Of a stretch of 64,000 nt of DNA, positions 1 to 64,000 are shown one piece after another. The translations under genes and the position numbers were made by a program. Each line of letters opens with the position of its first letter. Position 1 is the stretch's first letter. The notes under the pieces were generated by a model. That model searched no databases. It saw only the letters and a list, made by a program, of their open reading frames with translations, and was not told the origin of the DNA. The stretch is from Levilactobacillus angrenensis (GTDB taxonomy: Bacteria > Bacillota > Bacilli > Lactobacillales > Lactobacillaceae), in assembly GCF_003946085.1 (NCBI RefSeq), contig NZ_RHOB01000001.1, forward strand, positions 124,001 through 188,000. The letters run 5' to 3'.

Positions 1-2096
1 TGAGGGTTTGGGTTGAGGGTTGGTGCTGGGTTTGGCTCCGGATTTGGTCTCGGGGTTGGGCCCGGGTTGGGCCCCGGATTTGGTTCTGGGTTTGGCGCTG
101 GGTTTGGCGCTGGATTTGGCCCTGGATTCGGTTCTGGGTTTGGCTCCGGATTCGGCTCCGGATTGGGTTCTGGTTTCGGCTCTGGACTTGGTTCTGGGCT
201 TGGTTCTGGGCTTGGTTCCGGGTTGGGCCCTGGGTTCGGTTCCGGATTTGGTTCCGGATTTGGTTCCGGATTTGGCCCTGGATTCGGGCTCGGTTCTGGG
301 CTCGGTTCTGGGTCAGGGTCAGGGTCAGGGTCAGGGTCAGGCCCCGGTGCAGGCGTCACCGGTAAGTGCCGATAATACAATTTGACAGACTGCCGCTCCT
401 CTGTGAATTCCACGGACAGGTTGCCCGTGCTACTCCGCACAAACTCATATCCCGGAATCATCGGTGGCGTCAGGGAATAATTGGTACTGAGTTCTCCTCG
501 TCTTACTTGTGACGGTGCCAGCGTCGCGTGCGTGGCCTGGTCTTCATAGTCAATCTGTATTTCAGACATCTGTGGCTTCCGTACATAGGTGTCCGCCACC
601 GCCGGGCCATAGTTGTGCTCCAGGTCTGAAATTGACCACAGTCGTCCCTGAGGCTGGTCGATTGTCCCCGTACCTACAGCCTGCCACTGACTTTTGGCCC
701 GACTAGCATTGTCGGAAACATCCAGCCCCACCGTATAATTATGCTGATCCAGCAAGATATCTTTTGCGCCCAAATGTAAGGTCTCCAGATTAGACATGTT
801 GGCCAACATTTCCTCAGCCCGCCCATCCGTCCAAAAGAAGGGATCGTCAGAGCTGTAATCAAAGTGGGTCATGTCAAAACTAGAAATATCTAGATTTCTT
901 ACGGCAGAATAATCAAACATTTTTTGCATACTGCCCGCATCATCTGTTTGCCATCCACGCACATTCAGTGTCGTCGTATGGGCTTTGCCAAACATCTGCT
1001 CAAAGTTTCTCACGTGGCGGACATCCCAATGCGATAAATCCAATGATTCCGCGCCCACATCACGAAACATCTGCTGCATCCGGGTCACGCGCCCAACGTC
1101 CCAATCCGTTAGCGCAAGGGTTTTGGCCGGCACAGACTGAAACATCATTTCCATGTCCGTGACGCGTCCCGTCTGCCAGCCGCTGACATTCAAGTAATTT
1201 AGGTACCGACACAGGCGAAACATTGATTCCATCGTGGTTACCGCGCCAACTTGCCACCGGTGTAGATCTAGTCGCTCCACGCCACTACCGCCAAACATGT
1301 CGTCCATTCTCGTAACCTGACGGGTATCCCAGTCTTCGATCCCCACTTGGGAGAGTTCCGGCGTACCATTAAACATGCCTCCCATGTTTGTAACTTGCCC
1401 CGTTTGCCAAGTACTGATTGCTAGATGCTGCAGGCTTTCCATCTCATCAAACGTATACGACATGTTCGTCACGTGGCTCACGTCCCAATGATCCAAATCC
1501 AATTGTTGAATTGCCGTCTTAGCAAACATGCCATTGATGAACTTTAAACTGGGCGTTTGCCAGTTTTCAACGTCCACTTCATACAGGGAACTATCCCCCC
1601 AAAACATATTCCACATACTGGTGACATGACTGACATCCCAAGCATCTAAATCCAAATATTCAAGCTGATGGTCCTCAGCGAACATGCTCATCATATTGGT
1701 GACATGACTGGTATCTAGCAGGTCTATTCCCCATATTCGCTCCAACTGATCTAAATTTTCAAATAAGCGGTCGCACATTGGCGGTAGCTGGACTGGTCCT
1801 AAAATCTGAATTTCTTGAATATTGGCTGAATACTTGCGCCAAGAAGGCTGGCTAGTCATTTTACCAGCCCCTATCTGAAGGACCCCATCGGCAAGCGTCC
1901 ATTTACTAGTGCCAGAATACCCCGAGGCTCGAATCCCCCACATTCTGGTCGTTGTCGTCACCGCATGACCATTTTTAACTGCCAACACGGGCTGATTATC
2001 CTGCCATTCCCAGCTACACAACGCCACTCCTACAACTAGTCCCAGTTTCAAAACAAACGCAATCTGATTGCTTTTGAACCGCCACTTGCTCTGCAT
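1..2096 (-). CDS. BspA-like leucine-rich-repeat surface protein with MucBP-type domain (3' end cut off by window)
   Basis: The reading frame runs open from ATG at 2096 to the left edge, about 698 codons without a stop. The start has a strong ribosome site (AAAGGAGG, 5 bases upstream). The N-terminus [20 protein letters not shown] has a membrane segment suggesting a signal sequence. From about residue 110 to 400 there are some 13 copies of a ~22-residue repeat of the pattern '[16 protein letters not shown]', the DUF285/BspA leucine-rich repeat. A domain with '[12 protein letters not shown]' and 'IPGYEF' resembling MucBP follows, then a Pro-X tail. Such proteins are wall-anchored adhesins; the LPXTG anchor is expected beyond the window but is not seen. 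It is preceded by its own promoter and a dre-like palindrome. Confidence 0.88.
3..340 (-). repeat. Pro-X dipeptide tandem repeat (wall-spanning linker of the adhesin gene)
   Basis: On the minus strand the codons alternate CCx (Pro) with Asn, Glu, Gly, Ala, Ser, Thr or Asp for more than 100 residues: first PDPDPDP from a 6-base tandem (gggtca, 309-338), then PEPSPEP, PEPNPEP and PGPNPAP blocks. It is the kind of extended proline-rich segment that spans the peptidoglycan before an LPXTG anchor. The near-perfect 6-, 12- and 18-base periodicity makes it likely to vary in length by slippage or recombination. Confidence 0.9.
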
Positions 2097-2242
2097 GATT
2101 TCCTCCTTTACTCGGTAAAGAGCCGCATTTTTATAAATTTACTCATTCTTTGCTGAATTATCAGTTAACTAACTTAACACTTTATCCTTATTCCGGATGA
2201 TACCCACAACTAAGCGCAACATCGACACCACCTGTCGACCAT

Positions 2243-2262
2243 CTTGGTCTAGACCAAGTATA
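2243..2262 (-). promoter_or_regulatory. dre-like palindromic operator overlapping a -10 box upstream of the adhesin
   Basis: CTTGGTCTAGACCAAG (2243-2258) is a perfect 16-bp palindrome. Its core TGGTCTAGACCA equals the known dre site of GntR/HutC-family amino-sugar regulators (NagR/DasR). On the minus strand TATACT (2257-2262) directly precedes it, so the palindrome would sit at the transcription start and a bound repressor would block the promoter. No convincing -35 was found, and the leader to the adhesin ATG is about 150 bases. Confidence 0.6.
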
Positions 2263-2374
2263 GTCAGTCACTCGCGGAAATGCCAGCAATAACGTTTATA
2301 AATTAAACCATGCTAAGCTGATACAATTCTAACCGTATGAGAAGTCGCTAGACTCGGCTTTTAACCGCAACCAT

Positions 2375-2402
2375 CAAAAAAGCAGCCATCCAGGCTGCTT
2401 TT
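2375..2402 (-). terminator. Rho-independent terminator of the 5'-nucleotidase gene
   Basis: On the minus strand AAAAGCAGCC, loop TGGAT, GGCTGCTTTTTT: a GC-rich hairpin followed by a T run, starting 8 bases past the nucleotidase stop codon. Confidence 0.88.
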
Positions 2403-2409
2403 CCGTTGC

Positions 2410-4245
2410 TTAATGACTGCCCAAATAAACTTTCCGGTCTAATTTAGGTGCTTGGACTGGTGTCCCTGCTGCAGTCATATCCTTGATGTAATTGACAAAC
2501 GTATCCGTATCCGTGCCAACTGAGGCAACGATCTTCGTGTCCTTGAAGGCCGCAAAGTTATCACCACCGCCATGTAAGAAGTCATTGATGACGACGTTGT
2601 ACGTCGCGCTCATGTCTAACGGCTCCCCGTTGGCTTGCGTAATTGCTGTCACTTGATATGGCGTATCTACTCCGCCAGCAGGATTGTCTGCATACGTGTA
2701 GTGTAATCCGGCAATTTGTAAGTAGTAAGCTTGCTTTTCATCATACTGCTGGTTCAAGGCATCCTTGATCTGTTGACCCGTCATTTCAACGACTTGTAAG
2801 ATATTGCCAAATGGTTGAACAGCTGTCGCCGCACCCCAAGTGATTGATTTGTCAGGTTTAACGACTAAGTCAGACCGAACACCACCGTTGTTGGTCATTG
2901 CAAAATCAGCCTTGGTACCCAATTTATTAGCCTCATACAGTTGCCCGTCAACGACCAATTCACCAGCCGCATTTTCCATCGTCTTGGAATTATTGAGTCG
3001 GCCCGTAATCGTCGTGGCATCCGCAGCTTGGCCAATTACTGCGTTAACTTGCGGCGCAACTCGTTTATCAGCATCTGCTACGATAGCCGAGACTTTGGCG
3101 TTGTCCTTGACCTTAGGCGCTTGGTTCTTCGGTAGCACGGGGTATACGTGAGAGACTAGACGCATGAACTTTCCAGTCTTGGGATTGATGTACCCTTGCG
3201 TATTGTTGTACGCCTTGCCCGTGTAGACTGCCTGAACGACCCGTGTCTTGCCGACCGTCGCATTTGCATACTGATGAGAATGCCCGGCCACGTACAGTCC
3301 GACGTTATTCTTAGGATCGGTTTGGTTGACCTTCTTTAAAATATCGACGGCTGAGCCACTGGTTTGCTTGCCATAAGTCGAGACCCCAGTATGGGCTAAG
3401 ACGACCACCGCTTTGACCCCCTTCTTATTGAGAATCCGGTCATACTTCTTGATGGTCTGCGCTTCATCTAAGATTTGATAATCCTGATAGTTTTGCAAGA
3501 GCGTCAGGCTAGGCAGGTCCGTCGTTTCAATGCCGATGAACCCCACCTTAGCCTTCTTACCGTGAGCTTTGACCGTCTTGATCACGTAAGGCTTATACCC
3601 GTAAGGTCGCTTATGATTACTCTTCTTGACCACGTTGGCGACCACTAGCTTGATCTTAGAATTTTGGTGTGGATACTTCTGAATTAAAGAAGATGCTGTC
3701 GCTACAGGCTTCTTCCCCGTTAGGATACGATTGAACTCGCCCAAGCCATGATCAAATTCGTGGTTACCCAACGTTCCGATTTGAAATTTCATGGCTTTTA
3801 GCGCGTGCATTGTTGATTCGTGGGCCAACAGGGTCGAGTTCGCCGGTGAGGCCCCGACCATGTCCCCTGCTTCTACCCGGAAGGTATTCTTAGAGTGTTG
3901 GACTTTTTTAAATTGGTTTTGTGCTTGATCTAAACCCGCCGCTAACCGCGTGACCGTTCCCACGCCTTCGTAGGTCTTGGTCCCAATATTGACGGATCCA
4001 GTCGTTTCCAAGCCCCCATGCAAGTCATTGATTCCGAGAACTTGAATCGGAATTGCTTGCTTATATTTCTTCGGCACCGAACGATACCCTGGTTGTGTGG
4101 TTGGCGCGGCGTAACGGTCCGTCTTAGTCGTGACCTTTACCGCCTTAGCATTTGCCGTGACCGTTGAGAACTCCCCGCTCCCCGCAATCAATGCTGGCAC
4201 TAACAGTGTGCCCATTAGGACATGTTGCCAATGATGTTTACCCAT
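2410..4245 (-). CDS. Secreted 5'-nucleotidase / 2',3'-cyclic phosphodiesterase family metallophosphatase
   Basis: 611 residues, usual for the bacterial 5'-nucleotidase (UshA/CpdB/YfkN) family. An N-terminal signal peptide ends near ANAKA (about residue 35). The metallophosphatase domain shows its metal ligands in order: INDLHG (72-77), GDMVGASPAN, TLGNHEFDHG, VVLAHTG and AGHSHQY. The C-terminal 5'-nucleotidase domain has TNNGGVRSDL and FLHGGGDNFAAF, which bind the nucleoside. There is no LPXTG motif, so release or non-covalent wall attachment is likely. Expected role: removing phosphate from external nucleotides so that nucleosides can be taken up. Transcribed alone, from a promoter at 4297-4325 to the terminator at 2375-2402. 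The exact substrate cannot be read from the sequence. Confidence 0.92.
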   Translation of the reverse strand: MGKHHWQHVLMGTLLVPALIAGSGEFSTVTANAKAVKVTTKTDRYAAPTTQPGYRSVPKKYKQAIPIQVLGINDLHGGLETTGSVNIGTKTYEGVGTVTRLAAGLDQAQNQFKKVQHSKNTFRVEAGDMVGASPANSTLLAHESTMHALKAMKFQIGTLGNHEFDHGLGEFNRILTGKKPVATASSLIQKYPHQNSKIKLVVANVVKKSNHKRPYGYKPYVIKTVKAHGKKAKVGFIGIETTDLPSLTLLQNYQDYQILDEAQTIKKYDRILNKKGVKAVVVLAHTGVSTYGKQTSGSAVDILKKVNQTDPKNNVGLYVAGHSHQYANATVGKTRVVQAVYTGKAYNNTQGYINPKTGKFMRLVSHVYPVLPKNQAPKVKDNAKVSAIVADADKRVAPQVNAVIGQAADATTITGRLNNSKTMENAAGELVVDGQLYEANKLGTKADFAMTNNGGVRSDLVVKPDKSITWGAATAVQPFGNILQVVEMTGQQIKDALNQQYDEKQAYYLQIAGLHYTYADNPAGGVDTPYQVTAITQANGEPLDMSATYNVVINDFLHGGGDNFAAFKDTKIVASVGTDTDTFVNYIKDMTAAGTPVQAPKLDRKVYLGSH

Positions 4246-4296
4246 AACAAAAATACCTCCCTGAAAATCTAGTGGCTAGTAAATAGCCGTATCTTC

Positions 4297-4325
4297 AGCG
4301 TATCAGTGAAAATTATTACAAACAA
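4297..4325 (-). promoter_or_regulatory. Probable sigma-A promoter of the 5'-nucleotidase gene
   Basis: Minus strand TTGTTT (-35, 4320-4325), 17-base spacer, TACGCT (-10, 4297-4302). An inverted repeat AACCGG...CCGGTT lies further upstream at about 4361-4383. Confidence 0.45.
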
Positions 4326-4507
4326 TTCCTTTTTAAATTAAAATCAACGGGTCATTTTAAACCGGCAATGTATCCGGTTGGTTGCCATGAAACACCAAAC
4401 TTTTACTGGGGAAATACTAGCTGAAAATGGCTATACTTCGGGTTTTCAGTTGTGTCAATCGCTGAGGGTTAATCGTTTTACTTTCAATCATTTACGCATT
4501 TACGTAG

Positions 4508-4551
4508 ACAAAAAAATTCCTACCTCAAATCACCTGGTAGGAATTTTTAAA
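4508..4551 (-). terminator. Terminator of the gyrBA transcript (bidirectional shape)
   Basis: Minus strand AAAAATTCCTACC, loop, GGTAGGAATTTTTTT: a 13-bp stem with a T run, beginning 14 bases after the gyrA stop. The 260 bases between this hairpin and the nucleotidase start hold only that gene's promoter; I see no gene there. Confidence 0.9.
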
Positions 4552-4564
4552 ACACGTTATCTAA

Positions 4565-7120
4565 TTAATCTTCCGGCGCATCAGAATCCGGCGTCGTCGT
4601 GGCGTTGTCCGGCGCAGTAGCCGGTGCCGTCTCACTGGCGGCACTGCTATCTGCGTTGGCATCGTCATCGGCGGAGTCATCTTCCTTGTCGACCTTAGCC
4701 ATCGTTGCGACCTTGGTGTCGTCTGCCAAGCGAATCAGGTGAACCCCTAAGGTTGCCCGGCCCGTTTCGGAAACGTCACTGCCGCTAAAGCGGATCATAA
4801 CCCCTTTGTCGGTGACCAACATAATGTCTTCGTCACCGTCTAAGGTCGTCAAGCCAGCTAACGGCCCGTTCTTGGTCGTTACGTTGACCGTCTTGATTCC
4901 TTTACCACCACGGCCCTTGATTGGGTATTCGCTAGCGGCCGTTTGCTTCCCATAACCCTTTTCGGAAATGACAAACACACGACTATCGGGCTTCAAGACG
5001 CTGGCGCCAATCACGTAGTCGCTGTCCCGCAGGCGAATCCCGCGGACACCCGTGGCTGAACGCCCCATGGAGCGGACGTCTTGCGCCGCAAAGCTGACGG
5101 CGTACCCCAAGTGGGTCCCAATGATCATGTTGGCATCGGCATTGATGATGTCCACGTCGATCAGTTCGTCGTTTTCCTTCAAGTTGATGGCCTTCAGACC
5201 ATTACTACGGATATTGGCAAACTCATCGACTGGCGTCCGTTTGACCGTTCCTTGCACAGTCGTGAAGAACAGGTCACGCTTACCGTTTTCGCCCGGATTG
5301 GCGACGTTGATAACCGCCTGAACGTGTTCGTTATTGTTGATACCCAGCAGGTTGATCACCGGAATCCCCTTGGCAGTCCGGCCGTATTCAGGGATTTCGT
5401 ACCCCTTCATCCGGTAGACCTTCCCGGTATTGGTGAAGAACAGCAGCATATCGTGCGTGGAGGTCGCCACGAGGTGTTCGATGAAGTCATCATCGTGCAC
5501 GCCCATGCCTTGGACCCCTTTACCGCCACGGTTTTGGGCCTTAAATTCAGACGTTGGTAACCGCTTGATGTAGCCGTTGTGCGTCAAGGAGACCACGACG
5601 TCTTCTTCGGCGATCAAGTCTTCGTCTTCCAAACTGAGGACTTCGCCGACCATCAATTCGGTCCGACGAGCATCCCCAAATTTATTTTGAATGTCTAATA
5701 ATTCTTGGTAAATGATGTCTTGTTGGCGTTCCTTGGAGGCCAAGATTTCCTTGTAGTCCTTGATGTTCGCCATGACATCGTTGTATTCCTTTTCGACCTT
5801 TTCCCGTTCCAAACCGGTCAGCCGAACCAACCGCATGTCCAAAATGGCTTGTGATTGCTTGTCTGACAGGCTGTAGCGAGTCATCAATTCATTCTTCGCG
5901 ACTTCCGCCGTTTGGGACTGACGAATGATCGTGATGATGGCATCAATGTGGTCTAAGGCGATCCGCAACCCTTCCAGGATGTGGGCCCGGGCTTCGGCCT
6001 TCCGCAATTCAAAGGCCGTCCGACGCTTGATGACCTGCAGCTGGAATTCCAAGTAGTACTGTAAGATGGCCTTTAAGCCCAGCACTTTAGGCGCACCGTT
6101 AACGATGGCTAACATGTTGATCCCAAATGACGTCTGCATCAACGTCATCTTGTACAGGTTGTTCAAAATGACCTCGGCACTGGCATCCCGGCGCACGTCG
6201 ATCACGATGCGCATCCCGGTCCGGTCGGTTTCATCGTTGACATCCGTGATGCCTTCGATTCGCTTATCCCGGGCCAATTCAGCGATCCGTTCGATCAGCT
6301 TGGCCTTGTTGACCATGTACGGAATTTCCGTGGCCACGATTCGTTGCTTACCGTTCTTTTCTTCTTCGATATCGACCTTGGCCCGCAACGTGATGGTGCC
6401 TTTCCCGGTCTCGTAAGCCCGGCGAATGGCCGCTTTACCCATGACAATCCCACCGGTTGGGAAGTCGGGACCTGGTAAGGCCTCCATCAACTCAGCCAAG
6501 CTGGCATCGGGGTTCTTCATCAAGATGTGTAGCGCACTGATTACTTCCGTCAGGTTGTGTGGCGGAATGTTGGTCGCCATCCCCACGGCGATCCCGGAAG
6601 CCCCGTTGACTAACAGGTTCGGGAAGCGTGATGGTAAGACGACGGGTTCCCGTTCGGACCCATCATAGTTATCTTGAAAATCAATCGTATCTTTGTTGAT
6701 ATCCCGCAGCATTTCCATGGCGATTTTACTCAACCGTGCTTCGGTATACCGCATGGCGGCGGCCCCATCACCATCGACAGAACCAAAGTTCCCGTGACCG
6801 TCGACTAACATGTAGCGGTACGAGAAATCTTGCGCCATCCGCACCATGGATTCGTACACGGCGGAATCCCCATGCGGATGATATTTCCCGAGGACATCCC
6901 CGACCATCCGGGCTGATTTCCGGAATGGCTTGTCGGGCGTAATCCCCAGTTCATGCATATCGTACAAAATCCGGCGGTGGACTGGCTTCAAGCCATCCCG
7001 CACGTCCGGTAACGCCCGTTGAACAATCACACTCATTGCGTAATCCAAGAAGGATGAGCGCATCGTTTGTGACAGGTCAACGTCGGTAATCCGACTTAAA
7101 TAATTTTGATCATCAGCCAA
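4565..7120 (-). CDS. gyrA: DNA gyrase subunit A
   Basis: 851 residues. The DNA breakage-reunion domain begins [20 protein letters not shown]; the catalytic tyrosine is Y125 in [11 protein letters not shown]. The quinolone-resistance region reads [14 protein letters not shown] (81-94), with Ser86 and Glu90, the susceptible-type residues. The GyrA box QNRGGKG precedes the six-bladed C-terminal DNA-wrapping domain. The last ~35 residues are an acidic, Asp/Ala/Thr-rich tail. Start is TTG at 7120, supported by GGAGGG upstream. It follows gyrB by 31 bases and is co-transcribed. With GyrB it forms the A2B2 enzyme that introduces negative supercoils. Confidence 0.98.
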
Positions 7121-7151
7121 ATTTTTACCCTCCGTTCTTCCCTAACACTCA

Positions 7152-9098
7152 CTAAACATCCAACTCAGCAAAGGTGGCATTGTCCTCGATGAACTCACGG
7201 CGGGGCGCCACTTTATCGCCCATCAACATGCTAAAGACTTGGTCCGCGTTGATGGCATCATCCGCGTCGACCCGTAGCAAACGGCGGTTCTCCGGATTCA
7301 TGGTCGTGTCCCAAAGCTGTTCGGCATCCATTTCACCTAACCCTTTGTACCGTTGAATCTGGGGCTTCGGTGCTGGTGGCAATTGACCGAGCAACTCTTT
7401 CAATTCATCGTCGGTGTCCAAATACCGTTGCATCTTACCTTGACGCACCCGGTACAGTGGTGGACAAGCAATGTAAACGTACCCGGCATCGAGCAATGGC
7501 CGCATGTAGCGGTAGACCAGCGTCAAGAGCAGCGTCCGAATGTGGGCGCCATCGACATCGGCATCGGTCATGATGATTAGCTTGTGATAGTTGGCTTTGG
7601 CCACATCAAAATCATTACCAAAGCCCGTCCCCATGGCGGTAAACAGCGAACGAATTTCTTCGTTGGCTAAGATCCGGTCCATAGAGGCCTTTTCAACGTT
7701 CAAAATCTTCCCCCGAATCGGCAGGATGGCTTGCGTCAACCGCGAACGGCCTTGCTTAGCTGACCCACCGGCGGAGTCCCCTTCGACGATGAACAGTTCG
7801 GAGATTTCCGGGTCCTTGGACGTGTTATCGGCCAATTTCCCCGGCAGGTTCGAAATTTCCAACCCACTCTTCTTACGGGTGACTTCCCGAGCGCGTTTGG
7901 CAGCGACCCGAGCCTTAGATGCCAAGTTCCCCTTGTCGACGATTTTCTTGGCCACGTCAGGGTGTTCCATCAAGAAACGCATGAAGTGGTCGGCAAACGT
8001 GTGGTCCACGGCCGTTCGTGCATCTGAGTTCCCTAACTTGGTCTTGGTCTGTCCTTCGAATTGAGGATCCGGGTGCTTGACGGAAACGACGGCCGTTAAC
8101 CCTTCACGGACATCATCCCCGGTCAGGTTGGCTTCGTTATCCTTCATCAGCTTGTTTTGGCGGGCATAGTCATTGACGACCCGCGTCAACGCCCGCTTGA
8201 ACCCTTCTTCGTGGGTCCCACCTTCATAGGTGTGGATGTTGTTGGTAAACGTCAACAGGTTGTTGTGATAATCGTCAGTGTATTGTAAGGCCACTTCAAC
8301 CGTGATCCCGTTTTCTTGCCCTTCCACGTAAATTGGGGGTTCGAACAGGGTCTCTTTGTTTTCGTTTAAATAATCAACGTAGTGGCGAATCCCACCTTCG
8401 TACAGGAAGTCGTCTTCCGTGGGCTTTTCTGGGCGTTCATCACGAATCGTGATGCGTAAGCCCTTGTTTAAGAAGGCCAGTTCCCGAATCCGGGTCGTCA
8501 ACGTCTTGATATCAAACGTCGTCGTATCCCGGAAGATATCTGGGTCTGGTAAGAAGTGCACGATGGTCCCGTGTTGGTCTTCGGGTAAGCCCTCTTCGAC
8601 CACCCGCATCGGCGTGACCACGTGGCCACGATTGAAGGTGATGCCGTACTTCTTGCCGCCCCGGATGACTTGGGCATCCAGTTCGGTCGACAGGGCGTTC
8701 ACGACGGACGCACCAACCCCGTGCAGCCCACCAGAGACCTTGTACCCGCCACCGCCGAATTTACCCCCGGCGTGCAGGATGGTGAAGACCGTTTCCAAAG
8801 CGGGCTTGCCCGTCTTCTTTTGGATATCGATGGGAATCCCCCGTCCGTTATCCGTCACGGTCACACTATTATCTTTATTAACGGTCACGTGAATCTCATC
8901 GGCAAAGCCCGCCAAGGCTTCATCGATCCCGTTATCTACAATTTCCCAGACCAAGTGGTGCAGACCTTGGGCACTCGTCGAGCCAATGTACATCCCGGGC
9001 CGTTTCCGGACCGCTTCCAAGCCCTCTAAGACTTGAATCTGGCTGGCATCGTATTCCCGTGCCTGTTCTGCTTTGGTTTCGTGTTCGTAATCAGCCAC
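7152..9098 (-). CDS. gyrB: DNA gyrase subunit B
   Basis: 648 residues, normal length. GHKL ATPase domain: [23 protein letters not shown] and the ATP-lid [21 protein letters not shown]. The TOPRIM domain shows [13 protein letters not shown] and [12 protein letters not shown], whose acidic residues bind Mg2+. The C-terminal GyrA-contacting motif is [13 protein letters not shown]. Start is GTG at 9098 with AAAGGAGG 8 bases upstream; this ribosome site lies at the very end of recF, so recF and gyrB are closely coupled (3-base gap). Confidence 0.98.
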
Positions 9099-9101
9099 TG
9101 C

Positions 9102-10250
9102 CTAATCCTCCTTTGTTGCTGCGTCGTTTGCCGACGCGTCGGCCACCACGGACCCCGCGGCCACGTGAAAAATGGTCGGGTCCTTGATCAGCTGGCGGGT
9201 GATACCGCTCAGACTGGTGGTGGTAATAAACGTTTGGACTTTATCCTGAATTGCCGTCAGCAGATGGGTCTGCCGGGCATCGTCGAGTTCGGAGAGCACG
9301 TCGTCTAACAATAAGACGGGATACTCACCGGTCTCTTCTTTCATCAAATCAATCTCGGCCAACTTCACGCTGAGCGCCGTGGTCCGCTGCTGGCCTTGCG
9401 ACCCGAACGTTTGCACGTTCTTGCCGTTGACCTGAAAATGCAAGTCGTCGCGGTGGGGCCCCACCAGGGTCGTCCCCTGGTAAAGCTCCTTATCGCGTTG
9501 CTTGGCATACAGCGCTGTTAACGCCGCACAAATGGTCTTGGCATCCGTCAACTGGTCGTCGGGGACCTGTGTGGCGTAGTGAAACGTCAACTCCTCGCGT
9601 TGCTGCGAGATCTCGGCGTGAATCGCCTGGGCCCAATGCTCCAATTTCTGTAGCATATTTAAGCGCTGAGCAATGATCTCCGCCCCGTAAGCCGCTAACT
9701 GATCAGACAGTACAGACAAAAAAAGGAGGTCCTTTTTCTGTTTGTGCTGCAGATCTTTCAAGTAGCGATTCCGCTGCTTTAACAACGTCCGATACTGGCT
9801 CAGATTGTAGAGGTAGCGCGGATTCATCTGGCCGAACTCCATGTCCATGAACCGCCGACGCACGGATGGTGCGCCCTTGACGATGGCCAAGTCTTCCGGT
9901 GCAAACAAAATCACGTTGAGCTGCCCCACGTACTGCGACAAGCGGGCCTGTTCCAGGTGATTGACCTTGGCTCGTTTGCCCTGACGCGAAAAGGTCAGCT
10001 CTAACGGCACCGTCCCGGCACTCTTGACCACTTTGCCACTGACCTTGGCCGTTTTGGCCTGCCAGTTGACGAGATCGTGGTCGTTGGCCGTCCGGTGACT
10101 ACGCGTTAGCGCCAACACATAAATGGCCTCTAATAGATTGGTTTTACCCTGTGCATTTTCGCCCAACAAGACGTTGATTCCGCGGCCTAGCTGCAGATCA
10201 GCGCTTGGGTAGTTGCGAAAATGCTGCAACTGCAACTCCTGCAAATACAT
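9102..10250 (-). CDS. recF: DNA replication and repair protein RecF
   Basis: 382 residues. It is an SMC-like ATPase that loads RecA at gaps. Walker A is [15 protein letters not shown] (about 32-46), the ABC signature region [19 protein letters not shown], and Walker [15 protein letters not shown]. The start ATG at 10250 overlaps the yaaA stop by one base (TAATG), indicating translational coupling. The protein ends with a short Ala/Asp-rich tail. Confidence 0.97.
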
Positions 10251-10477
10251 TATTCACCCTGCTTTGAGCGTATAAAAAATAATCCTGCCTCAGGTACGGC
10301 GACCGTATCACCTGGATACAGCTTGCGGCCCCGCCGATTATCCGGCTCGTCATTGACATTTACGGTGTTTTCCCGCAAATACCATTTGGCTTGACCGCCC
10401 GTACTGATCACGGATTCTTCTTTGAGTAACTGGCCTAAAGTGATGTAGGGCGTCTCAATGAAAACTTCTTTTTTCAC
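10250..10477 (-). CDS. yaaA: S4-domain RNA-binding protein YaaA
   Basis: 75 residues, the usual size of the S4-like protein between dnaN and recF in Firmicutes. The S4 fold is visible in [23 protein letters not shown] and [15 protein letters not shown]. It probably binds structured RNA or the ribosome; the precise role is unsettled. It overlaps recF by one base and opens the yaaA-recF-gyrB-gyrA operon, which has its own promoter at 10507-10512 rather than simply continuing from dnaN. Confidence 0.95.
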
Positions 10478-10506
10478 AATTTCACCCCTTATTTTTCTTC
10501 TCTTAT

Positions 10507-10535
10507 ATTATACCGCTTTTTACCGCAAAGGTACA
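10507..10535 (-). promoter_or_regulatory. Promoter of the yaaA-recF-gyrBA operon
   Basis: Minus strand TATAAT (10507-10512) is a perfect -10, 30 bases before the yaaA start. The -35 region is weak (TGTACC at 17 bases). The remaining yaaA-dnaN gap (10513-10842) is AT-rich with a small hairpin GCCTG-TTTTTA-CAGGC at about 10753-10768; no gene is visible in it. Confidence 0.55.
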
Positions 10536-10842
10536 GTTGAACTACCTTATTTTTCGCCTCTCAGCCGATTTATGCCGTTCTTGATATTTTTGCCAAAAAA
10601 CCAGTAAATTTGCTCAGAGCCAAAAATAACCCGGTTACGGCGGAAATCGCCAAAATTTAGCCGGATTTTTCATAAAAATTGTTATGTTAACCGTTTATGG
10701 GGCCTGAGAGTGGGTCACAGGCGGTTAACCGGCAACTATTAAGTCGCTAATTGCCTGTAAAAACAGGCTGCGGCTAGTTAAACTTAGCGCACCACCGCTC
10801 CCTGCCATTCCGTGGTGTCCCTTTTCGGCAGTCTTGCCCAAA

Positions 10843-10878
10843 CAAAAAGCGCCGCCCGACAACTCGGCACGACGCTTG
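10843..10878 (-). terminator. Terminator downstream of dnaN
   Basis: Minus strand AAGCGTCGTGCC, loop, GGGCGGCGCTTTTTG. It starts about 35 bases after the dnaN stop and separates dnaA-dnaN from the yaaA operon. Confidence 0.75.
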
Positions 10879-10911
10879 TGAATTTGCTTGTGAAATGGCT
10901 TGTGAAATTTG

Positions 10912-12051
10912 CTAGAACGTCCGCACCGGCGTGATCAACTGAATGAAGTTGCTGGTGTCTTCGGTTGGGACCAGGGTAAATGGTCGCAAGGCCGAGGTAA
11001 ACGCAACGCGAATCGTACTTTGACCAAAGGAATGGAGCGCGTCTTTCATGTAATCAGGGTTGAACGAGATTTCGAGGTCCTCGCCATCCAATTCCTTAGG
11101 TGCCAAGTCTTCTTCCACATTCCCGACATCTGGGGAATTACTGAAGATGGTGACTTGGTTGTCCGCTGGCGTCAACGTTAACTTGACCACGTTGTTCCGC
11201 GATTCGTGAGACAACAGCGAGGCCCGTTCGACGGCAGCCAACAATTCTGGTGCTTCGAATTCAACGGTCGTGGACGCTTCCTTAGGGATCAACCGCGACG
11301 TATCGGGGTAGTTACCTTCCAGCAAGCGGGAGTAAAACGACGTGTCGCCCAACAGGAACAGCACTTGGTTTTCGGAGAATTGCATCTTCACGTCGGCGTC
11401 GTCATCCCCGATCATCCGGGACAATTCCGTCAGACTCTTCCCGGGAATGATGACATCAAACGTTGCGTCACTAGGCGTTGGCAATTCAATTTGCCGTTGG
11501 CTCAACCGGTGACTATCCGTGGCGACCGCCAAAAATTGGTTGTCGGACAAGACGAAGTGGACCCCGGTCAAGATCGGCCGACTCTCCTGGTTGGACACGG
11601 CAATAACCGTTTGGCCAATCAATTCCTTGAAGACAGCACCGGACAAGACGACGGAATCTGCCGCGTCGATCTCTGGCAAATGCGGATAGTTATTGGCATC
11701 TTGACCATTGATGTTAAAGGCGGCGGCCCCGGACGTGATTTCAGTTTGGAAGCCGTCTTTGACGGTGACCGTCATTTCCTTTTCGGGCAAGCGTTTAACG
11801 ATTTCACTGAAGAACCGCGCCGTTAACACGATCGAACCGGGTTCATCAATGGATAAGCCCAAGTCAGGATCATCGGCCCGAATCAACGTTTCAATCGAAA
11901 TATCGGCGTTGGACCCGGTTAAAAGTAACCCAGCGTCACTGGCCACGATTTTAAGTCCCGTCAAAATGGGAATCGTCGTCTTTGAAGAGATGGCCCGGGA
12001 GACGTTGTTCAGTTCCTTGACGAACGCGGCCCGGTTGATGGTGAATTTCAT
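10912..12051 (-). CDS. dnaN: DNA polymerase III beta subunit (sliding clamp)
   Basis: 379 residues. Starts MKFTINRAAFVKELNNVSRA, typical of Gram-positive clamps, and ends with ITPVRTF, the conserved C-terminal segment near the protein-binding pocket. Three repeated clamp domains make up the length. The clamp encircles DNA and tethers PolC/DnaE and many partner proteins. It lies 270 bases after dnaA; that gap carries origin elements. A terminator follows, so dnaA-dnaN form a unit separate from yaaA. Confidence 0.97.
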   Translation of the reverse strand: MKFTINRAAFVKELNNVSRAISSKTTIPILTGLKIVASDAGLLLTGSNADISIETLIRADDPDLGLSIDEPGSIVLTARFFSEIVKRLPEKEMTVTVKDGFQTEITSGAAAFNINGQDANNYPHLPEIDAADSVVLSGAVFKELIGQTVIAVSNQESRPILTGVHFVLSDNQFLAVATDSHRLSQRQIELPTPSDATFDVIIPGKSLTELSRMIGDDDADVKMQFSENQVLFLLGDTSFYSRLLEGNYPDTSRLIPKEASTTVEFEAPELLAAVERASLLSHESRNNVVKLTLTPADNQVTIFSNSPDVGNVEEDLAPKELDGEDLEISFNPDYMKDALHSFGQSTIRVAFTSALRPFTLVPTEDTSNFIQLITPVRTF

Positions 12052-12083
12052 AAACTGACACTCCTTTTCATGGTGCGTGTGGT

Positions 12084-12225
12084 TTAACTTAATTAAAAGA
12101 AAAAATAGTAGCCGTAGTAGAGCGGTGTATTCTGTGGATAACTTTGAGAAACAGGCTGTGAGATTAGACTTTCCACCTGTGGATAACTTGTGGAAAACTT
12201 TGACCTTTTTCGAAATTTATCCACA
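12084..12225. other. oriC, dnaA-dnaN side: DnaA boxes, DnaA-trios and AT-rich unwinding element
   Basis: Three perfect DnaA boxes: TGTGGATAA at 12133-12141 and 12178-12186, TTATCCACA at 12217-12225. Left of the first box on the plus strand are four TAG triplets (12106-12111 and 12115-12120), read 3'-GAT-5' when leaving the box. Next comes an AT-only/purine run (12084-12105). The order box, trio, AT-rich run is that of the basal unwinding system described in Bacillus subtilis, so this is the probable site of strand opening. The rest of the 12052-12323 gap shows nothing else. Confidence 0.8.
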
Positions 12226-12323
12226 CACGCTGTGGTCACCTGTTTTTATCATACCGCAACTGGTCACAAAAAGACCGTCGCGAGTCTGCCGATTACTGGG
12301 TGACCAGCGACGATCTAACCGTC

Positions 12324-13682
12324 CTAGTGCCGCAATTCATCTTTTAAGCTGTCGATGTCTTTTTGCAGCTGGGCATCGGTCTTTAAAATTTCTGTGATCT
12401 TGTCGTAGGCGTGGATCACGGTCGTGTGGTCTTTACCGCCGAATTCGTTGCCGATACGGGGTAAGGAAGCCTCCGTGAGTTCACGGGACAGGTACATCGC
12501 AATCTGCCGGGGCATGACGATGGCCTTTTTACGTTTCTTGCCCTTGAGATCTTTGAGCGAGACGTTGAAATAGTTGGCCACGCGGTCTTGGATCACGGGA
12601 ATCGTGACCGCATCGCTGGCGTTGGCTAAATTCAAACTCTTGAGCGCTTCGGCCGCCAAGTCAGTGGTGATCGGCTGATGCATCAATTGGGAGTAAGCTT
12701 GGACGCGGGCCAAAGCCCCTTCCAGCTCCCGCACGTTAGAGTCGATCTGGCCGGCGATGTAGCTGAGCGTGTCATCGGGGATGTCGATTTGATCGGCATC
12801 GGCCTTGTTGCGGAGAATGGCGATCCGTGTTTCGAGGTCCGGTGGCGTGATGTCAACGGATAATCCCCAGGCAAACCGCGAGACTAAGCGGTCTTGAAGC
12901 TTGGGAATCTCGTTAGGCAGCCGGTCGGACGTCAGCACGATTTGCTTGCCATCGTCGTAGAGGGCATTAAAAGTATGGAAGAACTCTTCTTGCGTTCCTT
13001 CCTTATTAGCGAAGAACTGAATATCATCAACTAGCAGTAAGTCAACGTTGCGGTACTCCTGACGAAACTGCTCCTGCGTCCGGGTTTGAATCGCATTGAT
13101 AAAGTCATTCGTGAAGGCCTCGCTAGTCACGTATTTGACCTTGGTGTCGGGGCGATCTTCCAACATTTTGTTGCCAATCGCGTGCATCAAGTGGGTCTTG
13201 CCCAACCCGACGCCACCATAAAAGAACAGCGGATTGTACATCACGCCGGGTTCTTCTGAGACGACCAGGGCCGCAGCATGGGCCATTTGGTTGCCTTTGC
13301 CGATGACGAACGTGTCAAACGTGTAGCGAGAATTAAGCGCCGTTTCCTTCATAAAGGTCGGCGTCGGTTCAGTCGTCACCGTTTCTCCAGGGGTGGCCGT
13401 CTTGGCCTTGAGCGTCGCTTGTTGCTGGCGTTCCCCCTCTAAGATGAGGACGGGCTGAATATCTTCGTGAGCGGCTTGGTATGCGTATTCTACCAATTGC
13501 TGGTCCAGATGTTGATGGGTCCAGTAATCACGATGCAGGGGTGATGGGAGTTCCAACGTTAATTTATTGCCGTTTAGGGCAATCGGCTTGGCGGTTTCGA
13601 TCCAGGTCGAGTAGGCCGTCTTTGAGTTGTTTTCTTCAAACAACGCTTTGATATCAGTCCACAAAGTTAACATATCTGGCAC
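12324..13682 (-). CDS. dnaA: Chromosomal replication initiator DnaA
   Basis: 452 residues. Domain I is at the N-terminus ([23 protein letters not shown]); a short variable domain II follows. The AAA+ domain has Walker [16 protein letters not shown] and Walker [13 protein letters not shown]-terminal domain IV has the DnaA signature [15 protein letters not shown], which reads DnaA boxes. The GTG start at 13682 is preferred because AGGGGG lies 8 bases upstream; the ATG three codons later is too far from it. DnaA boxes on both sides suggest autoregulation. Confidence 0.97.
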
Positions 13683-13721
13683 TGAGGTATCCCCCTATTT
13701 TAGTTTAGAAAGCTCATTGAA

Positions 13722-13773
13722 CTTTTGGACGGACTCCGCCCAAAAGAAAACGTAAGTCCAGTGTAGCATGAAG
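13722..13773 (-). promoter_or_regulatory. dnaA promoter and leader hairpin
   Basis: Minus strand extended -10 TGCTACACT (13765-13773) lies about 85 bases before the dnaA start. Within the leader, CTTTTGGACGG...CCGCCCAAAAG (13722-13746) forms an 11-bp stem with one mismatch and a 3-base loop, a candidate 5'-UTR structure. Confidence 0.5.
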
Positions 13774-13782
13774 AAAAAAAGT

Positions 13783-14060
13783 TTTCCACAGGGTATTTAG
13801 ACCTGTGCATAATTGTTTCACAGAAAGTGAATTGAGTTTTCCACAGGGACGAGAAAATCTGTGGATAATCTTCAGTCAAATCAGTTATGCACAGGCTACT
13901 GTGGATTACAAACGTGACAGTATCAAGTGTTTCACAAGTTATCCACAGAAATCACATTCCCCAATTTTAGAAAATAAACAGCCTGTGGAACGGTGGATAA
14001 CTCGGTTGGCAACTCCCGAATAACTTTTTCTGAAATAGCAACTTATCCACAAGCAAAGTG
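13783..14060. other. oriC, dnaA-rpmH side: cluster of seven DnaA boxes
   Basis: Boxes read TGTGCATAA 13804-13812, TGTGGATAA 13860-13868, TTATGCACA 13885-13893, TGTGGATTA 13900-13908, TTATCCACA 13939-13947, GGTGGATAA 13992-14000 and TTATCCACA 14043-14051. They occur in both orientations in an AT-rich gap with no gene. With the cluster on the other side of dnaA this makes a bipartite origin like that of B. subtilis. Confidence 0.92.
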
Positions 14061-14126
14061 CATGAAACAAATTTTTGTCCCCACAATTTTTTTCGTGAAA
14101 TCCCAAGTTAAGGTTTCATTCTGCGG

Positions 14127-14146
14127 ATTTTTATGCTAATATGTTC
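14127..14146 (+). promoter_or_regulatory. Probable rpmH promoter (-10 region)
   Basis: TATGCTAATATG contains an extended -10 (TGCTAATAT) with a weak -35-like TTTCAT 17 bases upstream. It is about 80 bases before rpmH and faces away from dnaA. Confidence 0.4.
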
Positions 14147-14222
14147 AGGAAATGCATTTAGTATTTGTCTGGGCTTCCCAGATAAAAAATAAATAGTCAT
14201 AGTTAAGAGAGGAGATTTTACG

Positions 14223-14357
14223 ATGAAGCGCACTTTCCAACCAAAGAAACGTCACCGTTCACGTGTCCACGGCTTCCGCAAGCGGATGAGCACTAGCAAT
14301 GGCCGTCAAGTATTAGCACGTCGCCGTCAAAAGGGACGTAAAGTATTGTCTGCATAG
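14223..14357 (+). CDS. rpmH: 50S ribosomal protein L34
   Basis: 44 residues, [20 protein letters not shown]..., an unmistakable L34: very basic, with the conserved KRTFQP start and a GRKVLSA end. The ribosome site AGAGAGGAG lies upstream of ATG 14223. It heads the rpmH-rnpA-yidC-jag cluster, in which ribosome and RNase P components are co-located next to the origin. Confidence 0.98.
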
Positions 14358-14388
14358 GCCGCTGAAGCTTCAGTGGTCTTTTTATTTT
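14357..14388 (+). terminator. Hairpin with T run after rpmH (attenuating terminator)
   Basis: GGCCGCTGAAGCTTCAGTGGTC followed by TTTTTATTTT. It sits between rpmH and rnpA, so it would partly terminate and give L34 more transcript than RnpA. Confidence 0.7.
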
Positions 14389-14453
14389 ATCTGCGGGGAG
14401 ACTGGATCACCAATCCCGCGCGGACTGCAAAATCGAGAACTTTGGAGATGCAC

Positions 14454-14810
14454 ATGCGAAAATCTTACCGCATTAAGAAAGAAGCGGAATTTCAGCAGGT
14501 CTTTGAAACCAGGAACTCAGTCGCCAATCGGCAATTCGTGGTCTACTCAATGGCTAAACCTGACCAGAAACACTTTCGGGTCGGCATTTCCGTCGGTAAA
14601 AAAATTGGTAACGCCGTTCACCGTAACTGGGTGAAGCGCCGGATCCGCCAGAGCCTGCTCGAGTTGAAGCCGTATCTGAAACAAGATGTGGATTTCCTCG
14701 TGATCGCTCGGCCCCGGGCTGACGGCATTAGCATGCCCGACGCGAAAAGCAGTATGGTCCACGTGTTGAAGTTAGCGAAACTGTTGGATTCCAATTATAG
14801 CGAGGAATAA
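14454..14810 (+). CDS. rnpA: Ribonuclease P protein component
   Basis: 118 residues from ATG 14454 ([17 protein letters not shown]), chosen because GGAG sits 6 bases upstream; in-frame upstream codons lack a ribosome site. The family motif is [19 protein letters not shown] (the RNR-type RNA-binding helix). It binds the catalytic RNA and helps process tRNA 5' ends. The RNA subunit gene is not in this window. yidC begins 2 bases after the stop. Confidence 0.97.
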
Positions 14811-14812
14811 AC

Positions 14813-15655
14813 GTGAAAAACGTGAAAAAGTACAAACGTACCCTACTCATGCTGGGCATTGTCAGTCTGGTGTTTATCCTCTCCGCTTGTAGCAATAAAC
14901 CAATCACCAATCAAAGTACCGGGATCTGGGACGGCCTGATCGTCTTAAACTTCTCGCGGGCGATTATCTGGTTGGCCAACTTGTTCGGCGGCAGTTATGG
15001 TGTCGGTATCATCGTGTTCACCATTATCATTCGGGTGATCTTGATGCCACTGATGATCTTCCAAACGCGTAGCATGCGGAAGACCCAAGAGGTCCAGCCC
15101 CAACTTAAGGCTCTGCAAAAGAAATATTCGTCTAAAGACCGCGAAACGATGGCCAAGCTGCAATCCGAGCAGCAGAAGCTGTATTCGGAAGCCGGCATCA
15201 ACCCGTTAATGGGCTGTTTACCAGCGTTGGTCCAACTGCCAATCATCTGGGCTTTGTACCAGGCCATTTGGCGGACGGCCGTTCTGCGGTCCGGGACTTT
15301 CTTGTGGTTACAATTGGGCCACAAGGACCCGTACTTCATTTTGCCGATCTTAGCCGCCTTGGCCACGTTCGCTAGTTCGTGGTTAACGACTAAGTCAGCA
15401 CCGGAAACCAATTCCATGAACACGATGATGGTCGTGGGGATGCCCGTGGTGGTCTTCTTTACCGCCTTGAACGTCCCATCATCCTTGTCGTTGTACTGGA
15501 CGATTTCCTACATTTTCCAAGTGGGTCAAACCCTGCTCATCCAAAATCCGTGGAAGATTCAAGCGGAACGTGATGAGAAACAAAAGGAAAAGGCTAAGCA
15601 CGACCGCGCCGTTAAGAAAGCAATTCGGCGGGCCAAGCAAAGCAAACGCAAGTAA
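14813..15655 (+). CDS. yidC: Membrane protein insertase YidC (lipoprotein type)
   Basis: 280 residues. A signal peptide with lipobox ILSAC makes Cys26 the likely lipidated residue, as in Gram-positive YidC1/OxaA1. The conserved core includes ARAIIWLANLFG, the YGVGIIVFTIIIRVILMPL helix and the NPLMGCLPALVQLPI segment. The C-terminal tail is strongly basic (ERDEKQKEKAKHDRAVKKAIRRAKQSKRK region), consistent with ribosome contact. It inserts membrane proteins with or without SecYEG. GTG start; directly follows rnpA. Confidence 0.96.
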   Translation: MKNVKKYKRTLLMLGIVSLVFILSACSNKPITNQSTGIWDGLIVLNFSRAIIWLANLFGGSYGVGIIVFTIIIRVILMPLMIFQTRSMRKTQEVQPQLKALQKKYSSKDRETMAKLQSEQQKLYSEAGINPLMGCLPALVQLPIIWALYQAIWRTAVLRSGTFLWLQLGHKDPYFILPILAALATFASSWLTTKSAPETNSMNTMMVVGMPVVVFFTALNVPSSLSLYWTISYIFQVGQTLLIQNPWKIQAERDEKQKEKAKHDRAVKKAIRRAKQSKRK

Positions 15656-15679
15656 TACCTGAAAAAATGCATTTCTCAA

Positions 15680-15712
15680 GTCGCCAGGCCATGTGCTGGG
15701 CGGCTTTTTTTA
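15680..15712 (+). terminator. Terminator after yidC
   Basis: GTCGCCAGGC, loop, GCTGGGCGGC with TTTTTTT. It splits yidC from jag, which in many relatives are contiguous. Confidence 0.82.
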
Positions 15713-15899
15713 GTCGTGGCGCTCACCTCCTTTCAGATGGCTATACTGTTACTAACGAAATGAAATTGATTTTTGTAACCTGTCAGCGATGTGACTTAAG
15801 GATTTCTTAGTTTTTGGCTGCGGGTTGAAAGTAACGCTAATTCGCTGAATCTTGAAATACCAGTATCCTAACCCCTAAAATCGGCTAAAATACTTGCAT

Positions 15900-16235
15900 T
15901 AGCCAGGATATCGCCTGCTCAAGAGGAAGTCCGGGACGTGCAGTTGACCGAGTACCGTTGTCTCGGGGTGAAGAGGTATTCATTGGTAGCTACCACCGTA
16001 GCCGAGAGTTCGCTAGAGATGAGTTCAGCTGTGGGGGTTCCCTTAGCGGCACGGTTCACGGCGCTTAGGGAACTGGCAACTTGGAGACGCGGTTTTCGGC
16101 TTCAAGCTGAGGTCCAAGACCGTCCTTTGGCTTGGACCGACGCCCGCAGCGGACCAACTCATCTCTAGCGAACGGTAAGGCGGTCTGGTAGACTTAACGG
16201 GAAATCTAGTCAGTGTGAAGGAAACCACAACTGGT
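15900..16235 (-). repeat. Structured interspersed repeat, copy A (minus orientation)
   Basis: Gene-free gap between yidC and jag. Read on the minus strand it aligns with the copy at 26.1 kb: CGTCTC, CTAAGCG...CCGCTAAG and CTCTCGGCTAC are shared. Its closing helix is a perfect 18-bp pair: GTTCGCTAGAGATGAGTT (16008-16025) with AACTCATCTCTAGCGAAC (16156-16173). An inner helix pairs 16036-16050 with 16060-16074. The sequence differs widely from other copies but pairing is kept. 15713-15899 upstream shows only AT-rich DNA. Confidence 0.8.
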
Positions 16236-16291
16236 CAGTGGCCACGTATGGTATACTAAATTTTAGCGAAAAAGACATGGAGGAATGGACG

Positions 16292-17068
16292 ATGACGATC
16301 TACACGGGGAAAACGGAAGCAGCGGCGATTGCTGCAGGTGTGGCGGCGCTCAACACCAGCCGCGACCAAGTGATAACGAAGGTGGTTGCTACCCCGCGTA
16401 AGGGCTTATTTGGCATTGGTAAACGCGATGCGATGGTCGACGTCACGCTCAAGCCGGTCGCTAAGGAAATGGCGCGACCGACCCAGCAGCCCGCCCCGAA
16501 GAAGCCGGTAGTGAAGGCTCAGCCAACGCCGAAGCCGTTCGTGAAGGCGCAACCGGCCTCCGCCACGCCTAAACCGGTCCAACCAACTGTTGACCCCGCC
16601 AAACGCCGTCAGCAGCGTCAGGCGGCCATTGAAGGCGTGCAGGACTACTTGGCGACGATTGTTGACCAACTGGGCATTGACGCCACGTTAGACGTCGAGA
16701 ACACGGCCCACCGGCAGATTCACCTGGCCTTTACCACCGACAAGGAAGGTCTCCTGATTGGGAAGCACGGCCGGACGATCAATGCCCTGCAAAGTTTGGC
16801 CCAGTTATACTTGAATCATCACGGCGCGGCCCACGTGGACGTGGTACTGGATGTTGCGGGATATCGGGAACGACGGACGGCGACGTTGACCCGGCTGGCG
16901 GAGAGTACCGCCCGCGAAGTCGTGGCGACCGGCAAGCCGATTTATTTGGACCCGATGCCATCATTTGAGCGCAAACAGATTCACGCGGTCCTGGCTAAGA
17001 ACCGTTACGTCAGCACTTATTCGGCCGGTAAAGAGCCGCACCGCGCGGTTGTGATTGAACCAGCATAG
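16292..17068 (+). CDS. jag: RNA-binding protein KhpB/Jag (Jag-N, KH and R3H domains)
   Basis: 258 residues from ATG 16292; GGAGG lies 8 bases upstream, whereas the longer in-frame starts have none. N-terminal Jag domain (TIYTGKTEAAAIAAGVAAL...GLFGIGKRDAMVDV). A Pro/Lys/Ala-rich linker of about 60 residues follows, then a KH domain (EGLLIGKHGRTINALQSLAQL) and a C-terminal R3H domain (RLAESTAREVVATGKPIYLDPMPSFERKQIH, split here). KhpB pairs with KhpA to bind RNA and influences cell elongation in streptococci and lactobacilli. It stands alone behind the repeat rather than fused to yidC transcription. Confidence 0.94.
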   Translation: MTIYTGKTEAAAIAAGVAALNTSRDQVITKVVATPRKGLFGIGKRDAMVDVTLKPVAKEMARPTQQPAPKKPVVKAQPTPKPFVKAQPASATPKPVQPTVDPAKRRQQRQAAIEGVQDYLATIVDQLGIDATLDVENTAHRQIHLAFTTDKEGLLIGKHGRTINALQSLAQLYLNHHGAAHVDVVLDVAGYRERRTATLTRLAESTAREVVATGKPIYLDPMPSFERKQIHAVLAKNRYVSTYSAGKEPHRAVVIEPA

Positions 17069-17155
17069 TTTAGGTTTGACAAATGGGCCGTTAGCCCTTA
17101 TAGTGAAGACAATCATTCTTATCAAGTTTACGATAAAGTAGTGAAAGTACTTTAT

Positions 17156-17196
17156 CCACGCAGAGTTAGGTGGCGTGGAGTAGGTGCTTTTTTTTA
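17156..17196 (+). terminator. Probable terminator between jag and mnmE
   Basis: CCACGC...GCGTGG stem followed after GAGTAGGTGC by eight T's. The T run begins about 9 bases after the stem, so an alternative stem with GCACCTAC may be used. Confidence 0.5.
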
Positions 17197-17289
17197 TGGC
17201 GTTAAATGATACGCCCGGTCCGTTTGTACGGCAGAGTTCGGCAAGCCGGCCGCGTAGGCGAGGGTAAAACGAAAAAAGGAGGATGGCTC

Positions 17290-18684
17290 ATGGCAGTCAC
17301 GACCACAGAATTTGATACCATTGCGGCAATTTCGACCCCACCTGGTGAGGGGGGCATTGCCATCATTCGGTTGAGCGGTGAAGAAGTCTTTGCCGTTGCC
17401 GGAAAGTTGTTTAAGGGGGCTGACCTGACGCAAGTGGCCAGTCACACGATTCACTACGGCCACATCGTCGACCCAGAAACCAATGAAGAGGTCGATGAGG
17501 TCATGGTGACCGTCATGCGGGCACCAAAGACCTATACCAAAGAAGATATCATTGAGATCAACTGTCACGGTGGTATCGTGGCCACTAACCGGATCTTGCA
17601 GCTGTGCTTGAGCTACGGGGCTCGGTTAGCGGAACCTGGTGAATACACCAAGCGCGCCTTCTTGAACGGTCGGATCGATTTGACCCAAGCCGAATCCGTC
17701 ATGGATCTGATTCGGGCTAAAACAGACAAGTCAATGAAGGTGGCTTTAGACCAACTAGACGGTGATTTGTCTAAATTGATTCGTAATTTGCGGCAAGACA
17801 TCCTAGATGCACTGGCACAAGTAGAGGTCAATATCGACTATCCCGAATATGATGACGTGGAAACGATGACGACGAAGATGCTGTTGGAAAAGGCCCAAGA
17901 GGTCCAAAAGCAGATCAAGGTTTTACTGGCTACCGCTAAGCAAGGCAAGGTCTTGCGTGAAGGCTTGGCCACAGCCATCGTCGGCCGCCCGAACGTGGGG
18001 AAGAGTAGTTTGTTGAACCACTTGCTCCACGAAGATAAGGCCATCGTGACCGACGTGGCCGGGACCACCCGTGACGTGATTGAGGAATACGTCAACGTCA
18101 AGGGCGTGCCTCTGAAGCTGATCGACACGGCGGGAATTCGCGACACCCAAGACAAGGTCGAAAAGATTGGGGTGGAACGTTCCCGCAAGGCCATCAACAC
18201 GGCCGATTTGGTCATGCTGGTCTTAAACGCCAGCGAACCACTGACGGATGAGGACCGCGAGCTGTTGCAAGCGACACAGGATACGCAACGGATTCTTATT
18301 TTAAACAAGACCGATTTACCAAATCAACTAGACATGGCAGCGGTTAAGGCTGAAGCCAAGGACAGTCCGATTATTGAAACGTCCATCCTGCAGAGTACGG
18401 GGATGGATCAATTGGAGTCGACGATTGCCCACATGTTCTTTGATGAGGGAATCGAGTCCAGTCAAAACACGGTGATGGTCACCAACGCCCGCCACATCGG
18501 GCTGTTGCACCAAGCCAGTGACGCTTTGACGGACGTACAAAGCGGTATTGCGGCGGGGATGCCCGTCGACTTGGTCCAAATCGACATGACCCGCGCCTGG
18601 GATCTACTGGGCGAGATCACCGGCGATAGCTACCAAGATGAACTGCTCGACCAACTATTCAGCCAATTCTGCCTGGGCAAATAA
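17290..18684 (+). CDS. mnmE: tRNA uridine-5-carboxymethylaminomethyl modification GTPase MnmE
   Basis: 464 residues from ATG 17290, with GGAGG 7 bases upstream; the longer in-frame start at 17206 lies in the terminator area. N-terminal tetrahydrofolate-binding domain ([23 protein letters not shown]). The GTPase G1 motif is [13 protein letters not shown]3 DTAGIRDT, and G4 NKTD. The C-terminal CLGK motif, whose Cys is essential, is intact. With MnmG it modifies U34 of several tRNAs. Confidence 0.97.
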
Positions 18685-18699
18685 GCAGGGAAACAGAAA

Positions 18700-19012
18700 T
18701 GTGAGCTGGTCGCCTGCGGCTGTCAGGAATTCTGCCTGCTATGGGGAACGATTCTAGGCAAAAAGCGGGCTACCATCTCGCCTTGAAGCTCCGCAAGTGT
18801 CACGGGTCAAAGACGTCCCAAGCTGTAGACGCCCCCAAAACGGCAGTCAACACCGTCGTCGTAGCTGGCGCCATTCCTGGCGTCTTTGAGACGTGATTTT
18901 CGGCGCAAAGCGAGAACGAGACCGCTCTTTGGCTCGTTCGGTCCGCCCACCGCGTTCCAGCCCATATTGGGCGAACGGTAGGCGACCAGCCTGGCATAAT
19001 GTAGTTGAAATT
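18700..19012 (-). repeat. Structured interspersed repeat, copy B (minus orientation)
   Basis: Fills the mnmE-mnmG gap. On the minus strand it carries GGTCGCCTACCGTTCGCCC, TGGAACGCGGTGGGCGGACC and GCCGAAAATCACGTCTCAAA, shared with copies at 26, 45 and 52 kb. A local hairpin GAACGAG/CTCGTTC replaces CCGAG/CTCGG of the 26-kb copy, again with pairing kept. The element is bounded by an 11-bp inverted repeat GCTGGTCGCCT (18704-18714) and AGGCGACCAGC (about 18981-18991). The right half differs from the other copies. Confidence 0.75.
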
Positions 19013-19078
19013 AACAAACTTAGAAATGTAAAAGAGATCGTTTAACCGTTTAGCGGCTAGACATGGAGGGAAAGAACC

Positions 19079-20989
19079 ATGACTGAAGTAATTGCATACC
19101 CCGGCCAGGACTACGACGTAATCGTCGTTGGTGCCGGCCACGCGGGAAGTGAGGCTGCCTTGGCTGCCGCACGAATGGGTAACAAGACGTTGTTGATGAC
19201 GATCAACCTGGATATGGTGGCGTTTATGCCATGTAACCCATCCGTGGGGGGCCCGGCTAAGGGAATCGTCGTCCGCGAAATCGATGCTTTGGGTGGCGAA
19301 ATGGGCCGCAACATTGATAAGACCTACGTCCAAATGCGGATGCTCAACACCGGGAAAGGCCCGGCCGTCCGTGCATTGCGGGCGCAAGCTGACAAGCACG
19401 CCTACCACGCAGAAATGAAGCACACCATCGAACGCGAACCTAACTTGACCTTGCGTCAGGGGATCGTGGATGATTTGATCGTCGAAGATGGCGTCTGCAA
19501 AGGGGTCATCACCAATACCGGCGCTCACTACAGTGCCAAGTCCGTCGTTATTGCGGCCGGCACGGCGGCGCGAGGCAAGATCATCATCGGGGAACTGATG
19601 TATTCTTCTGGTCCCAACAACTCCCAGCCAGCCACTAAGCTGACGGCTAATTTGCCTAAGTACGGCTTTGACCTGGAACGGTTCAAGACCGGGACGCCAC
19701 CACGGGTCGATGGCAACACGATCCACTACGATGAGACCGAAGAACAGCCAGGGGATGAGGCACCCAACCACTTTAGCTTCACCACCCCCGACAGCGCCTA
19801 TTTGGACTTGAAAAACCAGTTGTCTTGCTGGCTGACTTACACCAACCAAAAGACTCATGAAATCATCAAGGCCAATTTGGACCGCGCCCCGATGTTTACC
19901 GGCGTGATCGAAGGGGTCGGCCCGCGCTACTGCCCATCCATTGAAGACAAGATCGTGCGTTTCGCCGACAAGCCTCGCCACCAACTCTTCTTAGAGCCAG
20001 AAGGCCGTAAGACGGACGAATGGTACGTGCAAGGGTTGTCGACCTCCATGCCAGAAGAAGTGCAACAAAAGATTTTACACTCCATCAAGGGCCTGGAAGA
20101 CGCGCAAATGATGCGGCCGGGCTATGCCATCGAATATGACGTGGTCTCCCCTTACCAATTGCGGCCAACGTTAGAGACCAAGCCACTGAAGAATCTCTTT
20201 ACGGCGGGCCAAACGAACGGGACGTCAGGGTACGAAGAAGCTGCTGGTCAAGGCCTCTTAGCCGGGATCAACGCCGGTTTACGGGCTCAAGGTAAGCCTG
20301 GCTTCACGCTAAAGCGCTCTGATGCGTATATCGGCGTCATGGTCGATGACCTGGTGACCAAGGGGACGAACGAACCTTACCGGCTGTTGACCAGTCGGGC
20401 CGAATACCGGTTGATCTTGCGTCACGACAACGCTGACTTGCGGTTGACGGCCAAGGGTCATGAACTGGGCCTGATCAGCGACGAACGCTACGCTGAATTC
20501 TTAGCCAAGAAGGCGGCCCTCAAGGACGAAATCGACCGGCTCAACAGCATTCGAATCAAGCCAAGTGCCGAGATCAATGCGTTTATCGAAAGCCATGGGG
20601 ACAAGCCGTTGCAAGATGGCGTTGTCGCCGCAGTCTTCTTACGGCGGCCATACGTGGACTACCAGACCTTGCTGCAGTTCATCCCCGCCCCAGCCCAACC
20701 ACTGGACCGACACATCGTCGAGGAGATTGAAATTTCCTTGAAGTATGCTGGCTACATCAAGAAGGCTGAGGACAACGTCGCTAAGTTGAAGCGGATGGAG
20801 GCCAAAGCCATCCCCGCCAAGATCGACTACGATGCGATCGACGGATTGGCCACGGAAGCCCATCAAAAATTAAAGAAGATCCAACCAGAAACACTGGCAC
20901 AGGCCAGTCGAATTAGTGGTGTCAATCCCGCCGATATCGCGATTTTGAGCGTGTACATCGAGCAGGGAAAGATTGCCAAGGTCGATTAA
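19079..20989 (+). CDS. mnmG: tRNA uridine-5-carboxymethylaminomethyl modification enzyme MnmG (GidA)
   Basis: 636 residues. FAD-binding Rossmann motif [19 protein letters not shown] near the N-terminus. The conserved segments [11 protein letters not shown] and [16 protein letters not shown]-like [16 protein letters not shown] identify MnmG. The C-terminal helical domain binds MnmE and tRNA. ATG start preceded by GGAGGG. Normally followed by rsmG; here a terminator follows instead. Confidence 0.97.
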
Positions 20990-20996
20990 CCAACCC

Positions 20997-21046
20997 AAAA
21001 GGGATGCGCCCGGGACAACGAAGTCCCAGGCACATCCCTTTTTTGT
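20997..21046 (+). terminator. Terminator after mnmG
   Basis: AAGGGATGCGCCCGGGAC, loop, GTCCCAGGCACATCCCTTTTTTG: a long strong hairpin. 21047-21273 beyond it is gene-free and begins with an AT-only stretch of TAATAAT-type repeats. Confidence 0.92.
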
Positions 21047-21273
21047 TACTAATAATTACTAATAACTATTATTAAGAATAAAAATTAATTATACAAAACC
21101 TTTACCTATTCGTTGCAGAAATGACATGTAGGTTCGGTAGACTTAAGAGAAGTTACGCGCTGCTGACGAAATCGGCTGGCTGGGAAATTTCGCGTCACTC
21201 CCGGTTCTCTGAGAACTGCTGAGGGGATGATTATTTCCGGGGACGCCAGGTGTTCCTGTGAAGAGGTGGACCG

Positions 21274-21681
21274 ATGCAAACAAGTTTATTGATACTGGGA
21301 ATTAGTTTGGCCATTATCAGTCACTGGCACTACCAGCGGCTCTTACAGCAGTTGCGCCAGCGCGGCGGTCACCTGACCGGGCAACGGGCCCGCAACCGCA
21401 CGATTTATCATGGCCTATTTTTTCTAGGTCTAGGCTACGTGGCAGTGGGGGTGTGGCAACCGGCCTGGCTCAACGCCCGCGTGGTTAGCCTGTTACTGCT
21501 CGTCGATGTGATGGCGCTGGTGATGGGCTGGCTGCAACGCCGTCAGCGTCAGTACCCCAGTGCCAGTCGGATTTTGTGGCAGCGCCAAGCACAGTATTTA
21601 GTCAGTAGTCAATTATTGTTAGGTCTGGTCCTGGTGGGGACCTTGCTCCGGTTAGCCGGCTGGTCTGACGGGACCGTTTAG
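21274..21681 (+). CDS. Small integral membrane protein of unknown function
   Basis: 135 residues. I do not recognise the family. Four hydrophobic segments are visible at about 4-20, 47-65, 70-88 and 108-127, with basic loops (QLRQRGGHLTGQRARNR and QRRQRQYPSASR). ATG with GAGGTGG upstream. The next gene, an antitoxin-like protein, starts 41 bases later behind its own ribosome site, so the two may be co-transcribed. Confidence 0.7.
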   Translation: MQTSLLILGISLAIISHWHYQRLLQQLRQRGGHLTGQRARNRTIYHGLFFLGLGYVAVGVWQPAWLNARVVSLLLLVDVMALVMGWLQRRQRQYPSASRILWQRQAQYLVSSQLLLGLVLVGTLLRLAGWSDGTV

Positions 21682-21722
21682 TTTACCCGGGGAAAACGGG
21701 GATTTTTAAAGGGGGAGTTCAT

Positions 21723-21974
21723 TTGAAACACTATACGCCGCTAGCCGCGCAACAGGATCTGGAATTGATTCTAGCCGCCGTTCACCGGCTACAAGAAACC
21801 GTAGTGATCACACCGACCGACGGCGACGACGCTAAAGCCGCGGTCATTTTGCCGAAAAGCGAGTGGGAAGCCTTGTCACAACTGGCCTTTTTGGAGCAGC
21901 CATTGCCGCCGCATCTGGCCCCGACACCGCGGCGCTTCGAACGGACGACGATGGACCGCATGGAGTGGGGCTAA
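21723..21974 (+). CDS. Phd/YefM-like orphan antitoxin
   Basis: 83 residues, TTG start with GGGGGAG 5 bases upstream. The middle, ILAAVHRLQETVVITPTD followed by AAVILPKSEWEALSQL, resembles the Phd/YefM fold, where a short strand 'pvlIT' precedes 'avlls..eweal'. Antitoxins of this kind repress their own promoter and neutralise a RelE/YoeB or Doc toxin. No toxin gene adjoins it: the next gene is convergent and overlaps its last 4 bases. It could be a solitary regulator or a relic. The family call is by eye only. Confidence 0.5.
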   Translation: MKHYTPLAAQQDLELILAAVHRLQETVVITPTDGDDAKAAVILPKSEWEALSQLAFLEQPLPPHLAPTPRRFERTTMDRMEWG

Positions 21975-22654
21975 GCCAACAGCAACTGGGCGAGGTCAGT
22001 GAAGTCATGGGCCTCGTAAGTCGGCACGACTGCGCTGGTGTTGGTCAATTGGTGCGGATTGTACCAAACGTTATCCAGCCCCGCATTGCGCGCGCCCAAG
22101 ATGTCTGAGCGCAGGCTGTCGCCAATCATCAAGGCGTTGGCGCGGGTGAGTTCGGGATAGGCGGCAAAGATGGGCGCGAAGAACCGCTGATCGGGTTTGT
22201 CATAGCCCAGGTCTTCGGAAATGAAAACCTGGTCGAAGTAAGGCGTGATCCCCGCCCCAGCCAGCCGACTTTCTTGCACCGACTTGGTCCCGTTGGTGGC
22301 CACGATGATGGTGATCCCAGCCTGTTTCAGGTGAGTCAGCAGGTCACTGGCCCCAGGTAACGTGTAGTAATTGTGGGCGAGCATGGCCTTGTATTCGCGC
22401 TCCAGTGCGATGCTGTCGACGCTGAGCCCCACGGTCGCAAACGTCCGGGCAAACCGCGTGTCCAGCAGGGGACCCCGGTCAGCGCCCTGTTCGATCTGAT
22501 GCCAAATATCATGGTTGATGGTCAGATAGGTCTGCATTAATGAAGCGATATTCGTGACGCCATTTTCCTGGAAGATTTGCGTGATGCCTTCGGTTTCGCC
22601 CCGGCTAAAGTCCAGGAGGGTGTCGTCTAAGTCAAAGATTGCGTATTTTTTCAT
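21971..22654 (-). CDS. HAD-family hydrolase, YjjG/YfnB-type nucleotidase
   Basis: 227 residues from ATG 22654 (MKKYAIFDLDDTLLDF), with AAAGGTG upstream; a GTG three codons earlier overlaps that site. HAD motif I DLDDTLLD, motif II IVATNGT, motif III/IV around GYDKPDQRFF and MIGDSLRSDILGARNAG are all present. The form matches the YjjG family of pyrimidine 5'-nucleotidases that clear unusual nucleotides. Overlaps the antitoxin tail-to-tail by 4 bases. Confidence 0.88.
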   Translation of the reverse strand: MKKYAIFDLDDTLLDFSRGETEGITQIFQENGVTNIASLMQTYLTINHDIWHQIEQGADRGPLLDTRFARTFATVGLSVDSIALEREYKAMLAHNYYTLPGASDLLTHLKQAGITIIVATNGTKSVQESRLAGAGITPYFDQVFISEDLGYDKPDQRFFAPIFAAYPELTRANALMIGDSLRSDILGARNAGLDNVWYNPHQLTNTSAVVPTYEAHDFTDLAQLLLA

Positions 22655-22716
22655 GCGGGTCACCTTTCAGAAATGTTTTACTGAGTTTAGCATACAGTTG
22701 GTGTGACAAGCAAAAC

Positions 22717-22771
22717 GAAAATCCCCAACGCAACTGGCCACCTAAGGGTGCCGGATTGCGTTGGGGATTTT
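22717..22771. terminator. Bidirectional-shaped terminator
   Basis: AAAATCCCCAACGCAA, loop, TTGCGTTGGGGATTTTT. It lies between two minus-strand genes and serves the small membrane protein gene at 22785. Confidence 0.88.
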
Positions 22772-22784
22772 TACTTGCGGGTGA

Positions 22785-23051
22785 TTAGGCGTGGCCACCA
22801 ATGATGAAGGCCTTAGCGACCGAGGCCACGAGATAAGTGACCTGAATAGCCAGGTCGATACGGTTGAGCGGGTTCGTGTCCGCGCTGCTTTCGAAGACGT
22901 TGAAATGGATCATCGCTGTAATCAGCGAGCTAAAACATAGAAAGGCAACGACCACGGGATCGGGTACCAGCAGCATCGCTAGTAACATGACCAGCGTTAG
23001 AATCGTGACGCCAATCTTGAGCGGGGTCGTAGGGTAACGTTCTTGAGTCAT
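22785..23051 (-). CDS. Small hydrophobic membrane protein, unknown function
   Basis: 88 residues from ATG 23051, chosen because GAGGTG lies 6 bases upstream; the GTG three codons earlier overlaps that site. Three hydrophobic stretches are visible (LKIGVTILTLVMLLAMLLV, VVVAFLCFSSLITAMI, AIQVTYLVASVAKAFII). No recognised motif. It is followed by its own terminator, so it is monocistronic. Confidence 0.68.
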   Translation of the reverse strand: MTQERYPTTPLKIGVTILTLVMLLAMLLVPDPVVVAFLCFSSLITAMIHFNVFESSADTNPLNRIDLAIQVTYLVASVAKAFIIGGHA

Positions 23052-23159
23052 CCGGTTCACCTCATTTCATCTGACAATCGTCTGAGAAGAATTATAAATT
23101 AATTATATTTTATCAGATATTCTCATAAAATGAAATGAAAAACGACCAGAATTGTTAGT

Positions 23160-24509
23160 TTAACTTGCTTTGTGGTCTAATATTGTGCTCATTAACCAGC
23201 CACAAAGACAGCCGATTAGCGCGGGAACGACCCAACTGAAGCCCTGGGCCGCCAGCGGAAGGTGGGCATTGACGGCTAAAATCGCTTTGACCCAACTGGC
23301 GTGCTGCCAAGCGCTGGGCAACGCGGCAACAGCGGAAAAAATGGCCGGAATCAGCGTGAATAGCATCCCCAGGCCAAACAACCAACGGCTGGTCCCCAAC
23401 AGCGGGGAGAGGACCGCTAAGGCAATCAAAACGATAGCTAGCGGGTACAGGAACATCAAGACCGGCGTTGAGTAGCTGATCAGCTTGGTCAGTCCAACGT
23501 TGGCAAATAAACAAGGCAAGAGACTCGCCAGCGCAATCAGCCAAGCGTAAGAAATCCGAGGGAACATGCCGTGCAGCGTGTCACCAAAGGCCGAGATCAG
23601 GCCAATCGCCGTTTTCAAGCAGGCCACGATTACCAGTAAGGCCAACAGGAGATTACCAAAGGTCCCGAAGTAGTGGTTGGCAATCTGAGCCAGGGTGATC
23701 CCGCCATTTTCGGCCAGACTGAATTTGCCCAGACTCATGGTCCCCATCAGGGCCAGTAACGTGTAGATCACGCCCATCAAGGCCACACAGATGATGCCGG
23801 CCTTGATCACGTCCTTGGCAATTTGACCAGGCTCGGTCACGCCTAACGCCCGAATGCTATCAATGACCACGATACCAAAGGCCAGTGAGGCCAAGGCATC
23901 CAAGGTGTTGTAGCCTTCGGTGAATCCGGTTGCTACCGGACTGGCCACGTAAGCGCCGCGGGCGGCAGCTCCGAAGCCACCCATCGGCTTGAGAAAGGCC
24001 GCGAGCATCAATAGTCCCAGTAAAATCAGGAACAACGGCGTTAGCCATTTCCCAATGTAGGTCATTAGCTTGCCAGGATTGCGGGCCAGCCACCAGGCCA
24101 ATGCGAAAAACGCGATGGAAAAACCGGCCAGGACCCAGCCTTGTTGAGCGGTGGGCACGAACGGCGCCAGGCCAATCTGAAAGGACGTCGTGGCCAATCG
24201 CGGCAGGGCAAAGAACGGGCCCACGGTGAGGTACAGTAGAATCGTGAAGGTGTAGGCAAAGGGCCGGTTGACCTTCGTCGCCAGGTCAAAAACGCCTTCA
24301 CTGCGCGTCATGCCGATGCCAGCGACCCCCAGTAAGGGTAACCCGATTCCCGTCAGTAAGAGACCTACCACAGCGGCCCCCACGTGGCTACCGGCTTGTT
24401 GGCCGAGATAGACCGGGAAGATCAGGTTGCCGGCGCCGAAGAACAGGCCGAAGAGCATCATGCCAATGAAGAGCATCTGACGCCAAGTTAATTTAGTTTT
24501 CAAAGTCAT
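23160..24509 (-). CDS. brnQ: Branched-chain amino acid transporter, LIVCS family
   Basis: 449 residues with about 12 membrane spans. The N-terminus (LFIGMMLFGLFFGAGNLIFP) is the conserved LIVCS first helix. It imports Leu, Ile and Val with Na+ or H+. Single gene; the upstream neighbour's terminator lies at 24548. No clear terminator follows it: the 60 bases to 23099 are AT-rich without a GC stem. Confidence 0.95.
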   Translation of the reverse strand: MTLKTKLTWRQMLFIGMMLFGLFFGAGNLIFPVYLGQQAGSHVGAAVVGLLLTGIGLPLLGVAGIGMTRSEGVFDLATKVNRPFAYTFTILLYLTVGPFFALPRLATTSFQIGLAPFVPTAQQGWVLAGFSIAFFALAWWLARNPGKLMTYIGKWLTPLFLILLGLLMLAAFLKPMGGFGAAARGAYVASPVATGFTEGYNTLDALASLAFGIVVIDSIRALGVTEPGQIAKDVIKAGIICVALMGVIYTLLALMGTMSLGKFSLAENGGITLAQIANHYFGTFGNLLLALLVIVACLKTAIGLISAFGDTLHGMFPRISYAWLIALASLLPCLFANVGLTKLISYSTPVLMFLYPLAIVLIALAVLSPLLGTSRWLFGLGMLFTLIPAIFSAVAALPSAWQHASWVKAILAVNAHLPLAAQGFSWVVPALIGCLCGWLMSTILDHKAS

Positions 24510-24547
24510 CGCAACTTTCTATTTAAGTTTTCTGGTGACTAGCATAC

Positions 24548-24580
24548 CAAAAAACGCCGCACGATGATACGGCGGCGTGG
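24548..24580 (-). terminator. Terminator of the oxidoreductase gene at 24586
   Basis: Minus strand ACGCCGC, loop CGTATCATCGT, GCGGCGTTTTTT. Confidence 0.88.
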
Positions 24581-24585
24581 TGTGA

Positions 24586-25233
24586 TTATTTATCAGCAAC
24601 AGTGAAGCGCGTCTGGTGGTGTTGCGGGCGTTCGAGCTCGTCTACCAGCGCCACGGCCATGGTGCCGGCACTGGTGCCAGACTGCTTGGCAGCGTTGACC
24701 AGCAAGTCGTTGGTCCCTAGCAAGGCCGGGACCGCTTCGCCGGGGTGAAAATCAGCGGCTGGGGAGACGCCAAACCAGTTGACGTTATCGACGTCACGCA
24801 AGAAATTCAGTTCCTTGAGCTGGTTTTGCGGCACTTGAATGAAGTCAGCGGCGTGCGGGTCCTTTTCCAGGTCGCGGACGAACAGGTGATGATCTGCCCC
24901 GGTAAACAAACTACCAGCCCCTAAAATAAAGGCCAGGCGGGGCGTCGTCGTTTCCCGTAATTGGGCGACCAGGTGCGCGGCTAAATCGACGTGCAGGTAG
25001 GCTTGCGCCGGGGCGGTCGCAAAGGCATCGACCACGGCATCCGTGGCGGCTAAGTCTGCTTGGGTCAGTTGAAAGGCGTCAGTCACTTGAGTGGTGAGGT
25101 GGGCGTTGGTGCCCAGCGCGGCTAATTTTTCCGCGGAGCGCGCCACGGCGACGACCTGATGCCCACGTCGCAAAGCCTCGGCGACAACTGCTGAACCGGC
25201 CATCCCAGTGGCCCCGATTACCATAATTTTCAT
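24586..25233 (-). CDS. NAD(P)-binding Rossmann-fold epimerase/reductase (YwnB/NmrA-like)
   Basis: 215 residues. The N-terminal dinucleotide motif is VIGATGMAGSAVVAEALRRGH, followed by a basic residue pair (VARSAEK) that would favour NADP. Later segments (AFILGAGSLFTG, NWFGVSPAADFHPG) fit the short NAD(P)H-binding family often annotated as putative flavin/NADH reductases. Ribosome site AAAGGAGGAA before ATG 25233. Substrate unknown. Monocistronic. Confidence 0.82.
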   Translation of the reverse strand: MKIMVIGATGMAGSAVVAEALRRGHQVVAVARSAEKLAALGTNAHLTTQVTDAFQLTQADLAATDAVVDAFATAPAQAYLHVDLAAHLVAQLRETTTPRLAFILGAGSLFTGADHHLFVRDLEKDPHAADFIQVPQNQLKELNFLRDVDNVNWFGVSPAADFHPGEAVPALLGTNDLLVNAAKQSGTSAGTMAVALVDELERPQHHQTRFTVADK

Positions 25234-25353
25234 AAACGGAATTCCTCCTTTAAGAGCTGGGTTCAGTATAGGCTAGATGGTGGTGGCCGCCAACTATTTT
25301 GGCTTGACCGCGGCCTGTGGTAGAGTAGGAAGCAAACAAGGGGGTCGAGCACA

Positions 25354-25905
25354 ATGAAGGATGTTGTTCAAGGTGAGTTGATTCATTTGACGGAAATGCG
25401 GGACGGGGATGCCGAGTGGCTTCAGGATACGCAGTGGGAAGCGGGCTTGTTGCGCAACTTAGCGGCCGACGCCTTTCACCCGTGGACGGCCGCAGATTAC
25501 AGTGAACTGGCGGCGGACCCCGATAACAATGAGCGCTTTTTCTTCATGATTCGGGCCAACGCCGATGACGGACTATTGGGCTGGGTCGTGCTCGATGACG
25601 TGTATTTTAAAAATCGCCGGGCCACGTTAGGCATCGCCTTACCCGTTGTCAGTGACCGGGGCCAAGGCTTTGGTGAGGATGCGTTGAACACGATTTTGTC
25701 GTTTGCCTTTAATGAATTGGGCCTGCACAAGGTCACCCTAGAGGTCAATGCCAACAATTTGTCCGCCATCCACGCCTACGAGGCGGTCGGCTTTGTGCGC
25801 GAAGGTGTTAACCGCGAGGGCGTGTTCCAAGATGGGCGCTGGCTAGACCTTTACAGTTATGGCATCTTGGACCGCGAGTGGCAGAGTGCGCAGGTGCTGG
25901 ACTAA
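25354..25905 (+). CDS. GNAT-family N-acetyltransferase (RimJ/RimL type)
   Basis: 183 residues. The acetyl-CoA site is VVSDRGQGFGEDALNTILSFAF (Q/RxxGxG/A motif) and the RimL-like ending LEVNANNLSAIHAYEAVGFVREG is clear. The group acetylates protein N-termini or small amines such as polyamines; the substrate here is not evident. It is divergent from the reductase gene, and a strong hairpin terminates it. Confidence 0.9.
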   Translation: MKDVVQGELIHLTEMRDGDAEWLQDTQWEAGLLRNLAADAFHPWTAADYSELAADPDNNERFFFMIRANADDGLLGWVVLDDVYFKNRRATLGIALPVVSDRGQGFGEDALNTILSFAFNELGLHKVTLEVNANNLSAIHAYEAVGFVREGVNREGVFQDGRWLDLYSYGILDREWQSAQVLD

Positions 25906-25992
25906 ATACAGGCGGGCAACGTGGTTGAGGCGGCTCATCTTGTCGCGCATTAGATACGGTGGACGCTGACCAATGCTTGATTTTGGGTAATT

Positions 25993-26039
25993 AAAAACCA
26001 GGAAGCTGGCTGTTACTTGCGGCCGATTTCCTGGTTTTA
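25993..26039 (+). terminator. Terminator of the GNAT gene
   Basis: AAAAACCAGGAA, imperfect loop, TTTCCTGGTTTT. The 90 bases between the GNAT stop and this hairpin hold no gene. Confidence 0.82.
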
Positions 26040-26040
26040 G

Positions 26041-26661
26041 GTTTAAGTTGAAAGATGAAAATCAGCTAGAAACATCGGCATCACGCGAAAAATTAGTCGA
26101 TTACCACTTCGTAGTGTGTACTGGTCGCCTACCGTCCGCCAACTATGGGTTGGAACGCGGTGGGCGGACCGGACCGAGCCTGAGGGACGGTCTCGGCCTC
26201 GCTTTGAGCCGAAAAACACGTCTCAAAGACGCCAGTTATCTAAGCGGCATGAACCCGCGCCGCTAAGATAACTCCCACGGCTGAATCCATATTTGGTGGA
26301 CTCTCGGCTACAAGGGAGTGTACCGGTAACAATCGGTTTAGCCCCCAGGTGGCAGCCAATCTAGCACAGATTCTTAACACGGCGTTGCCGATAATGACCA
26401 ATCCGCCGGAGGCAGCCAGCTGTGGCGACGGTGTTGGCTGAGGTTTTTTCTCAGCCTACAGCGTGGGGCGACTTTGGAGACTGGCGGGTTGTGCCAGGCT
26501 TCAAAGCGAACCGGAAGACCGTTCCTCAGGCTGGAGGTGTCCCCCAGAGCAGGTGGAATCTCTGGTTGACGCAGGCTCCTGGCCTCACTAATTTTAGTGG
26601 ACAGAACCCTGTCGTTTCGGGGATTTCCGTATTAATGCTACTTTCAACCTTCAGTGTTTAA
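26041..26661 (+). repeat. Structured interspersed repeat, copy C (longest, plus orientation)
   Basis: A 620-base gene-free block. The core is enclosed by an 18-bp helix, GTCCGCCAACTATGGGTT (26134-26151) with AATCCATATTTGGTGGAC (26284-26301), one mismatch plus G-T pairs. Inside are hairpins CCGAG/CTCGG, CTTTGAG/CTCAAAG and AGTTATCTAAGCGGC/GCCGCTAAGATAACT (26234-26248 with 26259-26273). Right of the core, segments such as TTTTAGTGGACAGAAC and ATTAATGCTACTT recur in the 45-kb copy. Short reading frames inside it have no ribosome site and are not conserved between copies. Confidence 0.85.
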
Positions 26662-26674
26662 GTTAAAATCGTGA

Positions 26675-26690
26675 TGTTTCACATGAAACA
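26675..26690. promoter_or_regulatory. parS site (ParB binding)
   Basis: TGTTTCACATGAAACA, a perfect 16-bp palindrome one base pair away from the classic parS TGTTCCACGTGAAACA. Identical as a duplex to the site at 36754. Lies just beyond the 3' end of the thioesterase gene. Confidence 0.88.
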
Positions 26691-26691
26691 A

Positions 26692-27216
26692 TTACATCGG
26701 CCACGGTGAGGAGACCGTAACGTGGGCATTTAACCCGCGTTGTTCCACCCGGCGTTCCTTGCGTTGGGCCGTTCGTTTGGCATAGCCGGCACAGATGTAG
26801 CGCTGCTCGGCGGTGACGGGCACCATATCTGGCAATGGGTCGCTGGCCGTGGGGTCTTCGATCACGTAGGTAATGAAGCAGGTGTAGCCGACAAAGCGCT
26901 CGCCAGTCGTGAGGTTCTCGCCAATGATTTTGACGAAGACCTCCAGTGACCGCGTCCCCGTACCGGTCACGTAGGCTTCTAAGAACATGGAGTCGTCCAA
27001 GTGAAACGGCCGCAGAAAGCTGACGTGGTCGAAGGAAGCCGTCACCACGGTCTTGTGGGTCAAACGAACGGCCGCCACGGAGGCACTGTCGTCGACCAGC
27101 GAGAGAATCTTACCACCAAAGACCGAGTCGTGTTCGTTTAAGTCTGGCTGAAACACCCGGTGGCTGGTCACGATAAGCGTGGCATTGCAGGAAACGGGCG
27201 CTAGTTGATTTGTCAA
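26692..27216 (-). CDS. Acyl-CoA thioesterase, hot-dog fold (YciA/BACH type)
   Basis: 174 residues from TTG 27216, preferred because GAGGTGA sits 6 bases upstream; an in-frame ATG at 27234 has only a poor site. The hot-dog motif NEHDSVFGGKILSLVDDSASVAA holds the catalytic Asp/Asn region, and VTASFDHVSFLRPFHLDD follows as in BACH-type thioesterases. It hydrolyses acyl-CoA in the cytosol. The basic tail (RTAQRKERRVEQRG) is typical of lactobacillar versions. Divergent from the condensation-domain gene. Confidence 0.88.
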   Translation of the reverse strand: MTNQLAPVSCNATLIVTSHRVFQPDLNEHDSVFGGKILSLVDDSASVAAVRLTHKTVVTASFDHVSFLRPFHLDDSMFLEAYVTGTGTRSLEVFVKIIGENLTTGERFVGYTCFITYVIEDPTASDPLPDMVPVTAEQRYICAGYAKRTAQRKERRVEQRGLNAHVTVSSPWPM

Positions 27217-27391
27217 AAAGGTCACCTCATTCATTTTTTTCTGATCCCATTCTAACAGAGTCCCTGAAAAACGGCGACATAAATAGTAAGTTACGGGTTT
27301 ATTAATTTTTCGCAATATCTGAGTAAAATGCTGCGGTCAACGCGACGAGCTTTGCTATACTGTGGGTAAATTAGCAAGGAGGGGTGTTAGC

Positions 27392-28600
27392 ATGATCTAT
27401 CATGGCGAACCGTTGGACTTGATGCCAACGCTAGATTTGGCGGAAACGTATCCGTTACTCGAGTGTACACTGAGTTTGACGCACCCCATTGACGTGGCTC
27501 GGTTGAAGACCGCGATTGCCACGACACAAACGGTGGTCCCACAGGTGTTGGGCCGCTACAATTTACGTTGGAATCGATTTGAAGTCGAGGCCAACGCTTT
27601 GGACCAGGTCATCGAAGAGTTTACAGCCGCCCACGACCCCGGTCGCGCGGCGTTAGACGTCTTGGCCGGGCCCCAACTCAAGATTCAAGTTCTCCACCAT
27701 CCCGACTACGACGCCTTGCGCTTGTCGATGAGTCGGCTATTGACGGATGGTGAGGGGTTCAAACACTACCTGTACCTGCTCGCCGCGGCCTATGATGGCC
27801 AGGACTTGGCGAACTTTACCAATGAGCGGAGCGTGCGCAAAATTTTAGCCCACCTCCGCCATCCCCATCGGGCGTTGCCCACGTTGAATGGCAATTCCGA
27901 TGAGACCTTCCCGCGTTTACAAGGGGATGTTCACCACCACCGCGGCGAGGCCACGATTCCGCGGGTCGTCAGTCGCCGCTTACGCCAGCGGACCCAAGCG
28001 GAAAACGTGACCATGAACGCCGTGCTGTTGTCGGCCTACGCGTTGGCGCTGTTTGCCTTGACCGGTGAAAGTCGATTAATCATCCCGTATCAAGTGGATC
28101 TGCGGTTGCACGGGCCGGTCGTAGCCACCAACGTGGTCCAGGTCGCCAATCTGACTAGCGAGATGCCGATTCCCATCACTGTCCAGGCCGGTGACCAACT
28201 GGCCGACGTGGTCCAGCGGACGCAAGCGACCATTAGTCAGTTGCGCGATGAACTGGCCTATTTGCCACCACTAGTCGAGCTCAACCGAATGAGTCGCGCG
28301 TTGCCACCGCAGTTGGTACGGCGCTTAGCGGGTAAACACCGGCCACAAGCCGCGATTTCCTTTGCTAACTTCGGTCACATCGACCACACCCGCCTGCAGT
28401 TTGCGGGGGCGGCAGTCAGCCAGATCTACTTTGCCGGCGCCTACCGGACGATGCCGCATTTCCAACTGACCGTTAGCGTGTACCACGACGCGTGGACGCT
28501 GGCCTTTCGCATGTTGGGGTCAGAACCGGACTACCAGCTGGGCATTAAGATTTTGAAAAACGTCGTCGCCCAGCTGACGCAGTGGGGCCGCGGCCGTTAA
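27392..28600 (+). CDS. Condensation-domain/acyltransferase-like protein with altered active-site motif
   Basis: 402 residues from ATG 27392, AAGGAGGGG 8 bases upstream. The fold is that of CoA-dependent acyltransferases and NRPS condensation domains: an N-terminal 'ETYPLLECTLSLTHPID' segment, a mid-protein active site, and a C-terminal GGxF-like strand region. The usual HHxxxDG motif reads SRLLTDG here, so both histidines are lost; catalysis by the normal mechanism looks unlikely. Similar stand-alone proteins are annotated as alcohol acetyltransferases. -10 TATACT with extended TGC at 27352-27360. Confidence 0.7.
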   Translation: MIYHGEPLDLMPTLDLAETYPLLECTLSLTHPIDVARLKTAIATTQTVVPQVLGRYNLRWNRFEVEANALDQVIEEFTAAHDPGRAALDVLAGPQLKIQVLHHPDYDALRLSMSRLLTDGEGFKHYLYLLAAAYDGQDLANFTNERSVRKILAHLRHPHRALPTLNGNSDETFPRLQGDVHHHRGEATIPRVVSRRLRQRTQAENVTMNAVLLSAYALALFALTGESRLIIPYQVDLRLHGPVVATNVVQVANLTSEMPIPITVQAGDQLADVVQRTQATISQLRDELAYLPPLVELNRMSRALPPQLVRRLAGKHRPQAAISFANFGHIDHTRLQFAGAAVSQIYFAGAYRTMPHFQLTVSVYHDAWTLAFRMLGSEPDYQLGIKILKNVVAQLTQWGRGR

Positions 28601-28610
28601 CGCTACGGCT

Positions 28611-28649
28611 TAGTGTTGGGTGATGCTGGTAACGCGTCACCTAACACCA
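28611..28649 (+). terminator. Hairpin after the condensation-domain gene
   Basis: GTGTTGGGTGA, loop, TCACCTAACAC; an 11-bp stem with no T run, perhaps an RNA-stabilising hairpin upstream of the true terminator at 28676. Confidence 0.5.
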
Positions 28650-28675
28650 CGCAATGTTGTAAAGACAGACAAACA

Positions 28676-28709
28676 AAACGCCCGGACACCTGAGTGCCGG
28701 ACGTTTTTA
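28676..28709 (+). terminator. Terminator of the condensation-domain gene
   Basis: AAAACGCCCGGACA, loop CCTGAG, TGCCGGACGTTTTT. 28710-28912 beyond shows no gene. Confidence 0.85.
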
Positions 28710-28912
28710 AGTTTAAGCTGATAAGGTTACCGCGCCGTGGGGGGAGTGCTAAGAAGGAGGCGGTATCCTTAACGTTGTCTGTACGTGTAGTGTAGCATGT
28801 TTTTCACAAACTAGCGGGGGAGACGATTTAAAAGTCGCCCAGTCAGGTCAAAGTGGCTAAAAACCCCGGTAGTTAGCTGAAGTGACTTAACCAACGTTAC
28901 GTTGTCAATCGC

Positions 28913-30106
28913 TTATTGCTGGACAGTGTGTGCTTGGAAGCGGACCAACCCCAACGCCCCGACGTTGCAGACCAATAACATGGTCGCCATGGCTGCGTAT
29001 GAGCTGCCGGAGAGCCCGACCAGAGGAGATGCCAGGCCGCCACAGGCATTTTGTGCGAGACCAATCACCGCGGAGGCCCCACCGGCATGGCTAGTGGCTT
29101 GATCCATGATGATGGTGACCGTCAATGTGAGCAGCGCCCCAATCAAGACGACCAGCGCCAAGACCAACACACTGACGACCCAGACGTTGGCTGGGAAGAG
29201 GAGGGTCACTAGCAAGACGGCACTCACTACGGCCGCGAGGGTCAAGAGGCTGGTAACCTGTTGGCGGTTGGAGAACCGTTTGGCCAACTGGCCGGGCAAA
29301 TTACTACCGACCACGATACCCAGGCCGTTAAAGGCGTAGAGCAGGCTAAACGTTTGCGGTGCCAGGCCAAAGCCCGTTTGAAAGACGAAGGTCGACGCTG
29401 AAATGTAGCTGAATAAACCACCGTAAACCAGGCCAGTGGCTAAGATCAGGGGCCAAAAGGCAGGTTGAACGACCAACTGGCCCATGGCAGCCAGTGAGGT
29501 AGCAAAGCCACCAGTCTGGCGTTTCTCGACGGGTAAGGATTCGTGGAGACCAAACGCCACGGCAAGGGCAATGGTCCAGCCAATGATGGCCAGCAAAATG
29601 AAGATGGCTTGCCAGTCGACGTAGTGGATCATGAAGCCCCCAATGATTGGGGCGATGATGGGAAAGACCCCGTTGACCGTGTTCAAAAGCGCATAGAAGC
29701 GCGTTAATTTTTTCCCGGAGAAGAGGTCGCGCGCCACTGCCCGGGCCAAGACTTGGCCGGTCGCCCCCGCCAATCCCTGAATGAAGCGCAGGATGATCAG
29801 TAGCGTGATCGAATGAATGAAGGCCATGGCTAACGACACCAGGCCAAAGATCACAAAGCCAATGATGAGGGGGCGATGACGGCCGTATTGGTCGGAGAGG
29901 GGCCCGGCAATCAGTTGGCCCAACGCCAGCCCAATCAAGCAGGCGGTGATGCTCAGCTGCATCAGCGAGGCGTTGGTGGCAAATTGGACTTTCATTTGCG
30001 GTAACGCTGGGAGGTACAGGTCAATGGCCAAGGGGCCGGTCGCGCTCACGGTCCCCAGCAGCAGCGTCAGCCAGATTTGCCGGCGCCGAGATAATGTCGA
30101 ATTCAA
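28913..30106 (-). CDS. MFS multidrug efflux transporter, Bcr/CflA type
   Basis: 397 residues, 12 predicted spans. The drug:H+ antiporter signatures are present: TGPLAIDLYLPALP in the first helix, GPLSDQYGRHRPLI (motif A) between helices 2 and 3, and RFIQGLAGATGQVLARAVARD (motif B/C region). It would export drugs or metabolites using the proton gradient. Monocistronic; the 350-base divergent gap to lepB (30107-30457) holds both promoters and no gene. Confidence 0.93.
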   Translation of the reverse strand: MNSTLSRRRQIWLTLLLGTVSATGPLAIDLYLPALPQMKVQFATNASLMQLSITACLIGLALGQLIAGPLSDQYGRHRPLIIGFVIFGLVSLAMAFIHSITLLIILRFIQGLAGATGQVLARAVARDLFSGKKLTRFYALLNTVNGVFPIIAPIIGGFMIHYVDWQAIFILLAIIGWTIALAVAFGLHESLPVEKRQTGGFATSLAAMGQLVVQPAFWPLILATGLVYGGLFSYISASTFVFQTGFGLAPQTFSLLYAFNGLGIVVGSNLPGQLAKRFSNRQQVTSLLTLAAVVSAVLLVTLLFPANVWVVSVLVLALVVLIGALLTLTVTIIMDQATSHAGGASAVIGLAQNACGGLASPLVGLSGSSYAAMATMLLVCNVGALGLVRFQAHTVQQ

Positions 30107-30457
30107 AAGCAGTCAGCCTTTCTTGAATAAAGTTAAATGATGACGGTGAGTCAGTGAGAAACTAGGCAGACTGGCTCTCATTGTTTTCTTATTATTGCTG
30201 GAATCGGGAGAATTTGCAAGCACCGTTGGCGGCTGTAATGAAAACGTAAGGTTAAGGTGACTGCCGCTAATCACTGCCAGGCCGGGAAAAATTGCGCACC
30301 AAGATTTCTTCAGGATTAATTTTAGCGAAAACGTGGGCGTTTCAGTCAGTAAATGGTAAGATTATACTCGACCCCTTAGATGGCGAAAAGTTTTCCTGGC
30401 CGCGGCAGGGGTGTATGATAGCAGTATATGAATATTTGAATATTAAGGAGCGGCAGC

Positions 30458-31051
30458 ATGAAAGCAATCAAGGAAGTTATGAGTTGGATCATTCCGGTGA
30501 TCATCGGGTTAGCCATCGCCTTTGCGATTAAGTCATTCGTCTTCACCCGGGTGCGGGTCGACGGGCCATCCATGGAACCGAATTTACAAAACAACGAAAA
30601 GGTTTTTGCCTGGAAACAAGCGAAGGTCAAACATTTAAGCGTCATCGTGTTCGATGCCCACGGTGAAGATCCTTCCGCCAAAGCCAACACCAATTACGTG
30701 AAGCGGGTCATCGGGATGCCTGGCGACACCGTGTCTAGCAAGAATGGTTACATCTACGTGAACCACAAGAAGATCAAGCAAAACTTCATTTCTGAAAGTG
30801 AACGGACTTCGGGGACGGGGAACTGGACGTTAGCCAGCCTGCAAAAGACGCAGAAGTGGAACGATGGCAAGGCAATCACCACGGTCGTCCCTAAGGGCAA
30901 GTACTTCGTGTTGGGGGACCACCGGAGCGTGTCTAACGACAGTCGTTACTGGGGCTTCGTTGATAAGGACAAGGTCTTAGGCGTCGTCAAGGTGCCATTC
31001 TGGGCTTCCAACAAGACGCGGCGGGCAAACGTTAATTCGTTGGCCTACTAA
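30458..31051 (+). CDS. lepB: Type I signal peptidase
   Basis: 197 residues with one N-terminal membrane helix (WIIPVIIGLAIAFAIKSFVF). The catalytic Ser38 is in GPSMEPNL and the general base Lys82 in NYVKRVIGMPGDTV; LGDHRSVSNDSR is the third family box. It cleaves signal peptides at the outer membrane face, and several secreted proteins in this window would be clients. Promoter TTTTCC-17-TATGAT at about 30392-30420. Confidence 0.96.
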   Translation: MKAIKEVMSWIIPVIIGLAIAFAIKSFVFTRVRVDGPSMEPNLQNNEKVFAWKQAKVKHLSVIVFDAHGEDPSAKANTNYVKRVIGMPGDTVSSKNGYIYVNHKKIKQNFISESERTSGTGNWTLASLQKTQKWNDGKAITTVVPKGKYFVLGDHRSVSNDSRYWGFVDKDKVLGVVKVPFWASNKTRRANVNSLAY

Positions 31052-31079
31052 AGCTTCAGTTAGTGAAAGATGATAGATT

Positions 31080-31118
31080 AAGGGTGCGCAGGCAATTTTG
31101 GCTTGAGCACCCTTTTTG
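31080..31118 (+). terminator. Terminator of lepB
   Basis: AAGGGTGC, loop, GCACCCTTTTTG. Confidence 0.87.
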
Positions 31119-31188
31119 CTGGGTCACGCTGGCTTGACAATAAAATCAATATAGTATATGCTTGCGCACGTAATTTTAGGAGAGAAGG

Positions 31189-31662
31189 GTGTCTATGGTC
31201 ACCAGTAGTAATGATCCCGACATTTTAAAATGGCTGTCGATCGCCAATCGCTATACCCGGATTGCATTGGACCGACGCTTACAACCGTATCGGCTCAACG
31301 CCAGCATGTACTACTACATCTTGCGGATTCATGAGCAGCCGCGTTTGACGCAAGACCGCTTGATTGCCTTGACGTATCTGAATCCCAGTAACGTGACACG
31401 GGCGGTCAATCAGCTGGTGAACCTGGGGTACGTCCGCAAACGCCAGTCCAAAGCGGATAAGCGGGTTTACGAACTGTCGCTGACGAAACGCGGCGAGGCC
31501 CTGTACCCGGAAATCGTGAAGCTGCGCCAAGCGGTTGCTGACCAGTTGTTAAGTGACGTGCCGGCCGCGGACCACGATGCGCTAGTCGCCCAGATTCGCC
31601 AGGTGGCCTTACGCGCCGTGGCTAACGAGACACCGGGGACGACCGCACCGAAAAATCAGTAA
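31189..31662 (+). CDS. MarR-family transcriptional regulator
   Basis: 157 residues, GTG start with AGGAG 6 bases upstream. The winged helix-turn-helix is visible at LTQDRLIALTYLNPSNVTRAVNQLVNLGYVRKRQSKADKRVYELSLTKRGE (read as two parts: recognition helix NPSNVTRAVNQL, wing KADKRVYELSL). Effector unknown. The promoter carries TTGACA at 31134 and an ATATAGTATAT palindrome near the -10, a plausible self-operator. It is monocistronic. Confidence 0.93.
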   Translation: MSMVTSSNDPDILKWLSIANRYTRIALDRRLQPYRLNASMYYYILRIHEQPRLTQDRLIALTYLNPSNVTRAVNQLVNLGYVRKRQSKADKRVYELSLTKRGEALYPEIVKLRQAVADQLLSDVPAADHDALVAQIRQVALRAVANETPGTTAPKNQ

Positions 31663-31730
31663 CTAGGCGTGAGTCATCACCGGTTGGCAACCTGGGTTAA
31701 ACGGGCCAATTAGCAGTAGGATAAATCACT

Positions 31731-31763
31731 AGAGTTTGGGACATCACCGCCCAAACTTTTTTT
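31731..31763 (+). terminator. Terminator of the marR gene
   Basis: AGTTTGGG, loop, CCCAAACTTTTTTT, followed by GTGCACCCACT. A related hairpin with the same flank occurs in reverse at 37600-37635. Confidence 0.8.
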
Positions 31764-31779
31764 GTGCACCCACTGAAAG

Positions 31780-31881
31780 TTGCAACCGAAAATCAGCTAG
31801 AACCATTGGCACCACGCGATTTATGGCGTAAAGCCCAATCGTTTTTCGCATTGGCCACCTGTCGTCCGCTCAATCCGTGTG
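31780..31881 (+). repeat. Structured interspersed repeat, copy D (truncated left end)
   Basis: GAAAATCAGCTAGAACCATT and the following CACCACGCGA match the left ends of the 26- and 52-kb copies. Similarity fades after about CGTCCGCTCAATCCGTG, where the core helix should begin. It looks like a decayed remnant. Confidence 0.6.
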
Positions 31882-31885
31882 AAAA

Positions 31886-31901
31886 TTAACCCGGGTTATA
31901 A
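31886..31901. promoter_or_regulatory. TTAACCCGGGTTATAA palindrome, site 1
   Basis: Same 16-mer as at 56894 and 57365. The centre AACCCGGGTT is a perfect 10-bp palindrome. It is 120 bases upstream of the ABC-exporter promoter. Function unknown. Confidence 0.6.
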
Positions 31902-32009
31902 AAGGGCGTTGGCTGTGCTGCTACTAGCGACTTGCCTGAATCTTGGCTGGCGGCGCGCAGTAACTGGCAGTGAAAGATGACCGACAATGAAATCGCCAAC
32001 AAATAAGCG

Positions 32010-32069
32010 TTGACTTTCCCGGTTAGGCGCCTTATGATAAAGGCATAAATGAGTGAGTATCCACTCATT
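32010..32069 (+). promoter_or_regulatory. Promoter and TetR-type operator of the ABC exporter operon
   Basis: TTGACT (32010-32015), 17-base spacer, TATGAT (32033-32038), followed by inverted repeat AATGAGTG-6-CACTCATT (32048-32069). The repeat covers the transcription start, where a repressor would block RNA polymerase. The TetR-family gene ending the operon is the natural candidate, giving negative autoregulation. Confidence 0.8.
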
Positions 32070-32089
32070 ATTGCAAAGGAGGGTTTCTC

Positions 32090-32833
32090 ATGCGCACCAA
32101 TACCATTGAAGTCACGGATGTGGCCAAGTCCTTTGGCGATAATCCGGTGTTGAAGCAAATCAGTCTGCGGTTACCCGTGGGCCAAATTATGGGGCTGATC
32201 GGCCCGTCTGGGGCGGGGAAGACCACGCTGGTAAAGGCTATTTTGGGGATGGAGAAGGTCGATGCCGGTACAACGACAGTCCTGGGCACGACCATGCCCA
32301 ATCGCCAGATTATGCAGCGCATTGGCTACATGGCCCAGAGTGATGCCCTTTACGAAGACCTGACGGCGCGTGAAAATATTCGGTTCTTTGCGGAGTTGAT
32401 GAGCGTGCCCAAGGCCAAATTGACGGCGGCCATCGACCACGCGGCCACGGTCGTGAATTTGACCGAGGCCCTGGATCGTCGAGTGTCGGCGTATTCTGGC
32501 GGGATGAAACGACGCTTGTCGCTAGCCATCGCGTTGGTTCAAGACCCCGACCTCTTGATTTTAGACGAGCCAACGGTGGGGATCGATCCTGAGTTGCGCC
32601 AACAGATCTGGGCGGAACTCAATCAGTTACGGGATGCCGGGAAATCGATCCTGGTGACGACCCACGTCATGGACGAGGCCGAGCGGTGCGATTACCTGAT
32701 GCTGATTCGCGAGGGCATTGCGCTGGCCCAGGGAACTCCGGGAGCCTTGGAACAGGAATATGCGGTACCAACGATCGAACAAGTCTTTTTGAAAGCGGGG
32801 CGACTACAAGATGAGAGTCATCGCGATATTTAA
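32090..32833 (+). CDS. ABC transporter ATP-binding protein (DrrA-like exporter)
   Basis: 247 residues. Walker A GPSGAGKTT (38-46), signature YSGGMKRRLSLAIAL, Walker B LLILDEPTVGIDP and switch His TTHVMDEA. The pattern belongs to exporters with a separate ABC-2 permease. AAAGGAGGG before the ATG. It overlaps the permease start by 23 bases, so the two are coupled. With the following TetR gene it likely exports a toxic compound that induces the operon. Confidence 0.94.
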   Translation: MRTNTIEVTDVAKSFGDNPVLKQISLRLPVGQIMGLIGPSGAGKTTLVKAILGMEKVDAGTTTVLGTTMPNRQIMQRIGYMAQSDALYEDLTARENIRFFAELMSVPKAKLTAAIDHAATVVNLTEALDRRVSAYSGGMKRRLSLAIALVQDPDLLILDEPTVGIDPELRQQIWAELNQLRDAGKSILVTTHVMDEAERCDYLMLIREGIALAQGTPGALEQEYAVPTIEQVFLKAGRLQDESHRDI

Positions 32834-33998
32834 ACGGGTCATTCGCCAGATGCTACGGGACAAACGAACGTTAGCATTGATGTTCATTGCACCATTATTT
32901 ATTTTATCTTTGATGTATTTCTTATTTAATACCAATTCGGCCAGCGTGGCCCAAATTGGTGTCAGCAATGTCGATGCCAGCCTGGTCAAGGCCGTGAAAA
33001 ACAAGCACGTCAAGCTGCACTACTACGCCAAAACGACGACGGCTAAGACAGCGGTACGGGAGGATAATTTGGCGGCCTTCATCCAGCAGAAGTCAGGTAA
33101 GCTGACGGTGACCTACCAAAACAGCCAGCCCAGCGATTCGGCACTGGTCCGCCAGGCCTTGCAGGGTGGGTTGACTAAGCTGCGAGTTCAGGCGTTGGTG
33201 GCCGCGACCAACGCCCAGAAACAGGCGTTGACGGCGCAAGCAAAGGCCTTAAAGACAGTCATGGCCCAGCAAAAGCAGGTCATGGCGGCTCAGGGCCAAC
33301 GCGGCGCCACGAACGCCACGACCAGTCCAACGGCCAAACTCAAGGCCCCGAAGACCTACACGGTGACCAGCCATTATCTCTACGGCAGTTCGGATTCAAC
33401 TTTCTTTGATACGTTCCTGCCAATTTTGCTCGGGTTCTTCGTCTTCTTCTTTGTCTTTCTGATTTCTGGCATTTCATTGCTCAACGAACGGACCACGGGC
33501 ACTCTGACGAGATTGCTGGCGACGCCGATTCGTCGCGGCGAGATCATCAGCGGCTACCTGCTGGGCTACGGCCTGTTTGCCCTGGTCCAAACGCTGATCA
33601 CGGTTACGTTTGCGCTGACGGTCTTCAAGATTCACATGCTGGGTAGCGTCTGGCTGATTTTACTGATTAACTTCTTACTGGCCTTGGTGGCGCTGTCGAT
33701 GGGGATCTTCGTGTCGACCTTTGCCAATTCGGAATTTCAAATGATGCAGTTCATTCCCATCCTCATCGTGCCGCAGGTCTTCTTCTCGGGCCTGATTCCG
33801 GTCGACCAGATGGCCACGTGGCTGCAGTGGATCGCCCACATTTTCCCGTTGTACTATGGCGGCAACGCGCTGATGGACGTGGCGACGCGAGGGGTGACCC
33901 TCAGTGGCGTCGCCGGGGAACTGGGCATCTTGCTAGGTTTCACGGTCTTATTTACGATTTTAAATGTTGTCGGAATGAAACGTTATCGGAGGGTATAA
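32811..33998 (+). CDS. ABC-2 type transporter permease
   Basis: 395 residues. One N-terminal helix (ALMFIAPLFILSLMYFLF), a ~170-residue outside domain rich in Ala/Gln/Lys (AQKQALTAQAKALK), then five C-terminal helices. The ABC-2 signature region LISGISLLNERTTGTLTRLLATPIRR is clear. Partner of the ATP-binding protein encoded just upstream. The tetR start follows 2 bases after the stop. Confidence 0.92.
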   Translation: MRVIAIFKRVIRQMLRDKRTLALMFIAPLFILSLMYFLFNTNSASVAQIGVSNVDASLVKAVKNKHVKLHYYAKTTTAKTAVREDNLAAFIQQKSGKLTVTYQNSQPSDSALVRQALQGGLTKLRVQALVAATNAQKQALTAQAKALKTVMAQQKQVMAAQGQRGATNATTSPTAKLKAPKTYTVTSHYLYGSSDSTFFDTFLPILLGFFVFFFVFLISGISLLNERTTGTLTRLLATPIRRGEIISGYLLGYGLFALVQTLITVTFALTVFKIHMLGSVWLILLINFLLALVALSMGIFVSTFANSEFQMMQFIPILIVPQVFFSGLIPVDQMATWLQWIAHIFPLYYGGNALMDVATRGVTLSGVAGELGILLGFTVLFTILNVVGMKRYRRV

Positions 33999-33999
33999 C

Positions 34000-34653
34000 A
34001 TGGCTACAGAAATGTCGATTCAGGCTGCTTTTCAAGAAGTGATGGCGGCCAGCGGGGAGATTCCCCCGAAACAGCAACAGGTGTTGGCGGCCAGTTTGGC
34101 GTTGTTTGCCGAACAGGGCTTCGCCAATACCACGACTAAGCAGATTGCGGCGCGGGCCGGTGTCGCGGAAGGCACGGTCTACCGCCGCTACAAGACCAAA
34201 GACGAGCTACTGGCGGCGGTGCTCGCCCCATTTACCACGGAGGTGTTGCCGAAGTTGGTCAAGGAATTTGCGGCCAAGGTCGTACGGAAAAAGTACGCGA
34301 CGCGCCACGCGTTGATCACGGCGGTCATCACGGACCGGTTGGCTTTCTTGCAGGAAAACGGCCAGGTCATGCGGGTGTTGTTTACCGAATTGCTGGTGCG
34401 CACGGACCTGCGTGAACAGTTCTTAGCCCGCGCAGTGCCCATGATTCAAGCCAATCTCTACCCAATTTTAGACCGACTCAAGGCCAATGATGAGCTCCCT
34501 GATTGGCCCAACGACCGCATTGCTCAGTTCATGATTGGGACCATGCTCAGCCAGTTCACCCGCAGTAGTCTCACGGCCGAACCGATCACCACGGTGGGCC
34601 CATTAATGATCCAGTTCTTAGAACAGGGCTTGGCCCCCACGCCAACAGCGTAA
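34000..34653 (+). CDS. TetR/AcrR-family transcriptional repressor
   Basis: 217 residues. Typical N-terminal helix-turn-helix: AALALFAEQGFANTTTKQIAAR-type text, here FAEQGFANTTTKQIAARAG then VAEGTVYRRYKTKDELL. The C-terminal half is the ligand domain. Third gene of the ABC exporter operon and the likely owner of the AATGAGTG/CACTCATT operator at 32048-32069. Ribosome site GGAGGG overlaps the end of the permease gene. Confidence 0.93.
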   Translation: MATEMSIQAAFQEVMAASGEIPPKQQQVLAASLALFAEQGFANTTTKQIAARAGVAEGTVYRRYKTKDELLAAVLAPFTTEVLPKLVKEFAAKVVRKKYATRHALITAVITDRLAFLQENGQVMRVLFTELLVRTDLREQFLARAVPMIQANLYPILDRLKANDELPDWPNDRIAQFMIGTMLSQFTRSSLTAEPITTVGPLMIQFLEQGLAPTPTA

Positions 34654-34725
34654 ATCACTTTCAGCCAATTTAGCAGAGCAGCGTATGCTATACTTAAGTC
34701 ATCTGGGAAATTAGGAGTGGTTGCT

Positions 34726-35142
34726 GTGAACGAAGGAATGAAACGGTGGTTAATGTTAGGGCTCGTTGCCTTGACGGTGTTGGTGGGGCTAAACTTTGGT
34801 GGCCAGACGGCCAATGCTAAGATGAAGACCTACCGCGCGGTACCAACGGCCTTGCGCGGGAATTGGTACACGAAGCACTGGGGAAAACCCGTCTATTTGA
34901 AGCTGACTAAGTATACGGAAAAAGAGAGTGGCAGTACGCTGTCAATGAAGACGAAGAATCGAGATCGTCAGTTCTGTGTTAAGGGCAAAACGAAGGCGGG
35001 CTACTACATGTTGGGGCTAGCATCCGGTGATATGCCACAACGATTCAAGCCAGTTAAGCACCATGGGAAAAAGGCCTTGAAGTCCTATGCGTTTAACCCA
35101 ATTAAAAATAAGATCATCCATTTCTACTACTACAAAAAGTAG
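34726..35142 (+). CDS. Small secreted basic protein, unknown function
   Basis: 138 residues from GTG 34726, with AGGAG 8 bases upstream. Signal peptide (WLMLGLVALTVLVGLNFGGQTANA) followed by a ~110-residue, Lys/Tyr-rich mature protein. The opening 'YRAVPTALRGNWYTKHWGKP' resembles the start of small Lactobacillus secreted proteins with 'LRGTWY' motifs. Extended -10 TGCTATACT upstream. No enzymatic motif is seen. Confidence 0.72.
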   Translation: MNEGMKRWLMLGLVALTVLVGLNFGGQTANAKMKTYRAVPTALRGNWYTKHWGKPVYLKLTKYTEKESGSTLSMKTKNRDRQFCVKGKTKAGYYMLGLASGDMPQRFKPVKHHGKKALKSYAFNPIKNKIIHFYYYKK

Positions 35143-35170
35143 GTGGCTGGAAATGCCAAGTGACCTGCTT

Positions 35171-35204
35171 AACGACCCCTGCTGCGTGCGGGAGTCGTTT
35201 TTTT
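35171..35204 (+). terminator. Terminator of the small secreted protein gene
   Basis: AACGACCCCTGC, loop, GCGGGAGTCGTTTTTTT. Confidence 0.87.
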
Positions 35205-35330
35205 CTGGCTACAGTTTGGTAAGCTAAAACAAGCATTGCCTTTAGCTAGCGAAAGCGCTAGAATGAAATCAACTAATTTATGAGATTACAATGAGAATTC
35301 TCATGAGGGTACCGGAAAGGAGTTCGTTTT

Positions 35331-36662
35331 ATGCCAGAAACAAAATTAGATCATGAACTAACCACTACCGAGATTGCGGCGTTACAGGCCGATTTACAGG
35401 CCCAGCCGGCGCACCAAGTTATCAGTCGAGCGACCATTAAAAATGGGGTACTTGCGGCGTCCGAGGACCCGCAAGCCGCCGTGCGGTTGAACCGGACCTT
35501 CTCCGTGGAATTGCCAACCGGCAAGGTCGCCAACCAAAAGCATTCCGGTCGTTGCTGGCTCTTTGCGACGCTGAATGTGATTCGCCATCAGTTTGCGGCC
35601 AAGTACCACGTCAAGGATTTTGAGTTGTCGCAGAACTACTTATTTTTCTGGGACCGCGTTGAACGGGCCAACATTTTCTACGACCGAATCTTACGGACGG
35701 CCGACCGCCCCTTAGATGACCGGGAAGTCGCCGATATTTTAGAGAGTCCAGACGATGACGGCGGCCAATGGGCGATGGGCGCAGCATTGGTCCAAAAGTA
35801 CGGCGTCGTTCCCACCAGTGCCATGCCAGAATCCTTTAACAGTAATGACACCACCGGGATTGGGGCGGCGTTGAATTTGAAATTACGCAAGGATGCGCTG
35901 GCGCTACGGCAATTGGTGGCCGACGGGGCCGATGAAGAAAAAATTGCGGCGACGCGGGCCCAAGCCTTAAAGGAAGTCTACCGGATGGCGGCCTACGCGT
36001 TTGGTGAACCGCCCGCAACGTTTGACCTGGAATTTAAGGATGACGACCACAAGCTCCACCGGGCCGCAGGTTTGACGCCGCAGGGCTTCTTCCACGATTA
36101 CTTTGACGTGGATCTGGACGATTACGTGGTCGTTTCTAACTCGCCAGACAAGGCCTTTGATCGGCAATACCGCCTGGCTAGCGAGGAAAATATCGTGGGT
36201 GGCAAGCACATTACCTTTTTGAACTTGCCATTGGCCGATATGAAACGCGCCGCCGTGGCCCAGCTCCAAAGTGGTGAAGCGGTCTGGTTCGGCAATGACG
36301 TGCTCCAACAAATGAGTCGGGAACGCGGCTTCTTGGACAGCCACTTGTTCCAAGTCAGTGATTTGTTTGGCGTTGACCTGAGTTTGACCAAGGCTCAACG
36401 GTTAGCCACAGGTGAGGCCAGCGTGTCCCATGCGATGACGCTGACCGGCGTCAACCTGGTTGATGACCAACCGAACCGCTGGAAGGTCGAAAACAGTTGG
36501 GGTGAGAAGAATGGCGACAAGGGGTACTTCGTCATGACCGACGAATGGCTCGATGATTTCGTTTACGAGGTCGTGGTGCACAAGCGCTTCTTGACGCCGG
36601 CCCAACGCGAACTCTTAAACACGGAACCACACGAATTGGCACCGTGGGATTCATTATCTTAG
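35331..36662 (+). CDS. pepC: Aminopeptidase C (bleomycin hydrolase family)
   Basis: 443 residues, family C1B length. The papain-type triad is complete: Cys75 in SGRCWLFA, His367 in SVSHAMTL and Asn388 in WKVENSWG. Removes N-terminal residues from peptides in the cytosol, part of the lactic-acid-bacterial casein/peptide breakdown set. The C-terminal tail ends in WDSLS rather than the self-blocking tail seen in some members. AAAGGAG upstream of the ATG. Confidence 0.96.
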   Translation: MPETKLDHELTTTEIAALQADLQAQPAHQVISRATIKNGVLAASEDPQAAVRLNRTFSVELPTGKVANQKHSGRCWLFATLNVIRHQFAAKYHVKDFELSQNYLFFWDRVERANIFYDRILRTADRPLDDREVADILESPDDDGGQWAMGAALVQKYGVVPTSAMPESFNSNDTTGIGAALNLKLRKDALALRQLVADGADEEKIAATRAQALKEVYRMAAYAFGEPPATFDLEFKDDDHKLHRAAGLTPQGFFHDYFDVDLDDYVVVSNSPDKAFDRQYRLASEENIVGGKHITFLNLPLADMKRAAVAQLQSGEAVWFGNDVLQQMSRERGFLDSHLFQVSDLFGVDLSLTKAQRLATGEASVSHAMTLTGVNLVDDQPNRWKVENSWGEKNGDKGYFVMTDEWLDDFVYEVVVHKRFLTPAQRELLNTEPHELAPWDSLS

Positions 36663-36708
36663 TGAAGAGCGTGGCGCACGTTTCGGCTAGTTAAAATAGA
36701 TGTACGCG

Positions 36709-36739
36709 GAGCCTGGGATGGCTTGTCCCAGGCTTTTTG
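36709..36739 (+). terminator. Terminator of pepC
   Basis: GAGCCTGGGA, loop, TCCCAGGCTTTTT; same stem text as the terminator at 49566. Confidence 0.88.
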
Positions 36740-36753
36740 ATGGGTTCAACCAA

Positions 36754-36769
36754 TGTTTCATGTGAAACA
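36754..36769. promoter_or_regulatory. parS site (ParB binding)
   Basis: TGTTTCATGTGAAACA, perfect palindrome, reverse complement of the 26675 site. Between the pepC terminator and the next gene. Confidence 0.9.
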
Positions 36770-36875
36770 TCCGCGCGGAAATTTCGTTAAAAAAGATGTT
36801 AGGGCTGGTAATCACCAGGGGCTTACGCGTAGAATTAGACCAGACGCTGACAAGACAAACTGATGAGGTGATGGC

Positions 36876-37520
36876 ATGCATAACTTTTTATTCGATTTTG
36901 ATAGTACCCTCGCGGATACCCGCGATGTTGCCGTAATGGCTACCCAGAAGGCCTATGAAGCTAAGGGCTTAGCGATTCCTAGCCGCGAAGCCGTGGTGAG
37001 CTACATGGGAGTGCCAATTGAGGTCTCCTTTGCCAAAATGGCGACGGAGTCTCTGAGTGAGGCGGCACTGACCGACCTATACACGGAGTTTCGCGCGCAG
37101 TATCACGAGGCGGAGAAGTTGGGCATCAGTTTGTTTGCCGGGATGGGGGCGACCTTAGCCACGCTAAAGAATCAGGGAGCGCGGTTGTTCGTCGTGTCCA
37201 GTAAGCATTCGGTTCCTTTACAGCGGAACTTGGATCAGATTGGTTTGGGCCAGACCTTTGAGGCCATCAGTGGCTCGGATACCGTGGCGCACTACAAGCC
37301 GGCGCCGGATGGCATTTTAAGCTTGCTACAGCGCTTCGACTTAGACGCCAAGCAAAGCGTCATGATCGGGGATGCCAAGTATGACATGCAGATGGGCAAT
37401 AACGCGGGCATCGCCACGGCCGCTGCAATGTGGGGCGCCGCCGATCCCGCTTCCGTAAAGGCAGAACAGCCGACGTACTTGTTGCAGACACCAAGCGAAT
37501 TGTTAACGATTTTTAAATAA
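36876..37520 (+). CDS. HAD-family phosphatase (Gph/PpaX-like)
   Basis: 214 residues. Motif I is FDFDSTLADT, with the nucleophile in the first Asp and Ser in place of the usual Gly/Ala after the second Asp; motif II VVSSKHS, motif III KPAPDG, motif IV IGDAKYDMQMGNNAGI. The cap insertion is helical. Resembles phosphoglycolate- or pyrophosphatase-type HADs; substrate unknown. Ribosome site GAGGTG before ATG. Confidence 0.88.
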   Translation: MHNFLFDFDSTLADTRDVAVMATQKAYEAKGLAIPSREAVVSYMGVPIEVSFAKMATESLSEAALTDLYTEFRAQYHEAEKLGISLFAGMGATLATLKNQGARLFVVSSKHSVPLQRNLDQIGLGQTFEAISGSDTVAHYKPAPDGILSLLQRFDLDAKQSVMIGDAKYDMQMGNNAGIATAAAMWGAADPASVKAEQPTYLLQTPSELLTIFK

Positions 37521-38095
37521 GCACAGCAAGTGGGCGAGTGGGACAAAAGGCGGTTAGCTGCCTTTTGGCGCAGGTTTCAGCCATTTAAAGTTGGTGCACA
37601 AAAAGAGTTTGGGTGGTTTTATCCCAAACTCTTTAGCTGGTTAGATGACAAAAAAAGCCGTCCCTGGTTAGAGGACGGCGGCGACTCGCTTGGTTAGGGC
37701 AAGTCGTTCATTTTATTTGGTGAATAAAATGAAAAAAGGTTGGTTAATAGGTTTTTATTGGTATGCTTGTATCCTAGCTGGTAATTGTGAAGAAAGTGTG
37801 AATAATATTTACATACTAGTAATAGTTACCATCAGAATTACCTAAACGGTTAGCCGTTTTCGGTGATTTTGGGAATTGAAAGGGGGTTGGATTACTTTTT
37901 TCTAATCGTTTAAGGTGTATTTTTATATGAATTCCGTAATATTTAGGGATTTATATTGAACAAATTTTATATTTCTAATGGAATGCATAACATTTAAACT
38001 ATAACTTAAAAAGTTAAGATTTTATTAAGAAAATGGACTGGGCACGCAATCGCCCAGTCCATTTGAATGTCTTAATTATTTTCAGCTAAGTTGGC
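37521..38095. other. Gene-poor, AT-rich island with several hairpins
   Basis: Contains hairpins AAAGAGTTTGGG/CCCAAACTCTTT (37600-37635), GCCGTCC/GGACGGC (37656-37679, T-run on the minus strand) and AAATGGACTGGGC/GCCCAGTCCATTT (38031-38064, terminator of the His-rich gene). Between 37700 and 38030 the sequence turns strongly AT-rich, unlike its surroundings. A 38-codon frame, ATG 37729 to TAA 37845 (MKKGWLIGFYWYACIL...), has only a weak ribosome site (GGTG) and is not claimed as a gene. Confidence 0.6.
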
Positions 38096-38431
38096 CTAGT
38101 CTAAGTGATGGCCATGACCGTGGTGTGGACCGGCTAGTAGTTGGGGCTTGCCGCCGGGATGGTGATGGCAATGGCCGCCATGGCCGTGGTGGCAGCCACC
38201 TCCGAGTTGGCGTTGCTTCGTATGTTCCTTTTCAATCAGGAGTTGTTTCTTCAGTTGCCGATTCTTCCAGAAGCCGTGGATCATCACGGTAACGGGGATG
38301 ATTTCTAGCGAGACGGTCGCAGGAATCAGCCACGGGTATTCGGCAATCAGGGCGGAAAAGCGGTCACGGTGTTCTTGCAGCTCTTCGGCCGACAATTGCG
38401 GAGTCACTAATTTGTCTTTAAACATATTCAT
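38096..38431 (-). CDS. Membrane-anchored protein with histidine-rich tail
   Basis: 111 residues. A short basic/acidic N-terminus, one membrane segment (YPWLIPATVSLEIIPVTVMIHGFW), a basic stretch (KNRQLKKQLLIEKEHTKQRQ), and a C-terminus with CHHGHGGHCHHHPGG and PHHGHGHHLD: 13 or more His plus two Cys. Such tails bind Zn, Ni, Co or Cu and suggest metal storage, sensing or chaperoning. No known family recognised. Start is uncertain among three Met codons; AAGGAG supports 38431 or 38425. Confidence 0.7.
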   Translation of the reverse strand: MNMFKDKLVTPQLSAEELQEHRDRFSALIAEYPWLIPATVSLEIIPVTVMIHGFWKNRQLKKQLLIEKEHTKQRQLGGGCHHGHGGHCHHHPGGKPQLLAGPHHGHGHHLD

Positions 38432-38493
38432 CACGCTCCTTTGGCCCTATCATACCCCAAAAGGAAAGCGCTGTCAGTAACGAACGGTTTTTT

Positions 38494-38667
38494 CTAGCGA
38501 CGGTGGCGCCACAGACTCCAAAGGTGTAGGAGTCCTAGGATCACGGCGATACCCAGCAGGCCGGTCTCTAAGATGACGACGCCACTGAGATGACGATGTT
38601 GCTGGTAAAGTAAGACGCCGCCGAGCACTAGCAGGCCGCCGCCCCACGGTAGTAAGTGTTTAGTCAT
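38494..38667 (-). CDS. Small two-span membrane protein
   Basis: 57 residues from ATG 38667 with GGAGG 7 bases upstream. Two hydrophobic segments (WGGGLLVLGGVLLYQQ and VVILETGLLGIAVILGLLHLW), ending in a basic tail WRHRR. Unknown family. It lies behind the lipoprotein terminator at 38683 and ahead of the His-rich protein, same strand. Confidence 0.65.
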   Translation of the reverse strand: MTKHLLPWGGGLLVLGGVLLYQQHRHLSGVVILETGLLGIAVILGLLHLWSLWRHRR

Positions 38668-38682
38668 CAGTTTTCCTCCAAG

Positions 38683-38714
38683 AAAAAACGGCACCGAAAA
38701 TTCCGGCACCGTTG
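38683..38714 (-). terminator. Terminator of the lipoprotein gene
   Basis: Minus strand AACGGTGCCGGAA, loop, TTCGGTGCCGTTTTTTC. The small-gene ribosome site is immediately beyond. Confidence 0.85.
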
Positions 38715-38724
38715 GGTGGATAGG

Positions 38725-39264
38725 TTATTCAGCGACCTTAACCAAAACAGCTTTCGTAACGTCGTCATCAACATCACGGTTGATGTGGTAGCCGGCAACC
38801 TTTAATTTAGCGGCGTTATTTTTACCCGTCAACGTCTGTTTGACGGTAAACTTTTGCGTCATAGGAATGTCAGACAGCTTACCCTTGAAGTTGATGACGG
38901 TATCGTCACCCTTAGTCTTGAAGGTCGTGTTTAACGTTCCGACCTTGCTCAAGGCATTGTCCTTCTTGGCGGCACTGTAAGACTTGTAGATCTTGTTGAC
39001 GTTGTAGACCGTGGCCTTGCCGTTGCTGTTGAAACGGTAGGCTTCCAGGCCGGAATTACTCTTGGCGTTCACGGAACCCGTGACGTACCAGAGTTGCTTA
39101 GAACTAGTTAACGTGGACTTCACGTCTGACTTTTTCGTCGTTTTGTTTTTAAAACTAGCTTGTTGATTGCTCCCCGATTGACTACTCGAGCTGCAACCGG
39201 CTAAGCCCACAGCCATGACGGCCACGAGACTCAGAGCGGCGGCAATAATACGGGATTTCTTCAT
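38725..39264 (-). CDS. Lipoprotein of unknown function
   Basis: 179 residues. Lipoprotein signal with lipobox GLAGC (Cys24), then a Ser-rich linker (SSSSQSGSNQQ). The mature domain (~130 residues) contains alternating hydrophobic/polar strands and looks like a beta-rich domain (LWYVTGSVNAKSNSGLEAYRF). No family recognised; small lipoproteins with a 'LWYV' start are common in lactobacilli. Confidence 0.78.
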   Translation of the reverse strand: MKKSRIIAAALSLVAVMAVGLAGCSSSSQSGSNQQASFKNKTTKKSDVKSTLTSSKQLWYVTGSVNAKSNSGLEAYRFNSNGKATVYNVNKIYKSYSAAKKDNALSKVGTLNTTFKTKGDDTVINFKGKLSDIPMTQKFTVKQTLTGKNNAAKLKVAGYHINRDVDDDVTKAVLVKVAE

Positions 39265-39526
39265 ATCTCAATCACCTCATCCAAAATAATAACAGTTTTA
39301 TGCGAGACACACAAACCGCCTACTTCTATCCACTGATAGTATAGCATGGGGCCGCGGGCAAGGGGCCTTCTCCCAGTTAAAAAAGTGTTAAGTTGCGGTA
39401 ACAGCCAGTAACAATCATTATTAGTTATTAAAATATAATTATTAATAACTAATAAAAGAAGACAAACGTATGTTCTTTTGGTAAACTAGACCTATCACTT
39501 TAGAAGAGATGAGAGGAAGCGGAAAA

Positions 39527-40345
39527 ATGAGCAAACGTTATCGGGGCCGTCGCCGGGGGAAAGTCTCCATTTATACGGCTATTGCGGTGATTTTGATTGG
39601 GGCCGTGGGCGCGCTAAGTAGTCAGGGGAATCCGACGGCTCGGAAAATCACGGACGTCGCGACTAGTCTGGTGGGGAGTTCCAGTGGCAGTCAGCATGCC
39701 GGGTCCACCACGACGACACCCAAGCAGTCAGTTGCCACCAAGGCGTTGGCTGAGCAGAAATACACGGGCACGCAAATCGTGGCGGTCAACCACAACAAGC
39801 CGACCTTTACCACGGCAGAACTGTCGACTAAGAAGGGCGCCTGGGCCACGTACGGCGACCTGGACAGCTTGAACCGGGTGACCACGGCCAATGCTTTGCT
39901 GAGTAAGGGGACCATGCCCACGGCCAAGCGGCAGCCGTTGTACGTCAGTCCGACCGGCTGGAAGAATAAGGAATACACCGTCAACGGCAAGAAGGGGTAT
40001 TTATACAACCGCAGCCATTTGATCGGCTATCAGCTGACGGGGCAAAATAACAACCTGAAAAACCTGATGACGGGCACACGGTCGCTCAACGATCCGGGGA
40101 TGACGGCGTATGAAAATCCGGTCGCCAGCTACCTGAAGAGCCACCCCAACGATTACGTACGTTACCAGGTCCAACCGGTCTTTCGTGGCAACGAGTTGGT
40201 CGCGCGTGGGGTTCACATGCAGGCCAAATCCGTGAAGAACACGGGTATCTCATATAACGTTTATATTTTCAATATCCAAGCGGGCGTCAAAATCAACTAC
40301 AGTACCGGGACTAGTCAGTATGGTGATCCGGCCAGTAGCTTTTAG
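39527..40345 (+). CDS. Secreted or membrane-tethered DNA/RNA non-specific endonuclease (DNA-entry type)
   Basis: 272 residues from ATG 39527, AGAGGAAG 9-10 bases upstream. Basic N-terminus (SKRYRGRRRGKVS), one membrane segment (IYTAIAVILIGAVGALS), Ser/Thr-rich linker. The nuclease domain has NRSHLIGYQLTGQNNNLKNLMTG (split: NRSHLIG is the DRGH-type catalytic box; the Asn-rich strand binds Mg2+). Related to EndA/NucA used to degrade external DNA or during transformation. Confidence 0.88.
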   Translation: MSKRYRGRRRGKVSIYTAIAVILIGAVGALSSQGNPTARKITDVATSLVGSSSGSQHAGSTTTTPKQSVATKALAEQKYTGTQIVAVNHNKPTFTTAELSTKKGAWATYGDLDSLNRVTTANALLSKGTMPTAKRQPLYVSPTGWKNKEYTVNGKKGYLYNRSHLIGYQLTGQNNNLKNLMTGTRSLNDPGMTAYENPVASYLKSHPNDYVRYQVQPVFRGNELVARGVHMQAKSVKNTGISYNVYIFNIQAGVKINYSTGTSQYGDPASSF

Positions 40346-40381
40346 TGATTAAGGCATTTATGATTTTACAAATGAACAAGC

Positions 40382-40428
40382 AAGCAGTCAGTCGCAGGGA
40401 CGGTTCCCATTCGGCTGGCTGCTTTTTG
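40382..40428 (+). terminator. Terminator of the endonuclease gene
   Basis: AAGCAGTCAGTCG, loop, CGGCTGGCTGCTTTTTG. 40429-40614 then holds the promoter of the polysaccharide locus: TATAAT at about 40531-40536. Confidence 0.78.
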
Positions 40429-40614
40429 CGTGACCGTTGGCTGCTTAAAAACCAGTCGTTAGACAGTGCCGACGACAGTATATGTTAAATAATGATAGGT
40501 AATGATGTAAATGCTGAGTTTTATACATGATCAGTATAATTTTGGCGAAAAATCATGGTAATATGAAGGTGCGTTTGACCAGTGAAAGTACCAACGCGGA
40601 GGGGAGAGAGGACC

Positions 40615-41748
40615 ATGAAGAAACGACATTGGTGGGTGCTAGTAGTCGGCTTCGTGGCGCTACTGCTTAGTAGTTGCCAAGCCAAGCCCGCGACCATGAC
40701 ACCGCCGACGACCTCTCCGACCGGATTTATTCAGTCACCAACCCTGCATACTGCGGCGGACCAACGCCATCAACAGCGACTGGCGCAGTTTATCAAGACT
40801 AAATTACAGAACAAACAGGGAATTTATACCAACTACGTGGATACCAAGACACGACAAAGTGGGACAGCCACGGGGCACGAACTACTGAGCGAATCAGCAG
40901 GGATGTGGCTACAGTACTTGGCACAAAGTCACCAGGACAAGGAATTTCGGGCATTTTATCGTGCCACAATCAAGACCTTTGGGGATCACGGACAATTTAG
41001 TTATCGCTATGATCCGCGTAGTCACAAGCGCTTTGCCGTTAATGCGACACTGGATGATCTACGAATTATTCGGGCATTAAATTTATATGATGCCCAGATG
41101 CATACGAAACATTACCGTCAAGCTGCAGCTGATCATTTCGCGGCCCTAAAAGTCGGCGCACTCAAGGACGGTAAGCTCTATGACTATTATGATCCGCAGT
41201 CTAGGCGGACGGCGAAGACGAGTAGCTTGGCGTATTTTGACTTTAAAACATTGCGGTATTACGAACGGGAGACCCGGGCTGGTCGGCGGGCTTATAACGA
41301 ACAACTGAAGGTCGTGCGCGGTGGATACTTAGGCAACGTCTTCCCCCTATATGCGGCGAGCTTTAACTGGGGAACGCTAACGTATTCGCCTAAGAATCTG
41401 AACACGTCAGAGGCGTTGGAAGTTCTCCTACATTTGGCTGAGGTCGGACAGTTAAAAGCGACCAGCCGGACCTGGCTAGCGCAGCAGGTTAAGGGCAAGA
41501 AGTTGTACAACGGCTATTCAACCGCTGGCAGTGTGACTAATCGGGGCCAATCAACGGCTAATTATGCCTTAGCAGCGATGATTTTTGCTGCCGCTAAAGA
41601 TCAGGCCAATTATCGGGTGGCCATGCGGTTGGTGTGGGCCGGACAAGTGACGGGACAGTCGCCAATCAGCGGCGGTATCGGGGATGCTAAGAGCCACCAG
41701 AGTTATTCCTACAGCAATTTGACGGCGCTAAATGCCGCGTCTGATTAG
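40615..41748 (+). CDS. Lipoprotein, glycosyl hydrolase family 8-like (PssZ/BcsZ type)
   Basis: 377 residues from ATG 40615; GGGGAGAGAGG upstream. Lipobox LLLSSC. The (alpha/alpha)6 barrel of GH8 is suggested by repeats such as LSESAGMWLQYLAQSHQDKEF, DATLDDLRIIRALNLYD-type text (NATLDDLRIIRALNLYD) and SPKNLNTSEALEVLLHLAEV. The Glu/Asp pair in LLSE and ATLDD are the expected catalytic residues. In cellulose and Pss systems a GH8 enzyme trims the polymer during export. First gene of the locus. Assignment is by pattern, not by search. Confidence 0.72.
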   Translation: MKKRHWWVLVVGFVALLLSSCQAKPATMTPPTTSPTGFIQSPTLHTAADQRHQQRLAQFIKTKLQNKQGIYTNYVDTKTRQSGTATGHELLSESAGMWLQYLAQSHQDKEFRAFYRATIKTFGDHGQFSYRYDPRSHKRFAVNATLDDLRIIRALNLYDAQMHTKHYRQAAADHFAALKVGALKDGKLYDYYDPQSRRTAKTSSLAYFDFKTLRYYERETRAGRRAYNEQLKVVRGGYLGNVFPLYAASFNWGTLTYSPKNLNTSEALEVLLHLAEVGQLKATSRTWLAQQVKGKKLYNGYSTAGSVTNRGQSTANYALAAMIFAAAKDQANYRVAMRLVWAGQVTGQSPISGGIGDAKSHQSYSYSNLTALNAASD

Positions 41749-41770
41749 GTGAGTGGAAAGGAGGAGCAGT

Positions 41771-43270
41771 GTGACCGTCGATGGACTCAAACTAAAGTGG
41801 CAAAACTTTTGGGGATGGTGGGCGCGACACTGTTCACCGGCCTTACTGGCAACGTTACTGGCTGCAGTGATTGCGGGTGTTTTACTTTTCGTGCCGCCAT
41901 TTCACGGCTTGGCTGATAATGGCGATTTTTACCGTGCCCAATTTGTCAATGGTCTGTATCATTTGAAGGGCTACAGCATGCTGGATTTTGTGACGCCTAA
42001 GCTGGGAATTATGCAGTATTACAACGATACGACTGCCGCCGTCTTTTCTTCCCAGCCGCTCTTTGTTAAATTGGCCATCCTGCTCAATCAGGCAGTCTAT
42101 AGCAAGACGGTTTTTGACTTGCGTTTTATGGGGTTGGTCTACTATTTACCTTACTTGGGCAGTATCTATCTACTGACTACGGCCATGACGGCACCCTACC
42201 GAAAGCTGCGTAGCTATCTGATTGCGCTACTGATTGTCTTTGTCTTTGCGGATTCTTCATTTACTTTATACTTCAATTCATTTTTTGCAGAACCGGGCAT
42301 GCTGATTTTGATGTTATATGCTTTTGCCGCATTGATGTTGGTGGCCCGCCGACCGGACTGGCATCCGCGCGTTTTGACGGTGGTCTATTTTGTCAGCATC
42401 ATGCTACTGATTGCTAATAAACAGCAGAATGCCCCCTTGGCCCTGAGCTATGCCGTCACCAGCATTGGCTTATTCTTCATCTTTAAAAAGCGCGCGCAGT
42501 GGCTCTGGATTCTGGGCGGCATTGCCGGTATTTTGGTGACAGGAGTTCTGACGTACACACTCATTACGCAACAATTTAACGATATTAATCAGTATCAGGC
42601 ATTTACACATGGGGTGCTCTTACATACGGATGACCCGAGTAAAAAGATTGCCCAACGGGGGGTAGACGAACAGTACGCCCTGATGCGTAATCAGGACTAT
42701 TACCCGAAAAACTTTGCGGCAATCAATCCCAGTGCCAAGTCGGTCAAACGTGGTCTCAATGATCGGACAGGCTTTGGCTGGATCATGGGGTATTATCTGC
42801 ACCATTATCCGCAATTTCATACGCTATTGGACGTCGCAGCCGGGGATATGATGATTACGCAGGTCAAGGCGGTAGGGGATTATCAGCAGGCGAGTGGTAA
42901 GCCGGCCGGCGCCCAGGTGACCTACTTCACTGGTTTTAGTAATTTAGCGGGAGCCTTCTTCCCGCAAAAGTTCTCCTTTGATATTCTGTTGACCATTGCC
43001 TTATTGGTCGTCTTTGGTATTGGGGCTTATAACGATTTAGTCCATAAGCGGGTAGCCAATGTTGTGCGCTTCTTCTTGGTCATGGGGTTATTGACCGTCT
43101 TTATCTTCGTCCCGATCATTTCCATCATTGGGGATGGCGATGCTGATTTGGCAAAGCACTTATTTATGGTGCCGGTCAGCTTGGACTTGATCTTAGTCAT
43201 GTTTGTTGCCGACTTGTTGAATCATCGGCTGTGGCATTCGGATGGAAACATTGAGGAGGATGAAGCGTGA
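41771..43270 (+). CDS. Polytopic membrane protein of the exopolysaccharide locus (PssA-like)
   Basis: 499 residues from GTG 41771; AGGAGG 6 bases upstream. About 10-12 membrane spans and one outside loop of ~120 residues (from LITQQFNDINQYQAF to TYFTGFSNLAG). No enzyme motif is certain; the layout fits GT-C-like or polymer-transfer proteins. The stop overlaps the next gene's start (GTGA), so the two are translationally coupled. Confidence 0.7.
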   Translation: MTVDGLKLKWQNFWGWWARHCSPALLATLLAAVIAGVLLFVPPFHGLADNGDFYRAQFVNGLYHLKGYSMLDFVTPKLGIMQYYNDTTAAVFSSQPLFVKLAILLNQAVYSKTVFDLRFMGLVYYLPYLGSIYLLTTAMTAPYRKLRSYLIALLIVFVFADSSFTLYFNSFFAEPGMLILMLYAFAALMLVARRPDWHPRVLTVVYFVSIMLLIANKQQNAPLALSYAVTSIGLFFIFKKRAQWLWILGGIAGILVTGVLTYTLITQQFNDINQYQAFTHGVLLHTDDPSKKIAQRGVDEQYALMRNQDYYPKNFAAINPSAKSVKRGLNDRTGFGWIMGYYLHHYPQFHTLLDVAAGDMMITQVKAVGDYQQASGKPAGAQVTYFTGFSNLAGAFFPQKFSFDILLTIALLVVFGIGAYNDLVHKRVANVVRFFLVMGLLTVFIFVPIISIIGDGDADLAKHLFMVPVSLDLILVMFVADLLNHRLWHSDGNIEEDEA

Positions 43271-44829
43271 AAAAACGACTATTCCTATTCATGGTGATGT
43301 TACTAGGTGGCTTGCTTCTGGGGGCTTTGCCGGTAACGGCCCAGGGCGCGAGTAGGCGAGTTCTGATCGTCTATGACGCGTTAAATCCAACGGTTGACGG
43401 GCAACAGAAGTTAGCAGGCCTTCAGCAACTGTTAGCCAGTACGGGGGCGACAACGCAGACAGAAAAACTGAGCGATTATTATGCGGGACAGTTAACGACC
43501 AAAAAATATGCGGGGGTGGTCACCTTAATTAATTGGCCTCAGGGAGAGTCGCACAATGCGGCCTTTACCCGGGATCGTCAGGCCTTTGCGGGTCAGAAGT
43601 TGCATATTGGCCAGCAACTGAGTCGCGCGGAAGCCCGCCAATTACATGCCGTTCGGCACAATATTTATCACCAACAGTTGACAGTGACGGCGGGAGGCCA
43701 GCGGCAATTACTGCCATTTAGTGAGGACATCACCGTGTTGCGCGTGAAACGCGGCGCCCGTCATTTTGGGCAGTTGCAACCGCAAAATCAAGGCATCGGC
43801 CATTACCCCTATGGCACGGTGGTCGGTCACGCTGGCTATCTGCCCTACTTTGAAGCCAGTGGGTTTAGCCAAGTCTTGGCAGGCCAAACGATTGCGCAAC
43901 TCTTTGGGCGGGCTCCTCAGCAACGGCCATTATTGACCATTACGGGAGTAACCCCTTATAGTAATCTGGCGCGGCTGACCAAACTAGCCATCAAACTCAA
44001 TGCAGCGGGGATTCCCTTTGCCGTGAGTACCACGTCGGTTGCTGACAACACGTCTTTAAGGGCCTTTTCACGGTTCACCAAAGCGTTGCGTGTCGTGGAA
44101 AACAACCAAGGCGTCATTTTCTTGCAGGTTCCCATCGTTGGCGCAGCTAATCGTCAAAGCGGCTCGTTGCTGGAACAAACAATGGTTGAAGAACTTAATC
44201 AGTTGGGGCAACGCCAAGTCATACCGGTGGGCATCAGTGCACCAATCTATTGGAATCAAGATAGGCTCTTTCGGCGTTACGGCTTAGCGCGGTCTAATAA
44301 CGTGTTATTTTTGCCTAATCCGGATACCACAACTTTTGCGGCCCAAGATAATCGGGGCGCCACGTATCCCCGGACGTGGACGGGGCTCAGTCTCCACAGT
44401 TTATTGACGGTTAAAAATGGCCAGCAGATTGCCGTTAATCAGTTGAAATTTCCCGTCAGAACAGCGTTGACCGTGGCCTTTCCAACTAACCAGAAACGAT
44501 TAGTCGCCATGCTCAGACAGGTCACGAGATTAGATGTTGGCTGGTATCAGCCGCAGGCACAATTGCGGGCCAAAATCACCAGCGGATCGGCCACGTTTGG
44601 GTACCGTGACGGTATCTATTATCTGAACGGCAGTCCGGTCACTGTGGGCACCGAGGCAACTGGCGTACCGAACTATCATTTTTCCCAAACCCGGCATGTG
44701 GCACTAGATCGCTACTTCAAGGTTCAAGGAAATATTCTCTTCGTTTTCTTTACGATAACTACGATTGTATTGGTGGTCTTCTTATTTCTGGGGCGACGAA
44801 TCTATCGCCAAATGTTTCGGCGTAAGTAA
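43267..44829 (+). CDS. Secreted, C-terminally membrane-anchored protein of the exopolysaccharide locus (PssB-like)
   Basis: 520 residues, GTG start with GAGGAGG 7 bases upstream. Signal peptide (LFMVMLLGGLLLGALPVTAQGA), a ~450-residue outside domain, and a C-terminal helix (ILFVFFTITTIVLVVFLFLG) with a basic tail. The middle (VTPYSNLARLTKLAIKLNAAGIPFAVS) resembles DUF2334-like polysaccharide-deacetylase folds, but the metal-binding His/Asp set is not evident. It is coupled to the previous gene by a 4-base overlap. Confidence 0.68.
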   Translation: MKKRLFLFMVMLLGGLLLGALPVTAQGASRRVLIVYDALNPTVDGQQKLAGLQQLLASTGATTQTEKLSDYYAGQLTTKKYAGVVTLINWPQGESHNAAFTRDRQAFAGQKLHIGQQLSRAEARQLHAVRHNIYHQQLTVTAGGQRQLLPFSEDITVLRVKRGARHFGQLQPQNQGIGHYPYGTVVGHAGYLPYFEASGFSQVLAGQTIAQLFGRAPQQRPLLTITGVTPYSNLARLTKLAIKLNAAGIPFAVSTTSVADNTSLRAFSRFTKALRVVENNQGVIFLQVPIVGAANRQSGSLLEQTMVEELNQLGQRQVIPVGISAPIYWNQDRLFRRYGLARSNNVLFLPNPDTTTFAAQDNRGATYPRTWTGLSLHSLLTVKNGQQIAVNQLKFPVRTALTVAFPTNQKRLVAMLRQVTRLDVGWYQPQAQLRAKITSGSATFGYRDGIYYLNGSPVTVGTEATGVPNYHFSQTRHVALDRYFKVQGNILFVFFTITTIVLVVFLFLGRRIYRQMFRRK

Positions 44830-44861
44830 GCTTGCCGGCAAGCGTTGACGGGTTAGCTGAT

Positions 44862-45285
44862 GGAAATTGGGTTATGACTATTGTCACCAGGTGACTCATG
44901 ATGTAAAAATGAGTCGTTTACAGCTTCGTAGTGGGTACTGGTCGCCTACCGTCCGCCAACTATGGGTTGGAACGCGGTGGGCGGACCGGACCGATCCTGA
45001 GAAGCGGTCTCGGCCTCGCTTTGAGCCGGGAATCGCGTCTCAAAGACGCCAGTTGCCTAAGCGGCTGAACCCATAGTTGGCAGACTCCCGGCTACAAGAG
45101 TGCGTACCAGTGGAAGTCAGCTTAGCCCCAGTTAGCAGCTAATTTGGCAACCAGTCTTTGGCCAATACAATGGTGTTGGTAATCTCTGGCAGACGCAGGC
45201 TCTTGGTTTCGCTAATTTTAGTGGACAGAACACTGTTGTTCCGGGAATTACCGCGTTAATGCTACTTCCAACCTTTAGTTGTTAA
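44862..45285 (+). repeat. Structured interspersed repeat, copy E (inside the exopolysaccharide locus)
   Basis: Lies between the PssB-like and synthase genes. It shares long near-identical blocks with the 26-kb copy: GGTCGCCTACCGTCCGCC..., TGGAACGCGGTGGGCGGACC and TTTTAGTGGACAGAAC. Closing helix GTCCGCCAACTATGGGTT (44951-44968) with AACCCATAGTTGGCAGAC (45068-45085) pairs at 17 of 18 positions. The inner hairpin of copies A and C is missing, so the core is ~135 bases instead of ~168. Confidence 0.85.
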
Positions 45286-45301
45286 GAAAAGAGGGTGTGT
45301 C

Positions 45302-46555
45302 ATGAGCATTTTAGATTACTTTGTCTTTGCTGCAATTTTAATCATCTGGGGCATCTTGGTGGTGAATTTGATTTTAACGATGGCGGGGTACACGCAGTAC
45401 TTGAAGGACGCGCGTACGCCAGCGCCGCAGTTGCCTACCCAAGTACCGTTCGTTTCGGTAATGGTTCCCGCGCACAATGAGGGTATCGTCATTGTGAAGA
45501 CGGTCTTGTCGCTACTGAACTTTGATTATCCCCATGACCGGTACGAAATTATTGTGATCAATGATAACTCCAGTGATAACTCGGCGACTTTACTCAAGCA
45601 GATTCAAACCACCTACCCGCAACGTAATTTGGAAGTCATCAACACAGACAAGGTCACGGGGGGCAAGGGTAAATCCAATGCCCTAAATATTGCGTTGAAA
45701 CAAGCCAAGGGCAGCATTATCTCTGTTTACGATGCGGACAATACGCCGGAGCGGCCAGCATTACGGTATCTAGTGGCTGAGTTGATGCAAGATGATACAT
45801 ACGGTGCGGTCATTGGTAAATTTCGGACGCGTAACAAGAATGCTTCGTTGTTGACGCGGTTCATCAACGTCGAGACCCTCTCATTTCAATGGATGGCTCA
45901 GGCCGGTCGTCTACGATTGTTTAAGCTGTGTACGATTCCCGGGACCAACTACGTGATTCGCCGGTCACTGCTAGATAAAATTGGTGGTTGGGACACCAAG
46001 GCCTTAGCCGAGGACACCGAAATCAGCTTTCGGGTGTATCGCTTGGGCTACCGAATTTATTTTCAACCCAAGGCCGTTACCTGGGAACAGGAGCCGCAAA
46101 CACTAGACGTTTGGTTTCATCAGCGAACACGCTGGGTCAAGGGCAACATTTACGTGATTTTGAAGAACTTGCCGCTGATTTTTCGTAAGAGTGGCCGGCG
46201 AATCCGATTTGATCTCTTGTATTTTCTGTCGGTCTACTTTCTCTTAATGACTTCACTGATTCTTTCCGATTCGGTGTTTGTTCTTTCGGTTGCCGGGGTG
46301 GCGCATTCCAATCTTCTGGGATTCAATAACTTCCTGTGGGCCTTTGCGATTCTGTTGTTCGTCATTAGTACCTTTGTGACAATTACCACTGAGAAAGGGG
46401 AAATGACACTGGGAAACTTGTTAGTTATTATTTTTATGTACGTCGTTTATAGTCAAATGTGGCTAGCGGTAGCTGCTTATGGAATGGTGGGGTATATTCG
46501 TGAACAAGTCTTTCATCAACAAGCAAAATGGTATAAGACCAAGCGCTATCAGTAG
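45302..46555 (+). CDS. BcsA-like family-2 glycosyltransferase (processive synthase, no PilZ domain)
   Basis: 417 residues. One N-terminal helix, a cytosolic GT-A domain with VPAHNE, DAD (144-146), AEDTE (236-240) and QRTRW (274-278), then three C-terminal helices. The D, DxD, TED and QxxRW set is that of cellulose/hyaluronan-type polymerases that make and export a beta-linked chain. It stops after the membrane helices: there is no C-terminal PilZ domain to bind c-di-GMP, so control must come from another subunit. The next gene starts inside its 3' end. Confidence 0.92.
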   Translation: MSILDYFVFAAILIIWGILVVNLILTMAGYTQYLKDARTPAPQLPTQVPFVSVMVPAHNEGIVIVKTVLSLLNFDYPHDRYEIIVINDNSSDNSATLLKQIQTTYPQRNLEVINTDKVTGGKGKSNALNIALKQAKGSIISVYDADNTPERPALRYLVAELMQDDTYGAVIGKFRTRNKNASLLTRFINVETLSFQWMAQAGRLRLFKLCTIPGTNYVIRRSLLDKIGGWDTKALAEDTEISFRVYRLGYRIYFQPKAVTWEQEPQTLDVWFHQRTRWVKGNIYVILKNLPLIFRKSGRRIRFDLLYFLSVYFLLMTSLILSDSVFVLSVAGVAHSNLLGFNNFLWAFAILLFVISTFVTITTEKGEMTLGNLLVIIFMYVVYSQMWLAVAAYGMVGYIREQVFHQQAKWYKTKRYQ

Positions 46556-48641
46556 CCGGGTGATTTTAGCCGGTATGCTCTTTATTCTGATGGCTTGTGG
46601 GGTGTTAGGCACCACGACGACTGCCAGTGCCAAAGCGGCGTTAAAGACCTACACGCAGCCGTTTCAAAACACGACCACTAGTCTGTCTGGTCAGTCCGTT
46701 GAGATGAGTACGTACTTTATCAAAATGGACTATTGGGACGTGAAAAAAGCGACATTGAATCTGAATTATCAGGTGTCACAACTTTCTAGTCGGCAGTTAT
46801 CGGATATCACGGTTTCTTTGGGTGGCGTGAAATTTGCCTCGTTTCGACCGAAAAAACAAACGGGCTTGCAGACCAAGACGATTCGCATCCCGTTGCGGCT
46901 CTTGGCCGGTCAAAATGAACTGAAAATCAGTGGTCAGGTGTTGAATCGTGCCGGCAAACAAGATTATCGGCTGACGCAGACGCCGGCCAACTGGCTGACA
47001 GTAGATAATCGTTCAGACGTGAATTTTCAATACGCCTTGAAGGCACCGACGCGTAACATCGATTCCTTCTATGATCATTTCTCGGGGCCGGATACTATCG
47101 TGAACCGGAATGCCTATATTACAGTGCCTAACGCTGCTAACAATGCGGAACTAGCTGCAAGTATGTACGCGTTAACGGGGGAATCACGGGTCATCACCAC
47201 GGAAAATCAACAGATTCCGGTGGTCCAATTCAGTAGCGCGGATGGGCAAAAAGCCGATTACCAACTGGTGATGGCGGAGTACCAACATTTGCCGACACGA
47301 TTTAAGAGACTATTTCGGACCGCTGACCTGAAAAATGCGGCGCAAATCAAGCGAGTTGACCTGAAGCATAAACACTACTTAGTAGTCACGGCGACGACGG
47401 GGGCACTGTTGAAAAAAGCCGCGCGGTTCGTGGCTAATTCCGAGCTGATGAAAGAGTCTAAGCATCCAACAGAGCGGATTACCCTCGCAACACAGACTTT
47501 TACGTCAACGCTGAACTATGATGGCAAATATCAGTTGACGACCAGCGCGGATAAAATCACTGGCGCGGATCATCAGGAACGGCAGTATTTTGTCAGCCTC
47601 CCGGTCGATCGCAATAATGCTGATGGATCGACCATCAGCATTCATTTCCGCTATGCCCGTAATCTGGATTTTAAAAATTCACTGGCCACGGTATATGTGA
47701 ATGATACGGCCGTGGGGAGTGAGCGGTTAAGCGCCGCCCGGGCGGACAACGATACGCTGACGGTGGCGTTGCCTAAAGGGATGGCCTTGGGCAATAGCTT
47801 CACCGTTCGGGTTGCCCTAGACCTACCGCTAAAAGGCTCGGCGACCACGCAAAATAATAATCAGACGCCCTGGGCCAGCATCGAGCCCGACTCGGTTGCC
47901 AGAATCAAATCGGCACCGGGCAATGACCTGCTCTTTAGTAACTATCCGAATTTATTTTTGAAGAATTCGACCTACGATGATTTGGCGGTAGTCCGCCCGC
48001 AGACGATGTCCGCGACGGACTACCAGACGTTGACCAATATTTTCAATCTGATTGGCAATTATGCGGAGAATAACCGGGGAAAGATCACCTTTTATCAGCA
48101 TCAGCCCAGCAAGGCGGTCATGGCCGATGCTAATGTGATTGCCTTTGGGACACCGCGGCGTAACGAGGTGATTCATCGATTGAATCATCAGCTATACTTT
48201 AAATACAACGCAGCAGAGACCGGATTCTTGTCGAATGAAAAGCTGAGCATTGAACAGAAGTACGGCCAGACGATTGGAAGCGCCCAGTTATTGCGGTCGC
48301 CGTACAACGCTAAGAAGGGGTTGTTGGTCGTAACGGGCGCCACCGACACGGCAACGTATCTGGCTTCGACGCAGATCAATTATCAGCGTAACATCGCCCA
48401 ATACACGGGGGATGCCATTGTGGTCGATCCTGACAATAATCACAATGGGTATCGATTTAAGAAAAATAAGTTGATCAATACGGCGTTGAACACGAAACAG
48501 GCCATTAGCCGGCATTCGCAACAATTGCTGTACTTGGGGCTGGGGCTCATCATGATTATGGTCGTGACGATTGCGCTATTGCTCCTACTGTGGAAGCATG
48601 GCAGTTTGCATCGCCGGCGAAAGGGGGCACGGCATGACTAA
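46500..48641 (+). CDS. BcsB-like polysaccharide synthase accessory subunit
   Basis: 713 residues from GTG 46500, with GGGG 7 bases upstream; this places the start 56 bases inside the synthase gene. Signal peptide (VILAGMLFILMACGVLGTTTTASAKA), a large extracellular region with beta-sandwich pieces (DYWDVKKATLNLNYQVSQ, ITVSLGGVKFASF) and a single C-terminal helix before a basic tail. This is the organisation of BcsB, which guides the polymer out and activates BcsA. Overlaps the next gene by 8 bases. Confidence 0.85.
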   Translation: MNKSFINKQNGIRPSAISSRVILAGMLFILMACGVLGTTTTASAKAALKTYTQPFQNTTTSLSGQSVEMSTYFIKMDYWDVKKATLNLNYQVSQLSSRQLSDITVSLGGVKFASFRPKKQTGLQTKTIRIPLRLLAGQNELKISGQVLNRAGKQDYRLTQTPANWLTVDNRSDVNFQYALKAPTRNIDSFYDHFSGPDTIVNRNAYITVPNAANNAELAASMYALTGESRVITTENQQIPVVQFSSADGQKADYQLVMAEYQHLPTRFKRLFRTADLKNAAQIKRVDLKHKHYLVVTATTGALLKKAARFVANSELMKESKHPTERITLATQTFTSTLNYDGKYQLTTSADKITGADHQERQYFVSLPVDRNNADGSTISIHFRYARNLDFKNSLATVYVNDTAVGSERLSAARADNDTLTVALPKGMALGNSFTVRVALDLPLKGSATTQNNNQTPWASIEPDSVARIKSAPGNDLLFSNYPNLFLKNSTYDDLAVVRPQTMSATDYQTLTNIFNLIGNYAENNRGKITFYQHQPSKAVMADANVIAFGTPRRNEVIHRLNHQLYFKYNAAETGFLSNEKLSIEQKYGQTIGSAQLLRSPYNAKKGLLVVTGATDTATYLASTQINYQRNIAQYTGDAIVVDPDNNHNGYRFKKNKLINTALNTKQAISRHSQQLLYLGLGLIMIMVVTIALLLLLWKHGSLHRRRKGARHD

Positions 48642-49503
48642 TCGTGCAAAAAATTCTAATCGGGAAACGTGGCTCACGGATATTTATCTGATTGTTTTTT
48701 TGATGATGGTCAGTGGCCTGGCACTGGGAATGGCCGCCACGCAGACGCACTACCTGATGATCAACGTGACCTTTTTAGCTGTGACCATCTGTCTGATCTT
48801 ATTCACGTACTTTTGGGGGGTTATCACGGGGTTGTTGCTGAACCTAGCGTTTATGTTTGCTCAGATTTTGATCGTCATCTACGTCAGCCAAACGCATGCC
48901 GACACGGTGGCGTGGGGCCTGCTTTTCTGGCTGGTCTTACCTTTATTGCTTTCAATTTCCTTTTATGGCATGACGGCGCATCTGCGTAAGCTTCAGGCAG
49001 ACAACGTGAAATTGCGCCAGGACCTCATTGAACGTGGGGCCTTTGACGAGTCGACAAACCTACGCACGACGGTCTCGTTCATCGAAGATACGGCCGTTTT
49101 TACTGAAACTAATCGGCGCTTTGACTTGCCAGTAACGACGATGATCATTCGGATTCGTTATTTCCAAGAGATGCGCAGTATGATCAGTGATAGCCAGTTG
49201 AGTGTGCTCTTGCAGTTAGTTTCAGAGACCATCAAAGGGGCTATGCGAACCAATGATATTACTTATTTGTTGGACCGAGCTAACCCGACCTGGGGCGTTT
49301 TGCTCTTCACGGACGCTGATGGTGCAGAAATTGCCGGCAAGCGCATCAAAGAGAAATTTGATAAGGCCCTGCTCGACTCCGACAATTTAGCGACGTTAGA
49401 GGTTCGGCTGATGGTCGGGGTAGCTAGCTGGGATGCAGAGAAGATGAAGAACCCTTACGACTTGATGAATGCCGGTATTAAAGAAACCGAATATGATGTT
49501 TAG
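48634..49503 (+). CDS. Membrane protein with degenerate GGDEF domain (PssE-like c-di-GMP receptor)
   Basis: 289 residues from ATG 48634 with AAAGGGGG 6 bases upstream. Four or five helices (residues ~17-112) precede a cytosolic GGDEF fold starting DESTNLRTTVSF (138-149). The signature GGDEF position reads ANPTW (216-220), so it cannot be a diguanylate cyclase. An RxxD motif, RTND (205-208), lies just upstream where the c-di-GMP-binding I-site sits. From general knowledge, Listeria PssE has the same design. The protein closes the operon and probably replaces the missing PilZ domain. Confidence 0.8.
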   Translation: MTNRAKNSNRETWLTDIYLIVFLMMVSGLALGMAATQTHYLMINVTFLAVTICLILFTYFWGVITGLLLNLAFMFAQILIVIYVSQTHADTVAWGLLFWLVLPLLLSISFYGMTAHLRKLQADNVKLRQDLIERGAFDESTNLRTTVSFIEDTAVFTETNRRFDLPVTTMIIRIRYFQEMRSMISDSQLSVLLQLVSETIKGAMRTNDITYLLDRANPTWGVLLFTDADGAEIAGKRIKEKFDKALLDSDNLATLEVRLMVGVASWDAEKMKNPYDLMNAGIKETEYDV

Positions 49504-49565
49504 GTGGGATGGTTAAATGACCGCAGCCCTTTTGGTACAGGCGGCGGTCATTTAAAGTAGACACA

Positions 49566-49603
49566 CAAGAGCCTGGGATGTCCGGTCCCCAGGCTCGTTT
49601 TTG
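49566..49603 (+). terminator. Terminator of the exopolysaccharide operon
   Basis: GAGCCTGGG, loop, CCCAGGCTCGTTTTTG, ~65 bases after the last stop. Confidence 0.87.
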
Positions 49604-49614
49604 TTTACTGATAG

Positions 49615-49770
49615 TTATCGCCGATTCATATAGCGGTAAATGCTGTACAAAATAATTCCGGTCAATACGATGAGGCCGATAGCCGGATTGTCACGAAAGA
49701 GCCAGTGGACGACGCGTAGTGGACTGGTGCCGTGTAAGCCGCCAATTAGGGTGGTAAGGTGAAGCAGCAT
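49615..49770 (-). CDS. Small single-span membrane protein (51 residues)
   Basis: ATG at 49770 to TAA at 49615. MLLHLTTLIGGLHGTSPLRV is followed by VHWLFRDNPAIGLIVLTGII and a basic tail YRYMNRR. The ribosome site GGAG lies 8 bases upstream of the ATG. One membrane helix is likely (AIGLIVLTGIILYSIY). Very short and without recognised family, but the site, helix and positive tail make it credible. Convergent with the exopolysaccharide operon and divergent from cls. Confidence 0.6.
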   Translation of the reverse strand: MLLHLTTLIGGLHGTSPLRVVHWLFRDNPAIGLIVLTGIILYSIYRYMNRR

Positions 49771-49889
49771 GTAACCATCTCCTGATGAAATTATTTAAAA
49801 AATATCCGAAAAAATTAAGGAAAAGTAAAGACTTTTCAGCGATTTAGCGTATGATGTAAACCACAGAGACCTAGAGGAGGGTATTACCC

Positions 49890-51347
49890 GTGAACGTGAA
49901 TTACATGCTCATCCTGGAAATCATTGTGGTGGTCAACGCAGCGTTGGCCTTCGTGACGGTCTTTCGGGAAAAACGCGATATTGCGGCGACTTGGGCCTGG
50001 ATGCTGGTGTTGGTGCTCCTGCCCGTCGTGGGCTTCATTGCGTACGCCTTTATCGGCCGGAAGCTGCCTAAGGGCCGGATGTTTCGCCTGCAACGGCAGG
50101 TCGCCGTTCAATTAGAGGAGCGGTTGAACCAGCAACGTGAAGAAATTGGCGATGAAATTGTGCCGTCTGACCAAATTAGTCACTCGGTCATTAATATGGT
50201 AAATATGTTTATGGAGACCGACCACGCATTTCTCGCGCGGAAGAACCGGGTCCGCATCATCACGGATGGTCACGACCTGTTCCACTTGATGTTAGAAGAT
50301 ATTGAGCGGGCCCATTCCAGTATTCATATTGAATTCTACACCTTTTATAACGATCAGATTGGCAATGACGTCTTGGATCTTTTGATCAAAAAGGCGCGAG
50401 CCGGCGTCGAAGTCCGGGTCATCTATGATCCGTGGGGGTCGATGGGAACTTGGAAGAGCTTTTTTAAACCGCTAATTGATGCCGGTGGGCACGTCGAGGC
50501 CTTCCTGGGCACGCGTTCAGCTGTGATCGATTTTCGGCTGAACTTCCGTGATCACCGCAAGATCGTGACGATTGATGGCCAGATTGGCTACGTCGGTGGT
50601 TTTAATATCGGCGACCAGTATCTGGGACGCAAGGAAAAGTTTGGCTACTGGCGCGACACGCATTTACGTATCGTGGGCTCCGGGGTCTTCTCGTTGCAGG
50701 CGCGCTTCATGCTGGACTGGAACGCCACTGACCGCGATCATCCCTTCAAGGATGACCGCATCGAGCACAAGTACTTCCCGCTGACCAAGGTCAAGGGGGA
50801 GACTAGCCTCCAGATTGTGTCGAGTGGACCGGATTCCGATTTGCAACAGATCAAGATGGGGTACATGCGGCTGATTCAGACGGCTGAAAAGCGCTTGTGG
50901 ATTCAAACACCGTACCTGATTCCCGACGACAGTGTGTTGGACTCCCTGCGGATTGCGGCCATGGCTGGCGTCGACGTGCGAATTATGATTCCGGACAAGC
51001 CGGATCACGCCTTCGTGTACCGGGCTACGCAGTACTATGCGCGGCAACTGGCCGATGATGGGGTCAAGATTTATTTCTACCACAATGGGTTTATCCACGC
51101 CAAGACCATGGTCGTCGACGGTCGGATTGCCTCGGTGGGCTCGGCGAATATGGATTATCGCAGTTTTAAATTGAATTTTGAGATCAATGCCTTTATTTAT
51201 GACCCGCAAGTCGCCACGCAGCTTGAAGAAATTTACGAAGCCGACATGCGCTACAGCGAGCTGATCACGCCAGAAAAGTTCAAGGCCCAATCGACTTATT
51301 TGAAATTCAAGCAGACGGCTTCGCGCTTATTATCCCCGATTCTGTAA
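49890..51347 (+). CDS. cls: Cardiolipin synthase
   Basis: 485 residues. Two N-terminal helices followed by two phospholipase D HKD motifs: DHRKIVTIDGQIGYVGG and HAKTMVVDGRIASVGSANMD. Condenses two phosphatidylglycerol molecules into cardiolipin at the membrane. GTG start with GGAGGG upstream. Monocistronic. Confidence 0.96.
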   Translation: MNVNYMLILEIIVVVNAALAFVTVFREKRDIAATWAWMLVLVLLPVVGFIAYAFIGRKLPKGRMFRLQRQVAVQLEERLNQQREEIGDEIVPSDQISHSVINMVNMFMETDHAFLARKNRVRIITDGHDLFHLMLEDIERAHSSIHIEFYTFYNDQIGNDVLDLLIKKARAGVEVRVIYDPWGSMGTWKSFFKPLIDAGGHVEAFLGTRSAVIDFRLNFRDHRKIVTIDGQIGYVGGFNIGDQYLGRKEKFGYWRDTHLRIVGSGVFSLQARFMLDWNATDRDHPFKDDRIEHKYFPLTKVKGETSLQIVSSGPDSDLQQIKMGYMRLIQTAEKRLWIQTPYLIPDDSVLDSLRIAAMAGVDVRIMIPDKPDHAFVYRATQYYARQLADDGVKIYFYHNGFIHAKTMVVDGRIASVGSANMDYRSFKLNFEINAFIYDPQVATQLEEIYEADMRYSELITPEKFKAQSTYLKFKQTASRLLSPIL

Positions 51348-51548
51348 CGCCTGTCCTGATTGGCGTGTGGAAATATTGGGGTTAGGATTAGCGTTGGGGC
51401 GCAACTAAGCAGATTGGTTGGTCCGGTGCGGGTGAGATGTTATGATGAAGCCGCTAAAGTGGTCGACACTGGCGGTCCGGATTGAGGCCGGAATCCCGGT
51501 CGGACTGGCAGTGACCCCCTTTAGTGCCGCGAAAAATCTGAGTTAATG

Positions 51549-51581
51549 GAGTCTGGACCTAAACGCCCAGGCTTCTTTTTT
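51549..51581 (+). terminator. Terminator downstream of cls
   Basis: GAGTCTGG, loop, CCAGGCTTCTTTTTT, 200 bases past the cls stop. That stretch holds a 34-codon frame (51442-51546) with a poor start site, not claimed as a gene. Confidence 0.72.
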
Positions 51582-51728
51582 GGCGCAAAATACCCCAGCG
51601 AGCGCGTCGTCGGGGCAGTGGCAAATGCTTGGTTAAATGAACCTTTGCTGGATTGACTTGACTAGTTAGGGGTGCCAACACAATCCACAGATGAGACCGC
51701 ACGACCAGTCCCACCCACAAATGCTATG

Positions 51729-52028
51729 TTAACTGAGCAAACCGATAAACGCAATCAAAGGGCTTAACAATCGCGTTAAGGCGCGATTGGTTTAGGGACT
51801 TGCTCAGTAAACGGATAAGTCGTTTGAGACGCGGGCTTTCGGCTCAAAGCGAGGCCGAGACCGTTTTTCAGGCTCGGTCCGGTCCGCCCACCGCGTTCCA
51901 ACCCATAGTTGGCGGATTGTAGGCGGTCAGTTCTCGCTACGAAGCTGTGAACGACTAATTCTTACACCATGAGTCGCGTGGTGACAATGGTTCTAGCTGA
52001 TTTTTGTCTTTCAACTTTCAGTTCCAAA
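51729..52028 (-). repeat. Structured interspersed repeat, copy F (minus orientation, altered right half)
   Basis: On the minus strand it opens with GTTGAAAGACAAAAATCAGC, continues with CCGCCAACTATGGGTTGGAA and GGTCTCGGCCTCGCTTTGAG, matching copies C and E. After CGTCTCAAA it diverges into a different fold with ACTGAGCAA/TTGCTCAGT arms and AATCGCG/CGCGATT. The right arm of the closing helix is therefore missing. 51582-51728 shows no other feature. Confidence 0.75.
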
Positions 52029-52071
52029 CAAATGCCCCGCAATCACGATGACTGCGAGGCATTTTAATTAC

Positions 52072-52593
52072 TTATTTTGTGAAATCAATGGCCAGACTCA
52101 AGAAGTAGACCACGACCCCGCCAACGACCATGCTGACGAGCTCACCCCAGCCGATGGATAGCCAGTTGGCCCAAAAAGTTGGCCAGAAGGCAGCGCTCCC
52201 CACGATGGCAATCTCCCAGGCAATCATGCACATGAAAAAGACGGCGACGACCGTGTTGACGGCCATCTGGGCGATACGGTTGTGGATGAACTTGCTGAGC
52301 CAATACATGACTAGCAAGGCCAACAGCGTTTGCACGGTGCCAGTCACGATGTCTAAAAAGCCAAACGGTGAGGCAATGATATTTGAGATGAAGACCCCCA
52401 GGGTGACGGCGACAATGTAGCGCTTGTTAAAGACAACCAAGTGGTTGAACATTTCTGACAGGCGCACCTGAAAGGGGCCGAAGCTCAGGGCTGACAAGAC
52501 CGTTGTTAGGACAACGTAGAGTGCAGCTACTAGGGCAGCGAGGACCATGCTACGAGTGTCGTCGATGCCCAGAAAACTTTTCTTAGAATTCAC
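52072..52593 (-). CDS. queT: QueT-family transporter (queuosine-precursor ECF S component)
   Basis: 173 residues, GTG start, GGAAGG upstream. Five or six membrane spans. The QueT signature FGPFQVRLSEMFNHLVVFN is present. QueT proteins bind queuine/preQ1 and use the shared ECF energising module, encoded elsewhere. Upstream promoter TTGCCA-17-TACTCT at about 52637-52665 on the minus strand gives only a ~50-base leader; I could not match a preQ1 riboswitch in it. Confidence 0.85.
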   Translation of the reverse strand: MNSKKSFLGIDDTRSMVLAALVAALYVVLTTVLSALSFGPFQVRLSEMFNHLVVFNKRYIVAVTLGVFISNIIASPFGFLDIVTGTVQTLLALLVMYWLSKFIHNRIAQMAVNTVVAVFFMCMIAWEIAIVGSAAFWPTFWANWLSIGWGELVSMVVGGVVVYFLSLAIDFTK

Positions 52594-52671
52594 GAGAAAT
52601 TCCTTCCTTTGCTAGTTATTCAATTTGTGACGCATACATAAGAGTACCGCAAACCACGGGATTTGGCAAAA

Positions 52672-52687
52672 TGTTCCATGTGAAACA
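52672..52687. promoter_or_regulatory. parS site (ParB binding)
   Basis: TGTTCCATGTGAAACA, one base from the classic parS. Intergenic between queT and the YfhO gene. Confidence 0.87.
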
Positions 52688-52795
52688 TTACAATCCGGTA
52701 TTGTCTGGGAAGAAAGATTGACAGCGGGCGGGGTGGTTGTGTAAGTTAAGACTAACTTAACTGAAATCATTTAAAAAGAAATTGGAGGCGTCATC

Positions 52796-55700
52796 ATGAA
52801 AATCGCACACCGCCAGTGGCCGCTATGGGGGCTGTACACCGTGGCGTTTACGCTGATTGCGGCATTGGGCTTTGGCGTGTTTGGTCTGGCGAACCGGACC
52901 ATGATTTGGTACATGGATGGGGTGACCCAGCACTATCCGCTGATTTTGGAGCTCCACCGCTTATTGGCAAAGGAGGGCCTGGGTGGCCTGGCTGGTTGGT
53001 CGTGGACCTTGGGGTTGGGGGCTGATAAGCTCACGACGTTGGCCTATTACGTGTTGGGGGACCCGTTTGCCTACCTGGTCGCACTGTTGCCCACGCGGCT
53101 CCTGGAAATCGGTTATGGTTGGGGCATCATATTGCGGCTATATGCCAGTGGGCTGGCGTTTTTGGCGTTGGCCCAGCGCTATTCCTTTCGGCCGAGCAGT
53201 CGGCTGTTAGGCGCGCTGACCTATGCATTTACCGGCTACTCCTTAATGGTCGGGGTCCATCACCCGTTTTTCTTATTGCCGATGATTTGGCTACCGCTGC
53301 TATTCGTGGGCATCGACCAGGTCTTACACGGCCAGGGCTGGGGCTTACTGGCGTTGATGACCGGCGTGACGATTCTCAGTAACTTTTACTTTGCCTACAT
53401 CTTAGGCCTGGGCAGCTTGATCTATGCCGTCATTCATTACCTACACGTGAAACAGCAGGGGACTTTGGCCGTTCGGCTGCCCGTAGCGGTGGGACGGTTC
53501 TTAGCCGCGGCCGCGACCGGGATGCTGATTGCCGGCGTCTTCTTGGTGCCGTCCTTACTGATGATGTTGAAATCTACCCGGACCGGTGCCATCTTTGCTA
53601 ACGGCTTGGTGACCTATCCGCTCGGGTACTACCTGACGCTGGGCAACGCCATTTTGACTACGGGGAATACCCTGAATTACTGGTCTGTGCTGGGGATGAG
53701 TGGCCTGACCTTCTTCGGCTGTGTCTACACCTTGGTCCATTGGCGCCGGCATCGCTGGTTAGCCGGCACCCTGGTCGCCATCGTGATTGGGCTGGGCATT
53801 CCGGCCGTAGCCGCGGCCTTCAACGTCTTTTCGACGCCCTCTAACCGTTGGATTTTGCTGGCGGCGGTACCGTTTGGCCTGGCGACCATGACTCTGGCCG
53901 ACCAGTTGGGAAAACTAACGCCGTTCGACCGCTGGTGGTTAGCTGGCAGTGCGGCCGGACTTCTCACCGTGGTCTACTTGAGCAATGGCCTCATCTTCAG
54001 TAACGCCGCGCGTGACCTGATCACCTACGGCTTACTGTTGGCACTAACGGCAATCCTGATGATTCAGGCACCGCGCCGCCTCACACTGGAGCTGGTCGGC
54101 GTAGCGGTCGGGTTAAATTTGGTCAACAACGCCTGGGGGTACTACGATCCGAATGCCGGGGTGCAAGCGACCCAGGAGCTACGCCGCGGGGATGCGACGC
54201 GCTATATTCAAGACTACTTTGATGGCGCCCAGGCGGTGGCCCAGGAGGATAAAACCTTTAGCCGCGTCGATGCCACGCGGAACTTTAATCTATTTCGGAC
54301 GGTCGGCAACAACATGACCATGACGCACGGGTTGAACGGGGTCATGTCGTATTTTTCCGTGCAAAATGGCTACGTGGGCCAGTTCAGCCGCGACCTGCAA
54401 AACTCTGAATACGCGATGAACGCGCCCATCGGCCAGGGGGATAGCCGCACCACGCTGAATCAACTGCTCGGCGTCAAGACACTGTTTGCTCGCGAAGACC
54501 AGGTCACGACGTATCAGGCCTTGCCGTACGGCTATCACGCCACGGGAAAGGTGTTCACGGAAAAGCCGGTGTACGGGCTATCTAACGGTGTCGGCACCCA
54601 GGCGTTGACCACCAACTTGGCCTTTCCGCTGGTCTACACCCAGCCGCAAGCGATGACCACGTCGGCTTGGCGGCAATTGCAGGGGGTGGACCGGGAACGC
54701 AGCTTAACCCAGGCCGCGGTCACGACCAAACCGGTGGCTGGGGTGGCCTCAGCTGCCTACCAGTCGCCCAAACGCCAATTGGGCTATACGGTGACGCCCG
54801 ACACGGTGCCCGTGATCGACAGTACCAATAAAGTGATTCAATACCGGTTAAATCAGGCCCTGGCCGGTCAAAAGAAAGGGCTCAATGACAAGCAAACGGC
54901 AACGTACGGGGCGACGCTAAAGACACCGAAACTGACGGTCGATGACAACGGTCTGATCAGTCGTAAAGACGTTCGGCAATATGGCCCGATGGTGGGCTTA
55001 CAACGGCATCGGCAGGCGCTCCAGCGGGTCTTGGCGCAGAACCAAGCCATCTTAAAGCACACCACCCAGGTCAATGCCCACGGGCTGCGCCAACTGGCCA
55101 GTGACGCGCAGGGACACCCCATCAGCTACACGCTGACACTCAAGCACCCCCAGCGCGCCCAGGGGACGGAACTGTATTTGGAACTAAGCGGTATCACGTC
55201 GAACCAATTGACTACTCGTGGGCAACTCCAAGCCCAGGACAATACGAGTGTACTAGGCGCCACCCCCCGCTCGGCCTTGACCAAGTTAAATGCCTGGCGG
55301 ACGGCAACGCGCAATCCCGACCTCGGTGACTACTGGGTTACGGCCAAGACGCGGGATGCGGCCAAGACGTTCTCCCAGTTTGGCGTCGACAACTTGTCGG
55401 ACTACGAACCCAAGCAACACGTCTTGCTCAACCTGGGCTATTCCAAGCAGTTGCGCAAAACGGTGGACGTGACCTTTAATGCCACGCAACAGATTAATTT
55501 CAAATCCGCCCGGTTGATCGCCGTGCCATTTGGAAAAGCCTACAATCAGCAGGTCCACCGCGTACAGCGTCGCGGCCTGCAGCACGAACAGGTCACCAAT
55601 AATCGGGTGTCCGGTGACTTGACGACGGCTCGGACCAGCGTGCTGACCACGTCGATTCCGTACTCCACCGGTTGGCGGTTAACGGTCGATGGTCGGTCAA

Positions 55701-55873
55701 CGCCAACGCAGGTGGTCAACGACGGCTTTGTTGGTGCGCGATTGACCAGCGGAACCCACCACATCCAATTAACCTACCAGACGCCGGGGCTTAAACTCGG
55801 CTGGGGACTGACCATTGTCGGCACCCTGATCTTAGTGGGTGAAGATGGTTGGCGATACTGGCGGCGCTCTTAA
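52796..55873 (+). CDS. YfhO-family membrane glycosyltransferase-like protein
   Basis: 1025 residues, usual for the family. About 12-14 helices in the first ~430 residues (WYMDGVTQHYPLILELHRLL, then repeated hydrophobic blocks), a long outside domain, and a last helix (LGWGLTIVGTLILVG). YfhO proteins are GT-C enzymes that decorate lipoteichoic acid or wall polymers from lipid-linked sugars. The loop after the first helix contains the conserved DG...HYP, likely part of the active site. Ribosome site GGAGGCG. Monocistronic. Confidence 0.9.
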   Translation: MKIAHRQWPLWGLYTVAFTLIAALGFGVFGLANRTMIWYMDGVTQHYPLILELHRLLAKEGLGGLAGWSWTLGLGADKLTTLAYYVLGDPFAYLVALLPTRLLEIGYGWGIILRLYASGLAFLALAQRYSFRPSSRLLGALTYAFTGYSLMVGVHHPFFLLPMIWLPLLFVGIDQVLHGQGWGLLALMTGVTILSNFYFAYILGLGSLIYAVIHYLHVKQQGTLAVRLPVAVGRFLAAAATGMLIAGVFLVPSLLMMLKSTRTGAIFANGLVTYPLGYYLTLGNAILTTGNTLNYWSVLGMSGLTFFGCVYTLVHWRRHRWLAGTLVAIVIGLGIPAVAAAFNVFSTPSNRWILLAAVPFGLATMTLADQLGKLTPFDRWWLAGSAAGLLTVVYLSNGLIFSNAARDLITYGLLLALTAILMIQAPRRLTLELVGVAVGLNLVNNAWGYYDPNAGVQATQELRRGDATRYIQDYFDGAQAVAQEDKTFSRVDATRNFNLFRTVGNNMTMTHGLNGVMSYFSVQNGYVGQFSRDLQNSEYAMNAPIGQGDSRTTLNQLLGVKTLFAREDQVTTYQALPYGYHATGKVFTEKPVYGLSNGVGTQALTTNLAFPLVYTQPQAMTTSAWRQLQGVDRERSLTQAAVTTKPVAGVASAAYQSPKRQLGYTVTPDTVPVIDSTNKVIQYRLNQALAGQKKGLNDKQTATYGATLKTPKLTVDDNGLISRKDVRQYGPMVGLQRHRQALQRVLAQNQAILKHTTQVNAHGLRQLASDAQGHPISYTLTLKHPQRAQGTELYLELSGITSNQLTTRGQLQAQDNTSVLGATPRSALTKLNAWRTATRNPDLGDYWVTAKTRDAAKTFSQFGVDNLSDYEPKQHVLLNLGYSKQLRKTVDVTFNATQQINFKSARLIAVPFGKAYNQQVHRVQRRGLQHEQVTNNRVSGDLTTARTSVLTTSIPYSTGWRLTVDGRSTPTQVVNDGFVGARLTSGTHHIQLTYQTPGLKLGWGLTIVGTLILVGEDGWRYWRRS

Positions 55874-55878
55874 TCCAT

Positions 55879-55920
55879 GAAAAAATGGCGACTCTCGAGA
55901 CTTGAGGGCCGCCATTTTGC
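55879..55920 (+). terminator. Terminator of the YfhO gene
   Basis: AAAAATGGCG, interior CTCTCGAGACTTGAGGG hairpin, CGCCATTTT. Confidence 0.78.
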
Positions 55921-55972
55921 GTCTGATTTGGTACACTGAAGAGGCAGTAAAACTTTTAGGGGAGTGATTGGA

Positions 55973-56887
55973 ATGTCACGATGGTTAACGTGGCCCGTAT
56001 TCTACGAATTGACGGAGATCTACACGGCGCCACTCAATGTGATGTGGTTCATCTTGGGGGCAGCGATTGCCCAGTACTATGCGGGGACGGTGAACTGGGT
56101 CAATGTCGGGCTGTGTCTGCTGGTCGTCTTCATCTTCGATTTAGCTGTCAATGTGGCGGACAACTACTATGATTATCAACATGCCCATGACCGGGCTGGG
56201 TACGCGCAAAAGACCAATCCGGTCGGCCGGCTTGCGTTGCCAGAAACCGGAGTGGCCCGGCTAGCGTGGGGCTTGTATGCGCTGGCCGCTGTACCAGGCG
56301 TCGTCTTAGTCTTACGAACCGGCTGGCCAGTAGCGGTGTTTGGTGCCATCGGCTATCTGATTGGCATCTTTTACACGGCGGGGCCGCGACCAATCAACGC
56401 CACGCCGGTTTCAGCTATCGTGGTGGCGTTAGCGATTGCCTTTTTGATTCAGTTGACCTGTGTCTACGTGTCCATTTACGGGGAACGGCCGCTAACTTGG
56501 TCAATGGTGGGGGTGACCTTCTTGTTGTGCCTGCCACTCACGCTGATCTTCTTTACGCTTCAGATGGCCAATGATACGGCCGACCGGGCAGAAGACATTG
56601 CGAATCACCGCTATACGCTGGCATATTATCTGGGCCAACCTGGGTCCGTGCGGCTGATTCAAATGGTCGTGGTGGTGGGCAGCTTGTGGCCCTTGGTCAA
56701 CGTAGCACTGGGCATTGCCCCAGCCTGGACGGCATTAGCAGTGCTGTTATTGCCCGTGATGTGGCGGGGGATGCGGCCCTTCTTTGCCGTGCAGGACAAG
56801 CGCCGGACCTTCATGACGATGGTCAAGAGCGCCTCACTGTTCTTCGTGGCCTACCCGCTATTGTTTGCGCTGGGGACCTGGTTGTAG
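55973..56887 (+). CDS. UbiA-family prenyltransferase (MenA-like)
   Basis: 304 residues from ATG 55973 with AGGGGAG 8 bases upstream. About nine helices. Two Asp-rich motifs bind the prenyl diphosphate: NVADNYYDYQHAHD near residue 63 and NDTADRAED near 200. These fit 1,4-dihydroxy-2-naphthoate prenyltransferase (menaquinone synthesis). No other men genes are in the window, so a heme/quinone-scavenging or remnant role is possible. Confidence 0.87.
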   Translation: MSRWLTWPVFYELTEIYTAPLNVMWFILGAAIAQYYAGTVNWVNVGLCLLVVFIFDLAVNVADNYYDYQHAHDRAGYAQKTNPVGRLALPETGVARLAWGLYALAAVPGVVLVLRTGWPVAVFGAIGYLIGIFYTAGPRPINATPVSAIVVALAIAFLIQLTCVYVSIYGERPLTWSMVGVTFLLCLPLTLIFFTLQMANDTADRAEDIANHRYTLAYYLGQPGSVRLIQMVVVVGSLWPLVNVALGIAPAWTALAVLLLPVMWRGMRPFFAVQDKRRTFMTMVKSASLFFVAYPLLFALGTWL

Positions 56888-57416
56888 CGGGGGTTAACCC
56901 GGGTTATAAGGTGGTATTTACGTCGCGCATGATGGGGGTTGTGTTCAAGAGAAAATCAAAATGAGATGACCTTTTTAAATAAGAGCCTTCAGTCCCAATC
57001 TGAGCAATTTAAAAGATGGGGATAAAGGAGAAATCGTAAAAGGAATCGCTGTCTCGATATGAAAGGCAACGATTCCTTTTACGATGCCTTGAATTGACGC
57101 TTTGAGAAAAGCCAGTTAGTGGCTTAAGTCTGAGAAAGGTCTGGTTAACCCGGGTTATGGTTTGGAATCGACTGATTGGTGACGTTCAGGGCGTAAACCG
57201 ATACACTGACATCAATGCTAAATTCCCCCCTGTGCAAGCGTAGAAAAATACGGTATCGTAGGAGTGTACCTGGTGGCGACGGGGCTTAAACAGACAGCTA
57301 TGCCTGCAAAAGAGGCAATTGATATTTCGCCGTTAGGTATCAACAGTTAAGGAAATAGCCCAAGTTAACCCGGGTTATAAAATGCAGTCTACGATATTTC
57401 CAGGGGAGGAAATCAA
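56888..57416. other. Gene-free 529-bp gap with three CCCGGG palindromes and a 16-bp inverted repeat
   Basis: Palindromes TTAACCCGGGTTATAA at 56894-56909 and 57365-57380, and TTAACCCGGGTTATGG at 57145-57160. A perfect 16-bp inverted repeat ATCGTAAAAGGAATCG (57033-57048) / CGATTCCTTTTACGAT (57070-57085) with a 21-base loop lies between. A stop-bounded frame, 57222-57350, has a protein-like end (AKEAIDISPLGINS) but no start site and may be a gene remnant. Confidence 0.7.
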
Positions 57417-57905
57417 GTGACAAAACATGTACGGGATTACTTGCTGCAACAACTCAATGATGGGCTGATCTTACTGGTCTTCTGCAACAGCGTGACGCTG
57501 GGGCAGCTGTGGATAGGTGCGTGGTACTATCAGTGGGGGGCGTCGCTACTGTTTTTCGGCTATCTACTCGTGATATTGGGGTTGTTGGCCGTGGGACTTT
57601 GGCGCCCGCGATCAGATGCCCGTGATTTTACCAGGGGGCAGGCGGACTACTGGCTATCTCTAGTCAATGAACCGCAAGGCGATTTTAGGGGTCTGAATTG
57701 GACGAAGGGAATCTGGTGCGGTGCCATCAGTTTTAATTTGGTGGTCTTTCAATTCGGGTCGACCCTGGGCTGGTCGCTCGGCCAACAATTAGCCGTGAAG
57801 TTAACGGTGGCCATCGCCGTTGGGGGACTCGTGCTGGGAATGGTTGGCCTCTGGGCGGTGCGTTGGTGGCGGTATTATACACGATTGCGAGGTGGTCAGG
57901 CATGA
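57417..57905 (+). CDS. Four-span membrane protein, unknown function (paralogue 1)
   Basis: 162 residues, GTG start preceded by GGGGAGG. Four hydrophobic segments with charged ends; the cytosolic loop YWLSLVNEPQGDFRGLNWTKGIW resembles HWLYLLNERDANLTRNWLTWSRGV in the next protein, so the two are paralogues. No recognised family. The last site of the CCCGGG palindrome is 37 bases upstream. It overlaps the next start by 4 bases (ATGA). Confidence 0.7.
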   Translation: MTKHVRDYLLQQLNDGLILLVFCNSVTLGQLWIGAWYYQWGASLLFFGYLLVILGLLAVGLWRPRSDARDFTRGQADYWLSLVNEPQGDFRGLNWTKGIWCGAISFNLVVFQFGSTLGWSLGQQLAVKLTVAIAVGGLVLGMVGLWAVRWWRYYTRLRGGQA

Positions 57906-58360
57906 CCAAGCAACAACACGATTACTGGCAGTTATTTTTCAGCGATGTTTTTCAGGTCATTATCACGTTACAGCTGGCCCTATCATTGTTGGACTGGGAT
58001 GACCTTTGGCCGTGGCGAGTGACGGTGTTGGCGGCCCTGGTTCTGGTAGTGAGTGGGCTGACCATCAGTAGTGCCTGGTATCGCTACCGGGGCAGTGCGC
58101 ACAGTCAGCCGATTGCGACGACCACTCATTGGCTGTATTTGTTAAATGAACGTGATGCTAATCTGACCCGTAACTGGTTGACCTGGTCGCGGGGCGTGCT
58201 AGTGGGATTGGTGGTGTTGATGGCCGGTGTGAGTCTGCTAAATGGCGTCGTCGCGCTACCACCCACGGCATTGCTCTTTTTGGGGCTGGACAGTCTGGTA
58301 TTTATCGGCGGAATTCTGGCTTTCAATATCTTGTGCTGGGGGATTCACCGTTGGCAGTAA
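57902..58360 (+). CDS. Four-span membrane protein, unknown function (paralogue 2)
   Basis: 152 residues from ATG 57902, with GAGGTGG upstream; the longer in-frame start lies inside the previous gene without a site. Four hydrophobic segments arranged as in the protein upstream. It overlaps that gene by 4 bases, and the broken third gene follows 15 bases after its stop, so three related genes formed one operon. Confidence 0.7.
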   Translation: MTKQQHDYWQLFFSDVFQVIITLQLALSLLDWDDLWPWRVTVLAALVLVVSGLTISSAWYRYRGSAHSQPIATTTHWLYLLNERDANLTRNWLTWSRGVLVGLVVLMAGVSLLNGVVALPPTALLFLGLDSLVFIGGILAFNILCWGIHRWQ

Positions 58361-58375
58361 TTTAGGGGAAGCAAC

Positions 58376-58761
58376 ATGTCCAAACGCAGCTGGGTACTGA
58401 CAATTGGACGAGTGGGCAATCTAGCAGCGATTTTTACGGCCTTGACGTTGGCCGGACCGTGGCGGCTACGCTTTACATACCTGGGCAGCTTCTTGCTGCT
58501 AGTTAACGCCAGTCTGATTTTTTGGACCACCACCGCCACGAGTTATGGCACGGTCGTCTCCGTTCCGGTAGTGAATTGGCCTACCTGATTATCCTAGATC
58601 TGATTTATCTATTCTGGGATGCCGGTTCCGCCGTCCATGGTGGGCTGGCCGTCTTGTGGCAGGTGACTAATGTTGTGAATTATCTGACGCTGGCCTTGGC
58701 TGGACTGATGGTCGGGCAATGGTTGATAGGAAGCTGGCACAGTTGCCGACATCCTCATTAA
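58376..58761 (+). pseudogene. Frameshifted third membrane-protein gene of the trio
   Basis: The first 70 codons (MSKRSWVLTIGRVGNLAAIF...) give two hydrophobic segments and end at TGA 58586. The next frame continues at once with SELAYLIILDLIYLFWDAG and two more hydrophobic segments to TAA 58761. Joined they would form a 4-span protein of ~128 residues like its neighbours. The break lies between about 58540 and 58586. A sequencing error or programmed shift is possible. A strong terminator follows directly. Confidence 0.65.
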
Positions 58762-58804
58762 AAAAATCGTGTGACCCATCGTGGCAGGTCACACGATTTT
58801 TTAA
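58757..58804. terminator. Strong symmetrical terminator
   Basis: AAAAAAATCGTGTGACC, loop, GGTCACACGATTTTTTAA. It ends the trio. 58805-58917 beyond shows nothing. Confidence 0.92.
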
Positions 58805-58917
58805 TGGGGTGGACAAAGTCCCTAGTTGCAAAATCAGTTCGTTTGGTTGGTCCCGGGAAATGAGTCATAGGTGGTTTTTAGGGTTATCGGTAAGCGCCTT
58901 GGTTCTTAAGTATCGTG

Positions 58918-58962
58918 CAAAAAACCCGTCATTCAGGCCGTGAGCCCCAATGACGGGTTTTG
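58918..58962 (-). terminator. Terminator of the purine permease gene
   Basis: Minus strand AAAACCCGTCATT, loop, AATGACGGGTTTTTTG. Confidence 0.92.
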
Positions 58963-58963
58963 C

Positions 58964-60274
58964 TTAATCAGCGTTTAAAATCCATAGGAACAAGATGAAG
59001 ACGACGGCTAATCCGTACATCATGGCGCCGACTTCCTTGCCGCGCTTGGCCGCGATCATGGTCAGCGGGTAGGTGATGAAGCCCAGAGCGATCCCGTCAG
59101 AGATGCTGTAAGTCAACGGCATACCTAAGACAATCAGGAAGGCCGGAGCGGCCACTTCGAATTTTTCCCAGTGAATGTTCTTCAGGGATTGGGCCATCAG
59201 CACACCCACGATAATCAGGGCTGGGGCGGTGACTTGGTTGGTCACGACTGCCAGCAGTGGGGAGAAGAAGGCCCCGAAGATGAAGAGAATCCCGGTGACG
59301 ATGGCGGTGAAGCCCGTCCGTCCACCAACTGCGATTCCGGCAGAGGATTCGACGAAGGCCCCCATAGGCGACGTCCCTAACAGGGAACCAACCACCATGG
59401 TGCTGGAGTCAGCCATCAAGGCTTTACCGATCCGGGGCAGCTTGTTGTTCTTGACCAGACCAGCTTGTTCGGCCAGGCCGACTAAAGTCCCGGTGGTGTC
59501 AAAGAAGGTGACCAGCAAGAAGGTCAAGACGACCACGACTAGCTGTAAGGAATTGATGCTCGACACGTGAGTCAGACCAACCATGAAGGTCGAACTGATG
59601 CTGGGGACGCCGGAAATCAATTGCTTAGGCATGGCGATCAGGCCCGTTGCCAGTCCCAAAATAGAGTTGGCGACCATCCCGATGAAGATGGCCCCAGGAA
59701 TACGCGCGCTCATCAGGACTAACGTGATAATTAAACCGAAAATCGTCAACCACGTGCTACCGACCTGCAGGGAACCCAGCGTCACGACCGTGGACTTGTC
59801 AGCGACGACCAAACCACCTTGGCTCAAACCGATAAAGGCAATGAATAACCCAATTCCGGCACTGATGGCCATTTTCAAATCACGCGGAATGGCGTCGACC
59901 ACTTTTTCCCGTAGCTTGAAAGCCGTCAATATCATGAACAGGATGGACGCCACGAAGACGCCAGCCAGCGCCGTTTCCCACGGCACCTTCATCCCGATGA
60001 CCACGGAGTAAGCGAAGAAGGCGTTGATTCCCAGGCTGGCGGAGATGGCGATCGGGTAGTTGGCGAGAATCCCCATCAACATGCACCCGAAGGCTGAGGC
60101 AAAGGCCGTCGCGGTAAACACGGCGCCTTGGCTGATGCCGGAAGCCCCCAGCACCTGCGGGTTCACGAACAAGATGTAGGCCATGGAAACGAAGGTCGTT
60201 AGGCCGGCCAGCGTTTCTTTCTTGTAGTTCGTGCCCAGTTCCTCAAAATGAAAAAAGTCAGCGATTCTTTGCAT
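58964..60274 (-). CDS. NCS2/AzgA-type purine permease (guanine/hypoxanthine)
   Basis: 436 residues, about 13 spans. It begins ADFFHFEELGTNYKKETLAGLTTFVSM, the fingerprint of the PbuG/PurP (AzgA) branch, and has TFFDTTGTLVGLAEQAG in the substrate-binding region. Imports guanine, hypoxanthine or adenine with H+. Paired PurR boxes upstream (60305-60340) suggest repression when purines are plentiful. Ribosome site AAAGGAG. Confidence 0.93.
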   Translation of the reverse strand: MQRIADFFHFEELGTNYKKETLAGLTTFVSMAYILFVNPQVLGASGISQGAVFTATAFASAFGCMLMGILANYPIAISASLGINAFFAYSVVIGMKVPWETALAGVFVASILFMILTAFKLREKVVDAIPRDLKMAISAGIGLFIAFIGLSQGGLVVADKSTVVTLGSLQVGSTWLTIFGLIITLVLMSARIPGAIFIGMVANSILGLATGLIAMPKQLISGVPSISSTFMVGLTHVSSINSLQLVVVVLTFLLVTFFDTTGTLVGLAEQAGLVKNNKLPRIGKALMADSSTMVVGSLLGTSPMGAFVESSAGIAVGGRTGFTAIVTGILFIFGAFFSPLLAVVTNQVTAPALIIVGVLMAQSLKNIHWEKFEVAAPAFLIVLGMPLTYSISDGIALGFITYPLTMIAAKRGKEVGAMMYGLAVVFILFLWILNAD

Positions 60275-60304
60275 GAATGATTGCTCCTTTAGGCAAATTT
60301 ATGT

Positions 60305-60340
60305 AAAATCCGAACGTTTATTGATATCGTTCGTGTTTTT
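60305..60340 (-). promoter_or_regulatory. Paired PurR boxes upstream of the purine permease
   Basis: AAATCCGAACGTTT and the opposing ATATCGTTCGTGTTT: an inverted CGAACG...CGTTCG pair (60311-60316 and 60328-60333). The Gram-positive PurR box is AWWWCCGAACWWT, often in inverted pairs as in B. subtilis. It lies in the leader, 30-65 bases before the start codon. No purine riboswitch was seen. Confidence 0.72.
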
Positions 60341-60441
60341 GTTCTTAATCAATCCTTATAGAGCTTATCACGTTCCTAAATAAAATGCAATCACGAATTA
60401 TAATTTATTTTATAATCGGTTAGTTCGTAGACTGCTGGTAT

Positions 60442-60475
60442 CCAAAAAAGAGTCTGGGGAAATTCCCCAGACTCG
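60442..60475 (-). terminator. Terminator of the aldo/keto reductase gene
   Basis: Minus strand GAGTCTGGGGAA, loop, TTCCCCAGACTCTTTTTTGG. Confidence 0.9.
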
Positions 60476-60530
60476 TGGATGGTATCTTTAAATGACTGAA
60501 ACGTGCGCCCACAGGCAGTCGGTTCCGCGC

Positions 60531-61514
60531 TTAATCCGGATCGGCCAGGGACTTGCCGCTGGTGATAGTCTTGAAGCCGGAAAAGGCCGTGTCGATCGTT
60601 TGATATTCTGCATCGCTGAGCGTGACGTCTAAGGCTTGAGCGTTGGCCTCGACTTGGGCGGCGCGCTTGGCACCAGGGATGACGACACTGACCAGTGGAT
60701 CTTGCATGTACCAGGCCAAAACGGTTTGCGCGACCGTCGCTTGGTGTGCGTCGGCAATTGGCCGGATGGCGTCGATGGCCTTGAGGGCCTGGCTGTACCG
60801 CGGTTCTTGGAAATCGCTGATTTGACTGCGGATATCGTCGGCCGGGAAGCTCACGTCTTGATCGTATTTCCCAGTCAACAGGCCAGAAGCCAAGGGGAAG
60901 TATGGGACGAAACTGATTTGATGGTCCTTAAGGTACGGCATCAGGTCGGCCTCGTGGTCGCGGTGGAGCAGGCTAAATTCGTCTTCGACCACGTCCACGT
61001 AACCGTCGGCGTTGGCTTCTTTGACTTGGTCTAAGCTGAAGTTGGACAGGCCGATTGCACGGATCTTGCCTTGTTCGCGCAGGCGTTGTAGGGCGCCGAC
61101 CGCTTCGGCCTTGGGCGTTTGTTTATCAGGGAAGTGGATGTAGTAGATATCCAGGTAGTCGGTGTTGAGGCGCTTTAGGCTGGCTTCCACTTGGGCGGTC
61201 AGAAATTTGGGGTCGTTGTTAATGACCTGTTCGCCGCTCGAGAAGTCTTGGGCCCCCTTGGTAGCGAGGGCAAAGCTGTGGCGGTCAAAGTCGTGCATGG
61301 CTTGACCAACCAGTTCTTCGGAATGGCCTAAGCCGTAAACGTAGGCGGTGTCCAGCAATTTGATACCGTTATTCAGCCCCGCCTTGACCAAATTCAAACC
61401 GTCTTCATCTTTTAAATTGGGGAAGAGGTTATAGCCGCCGACCGCGTTGGTCCCCAGACCTAGTGGCGTAGCCTGCACATCAGTTTTACCAATCGTAACT
61501 TGTTTGTGTGTCAT
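60531..61514 (-). CDS. Aldo/keto reductase
   Basis: 327 residues, the normal (alpha/beta)8 length. The catalytic tetrad parts are visible: Asp and Tyr in LLDTAYVYGLGHSE, Lys in FALATKGAQD and His in YYIHFPD. The C-terminal cofactor segment VVIPGAKRAAQVEANAQA binds NADPH. Substrate unknown; bacterial members act on aldehydes, methylglyoxal or sugars. Ribosome site GAGGGTC before the ATG. Monocistronic. Confidence 0.93.
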   Translation of the reverse strand: MTHKQVTIGKTDVQATPLGLGTNAVGGYNLFPNLKDEDGLNLVKAGLNNGIKLLDTAYVYGLGHSEELVGQAMHDFDRHSFALATKGAQDFSSGEQVINNDPKFLTAQVEASLKRLNTDYLDIYYIHFPDKQTPKAEAVGALQRLREQGKIRAIGLSNFSLDQVKEANADGYVDVVEDEFSLLHRDHEADLMPYLKDHQISFVPYFPLASGLLTGKYDQDVSFPADDIRSQISDFQEPRYSQALKAIDAIRPIADAHQATVAQTVLAWYMQDPLVSVVIPGAKRAAQVEANAQALDVTLSDAEYQTIDTAFSGFKTITSGKSLADPD

Positions 61515-61663
61515 ACAATGACCCTCCTAATGAAGTTGTGAAACCGGATTCAAATACATTTCCTATTATAACGGATTTCTCCAGGCGTGAAAAATAACTT
61601 GGCCCGGTGTTAGCCAGCGCCACTTTCTGGTACACTGGAAGGCAAGGAAAAGGAGCGGTGAAA

Positions 61664-62266
61664 ATGACAACTTACTTAATCGTGGGGGCGAATGCTCTCG
61701 GACAATCGGTCGCACAACAATTGGCAACGCAAGCGGACGCAACGGTGCGGCTCTTGAGTGCCCCCGATGTGGCAGTGGACCCAGCGTTGGCTCAGCAGGT
61801 TTCAGTGTTGACGGGTGATTTGACGAAAGAGGCCACGTACGGCCCCGCCTTGCAAGATCACCCCGTAGTTTTCTCGGCCCTGAGTGGGATGGACGTGGAC
61901 TTGGCGTTTGAAGCGCTGTTCGATGCGCAATACCATCAGCGCTTGACGTTGACGCGGTTTGTCATGTTGAGTACGGCAGGGGTCGATCAAGAGGTGACGG
62001 GCGACTTGAATTACCCCGGCATTAACGACATCAAGGAATACCTGAACCAACAGCGTTATGCGGCTAAATTGGTGGACGAGGCAGAGTTTCCGTACACGAT
62101 CTTGCGGCCGGTGACGTTAAGTGACGATACCCAGCGCGAGCCACAGATCATCAAGGAAGGCACTGCCGTCCCTGCAGGAACTGTTCCACGTGAAACAGTC
62201 GCTCAGGTCGCCGTCCAGTTGATGACTGCTGGTGGCGCGGATTATCAATCCCTGGCGATTTGCTAA
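61664..62266 (+). CDS. NAD(P)H-binding Rossmann-fold protein (NmrA-like)
   Basis: 200 residues from ATG 61664, GGAG 8 bases upstream; the longer frame has no site. N-terminal dinucleotide motif LIVGANALGQSVAQQLA, although with GAN in place of the common GATG. FVMLSTAGVDQE and YTILRPVTL are typical of atypical short-chain dehydrogenases. Substrate unknown. The parS site at 62182 lies in its 3' part and encodes VPRETV, so the codons must serve both roles. Confidence 0.82.
   Translation: MTTYLIVGANALGQSVAQQLATQADATVRLLSAPDVAVDPALAQQVSVLTGDLTKEATYGPALQDHPVVFSALSGMDVDLAFEALFDAQYHQRLTLTRFVMLSTAGVDQEVTGDLNYPGINDIKEYLNQQRYAAKLVDEAEFPYTILRPVTLSDDTQREPQIIKEGTAVPAGTVPRETVAQVAVQLMTAGGADYQSLAIC
62182..62197. 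promoter_or_regulatory. parS site, canonical sequence, inside a coding sequence
   Basis: TGTTCCACGTGAAACA is exactly the B. subtilis parS consensus. It is within the NAD(P)H-binding protein gene, encoding VPRETV-type residues. Confidence 0.93.
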
Positions 62267-62355
62267 TAGTACTGCTTAAAGTTTGCCAAAACCTGGTAAA
62301 TTCAGTCGTGGGTTCAGAGATTGTTTGTTAAAATAGAGATAGTGGGGTGAAAGCA

Positions 62356-62733
62356 GTGGCAATTAATATTGATCAAGACCAATTAGAAGCGATTCGTGAG
62401 CGCATGGATGAGGCCAATCAACGCGCCCACTTCGTGATTTTTAAGTCCGTGGAACGGGCGACTGGTAAAGTCCTGCGCCTCATCACGGATATCGAAAGTT
62501 TCCGAACGATTCGCGAACAGCATCAAGACGATTCCGACATGATGATCGTCCAAGACATCGTACCGATCACGGCCACCTTGGCACGCTGGGCGGTCGCCGA
62601 AAATTTGGCGGCCCAGCAGCAAGGCGACAGTGCGACGGTCTTGGCCGATTTAGAGCACTACACCAATGCGGTGCTTCAAGAAAATCATCAAACAATCAAT
62701 CCGCCAGAGGATGCGGACGATTCAGACGACTAA
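62356..62733 (+). CDS. Small acidic protein of unknown function
   Basis: 125 residues from GTG 62356 with GGGGTG 6 bases upstream. Soluble, mostly helical, with a very acidic C-terminus (PPEDADDSDD). The helix-rich middle (VLRLITDIESFRTIREQHQDDSD) may form a coiled coil. No family recognised. It stands alone, ended by the hairpin at 62871. Confidence 0.7.
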   Translation: MAINIDQDQLEAIRERMDEANQRAHFVIFKSVERATGKVLRLITDIESFRTIREQHQDDSDMMIVQDIVPITATLARWAVAENLAAQQQGDSATVLADLEHYTNAVLQENHQTINPPEDADDSDD

Positions 62734-62870
62734 CTCGGGTTGGTCGCCTTTTTGTTAGGCAACAAGATGACAGTGATTATCGACAGGTGATTTGACCAAT
62801 TTTATCGGAAATAATTAATGATCAGCAGTGTTAAACAATTCGGCCTAAAGCGCAATGATGTCAGTAAATG

Positions 62871-62899
62871 TCGGTTACCAAACTAACCGGCTTATTTTT
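62871..62899 (+). terminator. Probable terminator
   Basis: TCGGTTA, loop CCAAAC, TAACCGGCTTATTTTT. 140 bases after the preceding stop. 62900-62996 then leads into the deacetylase gene with a GAGGAGGG ribosome site. Confidence 0.68.
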
Positions 62900-62996
62900 A
62901 TGACAATTTCGCGTCAACGCCCAATTGCCCACGTAAAACTGGTAAGATAGAGGTAAGTATGGGGGAGAAGAAATCTAATTTTGAGGAGGGTTCTCG

Positions 62997-64000
62997 TTGA
63001 AAAAATATTGGCAATTACTTTTGGGGACGGCTTTTGCTGCGTTGATGCTGGGCTGGGGATCCGCACCAGTTGTGGCCCCAGCGAAGGCAAAACCGACGAT
63101 GAAAATGGTCACGTATGGGCAATTGACTAACAAAAATACCCATCGTTTGGCAGCCGTTCGTGAAGCGGCTCGTCAAGCTATTTTACAAACGACGAAAGCC
63201 AAGAGTCGCCGGGTACCAGCGGTCTATCAAGTGAAATTACCGACCCATATGTCTAAAAAAGCGGGGCTGGCTAAGAAGGGGCTACGGATGCCGCTACTGA
63301 AGAACAGTTTTAAGCTGTCCCACGTAACGGTGCCGTATAGTGCGTTGACGGGTAAGATCGCCAATCGTTACCTACCCAAGGCTGACCGGACCAAGAAGAT
63401 CAACACCAAGAAAATGGTGGCTTTGACCTTTGACGATGGGCCGGATCCAACCTTAACGCCACGCCTGTTGAAGACGTTAAAGAAGGCCCACGTGCACGCC
63501 ACGTTCTTTGAAGTCGGTCAAAGCGTTAAACGTTATCCGAAGATTGCCCGGGCCGTCTTGGCTGGTGGCAATGAGTTAGCGAACCATTCTTGGAATCACC
63601 CGAACTTTGGGAGCATTGGGACCAAGAAGACGGCGCAACAAGTCTTGCGGACCAATCAGGCAATTTATCAAGCAACCAAGACCTTGCCGCAATACGTTCG
63701 GCCACCCTATGGCAGCATTACTGCCGCAGAAGGGCGTAAGCTGCAACAGCCGATCATTCGTTGGTCAGTGGATTCTCGCGATTGGTCGTACTTAAATGCG
63801 AAAAAGGATATTGCGGAAGTAATGAAAGATACGCGTGGTGGCGACATCATCTTGATGCACGATGTTCACAAACAATCGGTAGCCGCCGCACCCACGATCA
63901 TCAAGCGGTTGAAAGCCAAGGGGTACAAATTGGTCACCGTCAGCGAATTGTTGAACAATCAAGCCTTGCCGGGGTTACAGTACTTCGGTGCGCATGATGC
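62997..64000 (+). CDS. Secreted polysaccharide deacetylase (NodB domain; 3' end cut off)
   Basis: TTG start at 62997, supported by GAGGAGGG 6 bases upstream; the frame is open to the window edge (334 codons). Signal peptide (QLLLGTAFAALMLGWGSAPVVA), a basic linker, then the NodB domain: TFDDGPDP (metal and base Asp), HSWNHP (His pair), RPPYG, DSRDWS and the catalytic MHDVHKQS. This is a complete carbohydrate esterase family 4 set. It removes acetyl groups from peptidoglycan or an exopolysaccharide, which could modify resistance to lysozyme. Nearby genes give no further hint. Confidence 0.93.
   Translation, partial: MKKYWQLLLGTAFAALMLGWGSAPVVAPAKAKPTMKMVTYGQLTNKNTHRLAAVREAARQAILQTTKAKSRRVPAVYQVKLPTHMSKKAGLAKKGLRMPLLKNSFKLSHVTVPYSALTGKIANRYLPKADRTKKINTKKMVALTFDDGPDPTLTPRLLKTLKKAHVHATFFEVGQSVKRYPKIARAVLAGGNELANHSWNHPNFGSIGTKKTAQQVLRTNQAIYQATKTLPQYVRPPYGSITAAEGRKLQQPIIRWSVDSRDWSYLNAKKDIAEVMKDTRGGDIILMHDVHKQSVAAAPTIIKRLKAKGYKLVTVSELLNNQALPGLQYFGAHD

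What the first reader, a model, noticed from the sequence alone, without database searches (positions are those of the whole stretch)
26041..26661. A family of interspersed structured repeats in intergenic DNA (at least five to six copies in 36 kb)
Copies A (15900-16235), B (18700-19012), C (26041-26661), D (31780-31881, partial), E (44862-45285) and F (51729-52028) share blocks such as GGTCGCCTACCG, TGGAACGCGGTGGGCGGACC and GCCGAAAA..CGTCTC. A, B and F are on the minus strand; C, D and E on the plus strand. They avoid coding sequence, carry no transposase and are packed with hairpins. Such density so close to oriC is unusual. It may be a MITE-like element, a dispersed non-coding RNA, or a DNA structural element. 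I do not recognise it as a known RNA family.
Basis: seen in the sequence. Interest (0 to 1): 0.88.

Follow-up and report, generated by a model that had tools for sequence, protein, structure and literature searches.

The report
Mobile repeat carrying paired DNA cloverleafs
The repeats are real: they are copies of a small gene-less transposable element, spread through this lactic acid bacterium's genome, that carries two mirror-image cloverleaf-folding segments whose folds are kept by matched mutations across many lactic acid bacteria, for a purpose nobody has tested here.

Summary
Copy C (about 26042-26654) is one full-length ~640-bp copy of a non-coding family; the 40 best places scored in this Levilactobacillus genome match at 79% identity or more. 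It is a non-autonomous transposable element (MITE): 14-bp ends CTRAAGGTTGAAAG (138 hits, control 5), exact 7-9-bp target duplications at 22 of 42 copies, and an intact IS4-family element with the same ends in another species of the genus. Inside lie two ~195-nt modules, D1 and, inverted, D2, each folding as a cloverleaf, better conserved among own copies than ends and spacer, with strong compensatory change. A covariance model of D1 finds relatives in 51 of 201 Lactobacillaceae genomes (10 of 40 genera); a class-wide sample of 250 gave only the own genome. Relatives in other genera are often inverted pairs (15 of 34 stretches) and rarely keep the IS4 ends. Strand test: RNase P of the genus gives G-U:A-C 58:1; D1 gives 27:29 in 27 diverse copies, which points to structure kept in DNA or on both strands. 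Against this, all 112 D1 copies lean 2:1 to the minus strand and D2 leans to RNA on plus. Function is unproven.

The parts
26042..26054 (+). Copy C, left terminal repeat (one base short of CTRAAGGTTGAAAG)
   Evidence: read; family end defined
26119..26314 (+). Copy C, module D1 (cloverleaf: basal stem P1, P1b, arms P2, P3, P4)
   Evidence: model R1 hit, 206 bits, E 3.8e-54; helices
26315..26384 (+). Copy C, fast-evolving spacer between D1 and D2 (borders approximate)
   Evidence: pairwise identity 0.75 against 0.92 (D1) and 0.89 (D2) among 30 copies
26385..26580 (+). Copy C, module D2, an inverted and diverged copy of D1 (left border approximate)
   Evidence: self-comparison; R1 hit on the minus strand 26417-26550, E 0.0002
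26641..26654 (+). Copy C, right terminal repeat CTTTCAACCTTCAG
   Evidence: exact match (G000:C1:150641-150654)
15836..16189 (-). Copy A: D1 of a divergent type (15995-16189) and D2 remnant (15836-15960)
   Evidence: R1 188 bits
18712..18989 (-). Copy B: D1 5' part (18877-18989) and D2 (18712-18881), middle deleted
   Evidence: R1 81 bits
31773..31832 (+). Copy D: left-end remnant only
   Evidence: 85% to consensus 1-61
44880..45278 (+). Copy E: left end, D1 with shortened P4 (44936-45098), D2 mostly deleted, right end
   Evidence: 135 bits
51735..52021 (-). Copy F: left end and 5' part of D1; D2 lost
   Evidence: 72 bits

Best explanation
It is a non-autonomous transposable element (MITE) of IS4-family, ISPepr1-type insertion sequences that carries a more widespread cargo: a pair of inverted ~165-195-nt modules (D1 ... 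D2), each folding as a cloverleaf. Shown: terminal repeats, 7-8-bp duplications, a partner IS with the same ends, compensatory change in the helices, stronger conservation of the modules than of ends and spacer among own copies. Inferred: an ISPepr1-type transposase acting in trans cuts at the 14-bp ends and pastes the element into AT-rich intergenic targets. After insertion the ends erode while the modules tend to stay, so the modules are kept for another reason. Because D1's pairing is kept with little regard to strand, and the unit is itself mirror-symmetric, the most likely role is a strand-symmetric one: a hairpin or cruciform in DNA (or one present in transcripts from either side) that marks or insulates intergenic ends, comparable in placement to REP/BIME elements. 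That last step is not shown.
For: Ends: 67+71 matches to CTRAAGGTTGAAAG (<=1 mismatch) against 2+3 for the control. Duplications: 22 of 42 elements with both ends have an exact direct repeat of 7-9 bp (1 more has 6, 19 have none of 5 or more), against 123 of 8400 shuffled flank pairs; where it is 7 or 8 bp (20 of 42) it is 80% AT. Partner: G210 carries a 1559-bp IS with CTAAAGGTTGAAAG at both ends and the duplication CTGATTAA and a 450-aa transposase that hits NF049925 IS4 family at 470 bits, cut-off 250. ISPepr1 ends, 7-8-bp repeats and AT preference: passages of PMC2266710. Modules: stops in all six frames of the consensus and no ORF of 80 aa or more inside copy C; 31 of 48 pairs with double changes, 135 double-change cells against 32.5 shuffled; in other genera 46 of 48 pairs (alignment fitted to the model). 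Conservation .92/.89 in D1/D2 against .80/.74 in the ends and .75 in the spacer; private changes per site .0068/.0095 against .0165 (ends) and .0157 (spacer). Strand test: RNase P G-U:A-C 58:1, D1 27:29 in 27 diverse copies; other genera 23:25 without P1b (counts, summed by hand). Same-orientation copies at the sites of A, B, C, E, F in G220, E as a 42-nt fragment. Breadth: 51 of 201 Lactobacillaceae genomes against 1 of 250 in the class sample, that one the window's own.
Against: All 112 D1 copies (union of both folds) give G-U 64, A-C 135, a 2:1 lean to the minus strand, and fold better on minus (-43.1 against -28.2); the lean comes largely from the L. brevis group, 14:40. D2 prefers G-U on plus (120:23 in 88 copies, 41:7 in 25 diverse ones; over both folds 125:41 and 41:12). 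D1(minus) and D2(plus) are homologous, so the two leans agree with one RNA sense. In other genera P1b alone is 37:12 for G-U. Tujiorum and hammesii D1 have 6 consensus A-C and no G-U pairs. At site C, D1 is no better conserved between own genome and G220 (0.70, 50 gap columns) than the left end (0.66), though D2 is (0.85). Many copies are truncated. Relatives of the partner transposase are found in only 7 of the 21 genus genomes with D1, and G210, with the intact IS, has one D1 match. Enrichment between convergent genes (47 of 103) may only reflect tolerated insertion sites. No expression or binding data exist here.
Confidence: 0.62

Rival explanations
1. Mobile structured RNA: the element encodes a functional RNA, with D2 on plus (and the minus strand of D1, its homologue) as the sense strand, transcribed outward from the spacer or by read-through.
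For: G-U preference of D2 on plus and better consensus folding energy of D2 on plus (-75.9 against -54.7); D1 leans to minus in the 112-copy set (A-C 135, G-U 64; energy -43.1 against -28.2) and in 41 diverse copies (-45.2 against -28.8); conserved unpaired positions.
Against: D1 gives G-U:A-C near 1:1 in 27 diverse copies (27:29), in own copies (36:32) and in other genera outside P1b (23:25), far from RNase P (58:1). Orientation to tandem neighbours is 24 against 24. No Rfam match. I noted no shared promoter in the element (read by eye; the promoter scan was not run).
Confidence: 0.28
2. Purely selfish MITE: the modules are passengers; the compensatory pattern comes from hairpin-templated mutation (quasipalindrome correction) and from gene conversion between copies.
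For: Real transposition marks; many truncated copies; site A in G220 has a common-type D1 while own and L. brevis have the A type, as gene conversion could give.
Against: The ends diverge faster than the modules among own copies; some unpaired columns stay nearly fixed across genera (10 of 66 at >=0.9, against 6 of 80 paired ones); the fold persists in 51 of 201 genomes, in other genera mostly without the IS4 ends (found in 1 of 38 stretches).
Confidence: 0.25
3. Bidirectional 3'-end RNA element: each of two convergent mRNAs ends in a cloverleaf that stops polymerase or blocks exonucleases, hence the mirror symmetry.
For: Enrichment between convergent genes, 47 of 103 against 53 of 294 gene pairs, p 1e-7; mirror symmetry D1(+)/D2(-).
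Against: D1 should then prefer G-U on plus and D2 on minus; the data show near neutrality or the reverse. In other genera only 5 of 16 classed units are convergent.
Confidence: 0.13

Closest known systems
MITEs of the IS4 family, ISPepr1 subgroup
   Same: 14-bp ends, CT start, 7-8-bp AT-rich duplications, no transposase, intact partner IS with the same ends in the genus
   Different: I saw no likeness of the interior to the IS; it is long (~640 bp), holds two inverted cloverleafs, and is better conserved than the ends
REP / BIME elements (enterobacteria, Pseudomonas)
   Same: Extragenic, many copies, inverted pairs, structure on both strands (REP features partly recalled)
   Different: REP units are 20-40 bp (abstract of PMC3733652 in the listing); here 165-195 nt with three arms; RAYT transposases were not looked for
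Pneumococcal BOX/RUP and similar interspersed repeats
   Same: Dispersed repeats in a Bacillota genome (abstract of PMC3049150 in the listing)
   Different: No sequence comparison made; size and fold differ as far as I recall
Large bacterial ncRNAs (ROOL, GOLLD, OLE, HEARO; names recalled)
   Same: Size of some hundreds of nt and heavy structure
   Different: No Rfam match at gathering threshold, none near a cut-off at relaxed threshold; many copies per genome

Membership tests
MITE of IS4-family, ISPepr1-type IS | Terminal inverted repeats shared with an autonomous IS | tested here: met
   CTAAAGGTTGAAAG at both ends of the IS in G210 and at the element's ends
MITE of IS4-family, ISPepr1-type IS | Target-site duplication of 7-8 bp | tested here: met
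   22 of 42 elements with an exact repeat >=7 bp (20 of them 7 or 8 bp); shuffled 123 of 8400
MITE of IS4-family, ISPepr1-type IS | No transposase gene inside | tested here: met
   stops in all six frames of the consensus; no ORF of 80 aa or more inside copy C
MITE of IS4-family, ISPepr1-type IS | End consensus YT-AA-YTT---A | tested here: inconclusive
   7 of 8 stated positions fit CTRAAGGTTGAAAG; position 7 is G, not Y (table quoted)
MITE of IS4-family, ISPepr1-type IS | Partner transposase is IS4 family with YREK motif | tested here: met
   NF049925 470 bits; Y..R...E......K read by eye in the protein (motif spacing recalled)
MITE of IS4-family, ISPepr1-type IS | Moves when the transposase is supplied | not testable with these tools
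   needs a transposition assay
REP/BIME | 20-40-bp palindromic unit | tested here: not met
   unit is 165-195 nt with several arms
REP/BIME | Linked RAYT (Y1) transposase | not tested
   no search made
Functional structured RNA | Wobble preference on one strand | tested here: inconclusive
   D1 27:29 in 27 diverse copies but 64:135 in all 112; D2 120:23; RNase P control 58:1
Functional structured RNA | Compensatory base changes | tested here: met
   31 of 48 pairs, 46 of 48 in other genera on a model-fitted alignment
Functional structured RNA | Transcription | not testable with these tools
   no expression data

The most novel reading that the evidence does not exclude
A Lactobacillaceae-wide class of chromosomal elements, inverted pairs of ~180-bp cloverleafs, at least a dozen per genome in many species and by candidate counts perhaps hundreds in some, selected for structure in DNA rather than RNA, bound or used by an unknown factor, and captured and amplified by an IS4-type MITE in Levilactobacillus.
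Probability: 0.3. Interest if true: 0.9.

Novelty: new variant of a known kind. Interest (0 to 1): 0.73.

Why it matters
Compensatory change is normally read as proof of RNA. Here D1 shows it with little or no wobble preference, beside an RNase P control that has a strong one, in a repeat found in a quarter of the sampled Lactobacillaceae (51 of 201). If the fold acts in DNA, that is a rare natural test case for selected DNA secondary structure in bacteria, and copy number and symmetry make it easy to study. The IS4 partner explains how it spread in Levilactobacillus. I found no description of it in my searches of an open-licence library.

Tried and rejected
Rfam at gathering threshold over the window and relaxed threshold over copy C: nothing usable. 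Coding function: rejected, stops in all six consensus frames, longest stop-free run about 90 codons by eye. Pseudoknot inside D1 (5' GGYCGCC with GGTGGGCGGACC): considered, pair counts inconclusive, dropped for a plain stem P1b. Phage or plasmid cargo: no blastn match in the phage or plasmid collections with copy C and no match to one D1 pattern in viral contigs. Orientation bias: none against tandem neighbours, 24 to 24. Autonomous version with a gene between D1 and D2: not found; spacers of 14 units in other genera hold no open frame above 66 codons, and flanking frames of 19 stretches look like ordinary host genes by eye, with no family search run. Paper searches for Lactobacillus repeats or MITEs gave nothing on this (listings only; passages of PMC2266710 and PMC2267715 seen).

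Limits. One search scored 40 of 280 candidates, about 23 per genome, at most 12 (17 of 51 genomes reach that cap), so higher copy numbers are inferred from loose candidate counts and from density in three syntenic stretches. A1 held 27 of 32 picked copies; the 32 were chosen from 112 for low mutual identity and at least 80% paired helix positions, which favours the structure; the unselected 112 show the same covarying pairs. A2 (36 of 39 stretches; left out L236, a same-genus locus, and L251, L269, repeats of others) was fitted to the model and holds two loci twice. D1 copies were found by an exact D1 pattern, so their D1 identity is partly ascertained; D2 identity is not. G-U and A-C cells are not independent events. 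The ORF-based context uses a crude caller and de-duplicates only identical units. On checking I added the 112-copy strand counts and the partner's patchy presence, and for that lowered the main reading from 0.68 to 0.62, the bidirectional rival from 0.15 to 0.13 and the novel case from 0.35 to 0.30, and raised the RNA rival from 0.22 to 0.28.

Full report
OBSERVATION. A direct repeat scan finds C and E 91% alike over 161 nt and the inverted matches to B, F and A. A search of the window's own genome (G000, 2.80 Mb, 62 contigs) with copy C gives 280 loose candidates, of which 40 were scored; the 40 match at 79% identity or more, most over nearly the whole ~620 nt. A covariance model of module D1 finds five D1 copies in the window at E 4e-54 to 7e-18. 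Copy D is only a left-end remnant.

ANATOMY. The 30 best own copies give a 640-nt consensus with stops in all six frames; copy C holds no ORF of 80 aa or more. It starts CTGAAGGTTGAAAG and ends CTTTCAACCTTTAG. Its two halves are diverged inverted copies of one another: self against reverse complement scores 331, 50 shuffles average 183 and reach 223 at most. I call the conserved halves D1 (about 91-287) and D2 (about 371-565), with a fast spacer between. Internal-deletion derivatives recur at the same or nearby breakpoints, such as 1-144 + 492-640 and 1-121 + 287-640.

MOBILITY. The end motif occurs 67+71 times in the genome with at most one mismatch, its backwards control 2+3 times. Of 42 elements with both ends, 22 are flanked by an exact direct repeat of 7-9 bp, one by 6 bp and 19 by none of 5 bp or more; shuffled flanks give 123 of 8400; the 7- and 8-bp repeats (20 of the 42) are 80% AT. 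One own-genome end (C30) borders a transposase remnant, the only one found there. Relatives on plasmids are annotated variously, one as IS4 family; a 1562-bp IS there has ends CTGAAACTTGAAAG, with an 8-bp duplication in one of two records looked at. In the genus, relatives occur in 10 of 35 genomes; G210 holds an intact 1559-bp IS with exactly CTAAAGGTTGAAAG at both ends and duplication CTGATTAA, and a transposase of family NF049925, IS4. The ISPepr1 subgroup is described with ends YT-AA-YTT---A, 7-8-bp repeats and AT-rich targets (PMC2266710, passages). So the element is a MITE of such an IS. Against a simple pairing, only 7 of the 21 genus genomes with D1 hold such a transposase, and G210 itself has one D1 match.

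STRUCTURE. D1 folds as a cloverleaf: an 18-bp basal stem P1, a short P1b (GTGGG/CCCAC) and arms P2, P3, P4. On 27 diverse copies 31 of 48 pairs show changes on both sides, 135 such cells against 32.5 in shuffles and at most 19 when slid. Against the first row, copy A has 5 of 18 P1 pairs changed on both sides, and a copy in G015 has 14 of 18 bases of the 5' arm changed with most pairs kept (read). RNA folding z-scores are -6.1 (plus) and -4.8 (minus) for D1 of copy C, and -2.0 and -2.5 for D2.

BREADTH. By sequence, 21 of 35 Levilactobacillus genomes have D1; the model finds it also in at least four of the others, G084, G111, G135, G159. Named carriers are L. brevis CD0817, L. suantsaiihabitans, L. 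tujiorum and L. hammesii. In 15 of 34 distinct stretches from other genera the matches come as inverted pairs, with spacers of 21 to 538 nt in the 14 read out. In g38, the genus examined most, flanks and spacers do not align between copies by eye. Outer ends there often read TTGCCGCC...GGCGGCAA. Only 1 of 38 such stretches holds an IS4-type end. In A2 46 of 48 pairs change on both sides, 736 cells against 208 shuffled (alignment fitted to the model). So the cloverleaf is wider, and I infer older, than the MITE that carries it here.

CONSTRAINT. Among 30 own copies mean pairwise identity is .92 in D1 and .89 in D2 but .75 in the spacer and .80/.74 in the ends outside the 14-bp repeats (first and last 20 nt.82 and .80); private changes per site are .0068 and .0095 against .0165 (ends) and .0157 (spacer). 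In tujiorum and hammesii loci D1 is 71-97% and D2 80-97% identical to the tujiorum consensus, while spacer and ends are mostly unrecognisable. The sites of copies A, B, C, E (a 42-nt fragment) and F hold same-orientation copies in G220, and A also in L. brevis; site B in L. brevis and site A in tujiorum hold copies in the opposite orientation, and the fetched stretches of G203 and G217 hold none. Shared sites suggest that some copies predate these species. At site C own against G220: D2 .85, D1 .70 with 50 gap columns, left end .66, spacer .58, right end .54, right flank .93. D1 at that site is therefore not protected; its P4 region was remodelled.

WHICH STRAND. In RNase P RNA of the same genus single-step deviations from Watson-Crick pairs are G-U 58, A-C 1 (plus-strand structure, 28 distinct sequences). 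In 27 diverse D1 copies they are 27 and 29, and folding energies on the two strands are alike, -59.9 and -61.9. In all 112 D1 copies the plus-strand fold gives 48 and 40, but the union of both folds gives 64 and 135, and minus folds better (-43.1 against -28.2); by species the counts are own 36:32, brevis 14:40, suantsaiihabitans 20:18, tujiorum 6:5, hammesii 3:5. In other genera D1-type modules give 23 and 25 outside P1b (summed by hand), with P1b at 37 G-U and 12 A-C. D2 differs: 120 to 23 on plus in 88 copies and 41 to 7 in 25 diverse ones, or 125:41 and 41:12 over both folds; every species group leans that way, hammesii by one cell, though own-genome singletons are 14 to 17. D1 on minus and D2 on plus are homologous, so the leans could share one RNA sense. 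I still prefer DNA or both strands for D1, since its counts are so far from the RNase P control, but I cannot reconcile the two modules fully.

PLACE. Of 103 classed copies 47 lie between convergent genes, 48 between tandem genes (24 in each orientation) and 8 between divergent genes; all gene pairs give 53, 187 and 54 (p 1e-7 and 0.01; p 0.002 and 0.0002 against gaps above 150 bp). In other genera 5, 9 and 2 of 16 classed, 17 tested. This fits avoidance of promoters and is not proof of function.

VERDICT. The MITE reading is well supported. The cloverleaf pair inside it, its reach across Lactobacillaceae and its weak or absent strand preference in D1 are what is new here; I found no description of it. 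What the modules do is open. My preferred reading is a strand-symmetric structural element, placed like REP/BIME elements but not a member of them.

Noticed in passing
window 10-357: A 12-bp tandem repeat, 21 overlapping register copies of a 108-nt reference, at the window's start, within listed open frames.
   Followed up: no
window 12177-13948: Inverted repeats holding TTATCCACA-like boxes on either side of a 452-aa frame, as expected of a dnaA/oriC region (gene names recalled).
   Followed up: no
window 31731-31783 and 37580-37632: A second, shorter repeat (AGAGTTTGGG...) present as an inverted pair; similar sequence is seen beside some element copies in other contigs.
   Followed up: no
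L122 1500-2345: The IS4 remnant of the own genome seems to be cut by another IS-like insertion with a 153-aa frame (by eye).
   Followed up: no
L267, L268, L245: In genus g24 the module sits beside the same reading frames in three genomes, so probably at one site; between L267 and L268 the P4 loop and one P4 arm differ.
   Followed up: partly
G220 site A (L175): D1 at site A is of the common type in G220 but of the A type in own genome and L. brevis, which gene conversion between copies could explain.
   Followed up: partly
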